From assembly GCF_024584705.1 (NCBI RefSeq), contig NZ_CP097384.1, forward strand, positions 2,728,001 to 2,792,000: a stretch of DNA of 64,000 bases, written 5' to 3'. Within the stretch, counting starts at the first letter, position 1. Each line of letters starts with the position of its first letter. Source of the DNA: Blastopirellula sp. J2-11 (GTDB lineage: Bacteria > Planctomycetota > Planctomycetia > Pirellulales > Pirellulaceae). The position numbers and the translations under genes are program-made. Below are positions 1 to 64,000 of this stretch, one piece after another. The notes below the pieces were generated by a model, which saw only the letters and a program-made list of their open reading frames with translations, made no database searches and was not told where the DNA came from.

Positions 1-74
1 TCGCACGTTATTTGGCCTCCTTGATACGAATCCTTGGAATTGTCGTGATGCCCCAGCCATTGCAGGAGTTACGT

Positions 75-563
75 ATGGTCACGCGAATTAGGCGAATTTT
101 CGCCGCTGCGATGACGCTTTCGCTCGCTAGTCTCATTCTCGGGTGCAATCGTGGCCCCGCATTACCAGCAAACTTACCGCCGCTGACGGCCTGCACTTTG
201 CAGATTCAATACAAGCAAACGCCGGTCACTGAAGCGACGGTTACGTTAATCCCCGCTCATGGCGATTGGGTGGGCGTCGCGCGAACCGACGCTACCGGTA
301 AAGCGGTGGTGCAAACGCAAGGACGCTATGACGGTGTCCCCGCAGGCGACTACTCCATCACCGTCACCAAGTACGAGCCGGTGACCGATTTGCCTCCGGA
401 TCCAGCTACGCCTGAAGAAGACGCCGCGTCGACGCTTTCCGCTTCACACCAAAGCAAACGCAAATCGTTGGTGCCGGAAAAATATACGAAGCCGGAAACA
501 ACCGACTTGAAACTGACCATCACCGATCTTCCGGTGGAACAAACGCTCCAGCTTTCGGAATGA
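75..563 (+). CDS. small planctomycete lipoprotein, carboxypeptidase-regulatory-like fold
   Basis: Predicted 162-residue exported lipoprotein. I start it at the ATG at 75 because a purine-rich CAGGAG lies 8 bases upstream and the protein then opens with a basic segment, a hydrophobic stretch and the lipobox LILGC at about residues 20-24. An in-frame start at 12 would bury the signal peptide. The mature part contains a short beta-rich stretch (values such as VTEATVTLIP and GVPAGDYSITVTKYEP) typical of the transthyretin/carboxypeptidase-regulatory-like lipoproteins common in planctomycetes. The role is unknown. It ends inside the start of the sulfatase gene (ATGA overlap at 560-563), so the two are probably co-translated. 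Confidence 0.75.
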   Translation: MVTRIRRIFAAAMTLSLASLILGCNRGPALPANLPPLTACTLQIQYKQTPVTEATVTLIPAHGDWVGVARTDATGKAVVQTQGRYDGVPAGDYSITVTKYEPVTDLPPDPATPEEDAASTLSASHQSKRKSLVPEKYTKPETTDLKLTITDLPVEQTLQLSE

Positions 564-1933
564 GCCTTTTCATGAATAGTCGCCAGTTCATTGCCGCAAT
601 CCTTGTTTTGCTGGCATGCGGCGCTCTGCAAAGTGATGCAGCGCCGACCAAGCCAAACATCGTCTTTATTCTGATCGATGACATGGGCTGCAAAGATACC
701 GGTTGCTATGGTGCGACTAACTATCAAACGCCGCACATCGATCGTCTGGCGAATCAGGGGATGCAATTTACAGACGCTTACGCGGCGCCGGTCTGCTCTC
801 CCACGCGGGCCAGCTTGATGACCGGCAAACATCCGGCGCGACTCCATCTAACCAATTTCATTCCCCAGATCGGACGTCAATTGCCGGCGGGCAAGCTGAT
901 TCCGCCTGACTTCAATCATACGCTGCCGCTAGAAGAAAAGACGCTCGCCGAGGAGTTGCACGCCGATGGCTACCAATGCGCCATGATCGGCAAATGGCAT
1001 CTGGGCGAAGAGCATGGACCCGAGTATCGCCCGCAGAGTCGCGGTTTTGATCACGTAGTGTTGAGCGAGCACCATGGGATCTTCAACTACTTTTACCCGT
1101 TTGTGGATCAGCAGAAGTGGCCCTATGCAGGCCCACTTCCCGGCAAGCCCGGCGACTATCTGCCAGACCGGCTGACCGACGAAGCGATCGATTTTGTCCG
1201 TGAGAATCATGATCGCCCGTTCTTTCTTTATCTTTCTCACTGGTCGGTGCATGGACGATATTTTGCTCCTGAACCGTTGGTCGCCAAGTATCGTGAACTC
1301 GGACTTGAAGAGCGACCGGCGATTTATGCGGCGATGATCGAAACGGTCGACAATTCGGTCGGGCGGCTAATGGAGACGCTTGACAAGTTGAGCTTGGCCG
1401 ATAACACGTTGTTTGTGTTTATGTCTGACAACGGCGGAGAGCGGATTACGTCGATGGCGCCGCTGCGAGGATCCAAAGGATCGTTGTACGAAGGAGGCGT
1501 GCGCGTCCCGCTGATCGTGCGTTATCCCGGCGTTGTGAAACCGAATACCACTTGCAGCGTGCCGGTAATCAGCCATGATCTCTTTCCAACATTTCTTGAT
1601 TTCGCCCAACGACCCTATCGCGCCAATGAACTCGACGGGGAAAGCATCGCCGGCTTGCTCAAGGGAGAGCAGAGCGAACTCGACCGCGACGCGCTCTATT
1701 GGCACTTCCCGCATTACTGGGGATCGACCCGGCCCTGCAGCGCGATGCGTCAAGGGCGTTGGAAATTGGTCGAGCATTTTGAAACCGACCGCGCCCAACT
1801 CTACGACTTGAATTCGGATCCCGGCGAGCAACAGGATCTGGCCGCTGAAATGCCGCAACAAGCCGCCAAGTTGCGCAAGATGTTAGGCCAATGGCGGAAC
1901 GAAGTTGGCGCCCAAATGCCGACGCGTCCCTGA
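560..1933 (+). CDS. secreted arylsulfatase-family enzyme
   Basis: 457-residue sulfatase with an N-terminal signal peptide ending near AAP at residue 29. The alkaline-phosphatase-superfamily core begins with NIVFILIDDMG (metal-binding Asp pair, residues 40-41). The active-site motif CSPTR starts at Cys79, the residue that sulfatase maturation enzymes convert to formylglycine, and GKWHLG follows near residue 144. Length and motifs fit a complete type I sulfatase that removes sulfate esters, probably from algal polysaccharides; the substrate is inferred from planctomycete biology, not seen. An internal ATG at 572 is an equally possible start. It overlaps the upstream lipoprotein gene by 4 bases. 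Confidence 0.9.
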   Translation: MSLFMNSRQFIAAILVLLACGALQSDAAPTKPNIVFILIDDMGCKDTGCYGATNYQTPHIDRLANQGMQFTDAYAAPVCSPTRASLMTGKHPARLHLTNFIPQIGRQLPAGKLIPPDFNHTLPLEEKTLAEELHADGYQCAMIGKWHLGEEHGPEYRPQSRGFDHVVLSEHHGIFNYFYPFVDQQKWPYAGPLPGKPGDYLPDRLTDEAIDFVRENHDRPFFLYLSHWSVHGRYFAPEPLVAKYRELGLEERPAIYAAMIETVDNSVGRLMETLDKLSLADNTLFVFMSDNGGERITSMAPLRGSKGSLYEGGVRVPLIVRYPGVVKPNTTCSVPVISHDLFPTFLDFAQRPYRANELDGESIAGLLKGEQSELDRDALYWHFPHYWGSTRPCSAMRQGRWKLVEHFETDRAQLYDLNSDPGEQQDLAAEMPQQAAKLRKMLGQWRNEVGAQMPTRP

Positions 1934-2086
1934 AAAATTGGCGATCCGGGCCGCAGGCCGAAAAGGTCCGCCCTAGGGTTGGGGCTTTCTAATAGGCAAG
2001 TGGACTCGCAGCTCAACCTCTTTCGTGCGACTAACCGGGCATACCGCGCACATAAACGCCTGAAACGGGCAATCCTGTGCAGAAAA

Positions 2087-2102
2087 GATTCCACGTGGAA
2101 TC
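2087..2102. promoter_or_regulatory. 16-bp perfect palindrome, possible operator
   Basis: GATTCCACGTGGAATC reads the same on both strands. It lies 158 bases before the start of the DUF1549/DUF1553 gene and 11 bases before a helically phased direct repeat. A dimeric repressor or activator site is a reasonable inference, but no regulator is encoded nearby. Confidence 0.4.
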
Positions 2103-2112
2103 GACTGCGACT

Positions 2113-2146
2113 AGGTTGCATGAATGCAGGGTCAGGTTGCATGAAT
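2113..2146 (+). repeat. 13-bp direct repeat with 21-bp period
   Basis: AGGTTGCATGAAT occurs at 2113-2125 and again, identically, at 2134-2146. The 21-bp spacing is two helical turns, so both copies face the same side of the DNA, as for tandem activator or response-regulator sites. Function is inferred. Confidence 0.5.
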
Positions 2147-2259
2147 ATTTTCTAGACGACAATTTTGTGAACTGGTAAACTTCAAGTCCCACCCTGCCAT
2201 ACCGCTACTCATTGTGAATTCCCTCGCAATAAGTCCCTCCTGCAACCTTAGTGCGAACC

Positions 2260-4524
2260 ATGATGGTCCTCCCTACCTGCCATTCGATCAGGGGCCTTTT
2301 GCCCTGGGACAAGTGGCGCAGCGGCGCTTTATGTGCAGCGTTCGCATTGTTCGTGAGCCCCGTGGTCTCGGCGGCGGAAACGACGTCTGAGAAGGTTAGC
2401 TTCGTCAACGACGTCGTGCCGGTGTTGACCAAAGCAGGCTGCAACATGGGAACGTGTCACGCGAAAGCCGGCGGCGGTCAAAACGGATTCCAACTCTCTC
2501 TGCTCGGATTTGAAGCGGCGGAAGACTACGAAAGTATCGTGCGCGAAGGTCGCGGGCGACGTCTATTTCCTCCCGTTCCAGAGGAAAGCTTGCTGCTGTT
2601 AAAAGCGGCGGCCGAAACCCCTCACGGCGGCGGAGTTCGCTTGCCGAAGGACTCGGAAGGTTACGAGATCATTCGCCGCTGGATCAGCCAAGGGGCGGTT
2701 TACCGACCAGAAGCCGATCCTGACTTGCGAGCGATTGAAGTTCAGTCGGATCGCAGCTTGATCAACATGGGGCAGCAACAACAGCTGAAAGCGATCGCGA
2801 CGTTTTCTGACGGCAGCCAACGTGATGTCACCAGTTTTGCGCTCTTCGAATCGAATTCGGAAGCGATGGCCGAGGTTTCGCAGGACGGGCTCGTCAAGAT
2901 TCACAACATCCCCGGGCGCGTCGCGATCATGCTGCGTTACCAAGACAAGTCGGCTGTCTTTACGGCGGCGGTTCCATTGGGAGCGTCGGTCGGCGATCTG
3001 CCGGAGCCCAAAAACTTTGTCGACGAGTTGGTCTTCGCCAATCTGACTGAGATCGGCATCCCCCCTTCTCCGGTCTGTGACGACGCCACTTTTCTGCGTC
3101 GTATTTCGCTCGATCTCGCCGGGCGTCTACCGACGGCGGAAGAAGCGAAAGAGTTTCTGGCGAGCACCGAACCGAACAAACGGGATCAGCTGATTGACCA
3201 GTTGCTGCGAAGCCCCGGCTATGCCGACTTCTTCGCCAACAAGTGGACGTCGTTGTTGAAGAACCGGCGTGACGACGCAAGCGACATTACCTCGAACTTC
3301 GCCTTCCATGCGTGGATCCGCGATAGTCTGCTCGAGAATCTCCCTTACGATCAAATGGTTCGTCAGCTGTTGGCGGCGACCGGCACGGTGGTCGCAAATC
3401 CTCCGGTCGCTTGGTACAAGCGCGTGAAGGAACCCAAAGAACAGCTGGAGGATGTCGCTCAGTTGTTTTTGGGCGTTCGTCTGCAATGCGCCCAATGTCA
3501 TCACCATCCCTTCGAGCGCTGGAGCCAGGATGACTACTACAGTCTGTCCGCATTCTTCAGTCAGATTGGGCGAAAGCCGTCTGACACGCGCGGCGAAGAC
3601 TTGATTTTTCATAAGCGTGGAATCGCCACGGCGACCAATGTCAAAACCGGCGTCGCCCTAAAACCGGCTGCTCTGGGAGATGACATTGGCGCGATTCCAG
3701 CCGACCGCGATCCGCGTCTGCGTTTGGCGGACTGGCTCGCGAAGCCTGACAATCCCTTCTTCGCCAAGGCGCTGGTGAACCGGTACTGGAAGCATTTCTT
3801 CAAGCGAGGATTGATCGAACCGGAAGATGATATCCGCGATACCAATCCTCCCTCGAACCCCGAACTGCTGGCTGCGTTGGAAGCACACTTTATCGAGAGT
3901 GGTTACGATCTCAAAGCCTTGGTGCGCGTCATCACGCAATCGAAGGCCTACCAATTAAGCGCACTGCCGAACGAGTACAACCTGGTCGACGAGCAAAACT
4001 ACTCGCGCTACTATCCACGACGGATGCAGGCCGAAGTGATGTTAGACGCCGTGAATGACCTGACGGCGTCGCCGACCAATTTCGCCAACTTGCCGCCGGG
4101 AACTCGAGCCGTTGGCTTGCCTGACAACAGTTACAACAACTCGTCGCTCTTCCTGCGCGTGTTTGGCCGTCCTGATAATTCGAGCGTCTGCGAGTGCGAG
4201 CGGGTCCAGTCTTCCAGCCTGGCCCAAAGTCTGCACTTGATCAATTCGGCTGAAATCAAAACGAAACTCAGCGCGGCCCAGGGGCGCGCCGCCACGTTAG
4301 TTAGTGCAGACGTTCCTCCGGAGGAAAAAATCCGCGAGATCTATCTGGTCGCGTTCTCGCGCGAACCCGATCCGAACGAGATGGAAATTGCGCTCGACTA
4401 TCTCCAGCAAATTCCGAACGACGCCGATGGAAAACCGCTCGGCGCCGATCAAGCCGCCCGTCAGAACTTTCAAGACCTCATTTGGGCGATTATGAATTCC
4501 AAAGAGTTCCTGTTTAACCACTAG
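2260..4524 (+). CDS. DUF1549/DUF1553 secreted protein with heme-like motifs and Ig-like domain
   Basis: 754-residue exported protein of a family hugely expanded in planctomycetes; biochemical role unknown. I prefer the ATG at 2260 over the GTG at 2251. After the signal peptide (cleavage near VSAAE) comes CNMGTCH, a CX4CH heme-like motif at about residue 63, then a BIG_2/Ig-like segment (about 160-245), then DUF1549 with a CAQCHHHPF motif (CX2CH, about residue 410), and a C-terminal DUF1553 domain. The two Cys-His motifs suggest covalently bound heme or a structural relic. It heads a three-gene cluster with the genes at 4533 and 6794, the usual arrangement for this family. Confidence 0.88.
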   Translation: MMVLPTCHSIRGLLPWDKWRSGALCAAFALFVSPVVSAAETTSEKVSFVNDVVPVLTKAGCNMGTCHAKAGGGQNGFQLSLLGFEAAEDYESIVREGRGRRLFPPVPEESLLLLKAAAETPHGGGVRLPKDSEGYEIIRRWISQGAVYRPEADPDLRAIEVQSDRSLINMGQQQQLKAIATFSDGSQRDVTSFALFESNSEAMAEVSQDGLVKIHNIPGRVAIMLRYQDKSAVFTAAVPLGASVGDLPEPKNFVDELVFANLTEIGIPPSPVCDDATFLRRISLDLAGRLPTAEEAKEFLASTEPNKRDQLIDQLLRSPGYADFFANKWTSLLKNRRDDASDITSNFAFHAWIRDSLLENLPYDQMVRQLLAATGTVVANPPVAWYKRVKEPKEQLEDVAQLFLGVRLQCAQCHHHPFERWSQDDYYSLSAFFSQIGRKPSDTRGEDLIFHKRGIATATNVKTGVALKPAALGDDIGAIPADRDPRLRLADWLAKPDNPFFAKALVNRYWKHFFKRGLIEPEDDIRDTNPPSNPELLAALEAHFIESGYDLKALVRVITQSKAYQLSALPNEYNLVDEQNYSRYYPRRMQAEVMLDAVNDLTASPTNFANLPPGTRAVGLPDNSYNNSSLFLRVFGRPDNSSVCECERVQSSSLAQSLHLINSAEIKTKLSAAQGRAATLVSADVPPEEKIREIYLVAFSREPDPNEMEIALDYLQQIPNDADGKPLGADQAARQNFQDLIWAIMNSKEFLFNH

Positions 4525-4532
4525 AGGATGCG

Positions 4533-6797
4533 ATGAGCGACAATCATCTGGCCGTCGTCCCCCGTTTGCTGTTGCTATTGCTCGTCGCCACAGCATGGCC
4601 GTCGGCTTTGGCAGCGCAGTCCGTCTGTTTGCCGGCTCCCCGCTTGTTGACCACGATGCCGATGGGCGGAAAAGCAGGAACCACCGTCGACGTGGCGATC
4701 ACCGGAGAACATCTCGAAGATCTCGACGAGCTCCGTTTTTCTCATCCCAAAATTCAAGCGACGCAAAAGCTCGCTGCCGACGGAACTCCTGTCGCCAATC
4801 AATACACGGTGACGATCGCCGCCGACTGTCCCGAGGGGATTCATGAAGCCCGCATCATGACGCGGCTCGGTATTTCTTCTTCTCGCGTGTTTAGCGTCGG
4901 CGCGTTGACAGAAACAAGTTCGACGACTCCAAACACCAAGCTCGAGACGGCGATGCCGCTGGAGTTGAACTCGATCTGCAACGGCAAGATGACCTCCAAA
5001 GCGGTCGACTATTACACCGTTGCCGCCAAGCAGGGAGAGCGACTGCTGGTCAGCTGCGCCGCGCAGGGAATCGACTCGAAGCTGAAACCGGTCCTCATTG
5101 TCGCCGACGAACAGGGGAACGACTTGCGGGTCGAACGTCGCGGCGGCGCGATTGATTTCATGCCAGAGGCCGATGGTCAGTATGTGATTAAGGTTCATGA
5201 TTTAACGTTCAGCGGCGGGCCCTATCATTTCTACCGTCTCGCAGTGCAACAAATTTCGACGGATGCCGTCGCACCGCAGTTCGCTGCGACACGCAACGTC
5301 AACGCTTTCTCATGGCCCCCTGCCAACTTGAGCGATGACAAGCTTGCGAGTGAGCAGGAACCGAACAATACCGCCGAGCAAGTGCAGTCCATCACGCTGC
5401 CATGCGACATCAGCGGCAGCTTCTACCCCGCCGCCGATGTCGACGCGTTTGAGTTCACCGCCAAAAAAGGGGAAGTCTGGTGGGTCGAAGTCGCATCCGA
5501 GCGACTTGGTCTTCCTACCGACCCGTCGATTGTCGTTCAGCGTGTAAAGGGAACGGGCTCCGAAGCGGAGTTAGTCGACCTGGTCGAGCTGACCGATATC
5601 CCGAGCCCCATCAAGGTTTCCAGCAACGGCTATAGCTATGACGGTCCTTGCTACAACGCCGGTTCAGCAGACATCAACGGGAAAGTTGAAATCCCCGAGG
5701 ATGGCGTCTACCGTCTGCAACTGACTGATTTGTTCGGCGGAACTCGCAACGATCCTCGCAATGTTTATCGACTGATCATTCGTCAGGCTCAACCCGACTT
5801 TGCTGTGGTGGGCTGGGCGCTGCACATGAATCTTCGCAACGGCGACCGCAACGCACTTTCAAAACCAATCGCGCTGCGCGGCGGCGCGACCATGGCGATG
5901 GAAGTGGTCGCGATTCGCCGAGATGGTTTCGCCGGGCCGATCGAACTAGCGGTCGACAATCTCCCGCCTGGCGTATCGGCCAGCGGTTTGACGATTCCGG
6001 CCGGCAAGTCTCGCGGTATTCTGTTGTTTACCGCCGAAGAAAATGCTCCCCGCGGTCTCACCAGCGCCCAGTTTGTTGGCAAAGCCGAGATCGACGGCAT
6101 CGCCGTGACGCGCAAGGGAAGTATGGCTTCGATGGCTTGGCCCGTTACGAATGCGTGGAGCGAGATTCCCAGCCCTCGCTTGTTGGCGGATTTTCCGGTT
6201 TCGGTGGGCGGCGCTGAAGTAGCGCCCATCTCGATCGCCGCCGCTCAGGATCAGGTTTGGGAAGTTACGGCTGGTCAGACGCTGACCATTCCGCTGGTGC
6301 ACACGCGACGCTGTGAATTCTCTGGCCCCAGCATGAGCCTGAAGACCTTTGGTCACGGCTTTGAAGGGAACGCGGCGTTTGATTTGAAATTGACCGAAGA
6401 TTCCTCCGAAGCGACTCTCGATCTCGCCAAGCTGAAACCGGCGCCGGGAACGTATACCATCGCTTTCTACGGCAGCGCGGTGGCCAAGTATTGCGAACAC
6501 CCCGACGCTGTGGCTGTGGCCGAAGTCGCTTTGCAACTCGCAAAAAAGGAAGCGGCCGAAGCGGCGAAGCCTCCGACAACCGCCGAGCCCACCACCGAGG
6601 AAGAGAAGCAGGCCGCCGACGTTGCCGCTAAGGAAGCCGCCGCACGCTTAACCGCGGCGACTGCCGCCGTCGCCGCCGCCGAAAAACAATTGCAGGCCGC
6701 GACGAAAAAAGGGGCGCCCAAGGATATTGTCGACATCGTTGTCTCAAAGCCCATCGAGATCCGCGTCGTTCCCGCGGTGGAGGTAACCCAAAAATGA
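4533..6797 (+). CDS. secreted PPC-domain protein with C-terminal coiled coil
   Basis: 754-residue exported protein. The start at 4533 follows AGAGGA at 4523-4528. A signal peptide ends near ALAAQ. An IPT/TIG-like N-terminal segment (GGKAGTTVDVAITGEHL) is followed by two regions resembling bacterial pre-peptidase C-terminal (PPC) domains, each preceded or centred by the acidic signature seen in SEQEPNNTAEQVQSI at about residue 275. The last 100 residues are Ala/Glu/Lys-rich and probably form a helical coiled coil. Proteins of this type routinely lie between DUF1549/DUF1553 and DUF1501 genes; the role is unknown but likely structural or adhesive. The stop overlaps the next start (ATGA at 6794). 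Confidence 0.82.
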   Translation: MSDNHLAVVPRLLLLLLVATAWPSALAAQSVCLPAPRLLTTMPMGGKAGTTVDVAITGEHLEDLDELRFSHPKIQATQKLAADGTPVANQYTVTIAADCPEGIHEARIMTRLGISSSRVFSVGALTETSSTTPNTKLETAMPLELNSICNGKMTSKAVDYYTVAAKQGERLLVSCAAQGIDSKLKPVLIVADEQGNDLRVERRGGAIDFMPEADGQYVIKVHDLTFSGGPYHFYRLAVQQISTDAVAPQFAATRNVNAFSWPPANLSDDKLASEQEPNNTAEQVQSITLPCDISGSFYPAADVDAFEFTAKKGEVWWVEVASERLGLPTDPSIVVQRVKGTGSEAELVDLVELTDIPSPIKVSSNGYSYDGPCYNAGSADINGKVEIPEDGVYRLQLTDLFGGTRNDPRNVYRLIIRQAQPDFAVVGWALHMNLRNGDRNALSKPIALRGGATMAMEVVAIRRDGFAGPIELAVDNLPPGVSASGLTIPAGKSRGILLFTAEENAPRGLTSAQFVGKAEIDGIAVTRKGSMASMAWPVTNAWSEIPSPRLLADFPVSVGGAEVAPISIAAAQDQVWEVTAGQTLTIPLVHTRRCEFSGPSMSLKTFGHGFEGNAAFDLKLTEDSSEATLDLAKLKPAPGTYTIAFYGSAVAKYCEHPDAVAVAEVALQLAKKEAAEAAKPPTTAEPTTEEEKQAADVAAKEAAARLTAATAAVAAAEKQLQAATKKGAPKDIVDIVVSKPIEIRVVPAVEVTQK

Positions 6798-8215
6798 CTC
6801 ACCCATTCAACGCATCGTCGGCCTACTGTCCTGGACCTGTCTCCCGTCGCGGCTTCATGCGAATGGGGCTGGCCGGCTTCGCTTCGCTCAGCTTGCCCGG
6901 CGTGATGCGTCTGCGGGCCGAAAGTCCCACGACGGAAAGCCCGAAACAAAAGACCGCGGTCATCATGGTTTGGCAGCCAGGCGGTTGCTCTCACATCGAT
7001 ACCTACGATCCCAAGCCGAATGCGCCGCTTGAGTATCGCGGTCCGTTCAGCGCGATCCCGACCAAAGTGCCCGGCATGCACTTTACCGAACTGCTGCCGA
7101 AGCAAGCCGCCATCGCCGACAAATTCACCGTGCTGCGTTCGATGCGTCAGAACGCCGGCGGGCATCCGGCCGGGTCGATGCAGCTTTTGTCGGGAGACTC
7201 CGATACTCGCGACAAACCGGCGCCGCGTTTGCCTGATTGGATGTCGGTCGCCAACTACCTGCGATCGCAGGACGGCCCGCGCACCAATCCGCTGCCGTTG
7301 TACGCAGGCGTGAATCCGCCGACCAACTACACCGGTCCTGCTTACCTGGGCGACGCCTACTCGCCGTTTGCCGTGACCGGCGATCCCAACAATCCCAGCT
7401 TCTCGGTCCCCAACATCGGCGTGTCGGATCCGCGCGAACTGACGCGTCTGGAACGCCGCGCCAGTCTGCGTCAAAAGTTGGACACGCTGGAGCGGGCCTT
7501 CGACAAAGCAGGCGAACTGCAGGCGCTCGACGAGTTCGAGATGCAGGCGATGACCTTGCTGACCAATCCCAAAACCAAAGTCGCTTTCGACTTGAGCCAA
7601 GAAGACGAGAAGACGCGCGACCGTTATGGTCGCAATGCGTGGGGACAACAATTGCTGTTGGCGCGTCGGTTGGTCGAAGCCGGCGTCGAGATCCTCACGA
7701 CCAGTCTGCACGGTCCGTTGTGTGGACGTGTGAACAACTGGGATGACCATGCCGTCAACCATCACGTTTTCGACGCGATGCGTTTTCGCGCACAAGCGTA
7801 CGATCAGGCTGTCTCGGCATTGATTGAAGATATCCATGAGCGTGGACTCCATGAGCGCGTGTTGGTCGTCGTTACCGGCGAATTCGGCCGGACGCCCAAA
7901 GTCAATTATCAGCCCAGCACCGGCGCCGGAAACGCCAGCGCCGCGGCCGGAACCAAGCAACCCGGCCGAGACCATTGGCCCCGAGCGTTCTCGAACATCT
8001 GGGCCGGCGGTGGAATCGAGACGGGACGTTTTATCGGTGCGACCGACTCGAAAGGGGAAGATTCGATCGACCGCATCTGCAAACCAGGCGACTTTCTCGC
8101 GACGATCTATCACCACCTCGGCATCGATGGCAGGAAGGTCTTTATCAAAGATCTCAACGGTCGTCCCACGCCGATCGTCGACCACGGGGCGCCGATTCCG
8201 GAATTGATCTCCTAG
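6794..8215 (+). CDS. DUF1501 family protein, Tat-exported
   Basis: 473 residues. The N-terminus carries a twin-arginine signal (SRRGFMRMGLAGFASLSLPG, about residues 15-34), so it is exported folded. The body matches DUF1501, a sulfatase/alkaline-phosphatase-like fold, with features such as MVWQPGGCSHIDTYDPKP near the start, VVTGEFGRTPKVN and GRDHWPRAFS. Enzymatic activity is unproven for the family. It is translationally coupled to the PPC gene and closes the cluster that begins at 2260; the three products probably act together in the periplasm. Confidence 0.9.
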   Translation: MTHPFNASSAYCPGPVSRRGFMRMGLAGFASLSLPGVMRLRAESPTTESPKQKTAVIMVWQPGGCSHIDTYDPKPNAPLEYRGPFSAIPTKVPGMHFTELLPKQAAIADKFTVLRSMRQNAGGHPAGSMQLLSGDSDTRDKPAPRLPDWMSVANYLRSQDGPRTNPLPLYAGVNPPTNYTGPAYLGDAYSPFAVTGDPNNPSFSVPNIGVSDPRELTRLERRASLRQKLDTLERAFDKAGELQALDEFEMQAMTLLTNPKTKVAFDLSQEDEKTRDRYGRNAWGQQLLLARRLVEAGVEILTTSLHGPLCGRVNNWDDHAVNHHVFDAMRFRAQAYDQAVSALIEDIHERGLHERVLVVVTGEFGRTPKVNYQPSTGAGNASAAAGTKQPGRDHWPRAFSNIWAGGGIETGRFIGATDSKGEDSIDRICKPGDFLATIYHHLGIDGRKVFIKDLNGRPTPIVDHGAPIPELIS

Positions 8216-8276
8216 ATGGGAAATAGCGAATGTGCACCCGCTGGAGGAGGGGGTGTTCTGATTTCGATATTCCCCA

Positions 8277-8660
8277 AGGTTGGACCGGACAGGACTGCTC
8301 AATTTTTTGTCCCACGGATCCAATCAGTCCAACACTAGCCCGAGTGCGCAAGCCGAGGGATTACGGCTCCCGTACTTAATAACTGCAGACCAGAAAAGGT
8401 TGGACAGGACCGCTCTGTTTTTTTTGTCCCACGGATCCAATCAGTCCAACACTAGCCCGAGTGCGCAAGCCAAGGGATTACGGCTCCCGTACTTAATAAC
8501 TGCAGACCAGAAAAGGTTGGACAGGACCGCTCTGTTTTTTTGTCCTATGGATCCAACCAGTCCAACACTAGCCCGAGTGCGCAAGCCAAGGGATTACGGC
8601 TCCCGTACTTAATATCTGCAGACTAGAAAAGGTTGGACAGGACTGGATCGCTCTCATTTT
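8277..8660. repeat. tandem array of about 120-bp units
   Basis: Three near-identical units begin at AGGTTGGAC at 8277, 8397 and 8514 (periods 120 and 117), and a fourth truncated unit begins at 8630. Each unit has an inverted pair GTTGGAC ... GTCCAAC about 38 bp apart enclosing a T-run of 6-8 bases, then CTAGCCCGAGTGCGCAAGC and a stretch ending TTAATAACTGCAGAC. A decayed fifth module appears near 8736. Run length of T varies between copies, suggesting slippage. Confidence 0.85.
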
Positions 8661-8704
8661 TTCAATCAAATTGCCTATTTTGCCCTCTTGGTGGTTTGTG
8701 CTGC

Positions 8705-8722
8705 GTCAGGCCGAGGCCTGAC
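8705..8722. repeat. short hairpin GTCAGGCC/GGCCTGAC
   Basis: Two perfect 8-bp arms separated by GA. Probably another dispersed palindrome; no gene ends close enough to make it an obvious terminator. Confidence 0.5.
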
Positions 8723-8927
8723 TTACGGTTTGAGCAGTTGGACTGGACCGCTGCGCGTTTTTTTGGGGGCACATGTCCAATCGGTTTCAATGGGGAAATA
8801 GGGTGTTTGGGATGGTTGAGCATGTCAGGGCCTGCCCGGTATTTTTGGCTCCGGCTTGCTTCACCGCTGACTTTTGCATCTCGGCCCAAACCGAGGTCGC
8901 AAGAAAATAAATGCCCTGGGCGATAGA

Positions 8928-9137
8928 TCAGACGCCCAGACCGTAAAGGGTATTATCGCAGAATATCGAACAGACGAGCAAGCGACAATCTTTCACCTCC
9001 AGCGGCTGCGGTAAAGGCGCTCTCACGGCAATTTTTTTGATGTCGCGCTTTTCAGCAAGCTGAACAAAGAGTCCCCTGTCGTCTAGCTTCTCCCCCAAAA
9101 TCAGCCGCATGGCGTTAGCCGCGGTTTCTGTCACCAA
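8928..9137 (-). CDS. doubtful small ORF
   Basis: An open frame of up to 69 codons starting with TTG or GTG, with no ribosome binding site I trust. The composition (for example LAEKRDIKKIAVRAPLP) is protein-like, which is why I list it, but it lies among repeats and matches no family I recognise. It may be a decayed gene fragment. Confidence 0.15.
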   Translation of the reverse strand: MVTETAANAMRLILGEKLDDRGLFVQLAEKRDIKKIAVRAPLPQPLEVKDCRLLVCSIFCDNTLYGLGV

Positions 9138-9228
9138 TTGTCTTTCGCAAATGAGTTCCCATCAGAAACCGGTGCTAACGCACTACGGCTAATAAAATCA
9201 TGGCGCCTGAAAATTGTCGCGTGACAGA

Positions 9229-9327
9229 ACACTAGCCCGCTGCGCCAGCGAGGGAAAGCGGCTCGCCACTTCAATCCGTGTTAGGATCGCCAACTCTATT
9301 CCCTCGCTGGCGCTGGCGGGCTAGTGT
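9229..9327. repeat. long imperfect hairpin, dispersed-repeat type
   Basis: Arms 9229-9255 (ACACTAGCCCGCTGCGCCAG and onward) and 9299-9327 are reverse complements except for one CA/T difference, with a loop of about 43 bases. The arm sequence CTAGCCCG..GCGC..GC(G)AGGGA is also part of every unit of the array at 8277-8660, so both belong to one repeat family. Confidence 0.8.
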
Positions 9328-9392
9328 GACGATTTGCGGTTGATTCTGGCCGTATTAACGTCCTTTATTCGTGTTCGATCGTTCGCGAATTG

Positions 9393-9515
9393 CAAATAGC
9401 GCAACTTCAAAACTCGCACGTCGGGCTACGAAGAGAAATAGGCGTCTGCGATTTCCAATAGCGCCGCTTCAAATGGCAAATCTGGCGTTGCGGTCCGTCT
9501 ACAGCAGATCCACTA
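9393..9515 (+). repeat. degenerate copies of the inverted-repeat arm found at 18262-18548
   Basis: 9393-9442 (CAAATAGCGCAACTTCAAAA... GCTACGAAGAGAAATAGG) resembles both arms of the element at 18262-18548 at roughly 80% by eye. A second, more decayed copy starts near 9455, 62 bases later. These look like half-elements or remnants. Confidence 0.55.
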
Positions 9516-12299
9516 TTGCCCGACGCTAATCGCATGCAGTTGCTTACCATTGCCGCCGTCCCAGACGAACAAGCGTCCATCGTCGCTGCAGGCGACGACC
9601 AACTGGCCATCGGCCGTCACATCAACGCAGTGCAACCAGATGCCGGCGGCGAAGTTGCGAACGGTCTTGCCGTTGGCGCCTGTCTGCAGCCGAACCGTTC
9701 CGTCGCCGCAACTGGAAATCAGCTGGTCGGTTTCGCCCACATACTTGAGCGCGGTGATGTCTTTGCCGAAGCCGGTGATCGTGCGCTGTTGATCGGTCGA
9801 TTCCACATTCCAGACTTTGAGCGTCTGATCCGCCGACGCGGAAGCGATCGTCTGAGCGTCCCCTTTCCAGGCGACTCCCAGCGCGTAGTCGGTGTGTCCC
9901 TCAAATTGCCGTAGCATTTTTTCGGTCTTCACGTCCCAAATGCGGAGGTACTTATCGGCGGCTGCCGAGAGAAACTGCGTCCCATCGGGAGAAAATTTGG
10001 CCGCGTAGACCACATCGGCATGGGCCTTCGGCAGATGATGAAGCTGGCTGCCGTCGGCGACGCGGAACAGCCCAATCTCGCCGCTGCGTGACGGAGCGCC
10101 GCTGCCGACCAATAGCAGAGAAGCGTCGGAATTGAAGTCGAGCGAAGTGACGCGATGCGAGATGAAATCGGCCTGCTCCGCCGATCCGATCGTCCGCAGC
10201 AGTCGCCATGGGGGATTGAGGTTCCAAAGAACCGCCTCCTGATCGCCAGCAGCGGAGACCAGACGCTTGTCATCCAAAAATGCGAGCGGGTAAAGCGCCG
10301 CCGTTTGTTCTGTGAACGCTTCCAACGGGGCGCCGGTCTCTGCGTTCCACCGTTGTACGCTGGGAAAATCACCAGCCGTCGCGATCGTTTGACCATCCGG
10401 AGAGAAACGGACCGAACGAAGCGGGCGTTCTGACTCTGTGGACTGTTGCTTGGCGGCGTCGAAACGCGCTTGCATTTGTTGGACGTTCGCCTCGGCTTCG
10501 CTGACCGATTGTTTCGCTGCGGCGAGAAGGTCTTGGGTTTGTTGGGTGGCCGTGATCGCCGCGGTTTGTTTTTGCTGCGCGAGTTTCTGGGCCATTTCGG
10601 CGTCAAGTAACGCTTGCTGATGGTCGACTTTCTCTGCGGTGTCGGTCGGCGCCGCTTTGTCCGGCGCCGCTTCCTTGTCGGTTGGTTCGTCCGGCTTCGC
10701 TTGATCGAACGCCATCTTCTTCTTGGCGACTTCATCGTTCGCAGCTTGGAGATCTTCGTCCGTCGTTTTCTGCGCTTCGGTGCGAGTCGTCAGATCTTGC
10801 TCCGCCGCGGCGACTCTTTGTTTTAAGAGAGTCACGCGCTGACTGGCCGCGTTCAGATCGTGTTGCAACCGGGCCGCTTCGCGTTGTTTCAGCAGGTCCC
10901 CTTTCAACTCGGCGATCTGCTTGCCGCTGGCGTCCCATAATTTCGCGGTCTTGTTTTCACTGACCGACGCGATCCGCTTCCCATCAGCGCGGACATCGAT
11001 ATCCAACACGGGACCGCCGTGGTCCCATTGTCCGATTTGCTTCATCGACGTTAGATTCCAGCGGCGAATCTTTCCGTCCAGACTTGCCGAAAATAGCTGC
11101 ATCGGTTGATCGGGCGCCGCGACCAGTGCGGTGATCGTATGGTCGTGCGCAGCGAACTCACTAATCGCCTGCGCAGGTTCGTCGCCAGACGCCGACTCTG
11201 ACGACGGCGTCTCGGGCAGCTTCCAGGTACGGAGCAGCTTGTCGGCGCCCCCGGTGACCAGTAATTGAGGAGGGTTGGCCTGTTCTTGGGTCGGTTGGGC
11301 GGTTGCGACCAGTTCCATCGCATGGACGGGAGTCGGCGACTGCAACACTCCGGCCGCGGCTCCATCTTGGCATCGCCAGATCTGGATCGTTCCGTCCAGC
11401 GACGCCGACACGAGTCGTTGGCCGTCCGCGGTGAAGCGGAGTGTGGAAATTCGCTCGGCGTGTCCGGTCAGTTTCTGGCCCGGCTCGGCGGTAGCGGCGT
11501 TCCAAAGCTGGATCGTATGGTCCGCGCCGGCGATGGCCAGCAATTTTCGATCGGGACTTACTGCAAGTGCAGTCGAGGCGCTGCCGGTCGGCAAGGTCGT
11601 CAAGCGGGCCTCGTGCGGTTTTTGCCAAAGTTTGACTTCTCGGTAGCCGCCGGAAGCGAGCAACGTTCCATCGCTGCTCCAGGTCAGCGTCTTGCTTAAA
11701 TCGCGATGCGCCGTCGGCGGATCGAGGGTGGAATCTTGAAGTTGGGCGAGCAGTTGGCCAGACGCCGCATCGTAGACGTAGAGCTGATTGGCCCGCGTGA
11801 CAGCGATCTGCCGACCATCGGGGCTTAACGCGACGGCATAAGCCGGACCGAGACTACCTGCCAGCTGCTCCCATTTCCAAGGCGCCGCCGGTGTTACTGT
11901 TTCACCGCCGCGTGCGCCTTGGTCGATCCAAAGACGGATCAGACCTAACTCTTGCGACTTTAATGTCGGCGCGTTGACGTCGTTGTCTGGGGGCGGCATG
12001 AACGACTCTTCTTGGTGGGCCGCCAGTTGAAGCAACAGACTTTCGGCGCCTTTGCCGGCGACGATCGCAGGACCGGAGTCTCCCCCTGCGAGCATTGCCT
12101 GCGGGGTTTCCAGCACCAGACCTCCATTCCGTTCGCTGTCGCTATGACAAGCGAGACAGCTTTGTCGAAAGATCGGCAGGATCTCTTGCTCAAACTGAAC
12201 CGGCGTTGTGCGCTTGAGCTCGGCAACCGGAATGGGCTCGCCGAATGCGATCGAACCATAGGCCAGCGCCGCAACAATCGGGAGTGCGAGAAGTCGCAT
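9513..12299 (-). CDS. planctomycete cytochrome c domain plus WD40 beta-propeller protein
   Basis: 928 residues with a signal peptide ending near AFGEP. An N-terminal planctomycete-type cytochrome c domain (residues about 30-135) has the heme motif CLACH and a distal MPPP that may supply the axial Met. WD40 repeats follow (about 150-460 and 630-925; blades such as LAIAGADHTIQLWNA and FLSAAADKYLRIWDV). Between the two sets is a Gln/Ala/Lys-rich coiled coil of about 150 residues (about 465-620), an unusual insertion in a propeller. Probably periplasmic; electron transfer coupled to protein binding is inferred. It faces the DUF1549 cluster across the repeat region and shares its heme-type theme. 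Confidence 0.85.
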   Translation of the reverse strand: MRLLALPIVAALAYGSIAFGEPIPVAELKRTTPVQFEQEILPIFRQSCLACHSDSERNGGLVLETPQAMLAGGDSGPAIVAGKGAESLLLQLAAHQEESFMPPPDNDVNAPTLKSQELGLIRLWIDQGARGGETVTPAAPWKWEQLAGSLGPAYAVALSPDGRQIAVTRANQLYVYDAASGQLLAQLQDSTLDPPTAHRDLSKTLTWSSDGTLLASGGYREVKLWQKPHEARLTTLPTGSASTALAVSPDRKLLAIAGADHTIQLWNAATAEPGQKLTGHAERISTLRFTADGQRLVSASLDGTIQIWRCQDGAAAGVLQSPTPVHAMELVATAQPTQEQANPPQLLVTGGADKLLRTWKLPETPSSESASGDEPAQAISEFAAHDHTITALVAAPDQPMQLFSASLDGKIRRWNLTSMKQIGQWDHGGPVLDIDVRADGKRIASVSENKTAKLWDASGKQIAELKGDLLKQREAARLQHDLNAASQRVTLLKQRVAAAEQDLTTRTEAQKTTDEDLQAANDEVAKKKMAFDQAKPDEPTDKEAAPDKAAPTDTAEKVDHQQALLDAEMAQKLAQQKQTAAITATQQTQDLLAAAKQSVSEAEANVQQMQARFDAAKQQSTESERPLRSVRFSPDGQTIATAGDFPSVQRWNAETGAPLEAFTEQTAALYPLAFLDDKRLVSAAGDQEAVLWNLNPPWRLLRTIGSAEQADFISHRVTSLDFNSDASLLLVGSGAPSRSGEIGLFRVADGSQLHHLPKAHADVVYAAKFSPDGTQFLSAAADKYLRIWDVKTEKMLRQFEGHTDYALGVAWKGDAQTIASASADQTLKVWNVESTDQQRTITGFGKDITALKYVGETDQLISSCGDGTVRLQTGANGKTVRNFAAGIWLHCVDVTADGQLVVACSDDGRLFVWDGGNGKQLHAISVGQ

Positions 12300-12640
12300 A
12301 GTTGGATCCTGGCAGGATGGACCACGTACGACCGGCGATGGACAACCGGCCGAAAATTAACACGAGTCCAACAAGGGAGGGAGGGTCTGGGAGGCAAGTT
12401 GTCAGAAGGTGGGTAGGCGAGCGAGAGCCGCAGATAATCTACAAACGGCGCTATCGAGATTCTAACATATCGATGTGGATGCTCCAACGAAATCCTTTTC
12501 TCGACAACTTCGATCAGACCGCACTCTTGCACCAGATTTGGTCGATATTGTGCGCCGACCGATCATGCGTTGCAACTCTACCGAGGGCACATTGGCATCC
12601 GGCTGTTCGCTCCCTCGATCGCCGCGAAGTTTCGTCTCGA
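12300..12640. other. intergenic region upstream of the cytochrome/WD40 gene
   Basis: 340 bases between the stop of the FHA-EAL gene and the start of the gene ending at 9513. It must contain the promoter for the latter. I see no clear -35/-10 pair, hairpin terminator or repeat. Confidence 0.4.
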
Positions 12641-13786
12641 TTAACCCTCTTCAAGCGAATGCGAGAGAAAGTTGGCGATCGGTTGCGGGCGGCCGAAGGC
12701 GAAACCTTGGTAGTGGGTAAAGCCGATCTCATCACACGCCGCAATCGATTCCGGCGTCTCTAGGCCTTCGGCCAATGTGGTGATGCCCAGTTCAATCGCC
12801 GTTCTATGCAGATTGGCGACCAGTCCTGTCTGAGCGGCGCCTTGGCGAAGATCTTTCACGAGGGAACGGTCAAATTTTAGATAGTCTGGCGAAACCTGCG
12901 ACAGCTCTAACAAACGTGATTGCCCCACGCCAAAATCGTCAAACGCAAGCTTAATATCGAGGCGCCGCAATGCGACGGCAAAATCTCGTAGTGAATCGAC
13001 GTCGGTAACCGCTTCTTCGTGGATCTCTAAAACCAGCGTGCGATCGCCGGCTTGTTGGCGAATCTCGCGCATCGATTCGATCAGTTCCGGTCCGAGACGT
13101 TCGTGGCAATGCGTGTTGAGAAAGAGAGCGCCCGGCACGCCGGAGGCTTCCAACGTTTTGATCGCTTCGGTTCGACAGGCCTGACTAAGGCGAATTTCCA
13201 GTCCTAGTCGCGAAGCCGCGTCAAACAGGGCAATCGGAGATTCGAGTCCCGGCACGTCGGTTCGCACGAGCGCTTCATATCCAAAAACCTCGCGAGAGAC
13301 GCTGGTAACGATCGGCTGAAAAAAGATCGTCATGCGGCCTTCGTTCAGCACTTCGTGCATGCGTGAAATCGTCCAGCTCTGTTCGGGCTGGTAGTTGATG
13401 TTCGTGCATTCGACCTCGGGGACGATCTCACTGGACAAGAGCAAACGGAATTCAACATCGGCGAGTTGAATCAAATCGCCGTGATTGACGAAAGTTGGTT
13501 GAGAGATCGAGCGTCCATTGACAAAAGTGCCGTTGGTGCTTCCCAAGTCCTCAACGATTAGCTTGTCGTCGACCAGTTGCAACGTGGCATGCCGCTTCGA
13601 AACATTCGGCGAGGCGACCTGCAGTTCGCAAGCCGAATTGCGACCGGCGCAAAAAGGGAATGTCTTGAGCGGAGTTCGCGAAATCGATTCATGATCGGGC
13701 AAACAGCCTTCCAGCAACCACTGCGGCGAAGCGGCGAATTCGTCGCCATGCGTGTCAGACGATGAATTCAATCCAGAGTGATTCAT
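12641..13786 (-). CDS. FHA-EAL protein, predicted c-di-GMP phosphodiesterase
   Basis: 381 residues from the ATG at 13786; a TTG at 13807 is the only alternative. An N-terminal FHA domain (about residues 40-125; CAGRNSACELQV, SKRHATL, DLGSTNGTFVNG) would bind phosphothreonine. The EAL domain (about 140-380) keeps every catalytic residue I can place: Glu of GYEALVR, Asn of LFLN, Glu of LEIHE, the DD of FDDFG, Lys of YLKFD, Glu of AEGLET and Gln of HYQG. It should hydrolyse c-di-GMP. No GGDEF domain is present. It lies 68 bases downstream of a Ser/Thr kinase on the same strand, so kinase-dependent control through FHA is likely. Confidence 0.88.
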   Translation of the reverse strand: MNHSGLNSSSDTHGDEFAASPQWLLEGCLPDHESISRTPLKTFPFCAGRNSACELQVASPNVSKRHATLQLVDDKLIVEDLGSTNGTFVNGRSISQPTFVNHGDLIQLADVEFRLLLSSEIVPEVECTNINYQPEQSWTISRMHEVLNEGRMTIFFQPIVTSVSREVFGYEALVRTDVPGLESPIALFDAASRLGLEIRLSQACRTEAIKTLEASGVPGALFLNTHCHERLGPELIESMREIRQQAGDRTLVLEIHEEAVTDVDSLRDFAVALRRLDIKLAFDDFGVGQSRLLELSQVSPDYLKFDRSLVKDLRQGAAQTGLVANLHRTAIELGITTLAEGLETPESIAACDEIGFTHYQGFAFGRPQPIANFLSHSLEEG

Positions 13787-13854
13787 TCGTGAGCCAATAG
13801 TTATCAAGGTAGTTGAGGGCAGATTTTCGGGGTAAGCCGCAAAGTAAAATCGAA

Positions 13855-16764
13855 TTATGACTTGGTTACGAAACCGCCAAGCGCGTAGGCGATTGTCGTT
13901 TGGTTGTCAGAAATGGGACGCAGTTCAAAGCCGTTCTCGGTACAAAGATTTTGGCAATCTTCGTCGTCGAACAGCTCTTGCGAAATCACCAACTCATGCG
14001 AATCGTTGGCGTCGAGCAAATGATTGGCGAAGGTGACGGAGCGGCCGAACACGTCTGAGCGACCGTTGAAGCTGGTCGACATCGTCATGCCGCGATGCAG
14101 CGCCATTTGCAGTTGCGGCGCTTCGGCGTCGGCGGCGGTTGGGATGTCTTGTCGGATTTCCAAAGCCGCGGTCAGTGCTGAGTTGGCGGTGGAGAATGCG
14201 ACCAAGATCCGATCGTCCGATTCTTTGACCAGCTTGCCGCCATGTGATTGGAGAATACGAAGGCACGACTGGAACGTGTCGTGAACGCGATCGCACGTCG
14301 CGATATCGCCAAGCGACGCAAACAAGTCGAGGACATTGGTGATTCGCAAACCAAGCAGCGTACTGGTCGCCAGATTGGAGAGTCGATCACGCGTGATGAC
14401 TTCGGCTGGGAAGAGCTTTCGAAATTCAGGCAATCGCATCGCATCTGCGGCGGTGACCGCATCGCTGGCGGCCGCTGCGCGTTCGAGACGAATCACCAAC
14501 GCGTGCGGATAATCGTTGACCAGCGTCAGCAGTTGGCGGCCAGCGCGAACGCAAATTGGGCGGCGATTGGGTAAGTCGGTATTTAGACGAACCCGTGGAT
14601 GATTCACGCCGAAGGCCGTTTCCGCCGAGATGCTGATCGTGTAAGGAAGTTGCGTTCCGCGGAGGATGTACGAGCCGGGATCAAGCGTCAGGTCTAGCTC
14701 GAGCGCTTCGCCGGGATTTAAACGCGTTTGAGCGACGACATGCGGCGCGTGTTCGGGCCCGCCGATGCAGTAAGTGCGGATATCGGCCTGGCGGATTTCA
14801 GGATGAACGCGGAAGATCATCTCGACCGAACTGGAAAAGTCGGTTTCGAAATCATGATTGCAGGCTTCGCATCGTGCGTGACGGTCAATCTCGCTCAACG
14901 TTTGCTTCACTTCCGCCGCGACGCGACAAGTGGGACAAATCACGTCCCAATGCATTTCCAGCAAGCCTGCATGGCACGCGGCCAGGCAAGCGATGGTAAA
15001 CGAATCGGGATTCGCCTGGAAGCGAGTCGCCAACGCGCGGGGACGAATTCGAGCGAGTTCCTGCGCGGGACTTTCGGCGAGAAACTCCAGCAAGTGATCG
15101 AGACTGGTCGTATCGCTCATGTCCTCCGCCAGGCGAGCACGCACCGTATCGAGCTTCTTGTGCAAAGTACGCGAAATTTTGGGCGCGGACTCGTAGGGAT
15201 CTGTCGCCGCCGAACCGCGCAAACGACCGGTCACCATCTCGTTGATCCGGCGATAAACGCGATCGAGCGGCTTGCGACCTTTGAGATGGACTTCGATATA
15301 TGCGATCATGCGACCGAGCCAGCCGCGAGGAGCAATGCGTACGCTATGCGTCAGGCGACTTCCGCCGGTCGGTCTAGGGGTTACTTCTACGACGCTCACA
15401 AACCATTGGAACGGGCCATTTTTGAACTCGCGCAACACGCCCAAGCGTCGCCCTTCGACCCATTCAAACGGATGCTCTTCCCATTGAAGATGCGTGAAAC
15501 CGAGTCGAAACGAACCGATGCGATGCAACACGCCTTGCTCGTCGCGATGGTTGACGTATTCAACCGGCGGCAATCCGACCGCGGCGTTAATGCGTTCGGT
15601 GTTGGAGACGAGCGGCCACAAGTCGGCCGGCTGTCCGTCGAAATCCCACTCCCACTCCGCTGCGAAGACTTTGCCTTTCGCCTCGGGAACGACCGGATGC
15701 AGCGCGATGTTGTTCGCTTCACCGCGAACGAGTCGATCCAAGTCGGCGCGCATGTGTCCGGCATCGGCAAACCGAGCAGCCGGCGCCTTTTGCAGCGCTC
15801 TCAGCACCAAAGCGGCGGCTCCATCACTAATCAGCGGATTGAGCTTGCGCGGATCAGGCGCTTGCTCGAAGCAATGCCTTGTGATCAGTCGGACCGGATC
15901 GTCTCCGGTGAAGGGAGGTCGACCTGTCAGTAACTCGAACAACGTTGCACCGAGCGAGTAAACGTCGGACGCCGGAGTCACCTTCGCTTTGTCGGTGCAT
16001 TGTTCAGGAGAGATATAGTAGGGAGTTCCCAACATGGCGCTGGTTTTGGTCAGATCCAGCGAAGCGGCCTGATCGACATGACGAGCCAAACCAAAGTCGG
16101 TTAGCTTCACGTTAGGAAGCAATTCGGCGTCAATTGCGGCAAAGACCGATTCTGTCGGCGACGCTCCTGTTTGAGGTGGAGCCGAAAGGAGGATATTGCC
16201 GGGTTTCAGGTCGCGGTGGACGATGCCGGCGTCATGAGCCGCAGCCAAAGCGGCCGCGACATCGCTGATGATCTGCAGCGCGAGTCGCTCGGGCAATGCT
16301 CCCTTTTTCTGCACGACCGCCTTCAGGTCGGTTCCTTCGACCAACTCCATGATCAGATACGAAACTTCGCCGCAGCGACCGACATCCAGCAAGTTGGCGA
16401 CGTGAGGATGCTGCACTTCGGCCAGGAGTCGCGATTCTTTTTGAAATCGCTGAATTGTTTCTTCGTTGGGCAAAGACTCAGGGGGCAGAACTTTGGCGGC
16501 GACCAAGCCGCCGGTCTCGGTATCAGCAGTGAGATAGACCGCTCCCATGCCCCCTTGGCCCAGTAAACGAATCGGCTGGTAGCGTTTTCCGAGAAAGGGA
16601 ATCGCCCGCACTGGGCTATAGCTGCTGCGTGAATCTGCGGCGTGATCAACTTCGGTTTGCGCAAGACGAGCGCATATTTCCTGCATGCCTTCCGACCAGG
16701 AAGGATCACCGACGAATTCGTCGTCAGGGATTACACCAGTCTTGTCGAGAGGGTCTTCGGTCAT
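13855..16764 (-). CDS. Ser/Thr protein kinase with DUF5939-like and degenerate cyclase domains
   Basis: 969 residues. The kinase domain (about 62-330) is complete: glycine loop GQGGMGAVY, Lys91, HRDLKPGN at 183 and DFG at 223. Next is a START-like/DUF5939-type region (about 375-560), then a segment with two CxxC pairs (CPTC, CEAC) likely binding zinc, then a class III nucleotide-cyclase fold (about 810-955). As I align it, the first metal Asp of the cyclase is replaced by Arg (LLGLRITN), while one Asp survives in KESDD, so catalysis is doubtful and the domain may be a nucleotide sensor. No transmembrane segment is evident. It is followed by the FHA-EAL gene, its probable substrate or partner. 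Confidence 0.85.
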   Translation of the reverse strand: MTEDPLDKTGVIPDDEFVGDPSWSEGMQEICARLAQTEVDHAADSRSSYSPVRAIPFLGKRYQPIRLLGQGGMGAVYLTADTETGGLVAAKVLPPESLPNEETIQRFQKESRLLAEVQHPHVANLLDVGRCGEVSYLIMELVEGTDLKAVVQKKGALPERLALQIISDVAAALAAAHDAGIVHRDLKPGNILLSAPPQTGASPTESVFAAIDAELLPNVKLTDFGLARHVDQAASLDLTKTSAMLGTPYYISPEQCTDKAKVTPASDVYSLGATLFELLTGRPPFTGDDPVRLITRHCFEQAPDPRKLNPLISDGAAALVLRALQKAPAARFADAGHMRADLDRLVRGEANNIALHPVVPEAKGKVFAAEWEWDFDGQPADLWPLVSNTERINAAVGLPPVEYVNHRDEQGVLHRIGSFRLGFTHLQWEEHPFEWVEGRRLGVLREFKNGPFQWFVSVVEVTPRPTGGSRLTHSVRIAPRGWLGRMIAYIEVHLKGRKPLDRVYRRINEMVTGRLRGSAATDPYESAPKISRTLHKKLDTVRARLAEDMSDTTSLDHLLEFLAESPAQELARIRPRALATRFQANPDSFTIACLAACHAGLLEMHWDVICPTCRVAAEVKQTLSEIDRHARCEACNHDFETDFSSSVEMIFRVHPEIRQADIRTYCIGGPEHAPHVVAQTRLNPGEALELDLTLDPGSYILRGTQLPYTISISAETAFGVNHPRVRLNTDLPNRRPICVRAGRQLLTLVNDYPHALVIRLERAAAASDAVTAADAMRLPEFRKLFPAEVITRDRLSNLATSTLLGLRITNVLDLFASLGDIATCDRVHDTFQSCLRILQSHGGKLVKESDDRILVAFSTANSALTAALEIRQDIPTAADAEAPQLQMALHRGMTMSTSFNGRSDVFGRSVTFANHLLDANDSHELVISQELFDDEDCQNLCTENGFELRPISDNQTTIAYALGGFVTKS

Positions 16765-17261
16765 GGCGCGATTCGGCGTCTCGTTTGTCTAGGGGCGGCA
16801 AACTGATCGAGAAAACAGGAGTCAATCACTTAAAACGTAGGACACTTTTCCCCCGATTCTAAATGGCTGCTGATAACCGCACCCCTCCTCTGGCGGCGCC
16901 AGCGTCTCGTTTTGTCAGGAAGTTGCGACTACAAACGACCGCGAAGCGGGGCGAAACGGTTCTCGCAAGCGTCGTTCGCCGCTCCAAATCCGAGCGTGAC
17001 TCTGCCTGAAATGGTTGATGGGGTGAAACTTGCAGCGATCGCGAATCCCCGCGACGTCCAGTTGCTGCTCGACTTGAAGTTTGCGTGATGCAGAAATAGC
17101 GCTGCTGGTATCGATGGTGACGCTTGTCACAGTTGTCAGAGGGCGTTTAGGAACACTTTTAATGCGCTTGCAAAATATCCGACGATAACCTGGGTAGTGC
17201 GCGGTCGCATGATGCGTCGGAAATCGCACCCCTCAGTGCCCACGGACGGGATAGATTGAAT
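16765..17261. other. divergent intergenic region
   Basis: About 500 bases between the divergent kinase gene and the gene at 17262; promoters for both must lie here. The only structure I note is a weak inverted repeat, GTGAC-GCTT-GTCAC at 17117-17130, too short to weigh. No gene is supported. Confidence 0.4.
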
Positions 17262-18239
17262 ATGTTGCGTTGGACGTTTGGCTGGTCGCTTGCTTGTTTG
17301 GTCTGTCTGCCAACTATCGGCGTCGCCGACTCTTGGATGACAGAGCACGATTCGACGATCTCGATGGATGAGATGGAGCGTCACGCCTGCTTCTCTGAGG
17401 CGCCCACCTATCCGCTGAATCCCCCCCAAGCCTGTTGTTGGAACTGGACTGATAGTCTTGAGCTGTTTTTGGGACTGGATGGTTCGAAGCAACCGCAAGA
17501 CTTTGGCGTGAACGCACATTTTGGCGGACGGGCCCACGTTAACTGGGGCGTGCCGTTGTCGTTTGATCGTAGCATCGGACTGCAGATCGGAACCGCGATC
17601 ACGCAGACCGATCATGCCGTCGCCGTGACGCATGCGTTAGAAGGGTCGTCGAGTCGCACGCAAAGCTTTACGACGATCGGACTGTTTCAGCGAGCCGATA
17701 GCGGTTGGAACTGGGCGATCGCTTGGGATGTTCTTTATCAGCAAGACTACGATACCGAAACGCTCAGCCAATGGCGCGGGCGGGTCGGCTATGACCTTAC
17801 CAATCGCGACGAAATCGGCGTTATGGGCAGTTTGCCGATGTCCGGTTCCGACGCCAACTGGGCGGGCAACGCGGTTCATTTGCGTCCCTTGGCGCAGGGG
17901 AGCTTCTTCTGGCGTCACCTATGGCGATACGGCAGTCAGACCACGATGTGGCTCGGCGCCGCCGATTCGCATGGGCAAGAGAACGCCGCGCTGATGAACA
18001 CGCAAGGAACCAATTCCGTCGTCGTCTTTGGCGCTGACTTGCAGTGCCCGCTGAGCGATCATTGGGCGATCTTCGGCGAAGCGAACTTTGTCACGCCAGC
18101 CGATACCGGATCGGTCGACGCTTATCTCGGCTTCGCGTTTTACCCTGGAGGCGGCGCACTGGGATGGCGACGAAAAACCTTCTCGCCGCTGTTGCCGGTC
18201 GCCAGCAGTCCGACGTTTGTCACGGATCTGTCACGATAG
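17262..18239 (+). CDS. secreted beta-rich protein, DUF6666-like
   Basis: 325 residues from the ATG at 17262 (a TTG two codons earlier is unlikely). A signal peptide ends near GVADS. The mature protein is rich in aromatic and glycine residues in alternating patterns (FGGRAHVNWGVPL, GLQIGTAITQ, GRVGYDLTNRDEIGVMG), suggesting an outer-membrane beta-barrel-like or all-beta surface protein. It resembles planctomycete proteins annotated as DUF6666, but I hold this loosely. Function is unknown. Its 3' end faces the inverted-repeat element at 18262. Confidence 0.65.
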   Translation: MLRWTFGWSLACLVCLPTIGVADSWMTEHDSTISMDEMERHACFSEAPTYPLNPPQACCWNWTDSLELFLGLDGSKQPQDFGVNAHFGGRAHVNWGVPLSFDRSIGLQIGTAITQTDHAVAVTHALEGSSSRTQSFTTIGLFQRADSGWNWAIAWDVLYQQDYDTETLSQWRGRVGYDLTNRDEIGVMGSLPMSGSDANWAGNAVHLRPLAQGSFFWRHLWRYGSQTTMWLGAADSHGQENAALMNTQGTNSVVVFGADLQCPLSDHWAIFGEANFVTPADTGSVDAYLGFAFYPGGGALGWRRKTFSPLLPVASSPTFVTDLSR

Positions 18240-18261
18240 GCAGCGTCGTTTTAACAGCGCT

Positions 18262-18548
18262 CCCATTTCTTCGTAGCCCTCGCTTACGCATTTTGAAGTT
18301 TCGCAATTTTCCGGTTGGCCGCGATAGCTCCGCTATCGGGGCGGCGCAGCCGTAAGAGGCATTGGTTCCCGGTAAGCAGTTCGAGGCCATTTCGCCATTT
18401 CAAACGGCGCGGCAACCACCGCTATCAGGTCCGAGCGCGGCTCGATGCCTCCTACCGACTTCGTCGGCCCCGATAGCGGAGCTATCGCGGCCAACCATGC
18501 CAAATAACGCAACCTCAAAACTTGCGCTTCGGACTAAGAAGAAATGGG
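18262..18548. repeat. 287-bp inverted-repeat element, MITE-like
   Basis: Two arms of about 81 bases (18262-18342 and 18468-18548) are imperfect reverse complements from end to end. The inner 29-30 bases (GGTTGGCCGCGATAGCTCCG... against its complement) are essentially perfect and the outer parts have diverged. The 125-bp centre codes for nothing obvious. It sits between two converging genes and could also end transcription from both sides. Related half-copies occur at 9393-9515. I could not identify target-site duplications. Confidence 0.8.
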
Positions 18549-18580
18549 GGCTGCACTTTGTCGTTGGCTTCCTGACGACT

Positions 18581-19084
18581 CTAGCGCAGCGGCGGAGTCG
18601 TCGGCAATTGGCTCATTTGATAGACGGTATTGCCTGGCGCCAATTGAGCGGCGCGTTCGAAGTGCTGATTGGCTTCGATCACTTGACCTTCGATTTCTAA
18701 CGCAACGCCCAACAGATGGTGCGTCTGGGCGTCGCCTGGCTGAACTTCGGCCAAGCGGCGATAGTAGCCGATGGCGTCGGCTCCGCGATCTTCGGCCAAC
18801 GCGACTTCGGCCGCGAGACGCAGGGCCGGAATCGAATCAGGACGCAGCGCCAGCGATTCTTCCACCAGAGTGCGGCACTTGGCGGTTTCACCGGCGGCGA
18901 AGCGAGCTTGAGCGGCTTTTAGTTGGGTATCGGCTTGACGCTGGGAAAGCGTATCGGCAAGTTCCGCTTTGCGCGCTTCGATATCCCGGCCGGGGTGCAA
19001 AATTGGTTCGCTCCAACTCGGCAAGTTTGAACAACCGACGCCGCTGGACAAGGTGAAAGCGATGATGCAAAGCGTGCGGATCAT
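18581..19084 (-). CDS. TPR lipoprotein at the end of the secretin operon
   Basis: 167 residues. The lipobox SGVGC lies at about residues 14-18, so the protein is a lipid-anchored envelope protein. Two or three tetratricopeptide-like helical pairs follow (for example LKAAQARFAAGETAKCRTLV, then AIGYYRRLAEVQPGDAQTHH and IEANQHFERAAQLAPGN). By analogy with PilF/PilW pilotins, it may help the secretin assemble; that role is inferred from position. Its start overlaps the secretin stop by 4 bases (ATGA), so the two are coupled. Confidence 0.75.
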   Translation of the reverse strand: MIRTLCIIAFTLSSGVGCSNLPSWSEPILHPGRDIEARKAELADTLSQRQADTQLKAAQARFAAGETAKCRTLVEESLALRPDSIPALRLAAEVALAEDRGADAIGYYRRLAEVQPGDAQTHHLLGVALEIEGQVIEANQHFERAAQLAPGNTVYQMSQLPTTPPLR

Positions 19085-21237
19085 GGGTTCATCTCAGGGA
19101 GCGGATAAGGAGCGGGAGAAAAGTCTTCTGGTCTGACGACCGGCGCCGGAGCGTACTCCTGCGGCGCGGCGACCGGCGGCGTTTGGATTTGTTCGATGTG
19201 CCAGGGCGAGATCTGCACCGGGCGAGGCGGACTGGGAGGAACCCAGCCTTCACGCAAATGAGTGACCACTGATCGATCGCCCAGTCCCGATTGTTGCGTC
19301 ACCACGTTACGCAGTTCGGCCGCTTCCAGGTTGCCGTTGTCAAAATGGATCGAGAGGTTGCAATAGCGAAGCGCCGAGTAAGCGTCGCCGGTCGCCCAAG
19401 CGGATGTCGCCAGACGATAGTATTTGCGGCCCAGATAGCGTTTGCCGAGCGGCGACATTTTGTCCGCCATGTTTTCATGCTGTTGTTCGAAGACTCCTCG
19501 CAGTTCTTCGCCGTCGCTGGGGATGTGAGCAGGGTCGACAATTCGCGGAGTGAGCAGCACAATTAACTCGTCACGCACCGTCGTCTCTTGCTTCTGGCGA
19601 AATGCAGGCCCCAAGATCGGGATGCTTCCCAAGTAGGGGATTTGCGAGCCTTTTTTGCGAAGATCGCTTTTGATCAAGCCGCCGATGATGATCGTGCGGC
19701 CGTCAGGACAAATGACGTTGGTGGTCACTTGCGTCACGATCTTGTTGGGCAGCGTAAATTCGCCTTCCACTTTGACGTCGCCATCCGAAATTTCGGGATG
19801 GACTTCCAGGCGAACCATTCCGTCGTCGGTGATAAACGGACGCAGGCGAAGCTGAGTGCCGATCTCTAAAAACTCCACCGATTGCGTCGACGCCGTTTCG
19901 GTGACCGTCGTGCTGATATAGCCTTTCTGTTCGCCGATCAAAATCTCGGCGCGTTGTTTGTTGAGCACCAGCAATTGCGGCGAAGCGATGACGCTGGTGT
20001 CGCCGAACGACTCCAAAGCGTCAATAAATACGCCTAAGCTCGAATCGAGGAAGCCGAACTTCAGCCCCCCGTCGGTTAGTTTGATCTGGTCAAGCGCTGA
20101 CAGAGGAAAGCCCGAAACCAAGCGGACTTTATTTTTGTCGAGCAGCGTCTCAAAATTAACCCCAACGTCTAAGCTGTCGTCCAGTTTGACAGACAGAATC
20201 GTCGCTTCAATTGCGACTTGCAATGGACGCCGGTCGAGTTCGCGAACCGCTTCGTCGATTTCGTTGAGCTTGTGCTCGTAGTCGCGAACGATCACCGCTT
20301 CGGTTCCCGCGAAATCGTCACCACCAGCGGCGTTGCTATCGGCGGAGATGCCGACCTGGGAGGCGGACGATACGCTAATGACGCCGACTTCGGCGGTAAG
20401 CAACGGAGTCAACAGCGTTTGCAGGTCGACGGCGCGAACGTAGTTTGGCCGATAGATCCGCGTTTGCACTCGATCGGCCATATTGTTCATCGCGTGCAGT
20501 TCGGCCGGCGTACCAACGTAGATGAAATTGTTTTCTTCCAAGGTGATATAGCCGGTCGACCGTAAGATGGCGTTCAGTGCGGTTTGCACATCCACTTTAG
20601 TAAGCGAAGCCGAAACCGTGCCGCGAACGCTATTGGTCGGCAGGATGTTGAGATTTCCCTGCTCGCTCAACATCTCCAGGACTTCGCGAATGTCGGTGTC
20701 TTGAATCACGATGGTCAGGCCATCGTCTCCTTCGCCGCGAACGATTCGCGGTCCGGTCTGCAACGGTTGCGGCTCGGGCAGCTCGTTCTCGGCCGGCCGT
20801 ATGTCGGCTGGCGTCCTGTCGGCGACCGGTGGAGGAGCCTGAATCACGCCGTTCATGGGGGGGACGGCCGGATTAACCGGCGGATTCTCTTTTTGTGCGT
20901 TGATGCCGGTTTCTGCGACGTCCCGGATCGAGTCAAGCGCCTTGGTGAAGAATTGGAAGCTTTCGCTTTGTCGATCGTTGACCGCTTCGATGCTCTTTTT
21001 CAGACTGTCGATATCAACCTGTTGCGTCACCGCCGGCACGTAGGGAGCAATCGCCGCAGTCGGCGCGGTCACTGTTGGCGCTGCGGACGGCTTGGGCTCA
21101 AGAGTCGCCGCAACTTGCGGAGCGGCGAACATGGGGCTGTCGAGCAGATCGTCCGAATAGTGAACCAATCCGATCGCAGCAGCGACACCAGTGACGGCGC
21201 ACAGTACGAAGACCGTTGTTCGGAGTAAGAATTGCAT
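19081..21237 (-). CDS. secretin, GspD/PilQ family
   Basis: 718 residues. An N-terminal hydrophobic segment is followed by a Pro/Ala-rich linker, a short secretin/TonB N-terminal (STN-like) domain (about 180-245; VIQDTDIREVLEMLSEQGNL), a further N-type domain and the C-terminal secretin domain (about 330-590) with VASPQLLVLNKQRAEILIG-like strands, the VTTNVICPDGRTIIIGGLI signature and PYLGSIPILG. The tail is proline-rich. It would form the outer-membrane gate of a type II secretion or type IV pilus-like machine. Product of a long operon starting near 28820; 36 bases separate it from the PilP-like gene. Confidence 0.92.
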   Translation of the reverse strand: MQFLLRTTVFVLCAVTGVAAAIGLVHYSDDLLDSPMFAAPQVAATLEPKPSAAPTVTAPTAAIAPYVPAVTQQVDIDSLKKSIEAVNDRQSESFQFFTKALDSIRDVAETGINAQKENPPVNPAVPPMNGVIQAPPPVADRTPADIRPAENELPEPQPLQTGPRIVRGEGDDGLTIVIQDTDIREVLEMLSEQGNLNILPTNSVRGTVSASLTKVDVQTALNAILRSTGYITLEENNFIYVGTPAELHAMNNMADRVQTRIYRPNYVRAVDLQTLLTPLLTAEVGVISVSSASQVGISADSNAAGGDDFAGTEAVIVRDYEHKLNEIDEAVRELDRRPLQVAIEATILSVKLDDSLDVGVNFETLLDKNKVRLVSGFPLSALDQIKLTDGGLKFGFLDSSLGVFIDALESFGDTSVIASPQLLVLNKQRAEILIGEQKGYISTTVTETASTQSVEFLEIGTQLRLRPFITDDGMVRLEVHPEISDGDVKVEGEFTLPNKIVTQVTTNVICPDGRTIIIGGLIKSDLRKKGSQIPYLGSIPILGPAFRQKQETTVRDELIVLLTPRIVDPAHIPSDGEELRGVFEQQHENMADKMSPLGKRYLGRKYYRLATSAWATGDAYSALRYCNLSIHFDNGNLEAAELRNVVTQQSGLGDRSVVTHLREGWVPPSPPRPVQISPWHIEQIQTPPVAAPQEYAPAPVVRPEDFSPAPYPLPEMNP

Positions 21238-21273
21238 GCGACTTCCATGTCGTAAGTAAATTGACTTGCCGTG

Positions 21274-21912
21274 TTACGGCTCCAGCGTTCCCTGCCGCAT
21301 CACTAGCGTATGGTTCGATTCGACCGCATCGTAAGTTTTGAGCGGCAAATCGAATTTCTCTCCGTTGCGAGCGAGTATGACGCCTGCCGCTTCGATCGAG
21401 CTGACGACGAAATCGGCTCCTTGATTCGAGTGCACGACATCTCCCACTTCGTAGTTCGCTTGATTGATTCGCGCGATCGCTCGCTTGCTACCCACGATTA
21501 CCGAACGAACAAACAAATCCTCCGGCTTGGTAGCGACCACCGCAACCGGCGCGGCGACCGTATCGGCCGGAGACTCGGAAACGGCGGCTTGCTGCTTGCG
21601 AAACGGATCCAGGGAATCTTTCGGAAGGTCGGCCGACTGCATCCGAGGATTCTCCTTCATGCGTTTCGCCCAGGTTCGCCAATTCATGTCGTCTGTCGTG
21701 GTCGGCGCCGCCGCTTCCGGCGTGGCGATCAACGGCTGAACGATTGCGACGGCGCTGGAGGCCGCCTTCGACTTCATTGCCGGCATCCATTTGATGACCA
21801 ATGGAGTCCAAAACCAAATCGCGATCAAAAATAGCCCGGCTAGCACTGCAGCCTTCTGCGGACTCTTCTGAATCTCTTTTTTGATCCGTGGGATCAAGGA
21901 TTGCGATTTCAT
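21274..21912 (-). CDS. PilP/GspC-like inner-membrane linker protein
   Basis: 212 residues: a short cytoplasmic N-terminus, one transmembrane helix (about 20-37, VLAGLFLIAIWFWTPLVI), a flexible low-complexity linker, and a C-terminal small beta domain (about 130-205; LFVRSVIVGSKRAIARINQ, VGDVV, VSSIEAAGVILARNGEKFDL). This is the layout of PilP or GspC homology-region proteins that join the PilN/PilO platform to the secretin. Sequence identity to named families is weak by eye; the call rests on architecture and position between PilO-like and secretin genes. Confidence 0.6.
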   Translation of the reverse strand: MKSQSLIPRIKKEIQKSPQKAAVLAGLFLIAIWFWTPLVIKWMPAMKSKAASSAVAIVQPLIATPEAAAPTTTDDMNWRTWAKRMKENPRMQSADLPKDSLDPFRKQQAAVSESPADTVAAPVAVVATKPEDLFVRSVIVGSKRAIARINQANYEVGDVVHSNQGADFVVSSIEAAGVILARNGEKFDLPLKTYDAVESNHTLVMRQGTLEP

Positions 21913-21971
21913 TGTCTCTGCAGAGCGTTTCCGCTCCGTCTCCTTATGTATCGGACGCTGATAGCGTTGAG

Positions 21972-22538
21972 CTAACCGGATTTACCGTCAAAATCGACAA
22001 AAAACTCCAAGGTTAGCTCGCATTTCAAAACATCATCGCCTGGTGATAGCGGAGACAGCTCGATGCTTCTCACCCAAAGGACGTAGGGGAGCTGCTCAAA
22101 TCGTTTCAGCATGGCGTGAATTTCGGCAAACCGGGCTTGGCAGCCAATCTGAACGGGTTGGGAGATCAAGCTGGCGTGACGTTGCTCGGGCATCGGGACC
22201 AGGCTCAACTTTTCGGCGCCAGCGTCGCGTGCTTGCGACGTCAACAAATGATAGACGCGGCCGGCGTCGATATCTTTTTCCGAAACGGCGCGCCAGGAGG
22301 CGAGAAACGTTTCGACCTGATCGAATTCTTGTTGAACAGCAGTCAATTGCGTTTCAATCGCCTCTTCCGATTCGATTGTCGATTTCATTAAGCTAATCTC
22401 ATCGCGCAGCGCCGAGATGTGTCGTTGCCGCGGTAAGTAGACGAACGCAGCGTAGGCGACGGCGATGGCCGCTACGACGACAACATACTGCCATTTGACA
22501 GTTTTACTTTTTTGCGTTTTGAAAACGGATTCGGCCAT
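21972..22538 (-). CDS. PilO/GspM-like assembly protein
   Basis: 188 residues with one N-terminal transmembrane helix (about 18-36, YVVVVAAIAVAYAAFVYL), a coiled coil (about 40-85) and a C-terminal ferredoxin-like fold expected of PilO (about 95-185; HASLISQPVQIGCQARFAEI, VLWVRSIELSPLS). It would dimerise with the PilN-like protein just upstream, 12 bases away. The identification is strong from the PilM-N-O order, moderate from sequence alone. Confidence 0.75.
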   Translation of the reverse strand: MAESVFKTQKSKTVKWQYVVVVAAIAVAYAAFVYLPRQRHISALRDEISLMKSTIESEEAIETQLTAVQQEFDQVETFLASWRAVSEKDIDAGRVYHLLTSQARDAGAEKLSLVPMPEQRHASLISQPVQIGCQARFAEIHAMLKRFEQLPYVLWVRSIELSPLSPGDDVLKCELTLEFFVDFDGKSG

Positions 22539-22550
22539 GAGCTGGTTTCC

Positions 22551-23255
22551 TTATCGCTCTTGACGCAAAGCGGTTGACGCTGCGGGCGCCGGACGGGTTC
22601 CCAGCGGAGGAGTCAATACGACTTGGAGTTCAAAATCGGATCGGCCAGAGTCGTCCCCTTGGGCGACCGGTTCCACCGATTCGATCATCGCTCGTTGGAC
22701 GAGGGGATGATCGTTGAGCTTCACCAGGTATTCGTACAACTGAGAAACGTCCATCACGGCGCCATCGACATCGATTTTGGCGGTTCGTTTTTGGCGTTCT
22801 GATCGAAAGAACTCAAAATCGCGTAGCGTCGCCGATTTTTGCTTGGCGGCCTCTTCGTCTTCTTCTTCACGGCGTCGAGCGACCGACGCGATCTCTTGGT
22901 AGAGTTTCAACTCGCGAAACGACAAGGTATCGGGAGTCGGCGCTGTCACGCAGGCCAGCAATTGCGTCGCCGGCCAATGGCTCTTGAGCGTCGCATAAAG
23001 TTGCGCTTCGTTTCGATGTTCGGTCAGATCGAATTGCAGCTTGGCGAGTTGATCCCGTTTGGCGACGACCGCATGATGTGCAGGCTCTAGCGCATCGCGC
23101 TGAACCTGTAATTGATGTTGTACGCCCAACTGCAACAGCGCGGCGACAGCAAGTAATGCGCCGATCGACGCGGCGCCGATCCAGCGATAGAGACTGGCTC
23201 GACGACGTTTGCGCCGGTCGCGAAATTTTTTCGGTAAAAAGTCGATGTCTTGCAT
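22551..23255 (-). CDS. PilN-like assembly protein
   Basis: 234 residues. The N-terminal peptide MQDIDFLPKKFRDRRKRRR is the conserved cytoplasmic INLLP-type tail by which PilN docks into PilM. A transmembrane helix (about 26-45), a long coiled coil and a C-terminal alpha/beta domain follow. It is placed between pilM and pilO-like genes, the canonical order of type IV pilus alignment complexes. The ring it forms would link cytoplasmic PilM to the periplasmic secretin. Confidence 0.8.
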   Translation of the reverse strand: MQDIDFLPKKFRDRRKRRRASLYRWIGAASIGALLAVAALLQLGVQHQLQVQRDALEPAHHAVVAKRDQLAKLQFDLTEHRNEAQLYATLKSHWPATQLLACVTAPTPDTLSFRELKLYQEIASVARRREEEDEEAAKQKSATLRDFEFFRSERQKRTAKIDVDGAVMDVSQLYEYLVKLNDHPLVQRAMIESVEPVAQGDDSGRSDFELQVVLTPPLGTRPAPAASTALRQER

Positions 23256-23276
23256 GATTGTTTCCTGGAAACGCGT

Positions 23277-24362
23277 TTACGTTTCCCGCAAAGCCAGCCC
23301 GGCGGCGACATCCCAGATGCCGCGGCGGGTGATTTGTTGCGTTTCGTCATAAACGCGGAGCGGATCGCCCAGTTCAGCGTCTAGCGAGAGACGTTTGGCC
23401 AGAACGTCGGACAATTGATCGTTCGCTTCTCCCCCGGACAATACCAGGCGGACCAAGGGTTTGCCGCGGAACGTCACGCTGTGATAGCGAATGCACATCG
23501 ACATTTCGGCGAGCAGCTTTTCCACAATCGGGCGCGTCGCTTCGGCCAGGCTGCGGGCGATTTCCGGGTCTTGTTGAGTGCGCCGACGATCGCCGTTGTG
23601 TTTGCGTAAGTCAGCCGCTTGTTGCGACGACATGTCGAGCCGCTTCTCCACTGCTTCGTCAAATTGGCGTCCGCCCAGGTCGAGATACTTGATGAACAAG
23701 ATTTTTTCGCCTTCCGCGATAACGACCACCGTGGTGGTGTTGCCGATATGAACGTACAAGACGCGATCGGTAACATCCGATTCTCTGCGATATTGATTGC
23801 AATAGCTGCGCAGGATCGCCGCTGGTTCGACATCGACCGCCAACGGTCTCAAGCCGGAAGCTTCAATCGCTTCCAGGCGTAGTTCAAGCGTGGGCCGGTG
23901 GCAGGCCATCACCACTACTTCTTGGGCGACGACATCTCCCTGGCGTACGTCGCACGTAGCGAAATGGCGAATTTCGGCGTCGGTTACGTTGTACGGAATT
24001 CGCCCGGCCGCTTCTTGTTGCACGAGCAGTTCAAGCGGCTTGGTTTCGTTTTTGGGAATACGAATGTTCTGCAAAAACAGATCGCGACGGCCGACGCAGA
24101 CGACGGCGTCTTTGCCTCGAAAGCGTCTTCCTTCCATGCAGTGCTGCAGGGCGGCTTGCAGATTTTCGCCGGCTGGTACGTTCTCGGCGCCGCCGCCAGG
24201 AAGATCGTAGTTGGCGTATTCGAACAGCTGTTGTCGATCGGCGGTGAATTGCACCATCTTGATCGAACGAGAGCCGATGTCGACGCCGATAGGACCGGTC
24301 GAGTTGAAGGGAAGACGAATCATGCTTGCTAACGAAGGCGAATTCGAGAATTCCGCTTCCAT
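23277..24362 (-). CDS. pilM: PilM, actin-like assembly ATPase
   Basis: 361 residues; an internal ATG at 24323 would remove 13 residues and begin MIRLPFN, nearer the family norm, and neither start has a clear ribosome binding site. The actin/FtsA-like fold is shown by GVDIGSRSIKMVQF (first phosphate loop), KDAVVCVGRRDLFLQNIRIP, DRVLYVHIGNTTTVVVIAEG (second phosphate loop) and LVRLVLSGGEAN (adenosine region). PilM is the cytoplasmic hub that binds the PilN tail. It follows the prepilin gene by 20 bases and precedes pilN by 21. Confidence 0.9.
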   Translation of the reverse strand: MEAEFSNSPSLASMIRLPFNSTGPIGVDIGSRSIKMVQFTADRQQLFEYANYDLPGGGAENVPAGENLQAALQHCMEGRRFRGKDAVVCVGRRDLFLQNIRIPKNETKPLELLVQQEAAGRIPYNVTDAEIRHFATCDVRQGDVVAQEVVVMACHRPTLELRLEAIEASGLRPLAVDVEPAAILRSYCNQYRRESDVTDRVLYVHIGNTTTVVVIAEGEKILFIKYLDLGGRQFDEAVEKRLDMSSQQAADLRKHNGDRRRTQQDPEIARSLAEATRPIVEKLLAEMSMCIRYHSVTFRGKPLVRLVLSGGEANDQLSDVLAKRLSLDAELGDPLRVYDETQQITRRGIWDVAAGLALRET

Positions 24363-24382
24363 CGGCCGCTTGTCGACAGCCG

Positions 24383-24970
24383 CTAAGAGGCGGGAATACT
24401 CGGAGTGACTTGGGTAGGTTCTTCATAGGCGGCGATGCCTGTAATCGGATGAATCCGCACGGCCGCGTATTTGGAATCTACGCCACTCCCGGCGCGCAGC
24501 CAAATGATTGTGGGCTGCGTCGCGGTAGTTTCTCCCAGTGGTCCAAATTCAACGAAGGTTGTGAGGGTGTCGCTGTTACCGGTGATGACGGCTCCAACGA
24601 TCGTAACGCTTACGCCGACATGCGGCAGATCCGAAAGCGAGGTCACCTGTTGAGCGGGATTCGCGTCGGTATTGTGGAACGGCGAGTGAGGCAACTTGTC
24701 GAGCGTCACGTTCGAGCCGACGTGCGTCAGCGTATAGGCGTTCGCGACCGTGTCAAAAGTGACGCGATAGGTCGAACCGTTGGCGATCGCCAGGCTTCGC
24801 GCATAGTCCAAGTCAGAGACGAGAATCTCGCCGCAGCTTTCCAGCTGTTGATCAAAGGTCGGCGCAAGCTGCGGCAATACGATCGCCGTGATGACGCTGA
24901 TCAGCGCCACCACCAACAATAGTTCGATCAGCGTAAAGCCGCCGTGATTTTGAGCCAGTCCACGCGTCAA
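24383..24970 (-). CDS. minor pseudopilin, GspH-like
   Basis: 195 residues. The class III signal GGFTLIELLLVVALISVITA (residues about 11-30) is a perfect prepilin peptidase site with Glu at +5. The C-terminal part is a beta-rich head. The only in-frame start before the signal is TTG at 24970, one base after the TAG of the upstream small gene, so initiation probably depends on translational coupling. Among the pseudopilins here it best fits the H position. Confidence 0.85.
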   Translation of the reverse strand: MTRGLAQNHGGFTLIELLLVVALISVITAIVLPQLAPTFDQQLESCGEILVSDLDYARSLAIANGSTYRVTFDTVANAYTLTHVGSNVTLDKLPHSPFHNTDANPAQQVTSLSDLPHVGVSVTIVGAVITGNSDTLTTFVEFGPLGETTATQPTIIWLRAGSGVDSKYAAVRIHPITGIAAYEEPTQVTPSIPAS

Positions 24971-24971
24971 T

Positions 24972-25205
24972 CTATTTCTCCACGATTTCCACTTTCAGTT
25001 TTCCGCTGCGGAGCAACGTATTCTGTTCTTTCAGCAACTGGTTGGATTCTTTGAGAAATTGGATCATCTGCTCGCGTTGCGTCACAGCATTGGCGAACGG
25101 CAAGTTCGCGGCCGGCGGCGCAGCCCACGATTGCCACGAGATCATGGACACGATCACCAAAGCGTTCAGTCCAAGCAGAACAAACCACCGTTTTTCATTG
25201 TTCAT
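24972..25205 (-). CDS. small membrane-anchored coiled-coil protein
   Basis: 77 residues: MNNEKRWF then a hydrophobic helix (about 9-28, LLGLNALVIVSMISWQSWAA) and a C-terminal helix with heptad-like Leu/Ile spacing (MIQFLKESNQLLKEQNTLL). I know no named family. It is embedded in the pseudopilin operon, between the GspK-like and GspH-like genes, with its stop coupled to the next TTG start. It may be a small assembly factor or anchor; that is inference from position only. Confidence 0.65.
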   Translation of the reverse strand: MNNEKRWFVLLGLNALVIVSMISWQSWAAPPAANLPFANAVTQREQMIQFLKESNQLLKEQNTLLRSGKLKVEIVEK

Positions 25206-25232
25206 CGCAATTTCTCTCCTAATTCGATTGGT

Positions 25233-27437
25233 TTAACTTGGGCCGTTTTCACTACGGCGAATGTATTCCCACACCAGGCCTTCGTCCCCGGGATCCGCTA
25301 CGTATATCGGTTGAGACAGATCGGGCCAATAGTAGCTTTTTGTCTCTGCGGGGGGGGAGACCGAAAGGTTCTTGTTCAAATCAAGTCCTCTTTCGTCATC
25401 CAGCCATTGCGGAAAGTAGTCGTCGGCGTCACCGCCGGTCGCATTCACGAACTGCGAAAGCTGCGATTCCCAATCAGAATAGTGGTAGTCCCAGCTGTTC
25501 CGCGTTGCCACGGTCGCTCGTTGAGCATGCAACATTCCGGTCAAGACGCAGCGCGTCTCATCGGCGCCCGCTTCGATCTCAAAACGATCGCCGACAATGA
25601 CGGCGCCATCGATCGTGACATCCGCATCGTCGATCAACACGTCATCGCGACCATAGATGGCCGGCAGTTGCCAAACCGAAGATTCTCCGACCAGCGCCGG
25701 CAACGTCGTCGCGCGTACTTGGACATTGTCGCCGCGGAAGGTAAGGTCGACTCCATCGCCAGGCGTGATGCACATGCCGTCTATGGTCACGCTATCGCCG
25801 AGCGTCGTGTTGCCGTTTATTCGTAAAACGCCTAGCGGATTGTCGAGCATGTCGGGCGCGTAGTTCCGATTGCTGATATTGCCGGCAATCGCGGGGACTG
25901 AGTAGCTTTTCCCGCCGGGATACAGTTGATAGGCGCTTGCCGCTGCGGTGATCTCCGTCGGGGTCGTTACGCTAAAGTTGGAATAGTTGACCGTCAGTCC
26001 GAGCAGCCGGGACAGGCATAACCAATTGGCGTTGGAGTTGGTCGATTGATTCAGACGGATGTCACCGGTCAGGGGGCGATAGTCTCCCCGCCCAGCATTC
26101 TTCATGCTCAATAGATCGCCCAAGTAGCGAGTTCGGGGACTTCCTGGCGGGTTGTCGCCGATCCAAACGCTCGCAGCGGGATTGTTCACCGGCGAACCCC
26201 CAATCCCATGCGTGGAGATCAAAATTCCGTTCTTGTAAAACCGATATTGATATCCGTCGAAGGTGAGCGCGACGCAGGCCCATTGCGAAAATGAAAGCGT
26301 TCCGCCGCTTGCAGTGTAGGTGTAGGTATAATTACTTCTGTGCAGCCGAGCTCTTAAGCGAGGGTTGCTATCGCCGTTATCCAACCCAAGCATGAAGGTA
26401 TGATCCGAAGCATCAATTCCGGTTGACTTCGAAATAATTCGTCCTTGATCGTTGTCAGCATCGCCGTTCAGGGGAGCGATCCAGGCGATAATGCTGAATC
26501 TTCCGGACGAGGGAAGTTCAAACTTTCCGAGATCGACATAGCCATTTTCACCATCGAAGAAGGTTGCTCGGTTCGAACCGGAGACGACGACGCCAGGCAA
26601 GGTGCCACCGCCATAGGTTCCGGTTCTTCCGCCTGCTTGTGCGGCGACCGTTGCGGCGGTGGATGACGATTCGTTGAAACGCCACCAATGTCTGGGCCCC
26701 AGCGCGTTCATCTGATAGTAAAGACTCGAGTTGCTCGAATTGCCTGCCAGCGCCATGAGCAGGAGACTCAAGCCGCCGATGTCATAGTCATAAATCGCCA
26801 ATTCGTCGATCAAGCCGTAAAAGGGGCGCGTCGCAACAGGCATCGATTGGCAAAGTTGCAGTTCGCCTTGAATGTGCGTCGGCCCATTTAGCGAGATCGG
26901 CATTTCAATGCGGTTGGCCTGGGTTCCCCAGAGATAAGTCGTATAGGCTTGCGACGTCGTAAAATGGGCCGGATTGTCGGTGCGGCGTTTGCGAACTAAT
27001 TGCACGACCGCTTCGGTGACATATTCAGACTTGTAAGTCGTGTCGAGCGGATCAAATGCGATTCCAATAGCCCGAACCGTGACGCGGTAAGGATACTCGC
27101 CCCAGTCTGGATCGGCTGCGGTCAGTTTTGCATCGCCTGTCTCGTAGGTGACGATGTAGCTTTCGTTGTCGCTCAGCGATCCATTCACCGAGACGCCGAC
27201 TCCCTGCCAGTTGGCGGCATGCATTTTTCGTACGCCGATCGCCAGACCTGACAACGCCGCATGTCGCGCTGAGCCCGCACGATGCAAATTTCGTTCGATT
27301 TGTGCGGCGCTCATTTGCGTGCGCATCATCGCGTACGACATCGCCAACGTGATCGACAACAGCGCAAGCACGATCACGACGGCGATTCCTCGTCGTCGTG
27401 GGCGGAATTCTAAGCGTTGCTGGCGATCCATTTTCAT
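25233..27437 (-). CDS. GspK/PilX-like pseudopilin carrying a LamG-type domain
   Basis: 734 residues. I place the start at 27437, where ATGA overlaps the upstream stop; the open frame runs 59 codons further but that part shadows the upstream gene. The N-terminus RRRGIAVVIVLALLSITLAM is prepilin-like but lacks Glu at +5, as GspK and PilX proteins do. After a conserved helical stretch comes a concanavalin/LamG-like domain (about 235-420; MNALGPRHWWRFNESS, ATFFDGENGYVDLG, RFSIIAWIAP, WACVALTFDGYQYRFYKNG). The C-terminal third is beta-rich and unlike anything I recognise. LamG could bind a polysaccharide or exported substrate at the pseudopilus tip. Confidence 0.8.
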   Translation of the reverse strand: MKMDRQQRLEFRPRRRGIAVVIVLALLSITLAMSYAMMRTQMSAAQIERNLHRAGSARHAALSGLAIGVRKMHAANWQGVGVSVNGSLSDNESYIVTYETGDAKLTAADPDWGEYPYRVTVRAIGIAFDPLDTTYKSEYVTEAVVQLVRKRRTDNPAHFTTSQAYTTYLWGTQANRIEMPISLNGPTHIQGELQLCQSMPVATRPFYGLIDELAIYDYDIGGLSLLLMALAGNSSNSSLYYQMNALGPRHWWRFNESSSTAATVAAQAGGRTGTYGGGTLPGVVVSGSNRATFFDGENGYVDLGKFELPSSGRFSIIAWIAPLNGDADNDQGRIISKSTGIDASDHTFMLGLDNGDSNPRLRARLHRSNYTYTYTASGGTLSFSQWACVALTFDGYQYRFYKNGILISTHGIGGSPVNNPAASVWIGDNPPGSPRTRYLGDLLSMKNAGRGDYRPLTGDIRLNQSTNSNANWLCLSRLLGLTVNYSNFSVTTPTEITAAASAYQLYPGGKSYSVPAIAGNISNRNYAPDMLDNPLGVLRINGNTTLGDSVTIDGMCITPGDGVDLTFRGDNVQVRATTLPALVGESSVWQLPAIYGRDDVLIDDADVTIDGAVIVGDRFEIEAGADETRCVLTGMLHAQRATVATRNSWDYHYSDWESQLSQFVNATGGDADDYFPQWLDDERGLDLNKNLSVSPPAETKSYYWPDLSQPIYVADPGDEGLVWEYIRRSENGPS

Positions 27438-28240
27438 TGGTTTAGCGTGTAGTAAAGGGAGGCCGATCCAAAGAAAGGGGCTGCTTCTACGTCGACCGAC
27501 GACCGTTGCGCCGCCGTTGCATCGGGCGCAACTTGAAACTGAAATGCGACCCACGATTGCCGCGTGCCTGAATGAGGGCCATACGATCGTTGCGGCCATC
27601 GGAGCGACGCCCAAGTTTTTAGGCCGTCGCGCATATCGGCGACTTCGGCCTCATCGGGGCGCAGACGCATCTCAAAACGGAGCGTGCTGTACGAGCGTGC
27701 GCCGCCGGCGACCAGCTTGGGAGCGGCGATCAGATCGGTCAATTCGATCTTCTCGACGTCGTCGTTATCCAGAAGTTCTTCGACCAGATCACGCCAAGCG
27801 GCGGCGGTGGTTGGCGCCGGTCGAGCGTCGCCAGTCGCTTGAAATTCGAGCAAGCGATTCGGTTCGCTCGGATCGGACGCGAAAAACTTCAGTTCTCCTA
27901 TCAGCGGCGAACCGTCCGGATCGAGCGCGATAGTCTCGGGATTCCAGATCGCGATCGCTTGCGGAAAGGGATAGGTCGAATCGTAGTAGGTGATGATTTT
28001 GGCGCCGGGAAACGACTCGCTGGCGGTCGCGCCGGAGAAGGCGCGTTGAATTCGTTCGATAATCACTCGAGCATGCTGCGCCATCACGCCTTGGTCGGCG
28101 GCGTATTCATGCGCCATTTGCACCGCCAAGGCGATCGTGCTGAGCGCAGCGGCCATCATCCCCATAATGGCGGTCGCCACCAACATCTCGGCAAGCGTCA
28201 TGCCGCGGCGTTTCGGACGCTTAGGTGCTTGGCGGTACAT
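27434..28240 (-). CDS. minor pseudopilin, GspJ-like
   Basis: 268 residues. The prepilin signal RRGMTLAEMLVATAIMGMMA (about residues 11-30) has a cleavable G-M junction and Glu at +5. Length and a large extended C-terminal domain fit PulJ/GspJ. It overlaps the GspI-like gene by 20 bases and the GspK-like gene by 4, so all three are tightly coupled in the I-J-K order used in type II secretion operons. Confidence 0.83.
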   Translation of the reverse strand: MYRQAPKRPKRRGMTLAEMLVATAIMGMMAAALSTIALAVQMAHEYAADQGVMAQHARVIIERIQRAFSGATASESFPGAKIITYYDSTYPFPQAIAIWNPETIALDPDGSPLIGELKFFASDPSEPNRLLEFQATGDARPAPTTAAAWRDLVEELLDNDDVEKIELTDLIAAPKLVAGGARSYSTLRFEMRLRPDEAEVADMRDGLKTWASLRWPQRSYGPHSGTRQSWVAFQFQVAPDATAAQRSSVDVEAAPFFGSASLYYTLNQ

Positions 28241-28820
28241 ACGTGAATACCCTTCGCCGTGTCAGGACTTCGCGCCAATCGGTTCCATCTTGATGGAAGA
28301 TGCTCACCTCCAGCGCGCGATAAGGGCCGGCGTTGCTATCGTCGAGTTCCATGCCCTGGTCATCCTTGTCGACGTAATAGACTTCGCATTTGCAGCGCCA
28401 GCGCTGCATAAACGTGCTGCTCATTCGAAAGCTGGCCGGCAAGTATCGCCCTGTCCCATCGCTTTGTCCAAGCGCTATTCCATCGATCGCCACAGGCGGG
28501 GTCGACGTATAGTCGTTGTAATCGTCGGTATCGTTGTATTTGGTCCGGCCATCCGCGCTGGTTTCGCTGGAGGCGGCGCTGAGCGTTGTTGGGTAGGGAT
28601 CGCTTAGCGCCGGATCGACCCAGTCTTGCCCCATTACTTCGTCCAGCATTTGATCGGCCAGGCCAGATGCGATCGTCATCTCCTGTGCGTCCATCGTCGC
28701 TTCCAGAGTGCTCTCGACGCTTAGCAGCAGCGCAGCCGAAGTGATCGTGATGATCGTTAGACAGACTAACGCTTCGATCAGAGAGAATCCGCGGCGTGGG
28801 AGTTGGTGGTGCAGTCGCAT
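28221..28820 (-). CDS. minor pseudopilin, GspI/PilV-like
   Basis: 199 residues from the ATG at 28820; an in-frame start at 28871 would add an unlikely leader. The signal RRGFSLIEALVCLTIITITS (about residues 9-28) is a canonical class III prepilin site. Small C-terminal domain. First gene of the minus-strand operon that runs to 18581. The ends of the I-like and J-like genes overlap by 20 bases. Confidence 0.85.
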   Translation of the reverse strand: MRLHHQLPRRGFSLIEALVCLTIITITSAALLLSVESTLEATMDAQEMTIASGLADQMLDEVMGQDWVDPALSDPYPTTLSAASSETSADGRTKYNDTDDYNDYTSTPPVAIDGIALGQSDGTGRYLPASFRMSSTFMQRWRCKCEVYYVDKDDQGMELDDSNAGPYRALEVSIFHQDGTDWREVLTRRRVFTYVPPST

Positions 28821-29060
28821 GGCGGGCTGGGTGGATGAAAGAATGAATAAAGCGCGGCGAGGTCCCCTCAAGCTCCTAGCTTCCTCGCCGCGCAGCGAAC
28901 TTCACCCCTCCCCAAGGCTTCAGTTCATCTGAAAGATAGGGTCTGTAGGGCCAGAGTCAAATCCCGCTAAAAAATGCGCAGCGGGATCGAAGAATGTTGC
29001 GAAAATGCAACCTCCCTGCGGAGAGTTCGCCAAAGAAATAGGCAAGGGAGCGAGCGGCTT
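28821..29060. other. upstream region of the pseudopilin operon
   Basis: 240 bases between nadC and the first pseudopilin gene, both on the minus strand. It should hold the operon promoter. A purine-rich stretch is visible near 28890-28960 but I cannot assign -35/-10 boxes. Confidence 0.35.
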
Positions 29061-29972
29061 TTACGACTTCCAGTCGAGCCCCAGGTCGAGCGAGACTGCG
29101 CCATGCGTTAGTGCGCCGACGCTAACCCGCTCGACGCCTGATTCCGAGATGGAGCCGATCGTTTGCAGGTTCACACCGCCGGAAGCTTCAAGTTCGACCT
29201 GCGGCGCCAGGCGATTGCGCATCTCCACCGCTTGCCGTAATAGTTCAGGCGGCATGTTATCCAGCAAGATAATATCGGGCAGCGACGGAAGCACCGCTTC
29301 CAACTGCTGGAGGCTGTCTACTTCGACTTCGATCAGTTTCTCTGCAGCGGCCGCATCGCCCAGTTGAGCGACCAAGAACTCGCGCACCTGCGGGGTGATG
29401 TCGGCCAAGGTCCGCTGCGTGGCGCTCCAGGCCAAATGATTGTCTTTCGCCATGACGGCGGCGAACAAGCCGACACGATGATTCACTCCGCCGCCGCATT
29501 GTACGGCGTATTTCTCTAGCCGTCGCCAACCGGGAGTGGTCTTCCGCGTATCATAGACGCGAGCCTGACCGGTTGCGGCGTCAACATAACGCCGCGTCAA
29601 AGTAGCGACGCCGGTCAGCCGACACAGAAAATTAAGAATCGTTCGTTCGCTGGTCAGCAAGTCACGGACGTTGCCTTGCAGGTTGCCGATCACATCGCCG
29701 CATTGGATCGAATCGCCATCCTGCTTTTGCGGCGTCCAGACCAAATCGAGTTCGGCCTCTTCGATAATCAGCGGAATCACTGGCGCTCCGGCCAATGTGC
29801 CGGAGTCCCGCGCGGCGATATCGGCGTTCCCTTGAGCGTCGGCCGCGACCAGCGAGACCGTCGACCAGTCTTGCTCGTCGTCGAGATCCTCGCGAAACGC
29901 TAGGCGGATCAAATAGCGGCAATCATCGACAAGCTGGGGATCCCACGAAACCTGGCGGTATTCTTTCGGCAT
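29061..29972 (-). CDS. nadC: quinolinate phosphoribosyltransferase (nicotinate-nucleotide pyrophosphorylase, carboxylating)
   Basis: 303 residues, the usual size. It converts quinolinate and PRPP to nicotinate mononucleotide in de novo NAD synthesis. Signature segments are FLCRLTGVATLTRRYV, DTRKTTPGWRRLEKYAV, GGGVNHRVGLFAAVMAKDNH and VELEASGGVNLQTI, containing the Arg, His and Lys residues that bind the two substrates. Cytoplasmic. It stands alone here, divergent from the ComEA-like gene, with no nadA or nadB beside it. Confidence 0.95.
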   Translation of the reverse strand: MPKEYRQVSWDPQLVDDCRYLIRLAFREDLDDEQDWSTVSLVAADAQGNADIAARDSGTLAGAPVIPLIIEEAELDLVWTPQKQDGDSIQCGDVIGNLQGNVRDLLTSERTILNFLCRLTGVATLTRRYVDAATGQARVYDTRKTTPGWRRLEKYAVQCGGGVNHRVGLFAAVMAKDNHLAWSATQRTLADITPQVREFLVAQLGDAAAAEKLIEVEVDSLQQLEAVLPSLPDIILLDNMPPELLRQAVEMRNRLAPQVELEASGGVNLQTIGSISESGVERVSVGALTHGAVSLDLGLDWKS

Positions 29973-30073
29973 GCTTCTATCAGAAAAACAGGGAGAAATG
30001 TTGCTTGCTTTAGTCTCGCTTGACGCCGACGGTTTGTCGATAATGGGTAGCGCCTTTCCACCACAAATTCGTC

Positions 30074-30514
30074 ATGACCAAGCCCGCTTCACCGCCGCCA
30101 GGATCCAATCGTCGCATGCGTTGGACGCTGCGCCGGGGAGATCAACTAGCGGTCGTGATCGTACTGCTGCTCTTGACCGTCGGGATGTCGATCTACGCGT
30201 GGCGCGATCAGAATCGTCGCACGCACTGGATCGACATCGAGCAAGTCGAGCCTGTTCCGGTCGCCTATATCGTCGACATCAATCAAGCTGACTGGCCTGA
30301 ATTAACGCAGTTGCCAGGCATTGGGGAAACGCTGGCCAAGCGAATTGTCGAGTCGCGCGAAACGATGGGGCCATTTTTAGATCACCATGATCTGCAACGC
30401 GTCCGCGGGATCGGGCCGCGAACGCTGGAGCGACTGCGTCCCTATTTGCTGCCGACCGCCGATGTCGAGAGCATCGCCGGCGATGCTCTTTCAGCCCCAA
30501 GGCCAGGCGGCTAG
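30074..30514 (+). CDS. ComEA-like helix-hairpin-helix DNA-binding protein
   Basis: 146 residues. One transmembrane helix (about 22-40, LAVVIVLLLLTVGMSIYAW) is followed by two helix-hairpin-helix motifs: VDINQADWPELTQLPGIGETLAKRI and LQRVRGIGPRTLERL. This is the layout of ComEA, which binds incoming DNA at the membrane during competence. No comEC or comF is in the window. The 3' end overlaps the end of the converging channel gene by 4 bases. Confidence 0.82.
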   Translation: MTKPASPPPGSNRRMRWTLRRGDQLAVVIVLLLLTVGMSIYAWRDQNRRTHWIDIEQVEPVPVAYIVDINQADWPELTQLPGIGETLAKRIVESRETMGPFLDHHDLQRVRGIGPRTLERLRPYLLPTADVESIAGDALSAPRPGG

Positions 30515-33500
30515 TTGGACTCGGTCGGAGAAGCGGTGGACTCGGAAGAGCTATGTGGTCCGTCACCATGCTTTCCATTTCCGTTTCCATTGCTCCGATT
30601 TTGACGCAGCGACTCTTCCCAACTCTTGGTGAGCTCTTCTGGCGCCGAACGAATATGAAGATCGGTCTGCGGAAAGGCGATTTCGATCTCTGCTTCGCGG
30701 AAAGCGTCGTCAATTTGCAAATGCAATTGATGAATCGTTTCGAGCCGATGGTCGAAATTCGCCAGGTAAGCGCGGACGGTGAAGGTCAACGCACTATCGC
30801 CAAACGCTTCAAAAGTGACCAGCGGTTCAGGGTCTTTGAGAATATAGGGATGGTTGCTCAGCACCTTACGCAACGTCGCTTCGGCCTTGCGGGTATCGGA
30901 TCCATAGGCGATACCGATCGGAATCTCAATCCGGTTCAGCGTGCTGCTCAAGGTCCAGTTCAACACGCGCCCAGTGATGAACTCTTTGTTGGGCACGATA
31001 AACTCTTGACGGTCCCAGTTTAAAATGGTCGTCGAACGAATTTGAATACGGGCGATCGTGCCGGTGACTCCATCGATCGTGACGATGTCGCCGATCCGAA
31101 TCGGACGTTCGATCAAGAGGATCAAACCGGCGATGAAGTTCGCAAAAATTTCCTGCAAGCCGAAACCAAGCCCGACCGACATTGCGGCGACCAGCCATTG
31201 GATTTTGTCCCATTGCAAGCCGAGCCAACCGGCGGCGGCGATCACGCCGAGCGTAACCACCAAGTATTGACAGATCGTAGCGACGGCGAAACGCCCGCCT
31301 GAGTCGAGTTCGAGTCGCGGCAGAACAAACAATTCCAGCACGCCAGGCAGATTGCGGGCCAAGACGAATGTCACAAAGGCGGCCAAGATCGCCAGCGTAA
31401 ACGAACCGAGCGTTAATCGATATTCGATCGTCGACGCGGGAGCATTATCGAGCGACAAGGAAGGGATGACGGTCGACTCGACTCCAGCTTCGCTTGTCTT
31501 GGTTGCCGAAGTCGCCGTGACGGGGGACGAAATTGTCGGGATATCTAACGTTTGACCAAATTCCATGACAGGATAGATGGTTGTGCGGCCGAGACTGCGC
31601 ACCGCCGGCAAAACGTCTTTCCAGATAACCGCCAGACCGACGAGTAAAATCCCGCCGAACATCACTTTCACCAGATGCCGCGTCTGCTCGCCGATGATCG
31701 AGGGATCCAGTTCCGGCGTTTCTTGGGCGGCTCCGACGACTTCGCTAGAAAGCGTTTCCTTTTCGCTCTTTTGCAGTTGCGCCTTTAAGCGTTCGCGTAG
31801 CAGCAACGTTCGCTTGAGCATGATCCAGCGGAACAGAAAGCCTTGCCCCACGCCGACCGCAATCACCAGATAGAGCGTTGAATTCAGCGTTTCGGCAATG
31901 CGAACCGCGCCATAGTAGTAGCCCCAGGCCGCGGCAATCGCCAACCCCAGCGGCAGCGCGATAAACGCGAGGAACGCGGCAGGTGCGAGGGTTGCAAAAA
32001 TGCCGCTGCTGTAGTTGTCTTGGATCCATTTTCTCGCGGAACTCTGCTTGCCGAGCGCTCGCCACAGGACGACGGAAACGAGTGCGATCGAGATGATAAA
32101 GACGGCTCGTGCGAGCGGGTCATCGACGGCCGACCCGCTATGTTCTTCTGCGGCGGCGTTAATGCCGGCCGCCAGCGGCAGCAGGTATTTCAGCGATCCG
32201 CTGGTCCAGCGGATATCTTTGGTCACCTCGTCCGGAACGCGAAAGTGGGCCGCCATGACGCCGTTGGGGCGGGCCAGTTGTTTCAGCATTTCTAGCGGAA
32301 ACAACACGAACGTCGTCGCATAGAATCCAGCGGAAAGCGCCGCCGCCAGCGCCGATTCTCCCCGCAGCAGTGACAGGAAATAGCCGATCGCCAAAAAGAT
32401 CGACGGCCAGATTAACGCTGTCAGCGTCGTCATGATCAACGCTTCGGTCGTCATGCGCAGCGGCGAAAGTCGCTTCCAGGCGAGTTCCGAGCCAATATCA
32501 TTCAGCCGATGCCGCATCCGCCGCTTGTAAAACAGCAGGACGCCAAAAAAAGCGGCCGTGATCAGAAACGCGTAAGGACGTCGTTTGAAATCGTTGAACG
32601 CCAGTTTGGCGAGACTTCGCCAATTGGCGGGAGAAAGCAGCCATCCGGCGGTCCGAACCACTTCGCTGGCTTCTTCCCAGTCGAGAGCACTGGGAGAGCG
32701 AATCCACAGAATTCGCTCGTCGATAAAGGTTTTGAATTCGCGGGTTGTGGTCGCCAGATTCTGCTCGCTCGCCTCCAGATCAATAATCTTCGTGAACAGT
32801 TGTTCGGTCGATTTATAGTAGTCGTCAACAATGGTTAAACGGTTATCGTAAACGGCGGCGATACGTTGCACGACTTCCGGATCATCCAAATCCGGGGTCT
32901 TCAGCGCGGCGTCTTGCGGCGCCAGTTTGGCGAACGCGAACGTATCGTCCATCTGCGCTAAGCGATTCAGACTGCGCGACAGACGCAGGCGAATTCGCCC
33001 CGCCTTTTCCAGAAACTCGGCGGGATCAATAACACCGGCTTCCACATCCGACTTGAGCACCAGCACATCACTATAGGCGTCGCGTACGTCCAGCAGATTT
33101 AATTGCAGCGTTTTGCGCTCTTCGTCTCGGTTTTGCAACTCCACCTGAAATTGCCGCTCTTCGGTCAACTGGGCGCGAGCTTCCCGCAACATGACGCCGA
33201 TCGCGTCAGAGGGAAGATCTTTGGCTGCTTTGTCTTCCGTTTCTCGCTTGAGCTGAAGCAGATTTTCCAAACGGGTTTTCGACTTGGCCAAGTCGTCTTC
33301 GCGCTGCTTCAGTTCGTCCAGTAATTTGGTGCGAACTTCCAGCAATTTTGTGTTGAGTTCAAAGAATTGCGTAATCGCCGACGAGGCGTCGGTCGTATCT
33401 TTTTTGGCTTCTTCCAACTGGTCCTTGGACGCTTCCAGTTGCATTTTGGCTTCGGATTCACGCTTTTCGGTCGCCAATTGGCGAACACGCTCCAACTCCT

Positions 33501-34236
33501 TTTTTAAGAAGGCGCTTTTCTTGCTCGCCAATTCCTTTTTTAGATTGAATAGCTCGCTCGACGCATCGTACGCCGCGAGTTCGATCTTTTCGGCGCTTAA
33601 CTCCGCGCCGATTTCGACCAGCTTCGCTTCGATTTCGGTTCGCCGGGCCAACTGCGATGGATTCGCTTCGATTGCCGCCGGCAAGGTCGCTAGTTCGGTT
33701 TGCAGCGTCGCCGCTTGAGCGGGCAGATCAGCGATCGACTTGGGATTAGCGACCTGGCGTTCGGTGCGACGAGAAACTTCGGCGGTGATATTTAGCAGAT
33801 CGGCTTTCGACTGATCCAGGTCACGCTGCAGCTTTTCGACCTCCGATTCAATGGCCGGCAGTTTTGAAGTTTCACCGACCGGCGAGCGGGTTGCCTGTTC
33901 GGCCGTTTCCAACTGGCTCTTGAGTTTGGCCGCTTGTTCGTCCGGCTGATCGATAGCGGCTTGCCATTCCGCTTTTTTTTCTTTCCAGATGGCCGCAGAC
34001 TTCAGGCTTTTCGCCGCCGCGTCAAACTGTCCGGCCAGTTTTTCTTTTTCGGCGTCTTCAATTCCACCGAAATCGGCGACCGCTTTTTGGCGAACTTCGA
34101 CATCCTTCACCGTAAGCGCAGCGTCCGTAGCGGGTGGAGGAGTCTCTTGAGCTGGCGCAAAGTTAGGGACCAGCATGGTCGCCAAGCAAAGCGCCAGAGA
34201 GAAAAGTAAGCGGTTTTCCGTCGATCGATTCAGCAT
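30511..34236 (-). CDS. large MscS-family mechanosensitive channel, MscK/KefA type
   Basis: 1241 residues. A signal peptide ends near APAQE, followed by a periplasmic coiled-coil region of about 500 residues. Several transmembrane helices lie between about 530 and 1000, and the C-terminal MscS module (about 1005-1200) has the pore helix VGLGFGLQEIFANFIAGLIL, the beta domain ERPIRIGDIVTIDGVTG and the cytoplasmic alpha/beta part. It should act as an osmotic safety valve, possibly ion- or ligand-gated. Length and architecture match E. coli MscK and MscM. The C-terminus is Ser/Asn/Gly-rich. Confidence 0.9.
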   Translation of the reverse strand: MLNRSTENRLLFSLALCLATMLVPNFAPAQETPPPATDAALTVKDVEVRQKAVADFGGIEDAEKEKLAGQFDAAAKSLKSAAIWKEKKAEWQAAIDQPDEQAAKLKSQLETAEQATRSPVGETSKLPAIESEVEKLQRDLDQSKADLLNITAEVSRRTERQVANPKSIADLPAQAATLQTELATLPAAIEANPSQLARRTEIEAKLVEIGAELSAEKIELAAYDASSELFNLKKELASKKSAFLKKELERVRQLATEKRESEAKMQLEASKDQLEEAKKDTTDASSAITQFFELNTKLLEVRTKLLDELKQREDDLAKSKTRLENLLQLKRETEDKAAKDLPSDAIGVMLREARAQLTEERQFQVELQNRDEERKTLQLNLLDVRDAYSDVLVLKSDVEAGVIDPAEFLEKAGRIRLRLSRSLNRLAQMDDTFAFAKLAPQDAALKTPDLDDPEVVQRIAAVYDNRLTIVDDYYKSTEQLFTKIIDLEASEQNLATTTREFKTFIDERILWIRSPSALDWEEASEVVRTAGWLLSPANWRSLAKLAFNDFKRRPYAFLITAAFFGVLLFYKRRMRHRLNDIGSELAWKRLSPLRMTTEALIMTTLTALIWPSIFLAIGYFLSLLRGESALAAALSAGFYATTFVLFPLEMLKQLARPNGVMAAHFRVPDEVTKDIRWTSGSLKYLLPLAAGINAAAEEHSGSAVDDPLARAVFIISIALVSVVLWRALGKQSSARKWIQDNYSSGIFATLAPAAFLAFIALPLGLAIAAAWGYYYGAVRIAETLNSTLYLVIAVGVGQGFLFRWIMLKRTLLLRERLKAQLQKSEKETLSSEVVGAAQETPELDPSIIGEQTRHLVKVMFGGILLVGLAVIWKDVLPAVRSLGRTTIYPVMEFGQTLDIPTISSPVTATSATKTSEAGVESTVIPSLSLDNAPASTIEYRLTLGSFTLAILAAFVTFVLARNLPGVLELFVLPRLELDSGGRFAVATICQYLVVTLGVIAAAGWLGLQWDKIQWLVAAMSVGLGFGLQEIFANFIAGLILLIERPIRIGDIVTIDGVTGTIARIQIRSTTILNWDRQEFIVPNKEFITGRVLNWTLSSTLNRIEIPIGIAYGSDTRKAEATLRKVLSNHPYILKDPEPLVTFEAFGDSALTFTVRAYLANFDHRLETIHQLHLQIDDAFREAEIEIAFPQTDLHIRSAPEELTKSWEESLRQNRSNGNGNGKHGDGPHSSSESTASPTESN

Positions 34237-34414
34237 TTTTGTCTCCTACGGATTCGATTCTACGGCAATTTGTGGGTTCTCGTGAAGATGAGTCAGCGAC
34301 GGCGAAGGACGTGGGGATGTCATTTACCGCCGATAAGGCGATAATAAAAAGATTCGGCCTGCACGATCCAGGGCCACTCTTTTGCGCCGCTTCCACTGTT
34401 GTACGAGATTGTTG

Positions 34415-36478
34415 ATGCAGTTCGAGCTTCAAGCCCCTTTTGCGCCCGCTGGGGATCAGCCTGCCGCTATTGAGCAGCTTGTCGAGGGACTTCGCGCCGA
34501 GCGCCGCCACCAGGTTCTGTTGGGGGTGACTGGTTCCGGCAAGACATATACCGTCGCTAATGTGATTCAACAGTTGCAGCGACCGGCGCTGGTGATTTCG
34601 CACAACAAAACTTTAGCGGCCCAGCTTTATAGCGAATTCAAAGAATTTTTTCCCCACAACGCGGTTCACTATTTCGTCAGCTACTACGACTACTACCAGC
34701 CTGAAGCGTATATCCCGCAGCGCGACATCTATATCGAGAAAGACGCGTCCATCAACGACGAGATCGATCGTTTACGGCTCGCTTCGACCAGCGCCCTGGT
34801 CAGCCGCCGCGACGTGATCATTGTCGCGAGCGTCTCAAGTATTTATGGGCTCGGTTCCCCTTCAGACTACAAAGCGATGATGGTCAGCATCGCCAAAGGG
34901 CAGATGATCGACCGAGATGAAGTTTTGGGCAGGCTCGTTGGGATTCTCTACGAGCGCAATGATGTGGCGTTCGAACGCTCGAAGTTTCGCGTTCGCGGCG
35001 ATTGTATTGAGATTTGGCCTTCGTACGAAGAATTCGCCTATCGCATCGAGCTGTGGGGGGACGAAGTCGAGCAACTTTCGATCATCAATCCGTTGACCGG
35101 CGAAGTGATCGCTCCGCAAGAGCAGCTGTACATTTATCCGGCCAAGCACTTTGTGTTGCCGGAAGAGCGCGTCGCGAAGGCGGTGGTCGATATCAAGCAT
35201 GAGCTGTCGGCTCGTCTGCAAGAGTTGGAGTCGGCCGGCAAATTGCTGGAAGCGCAGCGATTGAACGCACGCACGCGGTTTGATATCGAAATGATGCAAG
35301 AGGTCGGTTTTTGTCCCGGCATCGAAAACTATAGCCGTCCCCTCTCCGGCAGACCCCCAGGCTCGGCGCCCAGTACGCTGTACGACTTCTTTCCGAAAGA
35401 CTTCTTGCTGTTTGTCGACGAATCGCACGTCACGATCTCGCAGATCCGTGCGATGTACCACGGCGATCGTAGTCGCAAGATGAACCTGGTCGAGCATGGT
35501 TTTCGCTTGCCTAGTGCGCTCGACAATCGCCCGTTCAAGTTCGACGAGTGGGAAAACATCGTCAATCAGGCGGTTTTCGTCTCGGCGACTCCCGGCGACT
35601 ACGAATTAGAAAAAGCGGGAGGCGAAGTGGTCGAGCAGATCATTCGCCCGACGGGTCTGCTTGATCCCGTGGTCGAATTGCAGCCGGCGCGCGGACAGGT
35701 CCAGCATCTGCTTGAGGAAATTCGAGAGCGGGTCGCCGTCAAAGAACGCGTGTTGGTCACCGTGCTCACCAAGCGCTTGGCCGAGGATTTGGCCAATTAT
35801 CTGAGCGAGCAAGGCATCGCTTGCAAGTGGCTGCACAGCGAATTAGACGCTTTCGAGCGAGTCGAGTTGCTGCGTGATTTACGCGAAGGAAAATTCGACT
35901 GCCTGGTTGGGATCAACCTGCTGCGCGAAGGTCTCGACTTGCCCGAAGTATCGCTGGTAGGGATTCTCGACGCTGACAAAGAGGGATTTCTGCGGAGCGA
36001 GACCTCGTTGATTCAAACGATCGGTCGCGCCGCACGTAACGTCAACGCCAAAGTGATTCTCTACGCCGATCGAATGACCAACTCGATGCAAGCGGCGATC
36101 GACGAGACCGACCGACGTCGCAAGATTCAGCAAGAGTACAACCAGAAGCACGGCATCACGCCTGAATCGATTAAAAAGAACATCCGCCGCGGAATCGAGA
36201 ACGACGCCGACGCCCATCGGACAGCCAGCGCCGCAGTGGGCAAAACGGATGACGCCGAATACATCACGCTGGAGTACATCGCCGAACTACAAGCCGAGAT
36301 GCTAGCGGCGGCGGAGAATCTGGAGTTTGAGCGAGCGGCCGGAATTCGCGATCGCATCAGCAAGATGCAAGACTCGGTTGGCAAAAAGATCAGCGACGTT
36401 GGCCGCAGTGACGACAAAAAGGGACGAGGAAAACGGCGCCGCGGAGGCGCCAAAACGCCGCGCCCGAAACGGGGCTAG
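34415..36478 (+). CDS. uvrB: excinuclease ABC subunit B
   Basis: 687 residues from the ATG at 34415; the in-frame TTG at 34382 would add 11 residues not found in the family. UvrB is the helicase-like damage verifier of nucleotide excision repair. Visible are Walker [15 protein letters not shown], the beta-hairpin [27 protein letters not shown], the helicase motifs [16 protein letters not shown] and QTIGRAARN, and a C-terminal UVR motif ([20 protein letters not shown]) that contacts UvrC. The last 25 residues are a Lys/Arg-rich tail. No uvrA or uvrC is adjacent. Confidence 0.97.
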
Positions 36479-36687
36479 CAGCTCTTCCGAATAGGCGCCT
36501 GGCTTTCTGGGTAAGTTGCGAAAACCCTGCCGGCCGTCAATTGTGGGACTCTAACGTTTCGTCCAGATTATGCGGATCTGCGGGCGAAAAACGCCGAATC
36601 CAGACGTGTACACGGACGACGCGCGTCCGTCGTGCACTTTCTTGGCTGATAATCCGCCAGCGAACGAACATTGCCTGGAGTCGAATA

Positions 36688-37110
36688 ATGAAGATGATGA
36701 TTTGCGTCGCCACGGCGCTGATGACGTTGCTGGTCTCCTCGGCCACGATGGCTCAAGATTTCACGATTCGCAGCAGTCCGAGCGATCAGCCGTCGCAACC
36801 GCTGGAACAAGCGCCGGCTCTGTCGTCGTCGACGCCCGAGATGTGGTTCTATTTACAGGAAGCGCGTCGAGCCGAGAGCCCGTCGGTGCTGCGACTGCAA
36901 CGAGCCCAGTTCATCGCTGGTCAGCGCATCTCGCGGATCGCCGCTCGCGACTGGTACGGCGTTTCGCTGGCTCGCCCCGAAACGAACTCGACGCCGATGT
37001 TCCGTCACTACTCGAACCTGCGAACCGACGCGACTTGGGATCCGGCGATGCAACTGCGTTACTCGACCGGCACGCGTCCGATTTATGTCACCGGCGGTCA
37101 GCAGTTCTAA
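36688..37110 (+). CDS. small secreted protein of unknown function
   Basis: 140 residues from the ATG at 36688, preceded by TGGAG at 36676-36680. Starting further upstream at 36541 would place a signal peptide in the middle. The signal peptide (MKMMICVATALMTLLVSSAT) ends near MAQD. The mature part is Ser/Pro-rich then has LQEARRAESPSVLRLQRAQF and a C-terminal Tyr/Arg segment (LRYSTGTRPIYVTGG). I do not recognise the family. A strong terminator hairpin follows. Confidence 0.75.
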   Translation: MKMMICVATALMTLLVSSATMAQDFTIRSSPSDQPSQPLEQAPALSSSTPEMWFYLQEARRAESPSVLRLQRAQFIAGQRISRIAARDWYGVSLARPETNSTPMFRHYSNLRTDATWDPAMQLRYSTGTRPIYVTGGQQF

Positions 37111-37141
37111 ACTGATCAGCGTTGACAAGACCCAACCAGTG

Positions 37142-37170
37142 AAACGGCTGAGCTAACGCTCGGCCGTTTT
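37142..37170 (+). terminator. rho-independent terminator
   Basis: A 12-bp stem AAACGGCTGAGC / GCTCGGCCGTTT (one G-T pair) with a TAAC loop, ending in TTTT. It lies 31 bases after the small secreted gene and can serve it and possibly the converging acetyltransferase gene. Confidence 0.8.
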
Positions 37171-37268
37171 GCGTTAAGATCGTCTCATCTCAGAAGGCGA
37201 GAGACCGCAATCGAAAGGTGGTCCTGTCGATTGGTGACCGTCAGCGTTTCGGCGATCTCAACAAACGG

Positions 37269-38552
37269 TTATCTCCAGTAGAACAGGGCGATCCACAGGA
37301 AATGAAAGACGTAGATCCATCCAAAAGTTGAGAGAGTGATGGTGATCCAAGCGGTCCGCTTCCGTAAGGTGGCGACGGCGACTCCGAAAAATAAAGCGCA
37401 CAGCGGTACGAGCCACAAACGATCCTGCCATGCGAAGAACTGATCCGTGCAGGCCATAAAGACAAAGACGTAGAAGATTAGTCCATGCATGCATAAGACG
37501 TCGATGCGGCGAATTGGTTCATCGTCGCTGCCAGGATTCGGGCGAATCGGCGTGAGCAGCGCATAATAGACGAAGTTTAGTTCCTTATCGATCGGGCGCC
37601 GCCAGCCGGTTTGTTGGGCGTCGTCCCGTTTTTTTAACGAGCGGGCCATCGCCTTTCGATCAGGGAGAAAGGACGCTTCCGGAAAACCGTCGGCCGAAAA
37701 TTCAAATTTCGCGACCTCCGAAAGTTTCTCCAGGCAACGTTCCGTTTTTTCGCGCAGCGGCGTTAATTCTTCGATGGATAGCCGGGGATGGGCGCCGAAG
37801 TAATTACTCGAATCAAGCGTCTCTATCTGCAACAGCGCTTGCATGGGATTGATCAGTACCGAGAAGACTCCTTCGCACGATCTTTCGCCAAGCGAGAACT
37901 TCCAGCGCCAGCCGAGATTACGCCAGTTTTCGAGTTGCGCCTCCATTTCATCTTCTGGCAGAAATTCGGTCGCGATCTGCTCGGCCAACTTCATTCCTGG
38001 CGGGTGACCGCTTTTCTCGGCGATGTGCAAGTCGAGCAAAAAGTTGAGCGACTTGACGGGACTCGGATGCGGCAGAGGCGGGTACGCATGCCGGGGAAAG
38101 ATTCCATTGTCGGCAGAAAGGGGGTCGACGAGATCATCTAAAGGAATCGAGTATTGAACGAGATCGTGCGCTGCGACTCCTTTCTGTTTCCGAAAAAGCG
38201 TATTGGCCGATTGATTGTCGCCTGTCGTCAGCGACCAAGCCGAATTGCAGTTCAACTCACGTGCTTTGACGAGCAAACGTTCTAGCAAAGCAGTCGCCAC
38301 ATCGGCGTCTCGCCAAGCGGCGGTCACCGCGACCTCGCTGATGAAAAACTCCGCCGGCTTATCCGGGTAAGCCAGGTGAACGCCGCTGGCGAAACCGATC
38401 GCAATTCCTTCCACAAACACGACGCAGATATAATGACGAGGATCCGCAAGAAACTGTTCCAGGGAGGTAATCGTCATCGAATTGGCGAACAAATCGCTGG
38501 GCACATTGCGGAGCCGCGGAGCATCTTCGGCAGAGAGAAAACAAAAATCCAC
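37269..38552 (-). CDS. GNAT acetyltransferase fused to a membrane domain
   Basis: 427 residues. Residues about 1-145 are a GNAT fold: FVEGIAIGFASGVHL, then EFFISEVAVTAAWRDADVATALLERLL (strand beta4 and the acetyl-CoA loop, although Q/RxxGxG/A is degraded to RDADVA), then DNQSANTLFRKQKG. The beginning resembles the AAC(3)-I group of aminoglycoside acetyltransferases. Residues 160-340 are of unknown type. The last 75 residues hold about three transmembrane helices (LIFYVFVFMACTDQFF, LWLVPLCALFFGVAVATL, ITLSTFGWIYVFHFLW). The fusion is unusual. It lies 138 bases after the ArsR-led operon and may or may not be co-transcribed. Confidence 0.7.
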   Translation of the reverse strand: MDFCFLSAEDAPRLRNVPSDLFANSMTITSLEQFLADPRHYICVVFVEGIAIGFASGVHLAYPDKPAEFFISEVAVTAAWRDADVATALLERLLVKARELNCNSAWSLTTGDNQSANTLFRKQKGVAAHDLVQYSIPLDDLVDPLSADNGIFPRHAYPPLPHPSPVKSLNFLLDLHIAEKSGHPPGMKLAEQIATEFLPEDEMEAQLENWRNLGWRWKFSLGERSCEGVFSVLINPMQALLQIETLDSSNYFGAHPRLSIEELTPLREKTERCLEKLSEVAKFEFSADGFPEASFLPDRKAMARSLKKRDDAQQTGWRRPIDKELNFVYYALLTPIRPNPGSDDEPIRRIDVLCMHGLIFYVFVFMACTDQFFAWQDRLWLVPLCALFFGVAVATLRKRTAWITITLSTFGWIYVFHFLWIALFYWR

Positions 38553-38690
38553 AAACGGCCTCGGCGATGTTCAGAGGAGAAGAAGCATCGCATTATCGTA
38601 CACGCTGACGGTAATCGGTTCACGCAACAAGGCAGAAAACGCGCACCCAATGCCCGCGTTTTCTGGCTTTGGCTTGCCGAGGGGCGCGAC

Positions 38691-39191
38691 TTAGTCGACC
38701 CGCTTGTAGACCGCCTTCATAAAGGTGAACCACTCGCCATCTTCCCCTTTGACGGCGGAAGAGAAGGTGCGCTCCTGTGGGCTGACCATCTGCAGCGATT
38801 CGCGATAGTCCGACATCCCTTTGCCGTCGAAGCTGGGCCCGTTCGTATTCAGCAACAGCAGCCCTTTCTCCATATCGAGCGAACCCTCATAGATCCACAT
38901 GTGGTTCATCATCGAACCGATCCATGTGCCGACCATCGCTTTTTTCTCCGGCGAGTAGCCGATGGTGATGACGGTGTAGCCGATCCCTCCTTCTGTTTGT
39001 CCTTCTGGGCACGGCATCTCCCCTTCCCCTTCGCCGATCAGCCAATTGGGGCCCAGCATGCGGACGGTTTCTTTACCGGTCGCCTTGGAGGGTGGTTGAT
39101 CGGGCCCCATGAAGGCTTCCGCTGCAAACGTCCATTTGCCCACCAGCTGTTGGAGCCACTCGTGCTCCTTGGTAGTTTGATTCTCGAACAT
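38691..39191 (-). CDS. DUF1579 family protein
   Basis: 166 residues, full family length. The start EHEWLQQLVGKWTFAAEAFMG and the motif NHMWIYEGSLD are typical of DUF1579, a lipocalin/beta-barrel-like family with no established activity, often encoded with SRPBCC proteins. It is cytoplasmic by sequence (no signal peptide). It is the last clearly linked gene of the ArsR-led operon, 51 bases after the SRPBCC gene ending at 39243. Confidence 0.85.
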   Translation of the reverse strand: MFENQTTKEHEWLQQLVGKWTFAAEAFMGPDQPPSKATGKETVRMLGPNWLIGEGEGEMPCPEGQTEGGIGYTVITIGYSPEKKAMVGTWIGSMMNHMWIYEGSLDMEKGLLLLNTNGPSFDGKGMSDYRESLQMVSPQERTFSSAVKGEDGEWFTFMKAVYKRVD

Positions 39192-39242
39192 CGAATTATC
39201 TCCAGCAAAACGAATCCAATGAAACGCGACAGTACTGTAATC

Positions 39243-39824
39243 TTACGAGGGCGTGTCGGCGGCCTCCGGCGAAGTAGGCTTCGCCTCTTCTTCTGCAATC
39301 TTCTTCAAGTTTTCCAACCCTTCGGCAAACTGGGAGCCCACCATGTTGTCCATGCTCATAAACAGGCACATCACTTTGCTGAAGAAGGTGTTCTTGCCAT
39401 CCATTTTCCAGGTGATGGTCGTTTGTCCGGCATTGGGAACGAACGTAAAGACGACATCGTTTTCACAAGCAAAGGGACGAATGAACTTGAGGTCCATGTC
39501 AATCTGCTGGTCCGGAGTCGATTTCACGATCGTCAGCGAGCCTTCGCCGATGTTACTGTCGCCGTCCCAACTATACGAAGCCCCTTCGCCGACCACGTTG
39601 TCGGTATAGGTTTTTCGCATGTCGGGATCCAGTTTTTCCCAGGGAGACCAGGCTTCCCACTTTTTCAAATCATTGATGTGGGAGAATACGATCTCCGGCG
39701 GTGCGCTGATCGGCAACGAACGCTGAACCGTAAATTCGTTCGGCTGCATCATTGCCGCGATCACCACGATCACGACCAAGATGACTAGCGCCACAACAAC
39801 GCCGACGATAATTTTTAGAATCAT
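39243..39824 (-). CDS. membrane-anchored SRPBCC (polyketide cyclase-like) protein
   Basis: 193 residues from the ATG at 39824 (an ATG-less extension to 39860 is unlikely). A transmembrane helix (about 4-26, IIVGVVVALVILVVIVVIAA) is followed by an SRPBCC/START-like domain: VQRSLPISAPPEIVFSHIND, KKWEAWSPWEKLDPDM, SWDGDSNIGEGSLTI. Proteins of this type bind hydrophobic ligands in a deep cavity. It is the only one of the four SRPBCC proteins in the operon with a membrane anchor. The C-terminus is Glu/Pro-rich. Confidence 0.85.
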   Translation of the reverse strand: MILKIIVGVVVALVILVVIVVIAAMMQPNEFTVQRSLPISAPPEIVFSHINDLKKWEAWSPWEKLDPDMRKTYTDNVVGEGASYSWDGDSNIGEGSLTIVKSTPDQQIDMDLKFIRPFACENDVVFTFVPNAGQTTITWKMDGKNTFFSKVMCLFMSMDNMVGSQFAEGLENLKKIAEEEAKPTSPEAADTPS

Positions 39825-39875
39825 AATCTTGCTTCCCCAACAAAGCGACTTAAGACGCACCGGAAATCGGTGCTG

Positions 39876-40367
39876 TTAACATTCGTCGCCGCCAGCAGCG
39901 AACGCCGCAAGACGATCCAGCGTTTGGCTCCAACCTACCGGCATGCCCTCCAGAGCGGCCGATGCGTTATCAGAGAAAATCTCCAGCAGCCTCGCTCGCA
40001 TCAGCAATTCGGTTTTCCCACTTTTTTCATCGAAATCGACGGTTGTATGGACCGTGAACATCGGCTGACCGTCCGATCCCAACGCGGAAGAAGCAAAGCC
40101 GAACCGCGAAGGCGTTTGAACTTCCAACACTGCGCCGTTCATGGGATAAATCGTCCCATCAGGCCCGCACATCTCGATGTAGATCGCGCCGCCTGGGGTA
40201 GGGTCGATTTGGCAAACCGGATTGGTGAAGCCGGTGGGCCCCCACCACTTCGCCAAGTAATCCGAATTGGTCCAAGCGGCGAAAACTGCGGCGCGGGGCG
40301 CATCGATCAGGCACGAAATGACCAGCCCTTCATCCGTTTTCGGATCTGTAGAGAGAATCGTATTCAT
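39876..40367 (-). CDS. SRPBCC (AHSA1-type) protein
   Basis: 163 residues. The AHSA1-like fold is shown by FAAWTNSDYLAKWWGPTGF and DPTPGGAIYIEMCGPDG, with the conserved KWWGP tryptophans. No signal peptide. It lies 13 bases after the cysteine-rich membrane protein gene in the operon. AHSA1-type SRPBCC proteins next to ArsR regulators are common and largely uncharacterised; a ligand-binding or stress role is inferred. Confidence 0.88.
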   Translation of the reverse strand: MNTILSTDPKTDEGLVISCLIDAPRAAVFAAWTNSDYLAKWWGPTGFTNPVCQIDPTPGGAIYIEMCGPDGTIYPMNGAVLEVQTPSRFGFASSALGSDGQPMFTVHTTVDFDEKSGKTELLMRARLLEIFSDNASAALEGMPVGWSQTLDRLAAFAAGGDEC

Positions 40368-40380
40368 CGTCGAAACTCCA

Positions 40381-40683
40381 TTAAGTGCGTGAAGCAGGGT
40401 ATGGGCTCCAGCGAATCGCCAGTTTCGGCAAGCGGCGCAGCGCCAGATAGCCCATGGAAATACAACAACTCGCGATCAGGCCGGTTCGCAAATATCCGGC
40501 CGTCGAAAGCGGAACGCCGATACCAGTAAACAACGCCAGATACGCCGCCAGGCAGATTGGGCACTTGGGGATCAGCGCCAGTACGGCGCTGGGGATGATC
40601 CACGCGATCGCTTCCAGCGTCCGGCTCCGCCATGACGCTCGCGATTTACGACAGCAACAAGACGTAGCGGTTGGAGAGGTCAT
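40381..40683 (-). CDS. small cysteine-rich membrane protein
   Basis: 100 residues from the ATG at 40683, whose ATGA overlaps the stop of the DUF899 gene. It begins with a Ser/Cys stretch (TATSCCCRK) and has two or three transmembrane segments around ALIPKCPICLAAYLALFTGIG and the later LIASCCISMGYLAL. The CPIC pair inside a membrane helix is reminiscent of Mer-type transporters and small redox-active membrane proteins, but I do not identify the family. The stop at 40381 is 13 bases from the next SRPBCC gene. Confidence 0.75.
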   Translation of the reverse strand: MTSPTATSCCCRKSRASWRSRTLEAIAWIIPSAVLALIPKCPICLAAYLALFTGIGVPLSTAGYLRTGLIASCCISMGYLALRRLPKLAIRWSPYPASRT

Positions 40684-41519
40684 CACGCGTTTCCTGATTG
40701 CGAATGACAGCACGCGTGTGCTTTCGACGAATGCTCATACTCGTCGTGCAACCGCCACCACATCGTGCCTTGCCCGTTCAAGTCCGGCATGCCGTCCCAA
40801 CCTTCGCCCCGTCCCATCGGCGTGAGATCAAGATATTGATTGGTCGAAAGCAACGGATCGAGCCCGCGGCCATAAGTGGAATAGGTATGAAACAGGCGAT
40901 CGCCGTCTCGTAGGAATACGCTGCAACCAGGCTGTTCCCCTTCCAGGTGATACGTTTCTTCTTTTTCGTTCAGCGTCGCTTGATCCTGGAAGTTGTAGTT
41001 CACCGGAGCAATCGACGCATCGATGGTGACATGAAAGTCGTAGTTGAAATCGCCGCCATAGGACGAGTACCACGGCACGTTCCAGCCCATCCGCTGTCGG
41101 AATCGCTCGATCTTCGCCAGTGGAGAGCGGGAGATCATCACCAGATGCGTGTCGCGAGCATGCAAGTGTTCAGCCCGCGGCAAGCAGTCGGCGAGATGCG
41201 AACAACCGGGGCAGCCGGCGTCAGTTACCCCCTGCTTTTTCGCGAGCGGCGAATCGTCCGGCTCCAGCATGAAGTGATAGACGATCAATTGCCGTTTTCC
41301 GGCGAACAAGTCGAACAGTTTTGCCGGACCGTCGGGGCCTGTGAACACGTAGTCCTTGTCGATCTCGACCATCGGCAAATCGCGACGCGCCATGTTGACC
41401 GCGTCACGCTGCTTCGTCAGCGCTTTCTCGGCGGCTAGCAGCGTCATGCGCGCTTTAAGCCACTTTTCTCGTGTGACGACTTCAGGCAGAGTGATTTCAG
41501 AAGTTGCAATCGCGTCCAT
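40683..41519 (-). CDS. DUF899 thioredoxin-like protein
   Basis: 278 residues from the ATG at 41519; an open frame extends upstream to 41708 but the family starts with EVVTREKWLKARMTLLAAEKALTKQRD. The fold is thioredoxin-like with a CPGCSHLAD motif (Cys pair about residue 110) and VPWYSSYGGDFNYDF. DUF899 proteins are often encoded with SRPBCC and ArsR genes; the activity is unproven. Overlaps the following cysteine-rich membrane gene by 3-4 bases, hinting at a joint thiol-based function. Confidence 0.9.
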   Translation of the reverse strand: MDAIATSEITLPEVVTREKWLKARMTLLAAEKALTKQRDAVNMARRDLPMVEIDKDYVFTGPDGPAKLFDLFAGKRQLIVYHFMLEPDDSPLAKKQGVTDAGCPGCSHLADCLPRAEHLHARDTHLVMISRSPLAKIERFRQRMGWNVPWYSSYGGDFNYDFHVTIDASIAPVNYNFQDQATLNEKEETYHLEGEQPGCSVFLRDGDRLFHTYSTYGRGLDPLLSTNQYLDLTPMGRGEGWDGMPDLNGQGTMWWRLHDEYEHSSKAHACCHSQSGNA

Positions 41520-41556
41520 TTTCAAACTCCGCAAATGGTTGATAGAAGGATATGAC

Positions 41557-42066
41557 TTATAACGTAGCGAGATACGCTTCCAACTTATCCAGCGTCCCGC
41601 TGAATCGTTGCTGCATGTTCTCGCGCTCCTCCAGAAAGGTCTGTTCCTGTTCCCGGCTAGAGTTGATCGGCGTACTCCAAAATTCGGCCCGAGTTTGCCC
41701 ATCTTCATCGAACAGTTCGATGGCGCTCAGTATTTCTGGGGGCCAAGTTGGACTCAGCGGATGCACGACAAGCTTTTCGTCGGCGTCAGCAAAAGAGAGG
41801 ACGTAAGTCAGCATCCGATTCGGTTCGATCTCGCGATAGACGAACTTGCCGAACATCTCCGGTCCATCCGGCATCTTCATCGCGTAATGAAACACGCCGC
41901 CTGGTTGGAGGTCGAGCTTGACGACCCGCAGCGAAAAACCAAGCGGTCCCCACCACTTTTCTAAATGCTGGGCCTCGGTCCAGGCCTGATAGATCAACTC
42001 GCGGGGAGCGTCGAAAATGCGGGTGAGTTGGAAATCAATTTCAGGATTCGTATTCGCAGCGGACAT
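41557..42066 (-). CDS. SRPBCC (AHSA1-type) protein
   Basis: 169 residues from the ATG at 42066; the frame is open further upstream but the family start is near IDFQLTRIFDAPRELIYQAW. It contains HLEKWWGPLGF and LDLQPGGVFHYAMKMPDGP, close to the paralogue at 39876. No signal peptide. Second SRPBCC gene of the operon, 49 bases after the first and 37 before the DUF899 gene. Confidence 0.9.
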   Translation of the reverse strand: MSAANTNPEIDFQLTRIFDAPRELIYQAWTEAQHLEKWWGPLGFSLRVVKLDLQPGGVFHYAMKMPDGPEMFGKFVYREIEPNRMLTYVLSFADADEKLVVHPLSPTWPPEILSAIELFDEDGQTRAEFWSTPINSSREQEQTFLEERENMQQRFSGTLDKLEAYLATL

Positions 42067-42115
42067 CGATTTACTCCTCAAATTCTCCACCGTTAATATC
42101 GAAGGAAAAATCAAT

Positions 42116-42580
42116 CTAGCGCTGGCTAACCAGCTTTTCGGCCAACTGTTTGATCCGCTGGTTGCGGAAGTCCCAGCCGCCGGTGACCCCGTCAAAGACT
42201 TCTTGCGGAATCTGACCTAGCGCGCGGTGGGTCAACTGGATTGTCGTCATCCCCTTTTCTTCCACCAGACGATATTGCAGATGGTTGGTCGCGGCGAAAG
42301 ACATGAACATCGGTCCGCAGATCTCGAGCAGCTTGGGAGGTTTGATTACTTGCACGTGACCCCAAAAGTGCCCTGCCCCTTCGCCCAAATCGCGAAACCA
42401 ACGTCCGCCGGGCCATGCTTCCAACACCATGGGGAACGGCTGGTCCCCTTCTGGCATTACGCCTGCCGGTCCCATTTCGGTCAGGACCGCTTCAAAGGTG
42501 ATATCGATCGGCGCGGCGATCTCGATCTCTTGGTAGATGTGCAGCACGCGAACAGCTTCTGAATTGTTGACAGCAACCAT
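42116..42580 (-). CDS. SRPBCC-family protein
   Basis: 154 residues. Begins VRVLHIYQEIEIAAPIDITF; contains WPGGRWFRDLGEGAGHFWGH and ATNHLQYRLVEE. It is a divergent SRPBCC member lacking the KWWGP motif of the other two. It starts 3 bases after the ArsR stop, so it is the first structural gene under that regulator and the best candidate for the regulator's immediate partner. Confidence 0.85.
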   Translation of the reverse strand: MVAVNNSEAVRVLHIYQEIEIAAPIDITFEAVLTEMGPAGVMPEGDQPFPMVLEAWPGGRWFRDLGEGAGHFWGHVQVIKPPKLLEICGPMFMSFAATNHLQYRLVEEKGMTTIQLTHRALGQIPQEVFDGVTGGWDFRNQRIKQLAEKLVSQR

Positions 42581-42583
42581 CGA

Positions 42584-42958
42584 TTACAACTCCTTGGAAT
42601 TGGAAGACTTCTTTTTGCCGGCTCGCTCGGCAGCGAGTTTTTCGGCCCGCTGTTTGATTCGAGACAGTTGACCGCTCCAAAATTGCTCGTAGGTTTTGAC
42701 CCAGTCATGCACGGGACGTAACTCCACCGCATTTAATTCGTATAAGCGATGCTGCCCCTGCTTGCGAACCGACACGATGCCGACTTTGCGGAGGACGGCC
42801 AGATGCTTCGACACCGTCGGTTGCGACAGCTGAAGCGCCTCGACCAAATCTCCCACCGCCTGAGGGCGAGTGCTCTGCGCCAACAGGTCAATGATCTGCC
42901 GACGCCGGGGTTCGGCGATCGCATTAAAAACGTCGGTTGTTGTGGCGGCTCTGGGCAT
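42584..42958 (-). CDS. ArsR-family transcriptional regulator
   Basis: 124 residues from the ATG at 42958. A winged helix-turn-helix of the ArsR/SmtB type is clear: FNAIAEPRRRQIIDLLAQ, VGDLVEALQLSQPTVSKHLAVLRKVGIVSVRKQGQHRLYEL, then HDWVKTYEQFW. There is no cysteine in the protein, so thiol-metal sensing as in classical ArsR is unlikely; it belongs to the group paired with SRPBCC proteins. Its own promoter carries a 16-bp palindrome in the spacer, consistent with autorepression. The tail is Lys/Ser-rich. Confidence 0.92.
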   Translation of the reverse strand: MPRAATTTDVFNAIAEPRRRQIIDLLAQSTRPQAVGDLVEALQLSQPTVSKHLAVLRKVGIVSVRKQGQHRLYELNAVELRPVHDWVKTYEQFWSGQLSRIKQRAEKLAAERAGKKKSSNSKEL

Positions 42959-42965
42959 GTCTTTA

Positions 42966-42993
42966 TTTATATTCCCATAAGGGAATGTGTCAA
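42966..42993 (-). promoter_or_regulatory. promoter of the ArsR-led operon with operator in the spacer
   Basis: On the minus strand TTGACA (42993-42988) and TATAAA (42971-42966) are separated by 16 bases. The spacer and the first -10 base form the perfect inverted repeat ATTCCC-TTAT-GGGAAT (42971-42986), ideal for a dimeric repressor that blocks RNA polymerase. The predicted transcription start falls at about 42958-42960, at the ATG itself, implying a leaderless mRNA. Confidence 0.75.
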
Positions 42994-43123
42994 CGGTCGG
43001 CCTGAGAAAAAGTTCAAATCCAACTTGGTGGATGAAAGATGGGATCGCAATTTGGCGTTGCGCTTGTCGCGTTGCCAAACTCACCGGTCTGCGAGTCGTC
43101 CAGCTAATGTCGACATCGCCTGA

Positions 43124-43615
43124 TTAGTTGTCCTCGTCAGATTTTCCGATGACGAGAATCATCGAGAGGATCGCCCCCAAGGTCAGCACCAACGCCAAGG
43201 AAAGAAACGACCAGTGCATCCAAAACAAAATGCGATAAAAACTCGAGTCCGAAAGACTGCCGGCGAAAATCCCTGCGGGCAACGGCAACGTTCGCATCCA
43301 AGCGAGACAGGTCGCAATCAACGCCAACATGCTGGCCAGGAAAAAATCGATACCGGCTCGGTAGATCTGCTTTAAGATGACTTCCGAAGCGAAGGTCGGC
43401 GTGACGCGGCACCAATTGAATGCCAATGCGCTTAAGGACAGGATTACGATGAATGAAGTGAACGAAAGGATTTCATTACGATTCTTCATTTCCGCAAATT
43501 GAGAAATTAGAACCACGCCCGATATCAGCACCAAAAAAGGAGGGACCAGCAAACAGGCGATGCTGCGCAAAGTGCGTTGGGCTGGTGCAAGATATTTGGA
43601 ATCAAATGAGGGCAT
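43124..43615 (-). CDS. four-helix membrane protein of unknown function
   Basis: 163 residues from the ATG at 43615. Four hydrophobic stretches are visible (IACLLVPPFLVLISGVVLIS, LSFTSFIVILSLSALAF, FFLASMLALIATCLAWM, FLSLALVLTLGAILSMILVI). No motif identifies a family. It stands between the ArsR operon and the methyltransferase gene, divergent from the latter. Confidence 0.65.
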   Translation of the reverse strand: MPSFDSKYLAPAQRTLRSIACLLVPPFLVLISGVVLISQFAEMKNRNEILSFTSFIVILSLSALAFNWCRVTPTFASEVILKQIYRAGIDFFLASMLALIATCLAWMRTLPLPAGIFAGSLSDSSFYRILFWMHWSFLSLALVLTLGAILSMILVIGKSDEDN

Positions 43616-43812
43616 GATTTTCCTTCGATACAGCCGTGGGTAGAAATCAGAGCAGTTTGCGTAGACATCATAGTCGCTTTTCCAGCAAGATTGAGACATC
43701 CTTTTCCGACTTTTCCCGCCCAAGTTGGGAGCGATTTCGCGAACCAGTGAGCTGGTATCCTTGTCACGACAGGCTTCCCCCTATTATTAAATGCTGTTGC
43801 TGGAGATACCCG

Positions 43813-44487
43813 ATGACCGACGAACTTGCCGGCGTTCGCCAAGGTTACGACCGCTGGGCGGCTATGTACGATCATGAACGGAACCCAATGCAAGCGATCG
43901 AGCAGCCGCAAATGCGTGCTGCTGTTGGTGATGTCCACGGCAAACGGGTGCTTGACCTTGGCTGTGGTACCGGCCGCCATGCACTTTGGCTGGCGGCGCA
44001 AGGCGCCGACGTTGTGGCCGTCGACTTCTCAGCAGGAATGCTGGCCGAAGCGCGGAAGAAGTCTGGCGCCGAGCGCGTGCAATTCGTCGCGCTCGATCTG
44101 GCGCAGCCGCTCCCCTACTCCGCCGAATTTGATCTGGTCGTGAGCGGACTGGTGCTGGAACATCTGCGCGAGCTCGAACCCTTTTTCGCCGCTGCTCACA
44201 ACGTCTTGAAGTCCGGCAGCCGCGCGGTAATCTCAGCGATGCACCCCGCAATGTTTTTGCGCGGCGCCCAAGCGCGGTTTACCGATCCAGCGACCGACGA
44301 ACTGGTGATGCCGGGAAGCTTGGCTCACTCGGTCAGCGAATTTGTCATGGCGGCGGTGCGGGCTGGCTTTCAGGTCGAAAACGTCCGTGAGTTTTCGCCG
44401 GATCAAGCATTCGCCCAAGCGTTCCCGCGGGCCGAGAGATACATCGGCTGGCCGATGTTGGTGCTGCTGGAGCTGCGAAATGACTAA
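43813..44487 (+). CDS. class I SAM-dependent methyltransferase
   Basis: 224 residues from the ATG at 43813 (GGAGATACCCG upstream). The Rossmann-type SAM site is VLDLGCGTGRHALWLAAQGA, followed by VVAVDFSAGMLAEAR and LPYSAEFDLVVSGLVLEHL, the UbiE/methyltransferase-11 pattern. Substrate unknown; the closeness to small-molecule methylases is only by fold. Cytoplasmic. Confidence 0.88.
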   Translation: MTDELAGVRQGYDRWAAMYDHERNPMQAIEQPQMRAAVGDVHGKRVLDLGCGTGRHALWLAAQGADVVAVDFSAGMLAEARKKSGAERVQFVALDLAQPLPYSAEFDLVVSGLVLEHLRELEPFFAAAHNVLKSGSRAVISAMHPAMFLRGAQARFTDPATDELVMPGSLAHSVSEFVMAAVRAGFQVENVREFSPDQAFAQAFPRAERYIGWPMLVLLELRND

Positions 44488-44817
44488 TCCAAACGAACTT
44501 CGGCGAAGGTTCTGGTTCATACGCACGCAAATATCCAGCAAAATGCTAGCGGCAAACTCAGCGTACAAGCTTTCGAGCCTGCGATCGACGCTTCTCTTGG
44601 TGTTGTTTTTACGCTATCCGATTGGAGGGGCTCACAAATCTTCTCGCGACCGAACGCAAAGCAGTCGCAGGCCGAGAGCGAAAAGCCGCGATTTCACGAT
44701 TTCTTCGTCACAACAACCGCGTTGCGGCACGCTCGAACGCCATCGCGGCTATATTCAGGGGCGCGTCGGAAGCGGCTGGCGCGTTTATTCTCTCTCGGTT
44801 CAAGTTGGAATCCACTC
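44488..44817. other. intergenic region, nothing identified
   Basis: 330 bases between the methyltransferase and the following gene. Short frames in all phases look random. I see no hairpin or repeat of note. Confidence 0.4.
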
Positions 44818-45453
44818 ATGGGTCTGTTTCTCTCAATGTCTGGCGTCATCGGCAAAGACGTCGCGGCGGTTCAAGCTGCACTAGCCGCTTACGCGGTGGA
44901 AAAAGAGGGAGAGTTCGGCGAAGCGGAGCGGACGACCGACGATGACGACTGCTTGGTGTTGGCCGGCGAAGGAGATCGCGTTTCAATTTTGTATCCCTAT
45001 GAGTTCTTCGATTGGGACGCGGCGAGTCAGTATCTTTCTCGCGCGCTCGATACGCCGGTCTTCTCGCTCCATATACATGACGAAGATCTTTGGATGTACT
45101 TGCTGTTCCGCAAAGGTCAGGTCATCGACTCGTTCAATCCGACGCCCGACTATTGGGACGAATCGCTGAGCGAAAAAGAGATGGCCGAATGGGCCGGCGA
45201 CGCCAAAGTGGTCGCCGAAGCGGCGCCTGGCTTGGACCCTGCCGAAATCGAGAAGTATCTGATCCGCTGGGACGAGTCGCTGTTTGACGAAGAACGCAAA
45301 GCTTACGAAGATGACGAGTTCCCGGCGCCCGACTGTTGGCAGATGCTCGACTTCATGAAGAAGCTAGGGCTCACCTATCCGATCACCGCCGACGGCGAAA
45401 TCGAAGGCGCTACCTTCCGCTTCGTTTGCGAAACGAAGGGGGAAGGCGTTTAA
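44818..45453 (+). CDS. acidic protein of unknown function
   Basis: 211 residues from the ATG at 44818 (an open frame extends upstream to 44722 without support). The protein is strongly acidic, with segments such as FGEAERTTDDDDCLVLAGEG, TPVFSLHIHDEDLWMYLLFR and SFNPTPDYWDESLSEKEMAEWAG. It has no signal peptide or transmembrane segment. I do not recognise the family; the composition suggests a globular cytoplasmic protein. It converges on the carboxypeptidase gene. Confidence 0.75.
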   Translation: MGLFLSMSGVIGKDVAAVQAALAAYAVEKEGEFGEAERTTDDDDCLVLAGEGDRVSILYPYEFFDWDAASQYLSRALDTPVFSLHIHDEDLWMYLLFRKGQVIDSFNPTPDYWDESLSEKEMAEWAGDAKVVAEAAPGLDPAEIEKYLIRWDESLFDEERKAYEDDEFPAPDCWQMLDFMKKLGLTYPITADGEIEGATFRFVCETKGEGV

Positions 45454-45458
45454 AGCGT

Positions 45459-45480
45459 CGTAGGGTCCTCTGTGCGGACC
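45459..45480. repeat. dispersed repeat motif CGTAGGGTCC..GGACC
   Basis: CGTAGGGTCCTCTGTGCGGACC, matching 47224-47245 at 20 of 22 positions by eye. It lies just after the acidic protein gene, between converging genes, and contains the short inverted repeat GGTCC/GGACC. Confidence 0.5.
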
Positions 45481-45496
45481 AAGCGTCTGAGATCGG

Positions 45497-47104
45497 TTAG
45501 TTTTCGCGCCACCACCAAGCGGCGATCTCTCCTTCGTCCTGCATTACCTGCACGATGTCATCGATGCCAGAAATCGCGCCGATGTCATTGACGACCAGCA
45601 CAAACGCGAACTTGCGTCCGCTGGCGGCGTCAATATAGCCGGCGGTCCCTTGCGCTTTGATCACCATTTGGCCTTTGTCGTTCAGGGTGATATACGTTCC
45701 GGTTTTGGCCCACACGTTTCCTTTGGCCCCCTGGATCGCTTCGATCTTTTCATAGTTATTGACGGTTGCAAGCGAACCGTTAACGCCCATTTGAGGCAGC
45801 GCCTTTTTGAACGTGGGGAAGTTGTCAAGCTTGGCGCGGGCGGTTAGCAACTGGCCAATCGCTTTAGGCGTCGCCGACGAATCGCCGCCGCCGCTGCCAT
45901 CAACAAAGTGGTAGTCGTTGGGTGAAATTGCAAAATTGGCCTGCAGCGCTTTGGCTTCCACTTTTAAAGCGTTCTCCAGCGTATCGACGCCGTTATGGAC
46001 GCCTAACAGAATCAAGCTGGTGTCGGCGCCGATGTTGTAGCTGACTTTCAAGATCCACTCGACGAATTGGCCGTACTTGGCGGAAGTCAGTTTTGCGACT
46101 TGCTGTTCGGCTTGATAAGCGTTGCGAGCAGGTAACTTGTCGGCGGCGTTGGGGGCCGTTTTGTCCGCCGACACGGTCACGCCGGCCTTCGCTAATTCTT
46201 CGATCAACACCGTGCGGGCATAGTTTTGCGGCTGCGTGATGCGAACCGTACGAACGAGCGGCCAGGCGCCGGTCAGCACCGGTTTTAGGTCGATCGGCAA
46301 CGTGCCGGCAAGCGGCACGCTGCAATGGGGCTGGCCGACGCATTGGGGGAAGGGATCATAGTCGATGTCCAGTTCAGATCCGGCCAGGCTCGTCTGCAGC
46401 GTGGAGGTCAACGAGAGCGCCGCCGACCGGGGGCGCCAAGCGACGTCTGCTGTTTTCCCCGCTTGGCCGGGCTGCATCTTCAGGTCGACAAAATCGTCGT
46501 TGATAAAGATCGAGCGCAGGTCAAACTCTTCGCGAAATTCGTACGGCTGAAACAAGCGATCATCCATGATCACGTCCCCTTCGATGCGCTGGATTCCAGT
46601 TGCGGCGATCTGCTGGGCCAAGTTGCGATAACCGGCCAATGGATCGGTTTTCGTGAGAATCGCGTTGCCCAATGCGTTGGCTTCGCTGTGATCGAATTTG
46701 GTGTAAGCAATGGTGCCGTCGGCACGTTCTCGTCCCCCCATCGACAGATCGCCGCTGGCGACCAAAATCAAATTGCCGGTGAGGACGCCATCCTTCACGT
46801 CGCCTTGGCGATAGATCGGCGTGACGAAGCGATAATCTTCGCCCAACTGGTCGAGCGCCAAGCCAACGCTAAACAGTTTGCGGATCGACCCGATCAGAAG
46901 CTTCTGATCGGCGTTCTTCGAATAGACGACATCGCCGGTTTCGAGGTCAAGAACCAAGATTCCCCAGGTCGCCTTTTGATACAACGGCTTCTGCAAAATC
47001 GCATCGACTTCCGGCGCAAGCAGAACTTGGGCCTGGACTGAGGCGGTTAAGCTAAGCAGCATTACCGGAAGAATCGTCAGGAACGTTTTCGTGAAGTGAT
47101 GCAT
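45497..47104 (-). CDS. dacB: D-alanyl-D-alanine carboxypeptidase, PBP4/DacB type
   Basis: 535 residues from the ATG at 47104; the open frame continues upstream but the signal peptide (ILPVMLLSLTASVQAQ) begins here. Peptidase family S13 motifs: SIRK (catalytic Ser, about residue 65), SYN (second motif) and KTG (AKTGTY). It cleaves terminal D-Ala and inter-peptide bridges in peptidoglycan, and may act as an endopeptidase. Length is slightly above E. coli PBP4 (477 residues). It is notable because peptidoglycan in planctomycetes was long disputed and is now accepted. Confidence 0.9.
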   Translation of the reverse strand: MHHFTKTFLTILPVMLLSLTASVQAQVLLAPEVDAILQKPLYQKATWGILVLDLETGDVVYSKNADQKLLIGSIRKLFSVGLALDQLGEDYRFVTPIYRQGDVKDGVLTGNLILVASGDLSMGGRERADGTIAYTKFDHSEANALGNAILTKTDPLAGYRNLAQQIAATGIQRIEGDVIMDDRLFQPYEFREEFDLRSIFINDDFVDLKMQPGQAGKTADVAWRPRSAALSLTSTLQTSLAGSELDIDYDPFPQCVGQPHCSVPLAGTLPIDLKPVLTGAWPLVRTVRITQPQNYARTVLIEELAKAGVTVSADKTAPNAADKLPARNAYQAEQQVAKLTSAKYGQFVEWILKVSYNIGADTSLILLGVHNGVDTLENALKVEAKALQANFAISPNDYHFVDGSGGGDSSATPKAIGQLLTARAKLDNFPTFKKALPQMGVNGSLATVNNYEKIEAIQGAKGNVWAKTGTYITLNDKGQMVIKAQGTAGYIDAASGRKFAFVLVVNDIGAISGIDDIVQVMQDEGEIAAWWWREN

Positions 47105-47223
47105 CTGGATGCTCGTTGTACGTAGGAGAATTGACTGCGCTTGCGCGCAGCAATATGGCAGTACAACCGTACGACATGCGACAGACAAGGCAACGGAAAA
47201 GTTGGCTTCCATTGCGCAGAAGA

Positions 47224-47288
47224 CGTAGGGTCCGCTGGGCGGACCAAAGTCGATGGCGCTTCCATGGTCCGCATGGCGCACTCTACTG
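47224..47288. repeat. inverted dispersed repeat pair
   Basis: CGTAGGGTCCGCTGGGCGGACC at 47224-47245 repeats 45459-45480. The 8-bp arms GCGGACCA (47239-47246) and TGGTCCGC (47265-47272) face each other across 18 bases, like a pair of REP-type units in opposite orientation. Confidence 0.55.
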
Positions 47289-47297
47289 GGAGGCGGG

Positions 47298-48650
47298 CTA
47301 GTACCCGAGGCCTGGCTCGGTAAGAACTGCTGTGCCGACATACCCTTGCGTGATGTCAAACATGCTCGGGTAGCGCTTCGCCCATTCGGTATTGCCGGCC
47401 GGGCAGTATTGTCGCCCGTTTCCTTCGATCGCGGCGATCGTGGGCATGCGAGCCGCCAAGCTGGCGGAGTGCAAGAACGACGCGCCGGGGCAGGTCAGAT
47501 CCTGCACGCAGAGGAACATTCCGAACTTCTGCGCCGCGGCGCCCATTAGCAGCGCCTCGCTTTGGCCTTTGCAGGCCTTCAGCGCAACGCCGCTATAGCC
47601 TTGTTCACGCGCGAGCAGCAGCGACTCGTAGTCGATCAGCGATTCGTCGATGACGACCGGTTTGATCTTCGCGGCGGCATGCATCCGGTTTTCGGGATTG
47701 GCCCGCAGGTCGCGACTAGTTGGCTGTTCGATGTACTGAACTCGATCAAGCGCCTCGGGACTCGACTCGCTCAGTTTGGCGAGAAAGTCGAGGATGTATT
47801 GCACGTTGGGGCAGCGCTCGTTGAAGTCCAGCGAGTATTGCCATGCTTTGCAGCCCCGTTTCGTTTGAGCGTCGATCGCGACGGCGTCGATCTTCGCGAC
47901 TCGTGCGACATCCCAGTCGAGATTGTCGCCGTTCAACTTGATCTTTAAGTGGGTCAGGCCATCGGCGATGATCCAGTCGCCCAGCGTCTCGGGCAAGCCG
48001 TCCCCCACAGGGTTTTGCAGTTCGTCCTGATCCAACGGATCGAGTGCGCCGATCAAATGATAAAGCGGCATTTGCGGCTGCGGCGTTCGCAACGTGTAAC
48101 GATCGAGATATTCACCGGCGAATTCAGCCGAGAGATAGGTCGCCAGATCCGTATTAGCGAAGTCTGCACCAAGAACGTTGTAGCTGTTGAGCCCCAAAGC
48201 TTTGCCGTAAGCATCGTGGATCGCCGCTTCCACCGGGCTGGCTGCGACCAACGTCGCCAGTTTGGGAACCGCTTCGGTGACGTTCGCCTTCTGGGCGATC
48301 GTGCTGGCGATACCGGCGTATTGCGAGTGTGCCGCGGCGGTCAGTTCGAGCGGGTGTCCGCTGAGATCGAGTTGCGGCGCGGCTTCCGCGATCGCTGTCC
48401 CAATGTCGACCATCGCTTGCAGCGTCGCGTCGCCAGAAGTGATCGATGTCGGCCAGGCCCAAACGTTGCCCATCGGCATCGAACCGAAACCGCTGCCGCG
48501 TCGCCCGTCGGCTGTTTCCACATCCAACGCCACGTTCAAGAGCGTGACGTCGTTGACCACGCGCCCCCCGAACTTGATCGGGGTGCGATAGTTGATATGT
48601 TCCGCCGAGATGCGGACGTCGCGAATGCGGATATCGGTAGGTTTGGCCAT
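47298..48650 (-). CDS. enolase-superfamily (mandelate racemase/muconate lactonizing) enzyme
   Basis: 450 residues from the ATG at 48650. The superfamily barrel is shown by a KxK pair (HLKIKLNGD), the metal ligands in QYSLDFNERCP, YIEQPTSRD and PVVIDESL, and a later Lys in GVALKACKGQSEALL. The N-terminal capping domain is present (RIRDVRISAEHINYRTPIKF). It likely acts on a sugar acid or similar, but the substrate cannot be read from sequence. No sugar-acid genes are adjacent; the response regulator lies upstream on the same strand, 102 bases away. Confidence 0.82.
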   Translation of the reverse strand: MAKPTDIRIRDVRISAEHINYRTPIKFGGRVVNDVTLLNVALDVETADGRRGSGFGSMPMGNVWAWPTSITSGDATLQAMVDIGTAIAEAAPQLDLSGHPLELTAAAHSQYAGIASTIAQKANVTEAVPKLATLVAASPVEAAIHDAYGKALGLNSYNVLGADFANTDLATYLSAEFAGEYLDRYTLRTPQPQMPLYHLIGALDPLDQDELQNPVGDGLPETLGDWIIADGLTHLKIKLNGDNLDWDVARVAKIDAVAIDAQTKRGCKAWQYSLDFNERCPNVQYILDFLAKLSESSPEALDRVQYIEQPTSRDLRANPENRMHAAAKIKPVVIDESLIDYESLLLAREQGYSGVALKACKGQSEALLMGAAAQKFGMFLCVQDLTCPGASFLHSASLAARMPTIAAIEGNGRQYCPAGNTEWAKRYPSMFDITQGYVGTAVLTEPGLGY

Positions 48651-48752
48651 TGAGTTGCTCCTAGGTTCGACGCGAGCGGGAAAATGCCGGCGTGGGATGA
48701 ACCGTAGAATATGGCGGGAGACAGGCTCCGCCGCAACCAAGCTTAAGAGCTT

Positions 48753-49385
48753 TTAGACTAAACCTTTGCGAACGGCCCATACAGCTGCTTGGGTACGGTC
48801 CGAAACGCCGACTTTTCGCAGAATGTGTTGGACGTGTTCTTTCACGGTCTCATAGCTGATGTGGAGCGCCTGGGCGATTTCTTTATTGGTCAAACCCAAC
48901 GCAAGTTGCCGCAGCACTTCGCTCTCGCGTTGCGTTAGCGGCACTTCAACATCTGCATTCAAACGGGGAGTCGCGAGAGCGCCGGTAACGCGGCGTAACT
49001 CATCTCGCGTCCAAGCGCTTTCGCCGTTGGCGGCTGTGTGGATCGCATCGACCAGACGATCACGAGGATCCCCTTTCAATACGTAACCGTTGGCTCCCAG
49101 CGCGACGGCTCTCGCGACGTAGGTCGGATTGTCGTAGGTCGACAGGATCAGAATCGGCAAATCAGGACGTTCAAGCTTGATCCGACCTAGCGTGGTCAGG
49201 CCGTCCCCTTCGGGCATGCGGATATCAAGCAGGACGACGTCAGGATTGACGGAAGTAACCATCCGCACCGTCTCTTCCCCGGTTCGGGCTTCTCCAGCGA
49301 CTTCAATGTCGGTACCCGAGACAAGGCTCTTCAAACCGCAACGGACGACTTCATGATCGTCCGCGACTAACAATCGAATGGTCAT
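48753..49385 (-). CDS. NarL/FixJ-type response regulator
   Basis: 210 residues. A receiver domain (MTIRLLVADDHEVVRCGL; phospho-acceptor Asp in VVLLDIRMPEGDG, about residue 54; Lys in YVLKGDPRDR) is followed by a LuxR-type helix-turn-helix (LTQRESEVLRQLALGLTNKE to VKEHVQHILRKVGVSDRTQA). It is a DNA-binding output of a two-component system; no histidine kinase is encoded in the window, so it is an orphan here. Possibly autoregulated through the inverted repeat at 49533. Confidence 0.93.
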   Translation of the reverse strand: MTIRLLVADDHEVVRCGLKSLVSGTDIEVAGEARTGEETVRMVTSVNPDVVLLDIRMPEGDGLTTLGRIKLERPDLPILILSTYDNPTYVARAVALGANGYVLKGDPRDRLVDAIHTAANGESAWTRDELRRVTGALATPRLNADVEVPLTQRESEVLRQLALGLTNKEIAQALHISYETVKEHVQHILRKVGVSDRTQAAVWAVRKGLV

Positions 49386-49932
49386 TCAACACTCCAGATG
49401 CAACGCTCTACTTGTCGTATTCGCCCTTATTGTACCCGCCATCGGTGTTAGTGGCGTCGCGGCACTAGGTTCTTTGCGAAAATCGGGGCGGATTTACGAC
49501 AATTTTCTAGCACTTCCGGCGCCAAACAGCTTACCTAAAAGTTAGGTGGCGAAAGATGTTGGGTGTTGTAGGGAAAAAACGACAAAAAATGGGTTATTCG
49601 AACCTTCGCCTCGCGGCTGGGATTCCACTGGGGGGAATGCTTGCCCTCTCCCCTCTAAAGCAATCATTACGACAACCGCTCGTAGTTGCTACAGCGGTTT
49701 TCCGCGGACGGCCAATAAACATCGCTATTTTGAAGGAAAACAGCCGGGTTGTACTCGATTGAGCACAGTATGATGCGGTGAAAACGCATACATCAGCAGC
49801 GAATCGGCCCTGCCAATGTATGCAGAATCAACGCTTTCAGCAGAAAAGCAAACTGACAATTGCGCTCAATCCGCAGAATTGAGTAAGGTAAAAAATGAGG
49901 GAAAATGGTGGAAAATTCGGTTGGGTCGAGTC
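49386..49932. other. intergenic region upstream of the response regulator
   Basis: About 550 bases between the response regulator start and the zwf stop. It contains an inverted repeat at 49533-49547 and small open frames on the plus strand (for example 49556-49762) that I do not believe. The stretch 49780-49930 is A-rich and holds no recognisable RNA. Confidence 0.45.
49533..49547. promoter_or_regulatory. inverted repeat, possible regulator site
   Basis: ACCTAA-AAG-TTAGGT, perfect 6-bp arms, 148 bases before the response regulator start. It could be an operator for that gene; evidence is only symmetry and position. Confidence 0.35.
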
Positions 49933-51393
49933 TTAATGAATGACCGGACAGACGTCAAACCACTGGCGACCCTGCTTCATCATCCAATCGGTTGATGAAT
50001 CGGGGCCCCAACCGCCCGCTTCGTACGTCACCAATTCAGGCGCAGCAGGGCTATTCCATGCGGCCAGGATGGGATCAACAATTCCCCACGCAAGTTCGAC
50101 TTCGTCGCTTCGCGCAAACAGGCTCGCGTCTCCCTGGATCGCGTCGAGCAGCAAGCGTTGATATGCATCCGGTAAGTCTCCGGCAAATTGGCGGCGGAAA
50201 CGAAAATCAAGATCAGTCGTACGCGTCCGCATCCCGGCGTCGGGGACTTTGCTCTGAATGTGCATCTGGAGACCTTCGGCCGGCTGAATCTGGATCACCA
50301 AGCGGTTCCCTTCCATCGACTCGCAATGGTCAAACAGGGTGAGCGGCGGCTCTTTGTACTGGATGACAATTTGCGTTGTCCGGCAAGACATCGCTTTTCC
50401 ACTTCGCAGATAGAAAGGAACGCCTTGCCAGCGCCAATTGTCGATCCACAGTTTTAACGCGGTGAAGGTCGCGGTTTGACTGTTGGAGGGGACGCCTTCT
50501 TCGTTGAGATAACCTTTGTATTGACCGCGTAAGGTATTCTGTGCGAAGTCGGCGCCGGTCATCGGGCGAACCGCTTCCAGCACTTTTACCTTTTCGCCGC
50601 GGACCATATCGGCGTCAAAGCGAACCGGAGATTCCATCGCCGTGATCATCATCAATTGCAGCAGATGGTTTTGCACCATGTCGCGCATGACGCCTGAAGT
50701 ATCGTAGTATCCGCCGCGACGGCCAACGACCACTTCTTCGGCCACCGTGATTTGCACATGGTCGATATAGTTGCGATTCCAGAGCGGTTCAAAAATCGAG
50801 TTGCCGAATCGCAAGACCAACAGGTTTTGAACCGTCTCTTTGCCCAGATAATGGTCGATGCGGTAAACGTGATCTTCGGCAAAGACCTTGTGGACGCGCG
50901 TATTTAGTTGCTCGGCGGTCGTCAGATCGGTGCCGAACGGCTTCTCGATCACCACGCGGCGCGGACCGGCGGATTGATCCGCCAAGCCGGCGGCGCCCAG
51001 CATTTCGACCGCGATCGGATAGAGCTTGGGCATGGTCGAGAGATAGTAAATTCGAGTCGACTCACCCTCTTCCAGCTCGTTCAAAAAGGTCGCCAAACGA
51101 TCCATGTCGGTCGAATCTTGCAGATCGCCAGGTTGATAAAAAACTTGGCCTGCGAACTCAGCCCACATTTTCGGCTCGAATGAATCGCCGGTGAACTGCT
51201 TGGTGGTCTTCTCCAAGTCGGCTCGCCAGGCGTCGTGCGAGTATTCGGTTCGTGAAACGCCTACCACGCGAGTCGCGTCGGGCAAGCGCCCTTTGCGATA
51301 TAACAGGTAGAGCGCGGGGATCAGCTTGCGGCTTGTCAGGTCGCCGGAAGCGCCGAAGATCACGATCGTGTGCGACATGTTGGTTGTTTTCAT
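49933..51393 (-). CDS. zwf: glucose-6-phosphate 1-dehydrogenase
   Basis: 486 residues from the ATG at 51393; an ATG at 51378 (MSHTIVIFG) is an equally good start. It oxidises glucose 6-phosphate with NADP to start the pentose phosphate pathway. Motifs: nucleotide fold GASGDLTSRKLIPALY, the KPFG segment VVIEKPFG and the active site RIDHYLGKE. The C-terminal part is complete. It is the last gene of the sugar-phosphate block, 104 bases after the SDR gene. Confidence 0.96.
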   Translation of the reverse strand: MKTTNMSHTIVIFGASGDLTSRKLIPALYLLYRKGRLPDATRVVGVSRTEYSHDAWRADLEKTTKQFTGDSFEPKMWAEFAGQVFYQPGDLQDSTDMDRLATFLNELEEGESTRIYYLSTMPKLYPIAVEMLGAAGLADQSAGPRRVVIEKPFGTDLTTAEQLNTRVHKVFAEDHVYRIDHYLGKETVQNLLVLRFGNSIFEPLWNRNYIDHVQITVAEEVVVGRRGGYYDTSGVMRDMVQNHLLQLMMITAMESPVRFDADMVRGEKVKVLEAVRPMTGADFAQNTLRGQYKGYLNEEGVPSNSQTATFTALKLWIDNWRWQGVPFYLRSGKAMSCRTTQIVIQYKEPPLTLFDHCESMEGNRLVIQIQPAEGLQMHIQSKVPDAGMRTRTTDLDFRFRRQFAGDLPDAYQRLLLDAIQGDASLFARSDEVELAWGIVDPILAAWNSPAAPELVTYEAGGWGPDSSTDWMMKQGRQWFDVCPVIH

Positions 51394-51497
51394 GGAGAGT
51401 GATCGAAGAGGACGCGCGCAGTGCGATACAGGTATTTTAGAACTTCTCCGGCGGCATGCGAAACCCGACAACCAGGTTCTTGCTCAACTAGCGGAGA

Positions 51498-52283
51498 CTA
51501 GAATCGCATCGAAGTAAATCCGCCGTCAACGTAGATTGTTGCGCCGGTGATGAAGCTGCCCGCCTTGGGGGATAAGAGGGTGATCGCCGCCCCTACGAGT
51601 TCTTCCGGTTCGCCAAAGCGTTTCATCGGCGTTTGCGCCATGATGTTGGAAACGCGATCTTGATCCAAGATTTTTCGGTTTTGTTCCGCCGGAAAAAAAC
51701 CAGGACAAAGAACATTGACGCGCACCTTGCGCGTCGCATACTCGCGGGCCACATTTTGCGACAAATTGACGACCGCCGCTTTAGAGGCTGAATAGGCGTA
51801 AACGCGCGACAGCGGCAAATGCGCGGTCACGCTGCCGATGTTCAAGATCGATCCGCCGCCGGGTTGCTCAGCCATCAGCGGTGCAAAAATTTGGCAGGCC
51901 AGATGCGTGCCGGTCAGATTGGTCGCGATCACACGGTCCCAATCTTCTTCCGTGATTTCTTCGTAAGGTACCGACGAATTGATGCCGGCGCAATTGACCA
52001 GCATGTCGACCGAACCGAACTTGTCGAGCGTGATCTCCTTCAGCTTGGTCAGCGACGCCCGACTAACGGCGTCCACCGGCTGAAAGATCGCCTCACCGCC
52101 GAGTTCCTGGATGCGGACCGCTTGTGCGGTCCCACGTCCCTCGTTCATGCCAGACACGACGACGTTGGCGCCGGCTTGGGCCAGCCCTTCGGCAATGGCC
52201 CCGCCCAATACGCCGGTCGCGCCGATGACGATGGCTGTTCGACCTTCGAGACCGAACAAGCCCCGCAAATAACTATCCGACAT
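51498..52283 (-). CDS. short-chain dehydrogenase/reductase
   Basis: 261 residues. Classical SDR: cofactor loop GATGVLGGAIAEGLA, NCAGIN, catalytic Ser near SVTAHLPLS and YAYSASKAAVV (Tyr-Lys). The C-terminus ends FITGATIYVDGGFTSM. Size and sequence style fit gluconate 5-dehydrogenase or a related sugar-acid oxidoreductase; this would suit its place between zwf and gnd, but the substrate is inferred. Confidence 0.9.
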   Translation of the reverse strand: MSDSYLRGLFGLEGRTAIVIGATGVLGGAIAEGLAQAGANVVVSGMNEGRGTAQAVRIQELGGEAIFQPVDAVSRASLTKLKEITLDKFGSVDMLVNCAGINSSVPYEEITEEDWDRVIATNLTGTHLACQIFAPLMAEQPGGGSILNIGSVTAHLPLSRVYAYSASKAAVVNLSQNVAREYATRKVRVNVLCPGFFPAEQNRKILDQDRVSNIMAQTPMKRFGEPEELVGAAITLLSPKAGSFITGATIYVDGGFTSMRF

Positions 52284-52336
52284 TTCGACCTTTCTCGACC
52301 TTGAAATCTATTCCCGCTATACCGTACGCCTACGAC

Positions 52337-53779
52337 TTACGCTTTCGGCTCTTTACGCAACTTCAGCCATTCGGCGTGGAAGGTGCCGTCCATGTCGTTT
52401 CGCTTGAACGTATGAGCGCCAAAGTAGTCGCGTTGGGATTGCAGCAAGTTGGCAGGCAGATCCGCGCGACGATATCCGTCGTAGTAGGCCAATGCTCCCG
52501 CGAAAGCAGGCGCCGGAACGCCGAGTGTCGCCGCCGTAGCGACAACGTTGCGCCAGCCGGCTTGCGCCTTGTCGATCGCATCAGTGAAGTACGGAGCGAG
52601 CAGCAGGTTTTCGAGGTTCGGATCGGCGTCAAACGCTTCTTTGATCCGGTCCAGGAATTGGGCCCGAATGATGCAGCCGCCGCGCCACAGCAAGGCGCAG
52701 TCGCCGTAGTTCAGCGGCCAATCGTGCTCGGCCGCCGCGGCTTGCAACTGCACGAAGCCTTGGGCGTAGCTGATGATCTTCGATGCGTACAACGCGTCTC
52801 GCACATGTTCGATGAACTGCTGCTTGTCGCCGCTGTAGGATTCCTTGGGACCGGCCAGCACTTTGCTCGCGCGAACGCGAGCTTCTTTGACCGCCGACAG
52901 GCTACGCGCATAAACGGCCGTCGTGACCAGCGTGCTGGGAACGCCCAAGTCGAGCGCCAGTTGGCTCATCCATTTGCCGGTCCCTTTGGCGCCGGCGGCG
53001 TCCAACACCTTGTCGACCAGGAAATCGCCGGTCTTCTCGTCTTTAACGCTGAAGATGTCGCGGGTGATTTCGATCAGGTAGCTTTGCAGGAAACCGCGGT
53101 TCCACTCGTCGAAGACGTCGTACAGTTCTTCGTTGGTCAGTCCGATCCCATGCTTCAGCAAGAAGTAGGCTTCGCAGATCATCTGCATGTCGCCGTACTC
53201 GATGCCGTTGTGAACCATTTTCACGTAGTGACCGGCGCCGCGCGGGCCAACCCATTCGCAGCACGGGATGTCATCGTTCGGACCGACCTTGGCGGCGATC
53301 GCCTGAAAGATCTCTTTCAATTCGGGCCAAGCCGCTTCGCTGCCGCCAGGCATCAAACTCGGACCTTTGAGCGCGCCTTCTTCACCGCCGGAAACGCCGG
53401 TTCCCGAGTAAAGCAGCCCCTGCTCTTCGACATACTTGGTGCGACGTTCGGTATCGCTGTAGAGCGTGTTGCCGCCGTCGATGATGATGTCCCCCTTGTC
53501 CATCAGCGGGATCAGCTGATCGATGATCGAATCAACGGCCGGACCCGCTTTGACCAGCATCATGACTTTGCGGGGAGCTTTGAGCGACTTGACCAGGTCT
53601 TCCAGCGTATGACAGCCGACAAACTTTTTGCCGGCGGCGCGACCGCTGATGAATTCGTCGGTCTTTTCCGTCGTGCGATTGTAAACGGCGACGCTATAGC
53701 CGCGGCTTTCGACGTTCAAAGCGAGGTTCTCGCCCATGACGGCCAAACCGATCAAACCGAAATCACATTGTTCGGACAT
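52337..53779 (-). CDS. gnd: 6-phosphogluconate dehydrogenase, decarboxylating
   Basis: 480 residues, the usual long form. It converts 6-phosphogluconate to ribulose 5-phosphate, giving NADPH. Motifs: GLAVMGENLALNVESRGYSV with NRT after the second strand (favours NADP), the signature GVSGGEEGALKGPSLMPGG, HNGIEYGDMQMI and GTGKWMSQLALDLGVP. The C-terminal tail inserts ALLWRGGCIIRAQFLD. Works directly after zwf; the lactonase is not in the window. Confidence 0.97.
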   Translation of the reverse strand: MSEQCDFGLIGLAVMGENLALNVESRGYSVAVYNRTTEKTDEFISGRAAGKKFVGCHTLEDLVKSLKAPRKVMMLVKAGPAVDSIIDQLIPLMDKGDIIIDGGNTLYSDTERRTKYVEEQGLLYSGTGVSGGEEGALKGPSLMPGGSEAAWPELKEIFQAIAAKVGPNDDIPCCEWVGPRGAGHYVKMVHNGIEYGDMQMICEAYFLLKHGIGLTNEELYDVFDEWNRGFLQSYLIEITRDIFSVKDEKTGDFLVDKVLDAAGAKGTGKWMSQLALDLGVPSTLVTTAVYARSLSAVKEARVRASKVLAGPKESYSGDKQQFIEHVRDALYASKIISYAQGFVQLQAAAAEHDWPLNYGDCALLWRGGCIIRAQFLDRIKEAFDADPNLENLLLAPYFTDAIDKAQAGWRNVVATAATLGVPAPAFAGALAYYDGYRRADLPANLLQSQRDYFGAHTFKRNDMDGTFHAEWLKLRKEPKA

Positions 53780-53859
53780 GGTTCTTCACTTTCTTACAAG
53801 ATGTCGTAGTCAGACGCGGTGACGCGCTGCTGGCGGAAACTTCAAATTTGCGGTGTTCG

Positions 53860-54729
53860 TTAATCTTCAACGGGCCAGCTGGGACGCGAAGGCAAGTAGC
53901 GATCGAATTCGTCCAACAACCCCTTTTGATAGGCGCCGGCGAACTCTCCGCTGAGGAACTTGTCGATAGCTTCGGCCTCAAATCGCTTCCAGCTGTTTTC
54001 CTCGTCGCCCGGATTGATTGGGTAGAAGAGGCAGTTGTTCGCTTTGGCGGCGGCGTAGTCGCCGGGAGCGTCGCCGATCATCAACGTATGATTTTCGGCG
54101 TACTTGGTCGCATTGGTCAGGGTCTCTTTTTTGTTGCCGGCTTCCTGCCCGCAAATCGAGGTGACGTACTTGGACAGGTCATGCTCCGACCATTCCGCTT
54201 CGAGCGCTTCGTTTGGCGTGGCCGAAACGACCAGCATGTCGGCGCTATCTTTCAGCTTTTCGAGCGATTGGCGAACGTACGGGAACGGCGGAACTCCGCG
54301 GACCATCCCGGCGATCATGTCGTTGACGGCGATTGACCACTCTAGGCAATGCTTTAGTTCGGCGTCGCCGGTTTCGGCCACTTTCTTTTCGAGGGCCGGA
54401 TTGCCGAGCTTGGTTTCTTCTTTCACCCACTGCGCGATCGATTGCGGAATCTTGATCTCGTAGCCGCGTGCTTTGACTTCAGGACGCTTGCCGAGCCACT
54501 CGAGCGCTTCGATCAAAGCCGGAAAGCGATTGATGCCGCGGCTCTTCGAGTAGAGATTGACGAACTCGGCAGCTTCCCGAGCGTACTTGCTGACTCCCTG
54601 CAGCTCGTAGTAGTTGATGATGTTGGGAATGAAGCATTCTTTGTGCTTCAGTTCCATCGTGTCGAAGACGCAGCCGTCGGAGTCGATGCCAACGAGAAAT
54701 TCTTTGCTCGGTTCAATTTGATAGGTCAT
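53860..54729 (-). CDS. HAD-superfamily hydrolase
   Basis: 289 residues. Motif I is VGIDSDGCVFDTM (nucleophile and acid Asp pair, near residue 15), motif II lies near MLVVSATPN, and motif IV is MIGDAPGDYAAAKAN. The cap domain inserts between motifs I and II (about 25-165). It is probably a phosphatase of a small sugar phosphate, by its place between gnd and the phosphofructokinase gene. It carries no signal peptide. Confidence 0.85.
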   Translation of the reverse strand: MTYQIEPSKEFLVGIDSDGCVFDTMELKHKECFIPNIINYYELQGVSKYAREAAEFVNLYSKSRGINRFPALIEALEWLGKRPEVKARGYEIKIPQSIAQWVKEETKLGNPALEKKVAETGDAELKHCLEWSIAVNDMIAGMVRGVPPFPYVRQSLEKLKDSADMLVVSATPNEALEAEWSEHDLSKYVTSICGQEAGNKKETLTNATKYAENHTLMIGDAPGDYAAAKANNCLFYPINPGDEENSWKRFEAEAIDKFLSGEFAGAYQKGLLDEFDRYLPSRPSWPVED

Positions 54730-54785
54730 CGTCGTAAATCGCTTTGAGAGTGTGTGATTGGGTGAAAACGCCAGAATCGGCTGAG

Positions 54786-56087
54786 TTATTTCGGCGCCTT
54801 CTGGCGATCGGCTTGCGGCACGTAAGCGGCGAGCTTCTGGTCGGCGAACAGCGGCTGCAGCCGAGTCATTCGCTGGCGACCGTCCACCATCGGCAGCGAA
54901 ACCATCCCTTCGCCCAGCAACGGCTTGGCGTAGCGAATAAAGTCGTCAGTTACATCATAACCGTTGGCGGTGATCCATTCTTTGGGGAATGTCCGTTCGC
55001 TGTTGGCGACTTCGGCCAGCGGGGCTTTGTCGTAGCGAACGCTATAAACCGGTCCGTCGTTCCGCAAAATGGTCGACATGAAACCCGACTCACGCTTCGA
55101 CGCCAACAGCGCCGCCTTTTGACCGGCGTGATACGCTTCGTCCAGGTCAACGCTTGATGCGTACGCCATCGCGTGACGCTGATCGGTGCCGGAGACGTTG
55201 CAGCGAGCCGCGCCTTTGGCGGCCAGGCCGTTTTGATTCAGATAGTTGGTCACGGTCTGGGCGACCGTGATTTGGCTTGAGCTGAACGAAGTGTGCCCGA
55301 ACGAGTCTTTCACTTCGCCGATGTCGCCCACGTTGAAGCCTTCGCTGATGACGACCATGCAGCGGCCATCTTTTTTCAGCTGCTCATTGACATTTTGGTG
55401 CAGCTCTTCCAGCGAACAGGGAGATTCGGCCAGATAAATCTGCAGCGGCATTTCACGATGGGGATCGGCCAGACGCGCCGCCGCCGGGATGTAACCGATC
55501 TTGCGCCCCATCGCCTGCATCACCAGCACCGGATCGGCAGGGCTGCTCCCTTGGTTTTCTTCGTTGGCGTACTGAACCATGTGCATCCAGTACTTCGCCG
55601 TCGATGCGTAGCCTGGCGTGTGGTCGATCAGCTTGAACTCGCTATCGCCGACGTCATTGTCAATCGTTTTCGGACCGCCGATGCCGATCAGATCCAAGCC
55701 GCGCTCTTGGGCCATCAACGCCATTTTGTTGGCGGTGTCCATCGAGTCGTTGCCGCCGATGTAGATAAAGTAGCCGATGTTATGGGCCTTGAAGACTTCG
55801 ATCACGCGGTCAAAATCTTCGTTCTGCCAATCCTTTAGCTTGTAGCGGCAAGTGCCGATCGAGCCGGCGGCCGGCGTGTAGCGAAGCAGTGAGATTTCGT
55901 CCGCCGGCTGATCCGAAAGGTTGATCAGCTCTTCTTTCAGCACTCCTTCGATACCGTGATGCGCTCCGTACACGGTGCCGATGTTGTCCAGGTCGCTGGC
56001 CATCTCGATGATGCCGCGCAGCGTATTGTTGATCACCGGACTCGGGCCGCCGCTTTGGGCGACGATCATATTCTTGGGAGCGCTCAT
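54786..56087 (-). CDS. pfp: 6-phosphofructokinase, pyrophosphate type
   Basis: 433 residues. The family is evident from VAQSGGPSPVINNTLRGII, YIGGNDSMDTANKMA and GGPKTIDNDV. Lys in PKTIDND and Asp in GGNDS, where ATP enzymes have PGTIDND and GGDGS, indicate use of pyrophosphate. The Asn before that Asp departs from the commoner GGDD. PPi enzymes run in both directions, so the gene may serve glycolysis or gluconeogenesis. First gene of the sugar-phosphate block, probably co-transcribed down to zwf. Confidence 0.9.
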   Translation of the reverse strand: MSAPKNMIVAQSGGPSPVINNTLRGIIEMASDLDNIGTVYGAHHGIEGVLKEELINLSDQPADEISLLRYTPAAGSIGTCRYKLKDWQNEDFDRVIEVFKAHNIGYFIYIGGNDSMDTANKMALMAQERGLDLIGIGGPKTIDNDVGDSEFKLIDHTPGYASTAKYWMHMVQYANEENQGSSPADPVLVMQAMGRKIGYIPAAARLADPHREMPLQIYLAESPCSLEELHQNVNEQLKKDGRCMVVISEGFNVGDIGEVKDSFGHTSFSSSQITVAQTVTNYLNQNGLAAKGAARCNVSGTDQRHAMAYASSVDLDEAYHAGQKAALLASKRESGFMSTILRNDGPVYSVRYDKAPLAEVANSERTFPKEWITANGYDVTDDFIRYAKPLLGEGMVSLPMVDGRQRMTRLQPLFADQKLAAYVPQADRQKAPK

Positions 56088-56310
56088 TTCATAACTCGGG
56101 CAGCAAAGGGGCGTAAGAAATTCGCGCTGCTCGCTCCTCTGGGTGAAGAGTGAGCCGCGACAAAACCGCCAATTTTAGTCGAGTAAAAAGAACCGGACAA
56201 TTAGGGGCGAGAGAACCCAGGCAAGCGCCGAAGATGGCGGAATTGGGGAGGAGATTGGGGGATTAACCGTCGGCAGACCGGAAAAGAGCGACCATCGCTC
56301 CAAGTTTGGG

Positions 56311-56335
56311 CGCCGTGGGGATAGAGCCCACGGCG
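56311..56335. terminator. hairpin, possible terminator
   Basis: CGCCGTGGG / CCCACGGCG, a perfect 9-bp stem with a 7-base loop, but without a T-run on either side, so a dispersed palindrome is as likely as a terminator. Confidence 0.3.
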
Positions 56336-56341
56336 GATGAA

Positions 56342-56429
56342 AAATGACGAATATCTAATGCCAAATGTCTAATTCGAAACGATGGACGATCCTCTGGATT
56401 CGACATTCGTCATTAGCAATTCGTCATTT
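56342..56429. repeat. imperfect inverted repeat built of ATGACGAAT-like words
   Basis: Arms 56342-56376 (AAATGACGAATATCTAATGC...) and 56396-56429 (complement AAATGACGAATTGCTAATGA...) pair at most positions. The words AATGACGAAT and CTAATG recur within each arm. The motif resembles dispersed AT-rich repeats seen in other bacterial intergenic regions. Confidence 0.65.
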
Positions 56430-56435
56430 CACTCC

Positions 56436-56759
56436 CTAGACCGTCGACGATCGCCCTGCCCGTGCATACGCGCCTAGCAACTTCAGCACGTGTCGTCCCG
56501 CTTGCTGTTTGTCACCCCCGGCTGCGGCGTTGCAGACCGAACCGGCGATCTCGGCGATCTCTGGATAGCCGTAAACTTCGCTGCAGCGATAGATAAAGTG
56601 ACTCAAGCGTCCCGCTTCGGACCAATTTTTTTCTTTGACCGCGGCGACCAGATCGTCGATGTGAGGGGTCAGCCCGTCCAAAAACTTTTGGACGCGGACA
56701 TTGTTAAACGCAATCCGGAGCGACATGCCCGAGATGTCGGGCAATTGGGTATCGGCCAA
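56436..56759 (-). CDS. Hpt-domain-like protein with altered phosphotransfer motif
   Basis: 107 residues, all helical. The Hpt pattern H-x-x-K-G followed by YG.PE.AE is visible as SHFIYRCSEVYGYPEIAEIA: the His and the second half are kept, but Lys and Gly are replaced by Tyr and Arg. Small size and lack of other domains fit a stand-alone phosphotransfer protein or a degenerate adaptor. It is 42 bases downstream of the small gene at 56802 on the same strand. Confidence 0.7.
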   Translation of the reverse strand: MADTQLPDISGMSLRIAFNNVRVQKFLDGLTPHIDDLVAAVKEKNWSEAGRLSHFIYRCSEVYGYPEIAEIAGSVCNAAAGGDKQQAGRHVLKLLGAYARAGRSSTV

Positions 56760-56801
56760 GGTAATTAGCTCCTGCTAGGCTTTTGGCGAGATCGTAATCG
56801 C

Positions 56802-57137
56802 TTACGCCGCCTTGGCGAGACGAATGAGTTCGCGCGATTGCTCGACGGTTGGTTTCAAAAGTTCGGAGACCAGCATCAGCGACAATGCGGCTTCAAACAG
56901 TCGCTCGCGATGGCGAATCACCAGATGACGCTCGGCGCCTCGGATTTTGTCGAGTTCGAGATGGATTGCTTGTGCGGCGCGAGCGCGAACAAATCCACGA
57001 AATTCGGCGTCTGACATGTCACGGCATTCGTCATCCAGACGGCGCTGTACCAAGGGAATCGCCGAGGTGGCGATTTTGGCCGACAATTCAGCAACCATGC
57101 GACGTCGTGTTCTTCCCCAAGGGTTCAACCAATCCAT
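56802..57137 (-). CDS. small helical protein of unknown function
   Basis: 111 residues, predicted mostly helical and basic (MDWLNPWGRTRRRMVAELSA, AEFRGFVRARAAQAIHLELD). No family recognised. It precedes the Hpt-like gene closely and may share a transcript with it; a joint signalling role is possible but unsupported. Confidence 0.6.
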   Translation of the reverse strand: MDWLNPWGRTRRRMVAELSAKIATSAIPLVQRRLDDECRDMSDAEFRGFVRARAAQAIHLELDKIRGAERHLVIRHRERLFEAALSLMLVSELLKPTVEQSRELIRLAKAA

Positions 57138-57396
57138 GGCGTTCCCCTCCTATGTTTAGGCAGTGTGAAGGATAATTGCGTCGCCCACAGCTTGGCGCCG
57201 GTTTAACGCATCTCTAATTTCGAACTTTTTCACCCGGCGCGATCAAACTTCTCGCCGCTTGTCCTGTTAGTCCGTACAGCGAAACGGCGCCGCTGGTAAC
57301 TTTCGTAACATTTAGATCAAGCTGAACGATCATGACGCCGATATTGAAACCTATCGCTAACGAACCAATCGTTACGACCGGAACTGCTACCGCCAC

Positions 57397-57425
57397 TTGA
57401 CCAGCGAAAGCAGTTTCCCTAAGTT
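57397..57425 (+). promoter_or_regulatory. candidate promoter of tRNA-Cys
   Basis: TTGACC at 57397-57402 and TAAGTT at 57420-57425 with a 17-bp spacer, 21 bases before the tRNA 5' end. Good -35 match, moderate -10. Confidence 0.45.
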
Positions 57426-57445
57426 TGCGTGAATACAAATGACAT

Positions 57446-57517
57446 GGCGCCGTAGCCAAGTGGCTAAGGCAGTGGATTGCAAATCCACCATCCCCGGTTC
57501 GAATCCGGGCGGCGCCT
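57446..57517 (+). tRNA. tRNA-Cys(GCA)
   Basis: 72 bases fold as a tRNA. The acceptor arms GGCGCCG (57446) and CGGCGCC (57510-57516) pair perfectly, with T as discriminator. The anticodon stem GTGGA/TCCAC encloses TTGCAAA with anticodon GCA. The T-arm contains GGTTCGAATCC. CCA is not encoded. A terminator follows at 57524. Confidence 0.95.
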
Positions 57518-57523
57518 CTGATT

Positions 57524-57557
57524 AAACCCAAGTCCGATAATGACTTGGGTTTTTTTG
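57524..57557 (+). terminator. rho-independent terminator after tRNA-Cys
   Basis: AACCCAAGTC / GACTTGGGTT, a 10-bp perfect stem with a 7-base loop, followed by a run of T. It lies 7 bases after the tRNA. Confidence 0.88.
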
Positions 57558-57674
57558 TGCGCGGTTGAAATTGCGGAATTCGCCTCTTCTTTCTCGTTGT
57601 TTGGCGATGCCTTTACTACATTGCCAAAGATCACTATTTTGCCTCTCCGCGCAAGCGATAAAGAAGAAGCGCTA

Positions 57675-57731
57675 AAAAAAGGGGGTCAGACCCCAATTAC
57701 GCTGCGTAATTGGGGTCTGACCCCCTTTTTT
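57675..57731. repeat. 57-nt perfect palindrome built from GGGGTCAGACCCC
   Basis: Arms of 28 bases (57675-57702 and 57704-57731) are exact reverse complements around one central T. Each arm holds GGGGTCAGACCCC, itself a palindrome, so each half can fold alone or both can form one long hairpin or cruciform. It ends in six T on the plus strand and, by symmetry, six on the minus strand, so it can terminate in both directions. It lies 121 bases before the kinase gene. Confidence 0.9.
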
Positions 57732-57852
57732 AACTCAGCGGAACGGACAACTTCTCTGAACCGCAAAAATCCTCCCCGGCTGGCCATTCGGCAGGTAAAC
57801 TTGAGGAGACTAGTCAAAATATCTCGCCCTTCTCCTCGCCGACGATACACGC

Positions 57853-60168
57853 ATGACTTCTTCTGATGCTCGACTGAATGATTCCAGCGTCGCCGCAACC
57901 ATGGCGCACAGCAGTAGCGGCGATTTTTCCAAAGAGCAGCAGGATATCGCGATCTCGGCGTTGATTCTGCGGATGGGGATGCTGACAGAACGTCAGCTTG
58001 CTCATGGGTTTGCAACTTGGACCATCCACGGCAGCTTGCCGATCAATGAGCATCTGCTCGCGTTGGGGCTGATCGATGAAGATGCGAATAAGCGGTTGCT
58101 GACGAGCGCTCCTCAATTGTTGCAAGAGATTGAGCCGGGGAACGAACGGAATTCGTCGGTTGAATGCGCCGTCGCGCAAACGCTTGACTCGATCGATCCT
58201 TCTGGAACCATCGCTCGGTTGATGGGAGTGCGCAGCGTGGCCGGCGCCGGAGCGAACGACGCGACGGGAGTGCGGACTTCGGCGGCTCGCTATCGGCTGT
58301 TGCGCAAACTGGGGCAAGGAGGACTAGGCCGCGTTTGGCTGGCTTTCGACGAACATCTAAAGCGTCCTGTCGCCGTCAAAGAGATCACCGCACGGGATCA
58401 AGTGGTCGCGCAAGAACGATTTCGGCGCGAAGCGGAGATCACTGGACGATTAGAGCATCCCGGCATCGTGCCGATCTATCAACTGGGAGAAGATGCGACC
58501 ACCGGCGAAGCCTTTTACGCGATGCGTTTTTTAGGGAAGCAGACGCTGCATGACACGATCATGGAGTACCACGAACGAAGGAGCGAAGGGGATCATGATC
58601 CTATGCTCTTGCGGCGATTGCTGACCGACTTTGTGAACGTTTGTCAGGCAATCGGACATGCTCATTCGCGTAAAGTGATCCATCGAGATCTGAAGCCCGA
58701 AAACGTAGCGATCGATAGCTTTGGCCAGGTGATCGTCATCGACTGGGGCATCGCCAAGGTCGTCGACGAATTGCAGTCGTTCGACAATCTATCAGGCGGA
58801 TTTGAGAGCTCGGGCAGCGGGCAAAGCACTATGGAAGGGCAGGTTCTTGGTACGCCGTTATACATGGCGCCGGAACAAGCGGCCGGGCGAGTCGACGAAT
58901 TGGATGAGCGGACCGACATCTACGGTTTAGGAGCCATCCTGTTCGCGATCCTCACCGGCGCCGCTCCGCATGAGCAAACGCGAGAAACATCGAAGTCGAC
59001 GACCAGTCGTGAACTGTTGACCGCAATCGCTTCGCATCCGGCGCCCAACGCGCTTGACGCCAATGCAGACGCAGACCCGGCGCTCGCCGCGATTTGCGCC
59101 AAAGCGATGACTCGCCGCCAATACTCACGCTATCAGACGGCGACCGAGCTTGCGCAAGATGTCGAACGCTGGATGGCTGGCGAACACGTTTCGGCCTATC
59201 GCGAACGCCCTGCACAGCGACTGGCTCGCTGGATCCAAAACAATCGGATCATGTCGCAAGCGATCGGTTTGTTGCTGGTGACCGGTATTGTGGGACTGAC
59301 CGTGATGATCGTCGCTACACATCAAGCGTCGCGGGCCAATCGCCAAATTCGCTTTGATGAGATGCGCGCCTACAACCGCGAGATCGAAGTCCAATTGCGG
59401 ACGACGACCGAGCAGATCTCGAAGGACGCCCGATTCATGTCGAATCTCCCCCCCATTCAGGCGCTGATCCCTACCGAAGCAGACAAGCCCGCTGGCGAGT
59501 CGGAAGAAGTTTGGCAAGATCGGCTCGAAATGATCTATGAAGAATTTTTGCGGGCCAATCCCGACTATGTTTCGATCGCCTACATGAAGCTGACCGAGGA
59601 AGCGGCGACCGATATCGTCCGCGTGGAACGCAACACCACCGACCCTGCCTACCTCCGTCGCGTGCCGGCGAGTCGCTTGACGAAGTTTGAAGACCAGGAC
59701 GTGTTGAAAAAGGCGTTGCTTCTCGACCGCGGCGATATTCAATTAGTCCTGCGCGGCGCCAACGATGATCCCCAGGATAACGTGGACGACGGCGTTCGCC
59801 TGTTTGCGGCGACTCCGGTGTACGACGCCGTCCAAGGCGAACTCTTTGGCGTGGTCGTCCTCGAGACCGATCTATTGAGCCGAATCTCCAGATTTCTTCA
59901 ACGCGTCGATCAACACACGGCGATCATCGACGTGACTGATTCTGCAGGAAACATCTGGGTCAGCGACGAGCCAGATGTCGGTGTCGTCGCAACCAACAAG
60001 CCAACGCCGATTACTGCGCAAATGCCTGAACTGAAAAACTTCTTCAGTGACGCCGAAGCGACACGTCACATCGACGCCGCCAACGGCGTGATCGCCACGA
60101 AGCTGACGCTGGATCGATTGGATGACAAGACGACGGTCGGCGTGGTGCTGCAATTGCAGGAGAGATAG
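57853..60168 (+). CDS. transmembrane Ser/Thr kinase with C-terminal extracytoplasmic sensor
   Basis: 771 residues. A short N-terminal domain (about 25-95) precedes the kinase domain (about 146-440): GQGGLGRVW, Lys176, HRDLKPEN at 277 and DWG instead of DFG at 297. A transmembrane helix (about 474-496, AIGLLLVTGIVGLTVMIVAT) leads into a C-terminal domain of about 270 residues with Cache-like features (DPAYLRRVPASRLTKFED, GVRLFAATPVYDAVQGELFG, GVVVLETDL). The sensor would lie outside the membrane and the kinase inside. It is transcribed away from the tRNA and stands alone. Confidence 0.87.
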   Translation: MTSSDARLNDSSVAATMAHSSSGDFSKEQQDIAISALILRMGMLTERQLAHGFATWTIHGSLPINEHLLALGLIDEDANKRLLTSAPQLLQEIEPGNERNSSVECAVAQTLDSIDPSGTIARLMGVRSVAGAGANDATGVRTSAARYRLLRKLGQGGLGRVWLAFDEHLKRPVAVKEITARDQVVAQERFRREAEITGRLEHPGIVPIYQLGEDATTGEAFYAMRFLGKQTLHDTIMEYHERRSEGDHDPMLLRRLLTDFVNVCQAIGHAHSRKVIHRDLKPENVAIDSFGQVIVIDWGIAKVVDELQSFDNLSGGFESSGSGQSTMEGQVLGTPLYMAPEQAAGRVDELDERTDIYGLGAILFAILTGAAPHEQTRETSKSTTSRELLTAIASHPAPNALDANADADPALAAICAKAMTRRQYSRYQTATELAQDVERWMAGEHVSAYRERPAQRLARWIQNNRIMSQAIGLLLVTGIVGLTVMIVATHQASRANRQIRFDEMRAYNREIEVQLRTTTEQISKDARFMSNLPPIQALIPTEADKPAGESEEVWQDRLEMIYEEFLRANPDYVSIAYMKLTEEAATDIVRVERNTTDPAYLRRVPASRLTKFEDQDVLKKALLLDRGDIQLVLRGANDDPQDNVDDGVRLFAATPVYDAVQGELFGVVVLETDLLSRISRFLQRVDQHTAIIDVTDSAGNIWVSDEPDVGVVATNKPTPITAQMPELKNFFSDAEATRHIDAANGVIATKLTLDRLDDKTTVGVVLQLQER

Positions 60169-60626
60169 GAAAGAAAAGCGGAAAACGGAAAAAGTGGCCG
60201 CCGTTTTATCGCTCGGTTTCTGGGCGATTTTTGCAGTGCTGCAACGGCCCATCTCCTGCAAATTGCTTGGTTCGCTTGCTAATGTGTTGGATCATACCGA
60301 AAGACTATCTCGTCTAGCGGTAATATCAGTTGGTGTGTACGACCACGCCTGCCTGCCAATTCCTCTCCACGATCCGCACTTCGACAACGAACCGGTTGTT
60401 GTCCTCGAATTTTCCTGCTTTACCCGCTCCCACACGCGACAACCCGAAAATTGTTGATTTATCAATCAATTTCCGCGATTCAATATTCTAACGAATTAGT
60501 TTTAGGCTAAGCTTTATCTCCATGACGGATAGGTAAGCTGCCGAGGCGCGATGCGCCATGGGCTCAAAAACACCAAAAAACCGCGGCATTTGTCGAATTT
60601 TTTCGTTAAGTAACTTGCTGGACCAC
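60169..60626. other. intergenic region before the RND efflux genes
   Basis: About 460 bases. AT-rich between 60440 and 60625; a small hairpin GGCGCGATGCGCC lies near 60545. It probably holds the promoter of the efflux operon. No gene is supported; the short frames present overlap the kinase end. Confidence 0.4.
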
Positions 60627-62039
60627 ATGGAAAAAATCCACCTACGCCCCCTGCTCTTTCTGGTAACCATCTCTGCCGGATTCGGACTAACATGCCTGCA
60701 GGGCTGCGGCGGAGCCGTCGTCGCCCCCGCCAAAGCGCCGCCGCCGACCGTGACGGTCGCCCAGCCGATTCGCAAAGGGATCGTCGAGTGGGACGCCTAT
60801 ACCGGCCGGCTCGAACCGATCGAATTTGTCGAGATTCGTGCGCGAGTCAGCGGCTATCTGCAGTCAATTCATTTTGACGAAGGGCAGATGGTGCATGCCG
60901 GCGATCTATTGTTTGTGATCGACACTCGGCCATTTGTCGCCGAACTGAACGGCGCCAAAGCGGCGCTGAACCAGGCGCATTCGCAATTGGCGCAAGCCAA
61001 CGCGCAGACGCAAGAAGCAAAGGCTCAGCAGCAGCAGGCTGATGCTCGCCTGCAGTTGGCCAATGCACGGGTCAAACGTGCGCGATCGCTGCGATCTTCG
61101 GCAGCCGTCTCTCAAGACGAATTGGACCAACACGAAGCGGAGGTCTTGCAGGCGCAAGCCGACGTCGCCGCCGCCGAAGCGGGGATGGGGCTGGCCGTCG
61201 CGGGAATCGCAACCGCCAAGGCCGCGATCGAATCGGCCGAAGCCGGCGTTGAAACCGCCGAACTCAATCTGAGCTACACCGAAATTCATGCGCCGGTCTC
61301 CGGTCGCATCAGCCGTGAATATGTCACCGAGGGAAACCTGGTGAGCGGCGGCGCGGCAACTTCGACCTTGTTGACGACGATTACCTCGGTCGAGCCGATT
61401 TATTGCACGTTCGACGTGAACGAGATGCAGGCGCTCAAGTACATTCGGCTTGCCCAAGCCGGTAAACGCGAGAGCTCGCGCGTCGCCAAAAATCCGGTCT
61501 ATCTGGGACTGGCCGACGAATCGGGATTTCCGCATCAAGGGCACATGGATTTCGTCGACAATCGCTTTGACGTCAACACCGCAAGTATGCGTGTACGCTG
61601 CATTTTTCGGAACGAAACGCATGATCTCGTGCCGGGCATGTTCGCTCGAGTTCGCTTGCCGGGAAGCGCCGCCTACGATGCGGTTTTGATCCCCGATTCG
61701 GCGATCGGCACGGATCAGTCGACTCAGTATGCGTATATCGTTGTCGATGGAAAAATCGAGCGCCGCGATCTGTCGCTGGGCCCCATCGTTGACGGGCTGC
61801 GCGTCGTTCGCGAAGGTCTAAACGGTGATGAATCGCTCGTCGTCGAAGGGTTGCTGTTATCGCGGCCTGGCCTCGAAGTTCAATCGACTTCGGAAACGAT
61901 CCAAATCGTCGAAGACGGCTTGCCCAATACGTATCTGCCGTTGCCGCCGGACGAGTGGATTTCGGCAGGGCGCAATTCGTTGCAGACTGCCGAAGAGACA
62001 GCCAATGCGGCGATCAAGAAGCGGGAGCAAGTCCAATGA
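60627..62039 (+). CDS. RND efflux periplasmic adaptor (AcrA/MexA family) lipoprotein
   Basis: 470 residues from the ATG at 60627; an upstream ATG at 60558 would add 23 residues before the signal peptide. The signal peptide ends at a lipobox (LQGC near residue 29). The barrel-sandwich domain is ARVSGYLQSIHFDEGQMVHAGDLLFVIDTRP, a coiled-coil hairpin is about 95-200, and the second half is YTEIHAPVSGRISREYVTEGNLV. The beta-barrel follows (PVYLGLADESGFPHQGHMD, PGMFARVRLPG). It joins the inner-membrane pump to an outer-membrane channel not encoded here. Overlaps the pump gene by ATGA. Confidence 0.94.
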   Translation: MEKIHLRPLLFLVTISAGFGLTCLQGCGGAVVAPAKAPPPTVTVAQPIRKGIVEWDAYTGRLEPIEFVEIRARVSGYLQSIHFDEGQMVHAGDLLFVIDTRPFVAELNGAKAALNQAHSQLAQANAQTQEAKAQQQQADARLQLANARVKRARSLRSSAAVSQDELDQHEAEVLQAQADVAAAEAGMGLAVAGIATAKAAIESAEAGVETAELNLSYTEIHAPVSGRISREYVTEGNLVSGGAATSTLLTTITSVEPIYCTFDVNEMQALKYIRLAQAGKRESSRVAKNPVYLGLADESGFPHQGHMDFVDNRFDVNTASMRVRCIFRNETHDLVPGMFARVRLPGSAAYDAVLIPDSAIGTDQSTQYAYIVVDGKIERRDLSLGPIVDGLRVVREGLNGDESLVVEGLLLSRPGLEVQSTSETIQIVEDGLPNTYLPLPPDEWISAGRNSLQTAEETANAAIKKREQVQ

Positions 62040-64000
62040 AGTTTCCTCACTTTTTCATTGAGCGTCCGATCTTTGCGTCGGTGCTTTCGTTCCTGATCGT
62101 GCTGGTCGGTGGAATTACGTATCTGACGTTGCCGGTCTCGCAGTATCCGAGCGTCGCGCCCCCTACGGTGCAAGTGCGCGCCAGCTATCCTGGGGCAACG
62201 CCTCAGGTGATCGCCGATACGGTCGCGACGCCGATCGAGCAAGAGATGAACGGCGTCGACGACATGCTTTACATGGAGTCTTCGTCCAGCGCCGACGGCT
62301 CGATGCTGTTGACCGTGACGTTCAAGCTGGGGACCGATCTGGATGACGCTCAGGTGTTGGTTCAAAACCGGGTCGCGATCGCGTTACCTCGATTGCCCGA
62401 AGCGGTGCGTCAGATCGGCGTGACGACGACGAAACAGATTCCCGACATGCTGCTGGTGGTCCATCTCAATTCGCCAGACAGCAGTCGCGATCAGCTTTAC
62501 ATCAGCAACTACGCTTTCCTGCGCGTTCGTGACGCGATGATGCGCTTGGATGGCGTGGGAGACGTGCGCATCGCCGGCGGTAACGAATATGCGATGCGAG
62601 TTTGGCTTGATATCGAGCGGATGACCTATCTCGATCTGACGCCTGGCGATGTTGTCGATGCAATCCGCGGTCAGAATGTGCAAGTCGCCGCTGGCGTGAT
62701 TGGGCAACCGCCGACCGATGAGACCGGCGCGTTTCAGTTGAACGTCACGACGCAGGGACGATTGCGCGACCCTGAAGAGTTTGAACAAATCATCGTCAAA
62801 CGGGGTGAGGATGGTCGCGTTACGCGACTGGGCGATATCGCTCGTCTCGAACTTGGCGCCCAGGACTATTCACGCATCAGTTATCTTGACGGCAAGCCGG
62901 CGATCGCCGTCATCGTCTATCAACGCCCCGGCACCAACGCGGTGGATACGGCGGACGAAGTGAAACGGACCATGGCCGCTTTGGAAAAGGATTTTCCTCA
63001 AGGAGTCGGTTACGAGATCGCCTACAATCCGACCAATTTTGTCGAAGAATCGATCGCCGAAGTATTCGATACGCTGGTCATCACGACGGTGCTGGTGGTG
63101 TTGACCGTGTTTTTATTCTTGCACGGTTGGCGCCCGACCATTATTCCGGTCATCGCAATTCCGATTTCGCTGATCGGCACGTTCGCAGCGATGCAGTCGC
63201 TGGGAGTGACGCTCAACACGCTGTCGCTGTTTGGCCTGGTGTTGGCCATTGGGATTGTCGTGGATGATGCGATTGTGGTGGTCGAAAACGTGGAACGCCT
63301 GATCGGCGAAGGAATGGAGCCGCGGGCCGCGACCCATAAGGCGATGGACGAGGTCGGCTCGGCGCTGATTGCAACCACATTGGTGTTGATCGCGGTCTTT
63401 GTGCCGACCGTTTTTATCCCCAGTATCAGCGGAAAGTTTTATCAGCAGTTTGCGTTGACAATCGCTATTTCGACCGCCTTTTCGACCTTTGTCTCTTTGA
63501 CGCTTAGCCCGGCGATGTGCGCCTTGCTGCTGCGACCCAAGAATGAAGAGAAAAAAGGGTTGGGCAAAGTTGGCGACATCCTCTTTGGCTGGTTCTTCCG
63601 CTGGTTCAACCGTACGTTTGACATCACGAGCGATCTGTATGGTCGCCTGATTGGACGCACGATCCGCGTCTCGGCGGTTGTGCTGGTCGGCTATGTCGGC
63701 TTGTTGGCTTGCACCTGGTATAGCTTTGGGATGGTTCCGACCGGGTTTATTCCGCCCCAGGATCAAGGCTATTTGATCGTCGCGATTCGCCTGCCGGATG
63801 GCGCCTCGTTGGCGCGAACCGATGTGGTGACGCAAAAAGTCGCCGAAATCGGCGGCAAAGTGGACGGCGTCGCCCATTCGGTCGGCATCGCCGGTCTGTC
63901 AGGCGCAACGTTCACGATCAGTCCCAGCGCGGCCGTGACGTTTCTGCCGTTAGAAGATTCGAAAGAACGAAGTGCGCGGGGACGCGATCTACAAGCGATC
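62036..64000 (+). CDS. RND efflux pump (AcrB/HAE1 family), truncated by the window end
   Basis: Starts at ATG 62036 and stays open to the last base; 655 codons are visible of about 1050 expected. Begins MKFPHFFIERPIFASVLSFL (TM1), then the porter domain with QYPSVAPPTVQVRASYPGA, VQNRVAIALPRLPEAV and YNPTNFVEESI. TM4 contains GLVLAIGIVVDDAIVVVENV with the proton-relay Asp pair. Later LTLSPAMCALLLRPK and MVPTGFIPPQDQGY follow. It pumps hydrophobic or amphiphilic compounds using proton motive force. Substrate range is unknown. Translationally coupled to the adaptor gene. Confidence 0.96.
   Translation, partial: MKFPHFFIERPIFASVLSFLIVLVGGITYLTLPVSQYPSVAPPTVQVRASYPGATPQVIADTVATPIEQEMNGVDDMLYMESSSSADGSMLLTVTFKLGTDLDDAQVLVQNRVAIALPRLPEAVRQIGVTTTKQIPDMLLVVHLNSPDSSRDQLYISNYAFLRVRDAMMRLDGVGDVRIAGGNEYAMRVWLDIERMTYLDLTPGDVVDAIRGQNVQVAAGVIGQPPTDETGAFQLNVTTQGRLRDPEEFEQIIVKRGEDGRVTRLGDIARLELGAQDYSRISYLDGKPAIAVIVYQRPGTNAVDTADEVKRTMAALEKDFPQGVGYEIAYNPTNFVEESIAEVFDTLVITTVLVVLTVFLFLHGWRPTIIPVIAIPISLIGTFAAMQSLGVTLNTLSLFGLVLAIGIVVDDAIVVVENVERLIGEGMEPRAATHKAMDEVGSALIATTLVLIAVFVPTVFIPSISGKFYQQFALTIAISTAFSTFVSLTLSPAMCALLLRPKNEEKKGLGKVGDILFGWFFRWFNRTFDITSDLYGRLIGRTIRVSAVVLVGYVGLLACTWYSFGMVPTGFIPPQDQGYLIVAIRLPDGASLARTDVVTQKVAEIGGKVDGVAHSVGIAGLSGATFTISPSAAVTFLPLEDSKERSARGRDLQAI

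Follow-up and report, generated by a model that had tools for sequence, protein, structure and literature searches.

A modular ArsR-SRPBCC operon with a conserved operator candidate and a recurrent DUF899-membrane protein gene pair in Blastopirellula sp. J2-11

Introduction

What unites a gene block in which an ArsR-family regulator is followed by four SRPBCC proteins, a DUF899 protein, a small cysteine-rich membrane protein and a DUF1579 protein? Such a block lies in the 64,000-nt stretch of the Blastopirellula sp. J2-11 genome analysed here (NZ_CP097384.1, positions 2,728,001 to 2,792,000; the window). DUF899, DUF1579 and SRPBCC proteins linked to ArsR occur widely, yet the open literature searched shows no study of them. 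A preliminary description of the DNA had proposed that the eight genes share one promoter and that their products sense, bind and detoxify or reduce a hydrophobic or thiol-reactive compound.

Results

Gene organization and protein families

The block runs from 42958 to 38691 on the minus strand and consists of eight co-oriented genes with intergenic gaps of 3, 49, 37, -1, 13, 51 and 51 nt (range -1 to 51). The following features were defined, in the order of transcription.

42966..42993, minus strand: promoter with operator, TTGACA-16-TATAAA, palindrome inside the spacer (motif comparison)
42971..42986, unstranded: operator palindrome ATTCCC-TTAT-GGGAAT, putative ArsR site (sequence)
42584..42958, minus strand: ArsR-family repressor, 124 aa, without cysteine, mRNA predicted leaderless (HTH_5, NF033788)
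42116..42580, minus strand: SRPa, soluble SRPBCC protein, ArsR partner (AHSA1 below cut-off; homologue L106 above)
41557..42066, minus strand: SRPb, soluble AHSA1 SRPBCC protein (AHSA1, 80.3 bits)
40683..41519, minus strand: DUF899 protein, predicted peroxiredoxin-like fold, CPGC, C-terminal CC tail (Pfam, 281 bits)
40381..40683, minus strand: MP, 100-aa cysteine-rich membrane protein, N-terminal CCC, PKCPIC, CC (no family; alignment A2, n=76)
39876..40367, minus strand: SRPc, soluble AHSA1 SRPBCC protein (AHSA1, 80.9 bits)
39243..39824, minus strand: SRPd, SRPBCC protein with N-terminal membrane anchor (Polyketide_cyc2, 39.6 bits; hydropathy)
38691..39191, minus strand: DUF1579 protein (Pfam, 165.3 bits)
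38633..38664, minus strand: hairpin 3' of DUF1579, weak possible terminator (fold energy)

Open reading frames and Pfam families confirmed the eight-gene set at this position. Compared with the genus relative G018, which retains all eight genes in unchanged order, differences by codon position followed the pattern 2 < 1 < 3 in every gene; the eight reading frames are therefore real genes, and by this comparison all are under purifying selection. The 78-nt stretch containing the terminal hairpin folds at -30.9 kcal/mol (z -1.39), a weak signal equalled by 20 of 200 shuffles. An Rfam scan of 38400-43300 at gathering score returned no structured RNA.

The regulator exceeded the cut-offs of both Pfam HTH_5 (57.7 bits, cut-off 22) and NCBIfam NF033788 (81.2 bits, cut-off 55). 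It contains no cysteine, as had been described, and so lacks the cysteine ligands of Cys-type ArsR/SmtB metal sensors. Among sequences of solved structure it gave 29 matches, including 3f6v and SmtB. A known anti-phage defence system was considered and rejected, with seven of the eight proteins unmatched by PADLOC at E 0.001; the ten models matched by ArsR, Csa3 best, are read as a shared HTH.

Three soluble SRPBCC proteins and one anchored in the membrane had been described, and this assignment held. SRPb and SRPc scored far above the AHSA1 cut-off of 22.1 bits and SRPd above that of Polyketide_cyc2 (27.4 bits), with a single strong N-terminal membrane segment in SRPd (hydropathy 3.74 across residues 5-23). 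SRPa itself scored 16.1 bits against AHSA1, below the cut-off, and is placed through its homologue L106 (23.9 bits), a natural fusion of SRPa with a GyrI-like small-molecule-binding domain. Matches to solved structures were nine for SRPb, mostly labelled uncharacterised, and one for SRPd (2lak, E 0.045); the sole matches of SRPa, to designed leucine-rich repeats, were dismissed as chance. The last gene encodes a DUF1579 protein as expected (PF07617, cut-off 25.2 bits), for which sequence searches found no relatives of solved structure. Membership of the SRPBCC superfamily and the single SRPa-GyrI-like fusion suggest that the SRPBCC products may bind a hydrophobic ligand; several proteins of the operon probably bind an oily foreign chemical.

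A conserved promoter-operator upstream of ArsR

The putative operator lies between the -35 and -10 elements, and the TATAAA hexamer ends 7 nt before the ArsR start codon. The complete motif was found upstream of 26 of 26 compiled close ArsR homologues from two phyla; 20 of these sites were picked independently of the motif and six were found through it, the rows otherwise being restricted to ArsR matches of at least 85 bits. ArsR was matched in 29 named loci: all 15 in the ≥85-bit group carry the motif, and it is absent from the 14 more distant ones, six of which have a different palindrome and eight no visible common site. Since the -10 element stands only 5-9 nt from the ATG among the motif sites, the ArsR mRNA is predicted to be leaderless.

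Within its own 6.43-Mb genome the full motif has a single site at up to three mismatches; the palindrome alone occurs in 18 places, two of them exact. Across 343 genomes of the phylum, ten sites were found at up to one mismatch, compared with none in the control. Eight lie directly upstream of ArsR (the window and G018 counted) and one upstream of a DUF899-MP pair; the remaining match, L181, has neither ArsR nor DUF899 downstream. A sigma-70 consensus scan of 38400-43300 predicted no promoter (shuffles: mean 2.4), a count that misses the ArsR promoter too because the scan demands T as the sixth -10 base, here TATAAA. The conserved promoter-operator supports the proposal of one shared promoter, and these comparisons give good support to one transcription unit under ArsR control. 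ArsR would bind at the palindrome.

Modularity of the operon

In relatives the gene set is conserved in part: G018 is complete, and other members of the genus lack defined portions. ArsR, SRPa, SRPd and DUF1579 are kept in all four orthologous loci of the genus. G080 lacks exactly DUF899, MP and SRPc, and G107 lacks these together with SRPb, so that the thiol cassette is absent from two of the four members and natural four-, five- and eight-gene versions exist. Further afield, G416 carries the motif upstream of two separate units, ArsR-SRPa-DUF1579 and DUF899-MP, and in G253 DUF1579 is divergent from the motif. At L189 and L190, motif-led ArsR units have several SRPBCC matches and no DUF899 within the stretch fetched. 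Other lineages show different mixes with YCII, VOC, DinB, DUF1428 and a DUF6596-domain sigma factor. SRPa was detected at 22 named loci, and at all 22 ArsR lies in the locus on the same strand; the ArsR and SRPBCC locus counts come from tblastn with the window proteins, which misses more distant relatives. Within the bacterial family, DUF899 occurs in 12 of 119 genomes and MP in 9 of 149, two doubtful. Judged by gene content, the operon is a modular mosaic rather than one fixed system.

The DUF899 protein and its membrane partner

The DUF899 protein (PF05988, cut-off 27 bits) contains a CPGC motif, and its predicted model (pLDDT 87.8) matched PrxQ/Bcp structures across 152-153 residues (Z 14.6, rmsd 3.2-3.3); a profile search found no solved relatives. 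Peroxiredoxins carry the active-site signature PxxxTxxC, which on reading is absent near C103/C106 of the window protein, and a relaxed T/S/V version occurs in four of the 66 rows of the DUF899 alignment A3 (11 of 77 rows dropped). A peroxiredoxin fold bearing a CxxC motif is a prediction from the model, in line with the thioredoxin-like CxxC protein first described. PMC3091736 lists one DUF899 sequence with the thioredoxin-clan matches of that paper's search.

The CCC, CPIC and CC clusters reported for MP are all present. Its middle part is hydrophobic throughout, the window protein belongs to no Pfam or NCBIfam family, its structure model is poor (pTM 0.35) and a profile search found no solved relatives. 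Of the 80 named MP loci, 78 also contain DUF899, in 65 cases within 130 nt. These loci were retrieved by the pattern PKCPxC[LV]..., and the invariance of PKCPxC among them follows because the pattern itself chose them. All 12 MP loci reached through DUF899 have the motif as well; six of them were already in the first MP alignment, one has the MP of L105, and all had been picked with a profile built from A2 (76 of 81 rows; five truncated or near-duplicate rows dropped). The distance matrix of MP correlates with that of DUF899 (r 0.54, 67 pairs; none of 1000 permutations as high), which is no proof of contact because neighbours share history.

A C-terminal cysteine pair (CC or CxC) was present on DUF899 in 48 of 67 MP-adjacent pairs and in none of 16 readable unlinked copies, where unlinked means no MP profile match within 1.5 kb each side (G loci) or 3-4 kb (plasmid loci). 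In a set chosen without the MP pattern, the tail is missing in six of ten readable MP-linked DUF899 proteins. The counts of 16 and ten exclude L151 and L170, whose frame is broken or misread, as well as L140 and L150, whose tail was unread. Seven of 19 copies scored as not adjacent have CC; the 19 probably include some true partners, the start of MP having been placed too far downstream there. The N-tail of MP and the C-tail of DUF899 show an association of borderline significance (Fisher p 0.053, with phylogeny ignored). Sequence comparison supports the DUF899-MP pairing, and the two proteins probably pass electrons or metal to the membrane.

Discussion

Comparative sequence evidence supports the operator, regulon, modularity and DUF899-MP pairing; ArsR binding at the site, the leaderless mRNA, the class of effector, ligand binding and the direction and nature of the relay are inferred. 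The reading tentatively favoured, though short of probable, is a ligand-induced, ArsR-repressed operon that binds a hydrophobic toxicant, with DUF899-MP acting as a membrane dithiol relay. An ArsR dimer would occupy the palindrome between -35 and -10 and block RNA polymerase, and thereby repress its own gene and the operon. Derepression would come from an effector sensed without cysteines; the likeliest is a hydrophobic toxic compound that ArsR, or the SRPa that constantly accompanies it, encounters. SRPa, SRPb and SRPc in the cytoplasm, the anchored SRPd and DUF1579 would bind or process the compound, and the optional DUF899-MP cassette would contribute thiol chemistry: DUF899, as a peroxiredoxin-fold CxxC oxidoreductase, may exchange electrons between its C-terminal CC tail and the N-terminal CC and PKCPxC of MP in the membrane. 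It is conceivable, if doubtful, that DUF899-MP is a minimal transmembrane dithiol relay not described before, in which a soluble donor of peroxiredoxin fold, its CC tail flexible, would serve a membrane acceptor of about 100 residues with CC and PKCPxC. Four or more phyla would use this relay as a plug-in cassette, in ArsR-SRPBCC regulons and in further stress regulons.

The main rival, rather unlikely, has the same pair use its CC and CPxC sites to hand copper, mercury, a metalloid or the like, as thiophilic metal, from one to the other between cytoplasm and membrane, with the SRPBCC proteins incidental partners. The vicinal and CxC cysteine tails of DUF899, followed by histidine in a number of cases, would suit it, as would a membrane gene for DUF2182 (PpoB2 copper chaperone) adjoining DUF899 in two of seven annotated plasmid loci, both Burkholderiales and one of them run against Pfam. 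It is opposed by the cysteine-free ArsR, by the lack of support for a relationship of MP to MerF (hhalign probability 0.2/100 against one MerF sequence), and by neighbour clusters inspected by eye and nine scanned proteins, in which, under partial annotation, no metal pump or reductase was recognised. About as unlikely is a mosaic in which one repressor controls stress genes of a broadly similar kind, whose proteins act independently on different compounds with no common pathway. Gene number varying from 4 to 8 in one genus, the other domain combinations across lineages and the units at L189 and L190 agree with this; the identical motif at both units of G416 and the very strong DUF899-MP pairing argue against it. 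Improbable is a role in envelope or lipid homeostasis, in which the cargo of the SRPBCC proteins would be a lipid or quinone of the cell itself, with the thiol pair repairing that cargo or the envelope. Some SRPBCC families are lipid carriers, SRPd is membrane-anchored and the middle of MP is hydrophobic, but the sporadic distribution in the family is unlike that of a housekeeping function. The original sense-bind-detoxify proposal is partly supported: comparison backs the single ArsR-run unit, and the predicted DUF899 fold and the DUF899-MP pairing with its cysteine tails back the thiol side; its unity is qualified by the mosaic, and metal transfer rivals its redox part.

The control site and the DUF899-MP gene pair recur in distant bacteria. 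The analysis supplies an exact operator candidate, a natural two-unit regulon and, for genetic work, natural versions with four, five and eight genes. With MP it adds a family of membrane proteins that lacks a Pfam or NCBIfam model and almost always has the same partner. Should the DUF899-MP relay prove real, it would rank among very small thiol systems of the membrane.

Comparison with known systems

Like ArsR/SmtB repressors, the regulator has a winged-helix domain, a palindrome in its own promoter and the leading place in its operon; unlike them, it has no cysteine and a predicted leaderless mRNA. The order of regulator then SRPBCC gene matches the ArsR-AHSA1/SRPBCC pairs of COG3832 type, whereas the present operon has four SRPBCC genes (one product anchored), DUF1579, DUF899-MP and its own operator motif. 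DUF899 resembles peroxiredoxin Q/Bcp (3gkm, 5imd) in predicted fold and in a first cysteine that the model places immediately N-terminal of a helix, as in peroxiredoxins; it differs in having CxxC for PxxxTxxC, about 47 extra N-terminal residues and a cysteine tail. DsbD/CcdA and LysE-type proteins pair membrane cysteines with a soluble thioredoxin-like protein. MP differs from them in its size of about 100 residues and in that the window protein has no significant family match; among its 76 relatives, 15 match DUF2162 weakly at E ≤1 (best 1.7e-4) and one matches DsbD_2 (E 4.1e-4), with no match to either for the window MP. In concept, MP would be like these systems: membrane cysteines with a soluble thioredoxin-like partner.

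Layout and coding status of the ArsR operon

The eight compact genes that the preliminary description had placed in one row were confirmed on the minus strand, running from 42958 to 38691 with gaps of -1 to 51 nt. The gene order is ArsR, SRPa, SRPb, DUF899, MP (a cysteine-rich membrane protein of 100 aa), SRPc, SRPd and DUF1579, where SRPa to SRPd denote the four SRPBCC proteins, and the successive intergenic gaps are 3, 49, 37, -1, 13, 51 and 51 nt. A Pfam family was assigned to seven of the eight proteins, with SRPa scoring below the cut-off, and the MP of the window matched no family in Pfam or NCBIfam. Codon-position differences between the window and the same-genus genome G018 indicated coding constraint in all eight genes, with values at positions 1, 2 and 3 of 0.13, 0.05 and 0.39 for ArsR and 0.32, 0.16 and 0.60 for MP. 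The home genome is a single contig of 6.43 Mb. The next gene downstream (37269-38552), also present in the genus genomes G018 and G107, encodes a GNAT acetyltransferase that is extended at its C-terminus by a long stretch ending, as read by eye, in hydrophobic segments.

A probable promoter-operator motif precedes ArsR

The region upstream of ArsR reads TTGACA-CATTCCCTTATGGGAA-TATAAA, followed by 7 nt and the ATG. Read by eye, purine-rich, mostly GGAG-like stretches precede the starts of the seven downstream genes, and no such stretch is visible in these 7 nt. The TTGACA/TATAAA layout was present in all 26 compiled ArsR starts of relatives. Twenty of these were picked independently of the motif (15 named loci plus G018 and G105, all with ArsR of at least 85 bits, the window, and the genus orthologues of G080 and G107, obtained through SRPa); the other six were retrieved by searching with the motif. 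Across the 26 starts, 11 of the 28 motif columns are invariant. The -10-to-ATG spacing is 5–9 nt (6 nt in 14 of 26), so that the first transcribed base is expected at or near the A of the ATG, and from this spacing we infer a leaderless ArsR mRNA.

Searching the home genome at up to three mismatches returned one motif site and none with the reversed control. A search of 343 phylum genomes at up to one mismatch gave 10 sites, spread over 9 of them, again with none in the control; eight directly precede ArsR (window and G018 counted), one precedes DUF899-MP and one is L181. Regulation of the operon by its self-encoded ArsR through one operator is considered highly probable. The L181 site (G188:C11:1216133) carries one mismatch and lies ahead of a small cysteine-bearing membrane gene, not ArsR; it may be chance or an additional target. 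A second ArsR-AHSA1 neighbourhood of the home genome (L036, G000:C1:4042000-4050500), whose ArsR is 34% identical, is without the motif.

Motif carriers span Planctomycetota and Acidobacteriota, the latter including Edaphobacter modestus (L106) and Acidobacteriaceae KBS 83 (L102). Of the named loci, 29 gave an ArsR match, and at 14 of these the motif is missing. Six of the 14 are from Verrucomicrobiota (ArsR 33–37% identity) and show a different palindrome, TATATTCAACC..GGTTGAATATA or a near variant; no common site was seen at the remaining eight. The Verrucomicrobiota palindrome lies upstream of ArsR in L046, L061, L059, L045, L057 and L040, and is perfect (TATATTCAACCATATGGTTGAATATA) in L046 and L061.

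An unplanned observation came from the relative genome G416, where ArsR-SRPa-DUF1579 and DUF899-MP occupy separate contigs and each unit is preceded by its own motif copy. This split argues that DUF1579 and DUF899-MP would belong to a single ArsR regulon. The G416 DUF899 has a CC tail and its MP contains PKCPAC. In G253 (L186) a DUF1579 gene is divergent and beside the motif. At L189 and L190 a motif-led ArsR is followed by four consecutive AHSA1-type SRPBCC matches, and the stretch examined contains no DUF899.

DUF899 and MP form a cassette

By its flanking genes, the operon occupies one genomic place in four genus genomes; the upstream membrane gene is shared by all four and the downstream GNAT gene by three, being not detected in G080. 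All eight genes are present in the home genome and G018. G080 (ArsR 97%) retains ArsR-SRPa-SRPb-SRPd-DUF1579, the counterpart of window 39825-41545 (DUF899, MP and SRPc) being absent, and G107 has ArsR-SRPa-SRPd-DUF1579. Whole-genome searches of G080 and G107 gave neither a DUF899 nor an MP match. Because divergence between the home genome and G018 is about equal for cassette genes and the rest of the operon, or slightly higher, the cassette was probably lost by G080, as opposed to recently gained by the home genome.

An MP profile search of named genomes found a relative encoded in 136 stretches, the best 80 of which were kept, from Bacteroidota, Verrucomicrobiota, Planctomycetota, Acidobacteriota and some others. 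DUF899 lies on the same strand at 78 of these best 80 loci, within 130 nt at 65; it is absent at two, L082 and L092, the latter starting 98 nt from the end of its contig. ArsR occurs at 29 of the 80, every one with an SRPBCC match. L085 (Hydrogenedentota), with ArsR, DUF899, MP and six SRPBCC matches, resembles the window. Within the family DUF899 is uncommon, occurring in 12 of 119 genomes. Some DUF899 genes lack an MP: among the 12 planctomycete genomes with the strongest DUF899, eight had one in the stretch examined. No MP was found in the stretches examined at eight plasmid DUF899 loci. Neither the gene set nor the DUF899-MP pair was found described in the open literature, outside which most subscription journals lie.

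A CC or CxC within the last 40 residues of DUF899 was found in 48 of 67 adjacent MP-DUF899 pairs, in 4 of 10 MP-linked DUF899 proteins sampled independently of the MP pattern (window and G018 included), and in none of 16 readable DUF899 proteins without MP. A pair of cysteines stands at the N-terminus of MP in 58 of the 80 calls; among the remainder are truncated proteins and others whose starts may have been miscalled. The association between the C-terminal tail of DUF899 and the N-terminal one of MP was borderline (p 0.053).

Neighbouring genes and functional readings

In E. modestus (L106:3460-4437) the SRPa homologue is fused with a GyrI-like small-molecule-binding domain, which scores 65.5 bits against a cut-off of 26. 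Neighbours that recur across 86 loci include a YCII-type cluster, present at 22, and a sigma-factor cluster, present at 15; proteins of the VOC/glyoxalase, 3-dmu-9_3-mt, DinB and DUF1428 families are less frequent. These identities come from scans of one to two representatives. About 1160 nt ahead of MP in L030, a YCII-like domain appears from the sequence to be joined to the DUF899 N-terminus. A DUF2182 gene adjoins DUF899 in two of the seven annotated plasmid loci opened, both from Burkholderiales.

Plasmid loci with DUF899 followed directly by a DUF2182 membrane gene
L135:3971-5426, Burkholderiales plasmid; Pfam PpoB2, copper chaperone
L137:3986-5559, Burkholderiales plasmid; Pfam scan on the L135 copy only

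The GyrI fusion, the neighbours and the DUF2182 adjacency support a role in small-molecule stress, and would do so with thiol redox or metal chemistry alike. Detoxification of a hydrophobic toxicant with a dithiol relay is our tentative preference, held at somewhat under even odds. A metal relay and a loose mosaic of genes are both rather unlikely, and an envelope or lipid role is improbable. The low-confidence MP model has three helices, at 18-37, 42-53 and 59-91, and its first break falls at PKCP. No hydrophobic N-terminus was found in DUF899, which we therefore take as cytoplasmic. Its model (pLDDT 87.8, pTM 0.83, with a low-confidence tail) grouped with peroxiredoxins in Foldseek and VIA-align comparisons, with PrxQ/Bcp on top.
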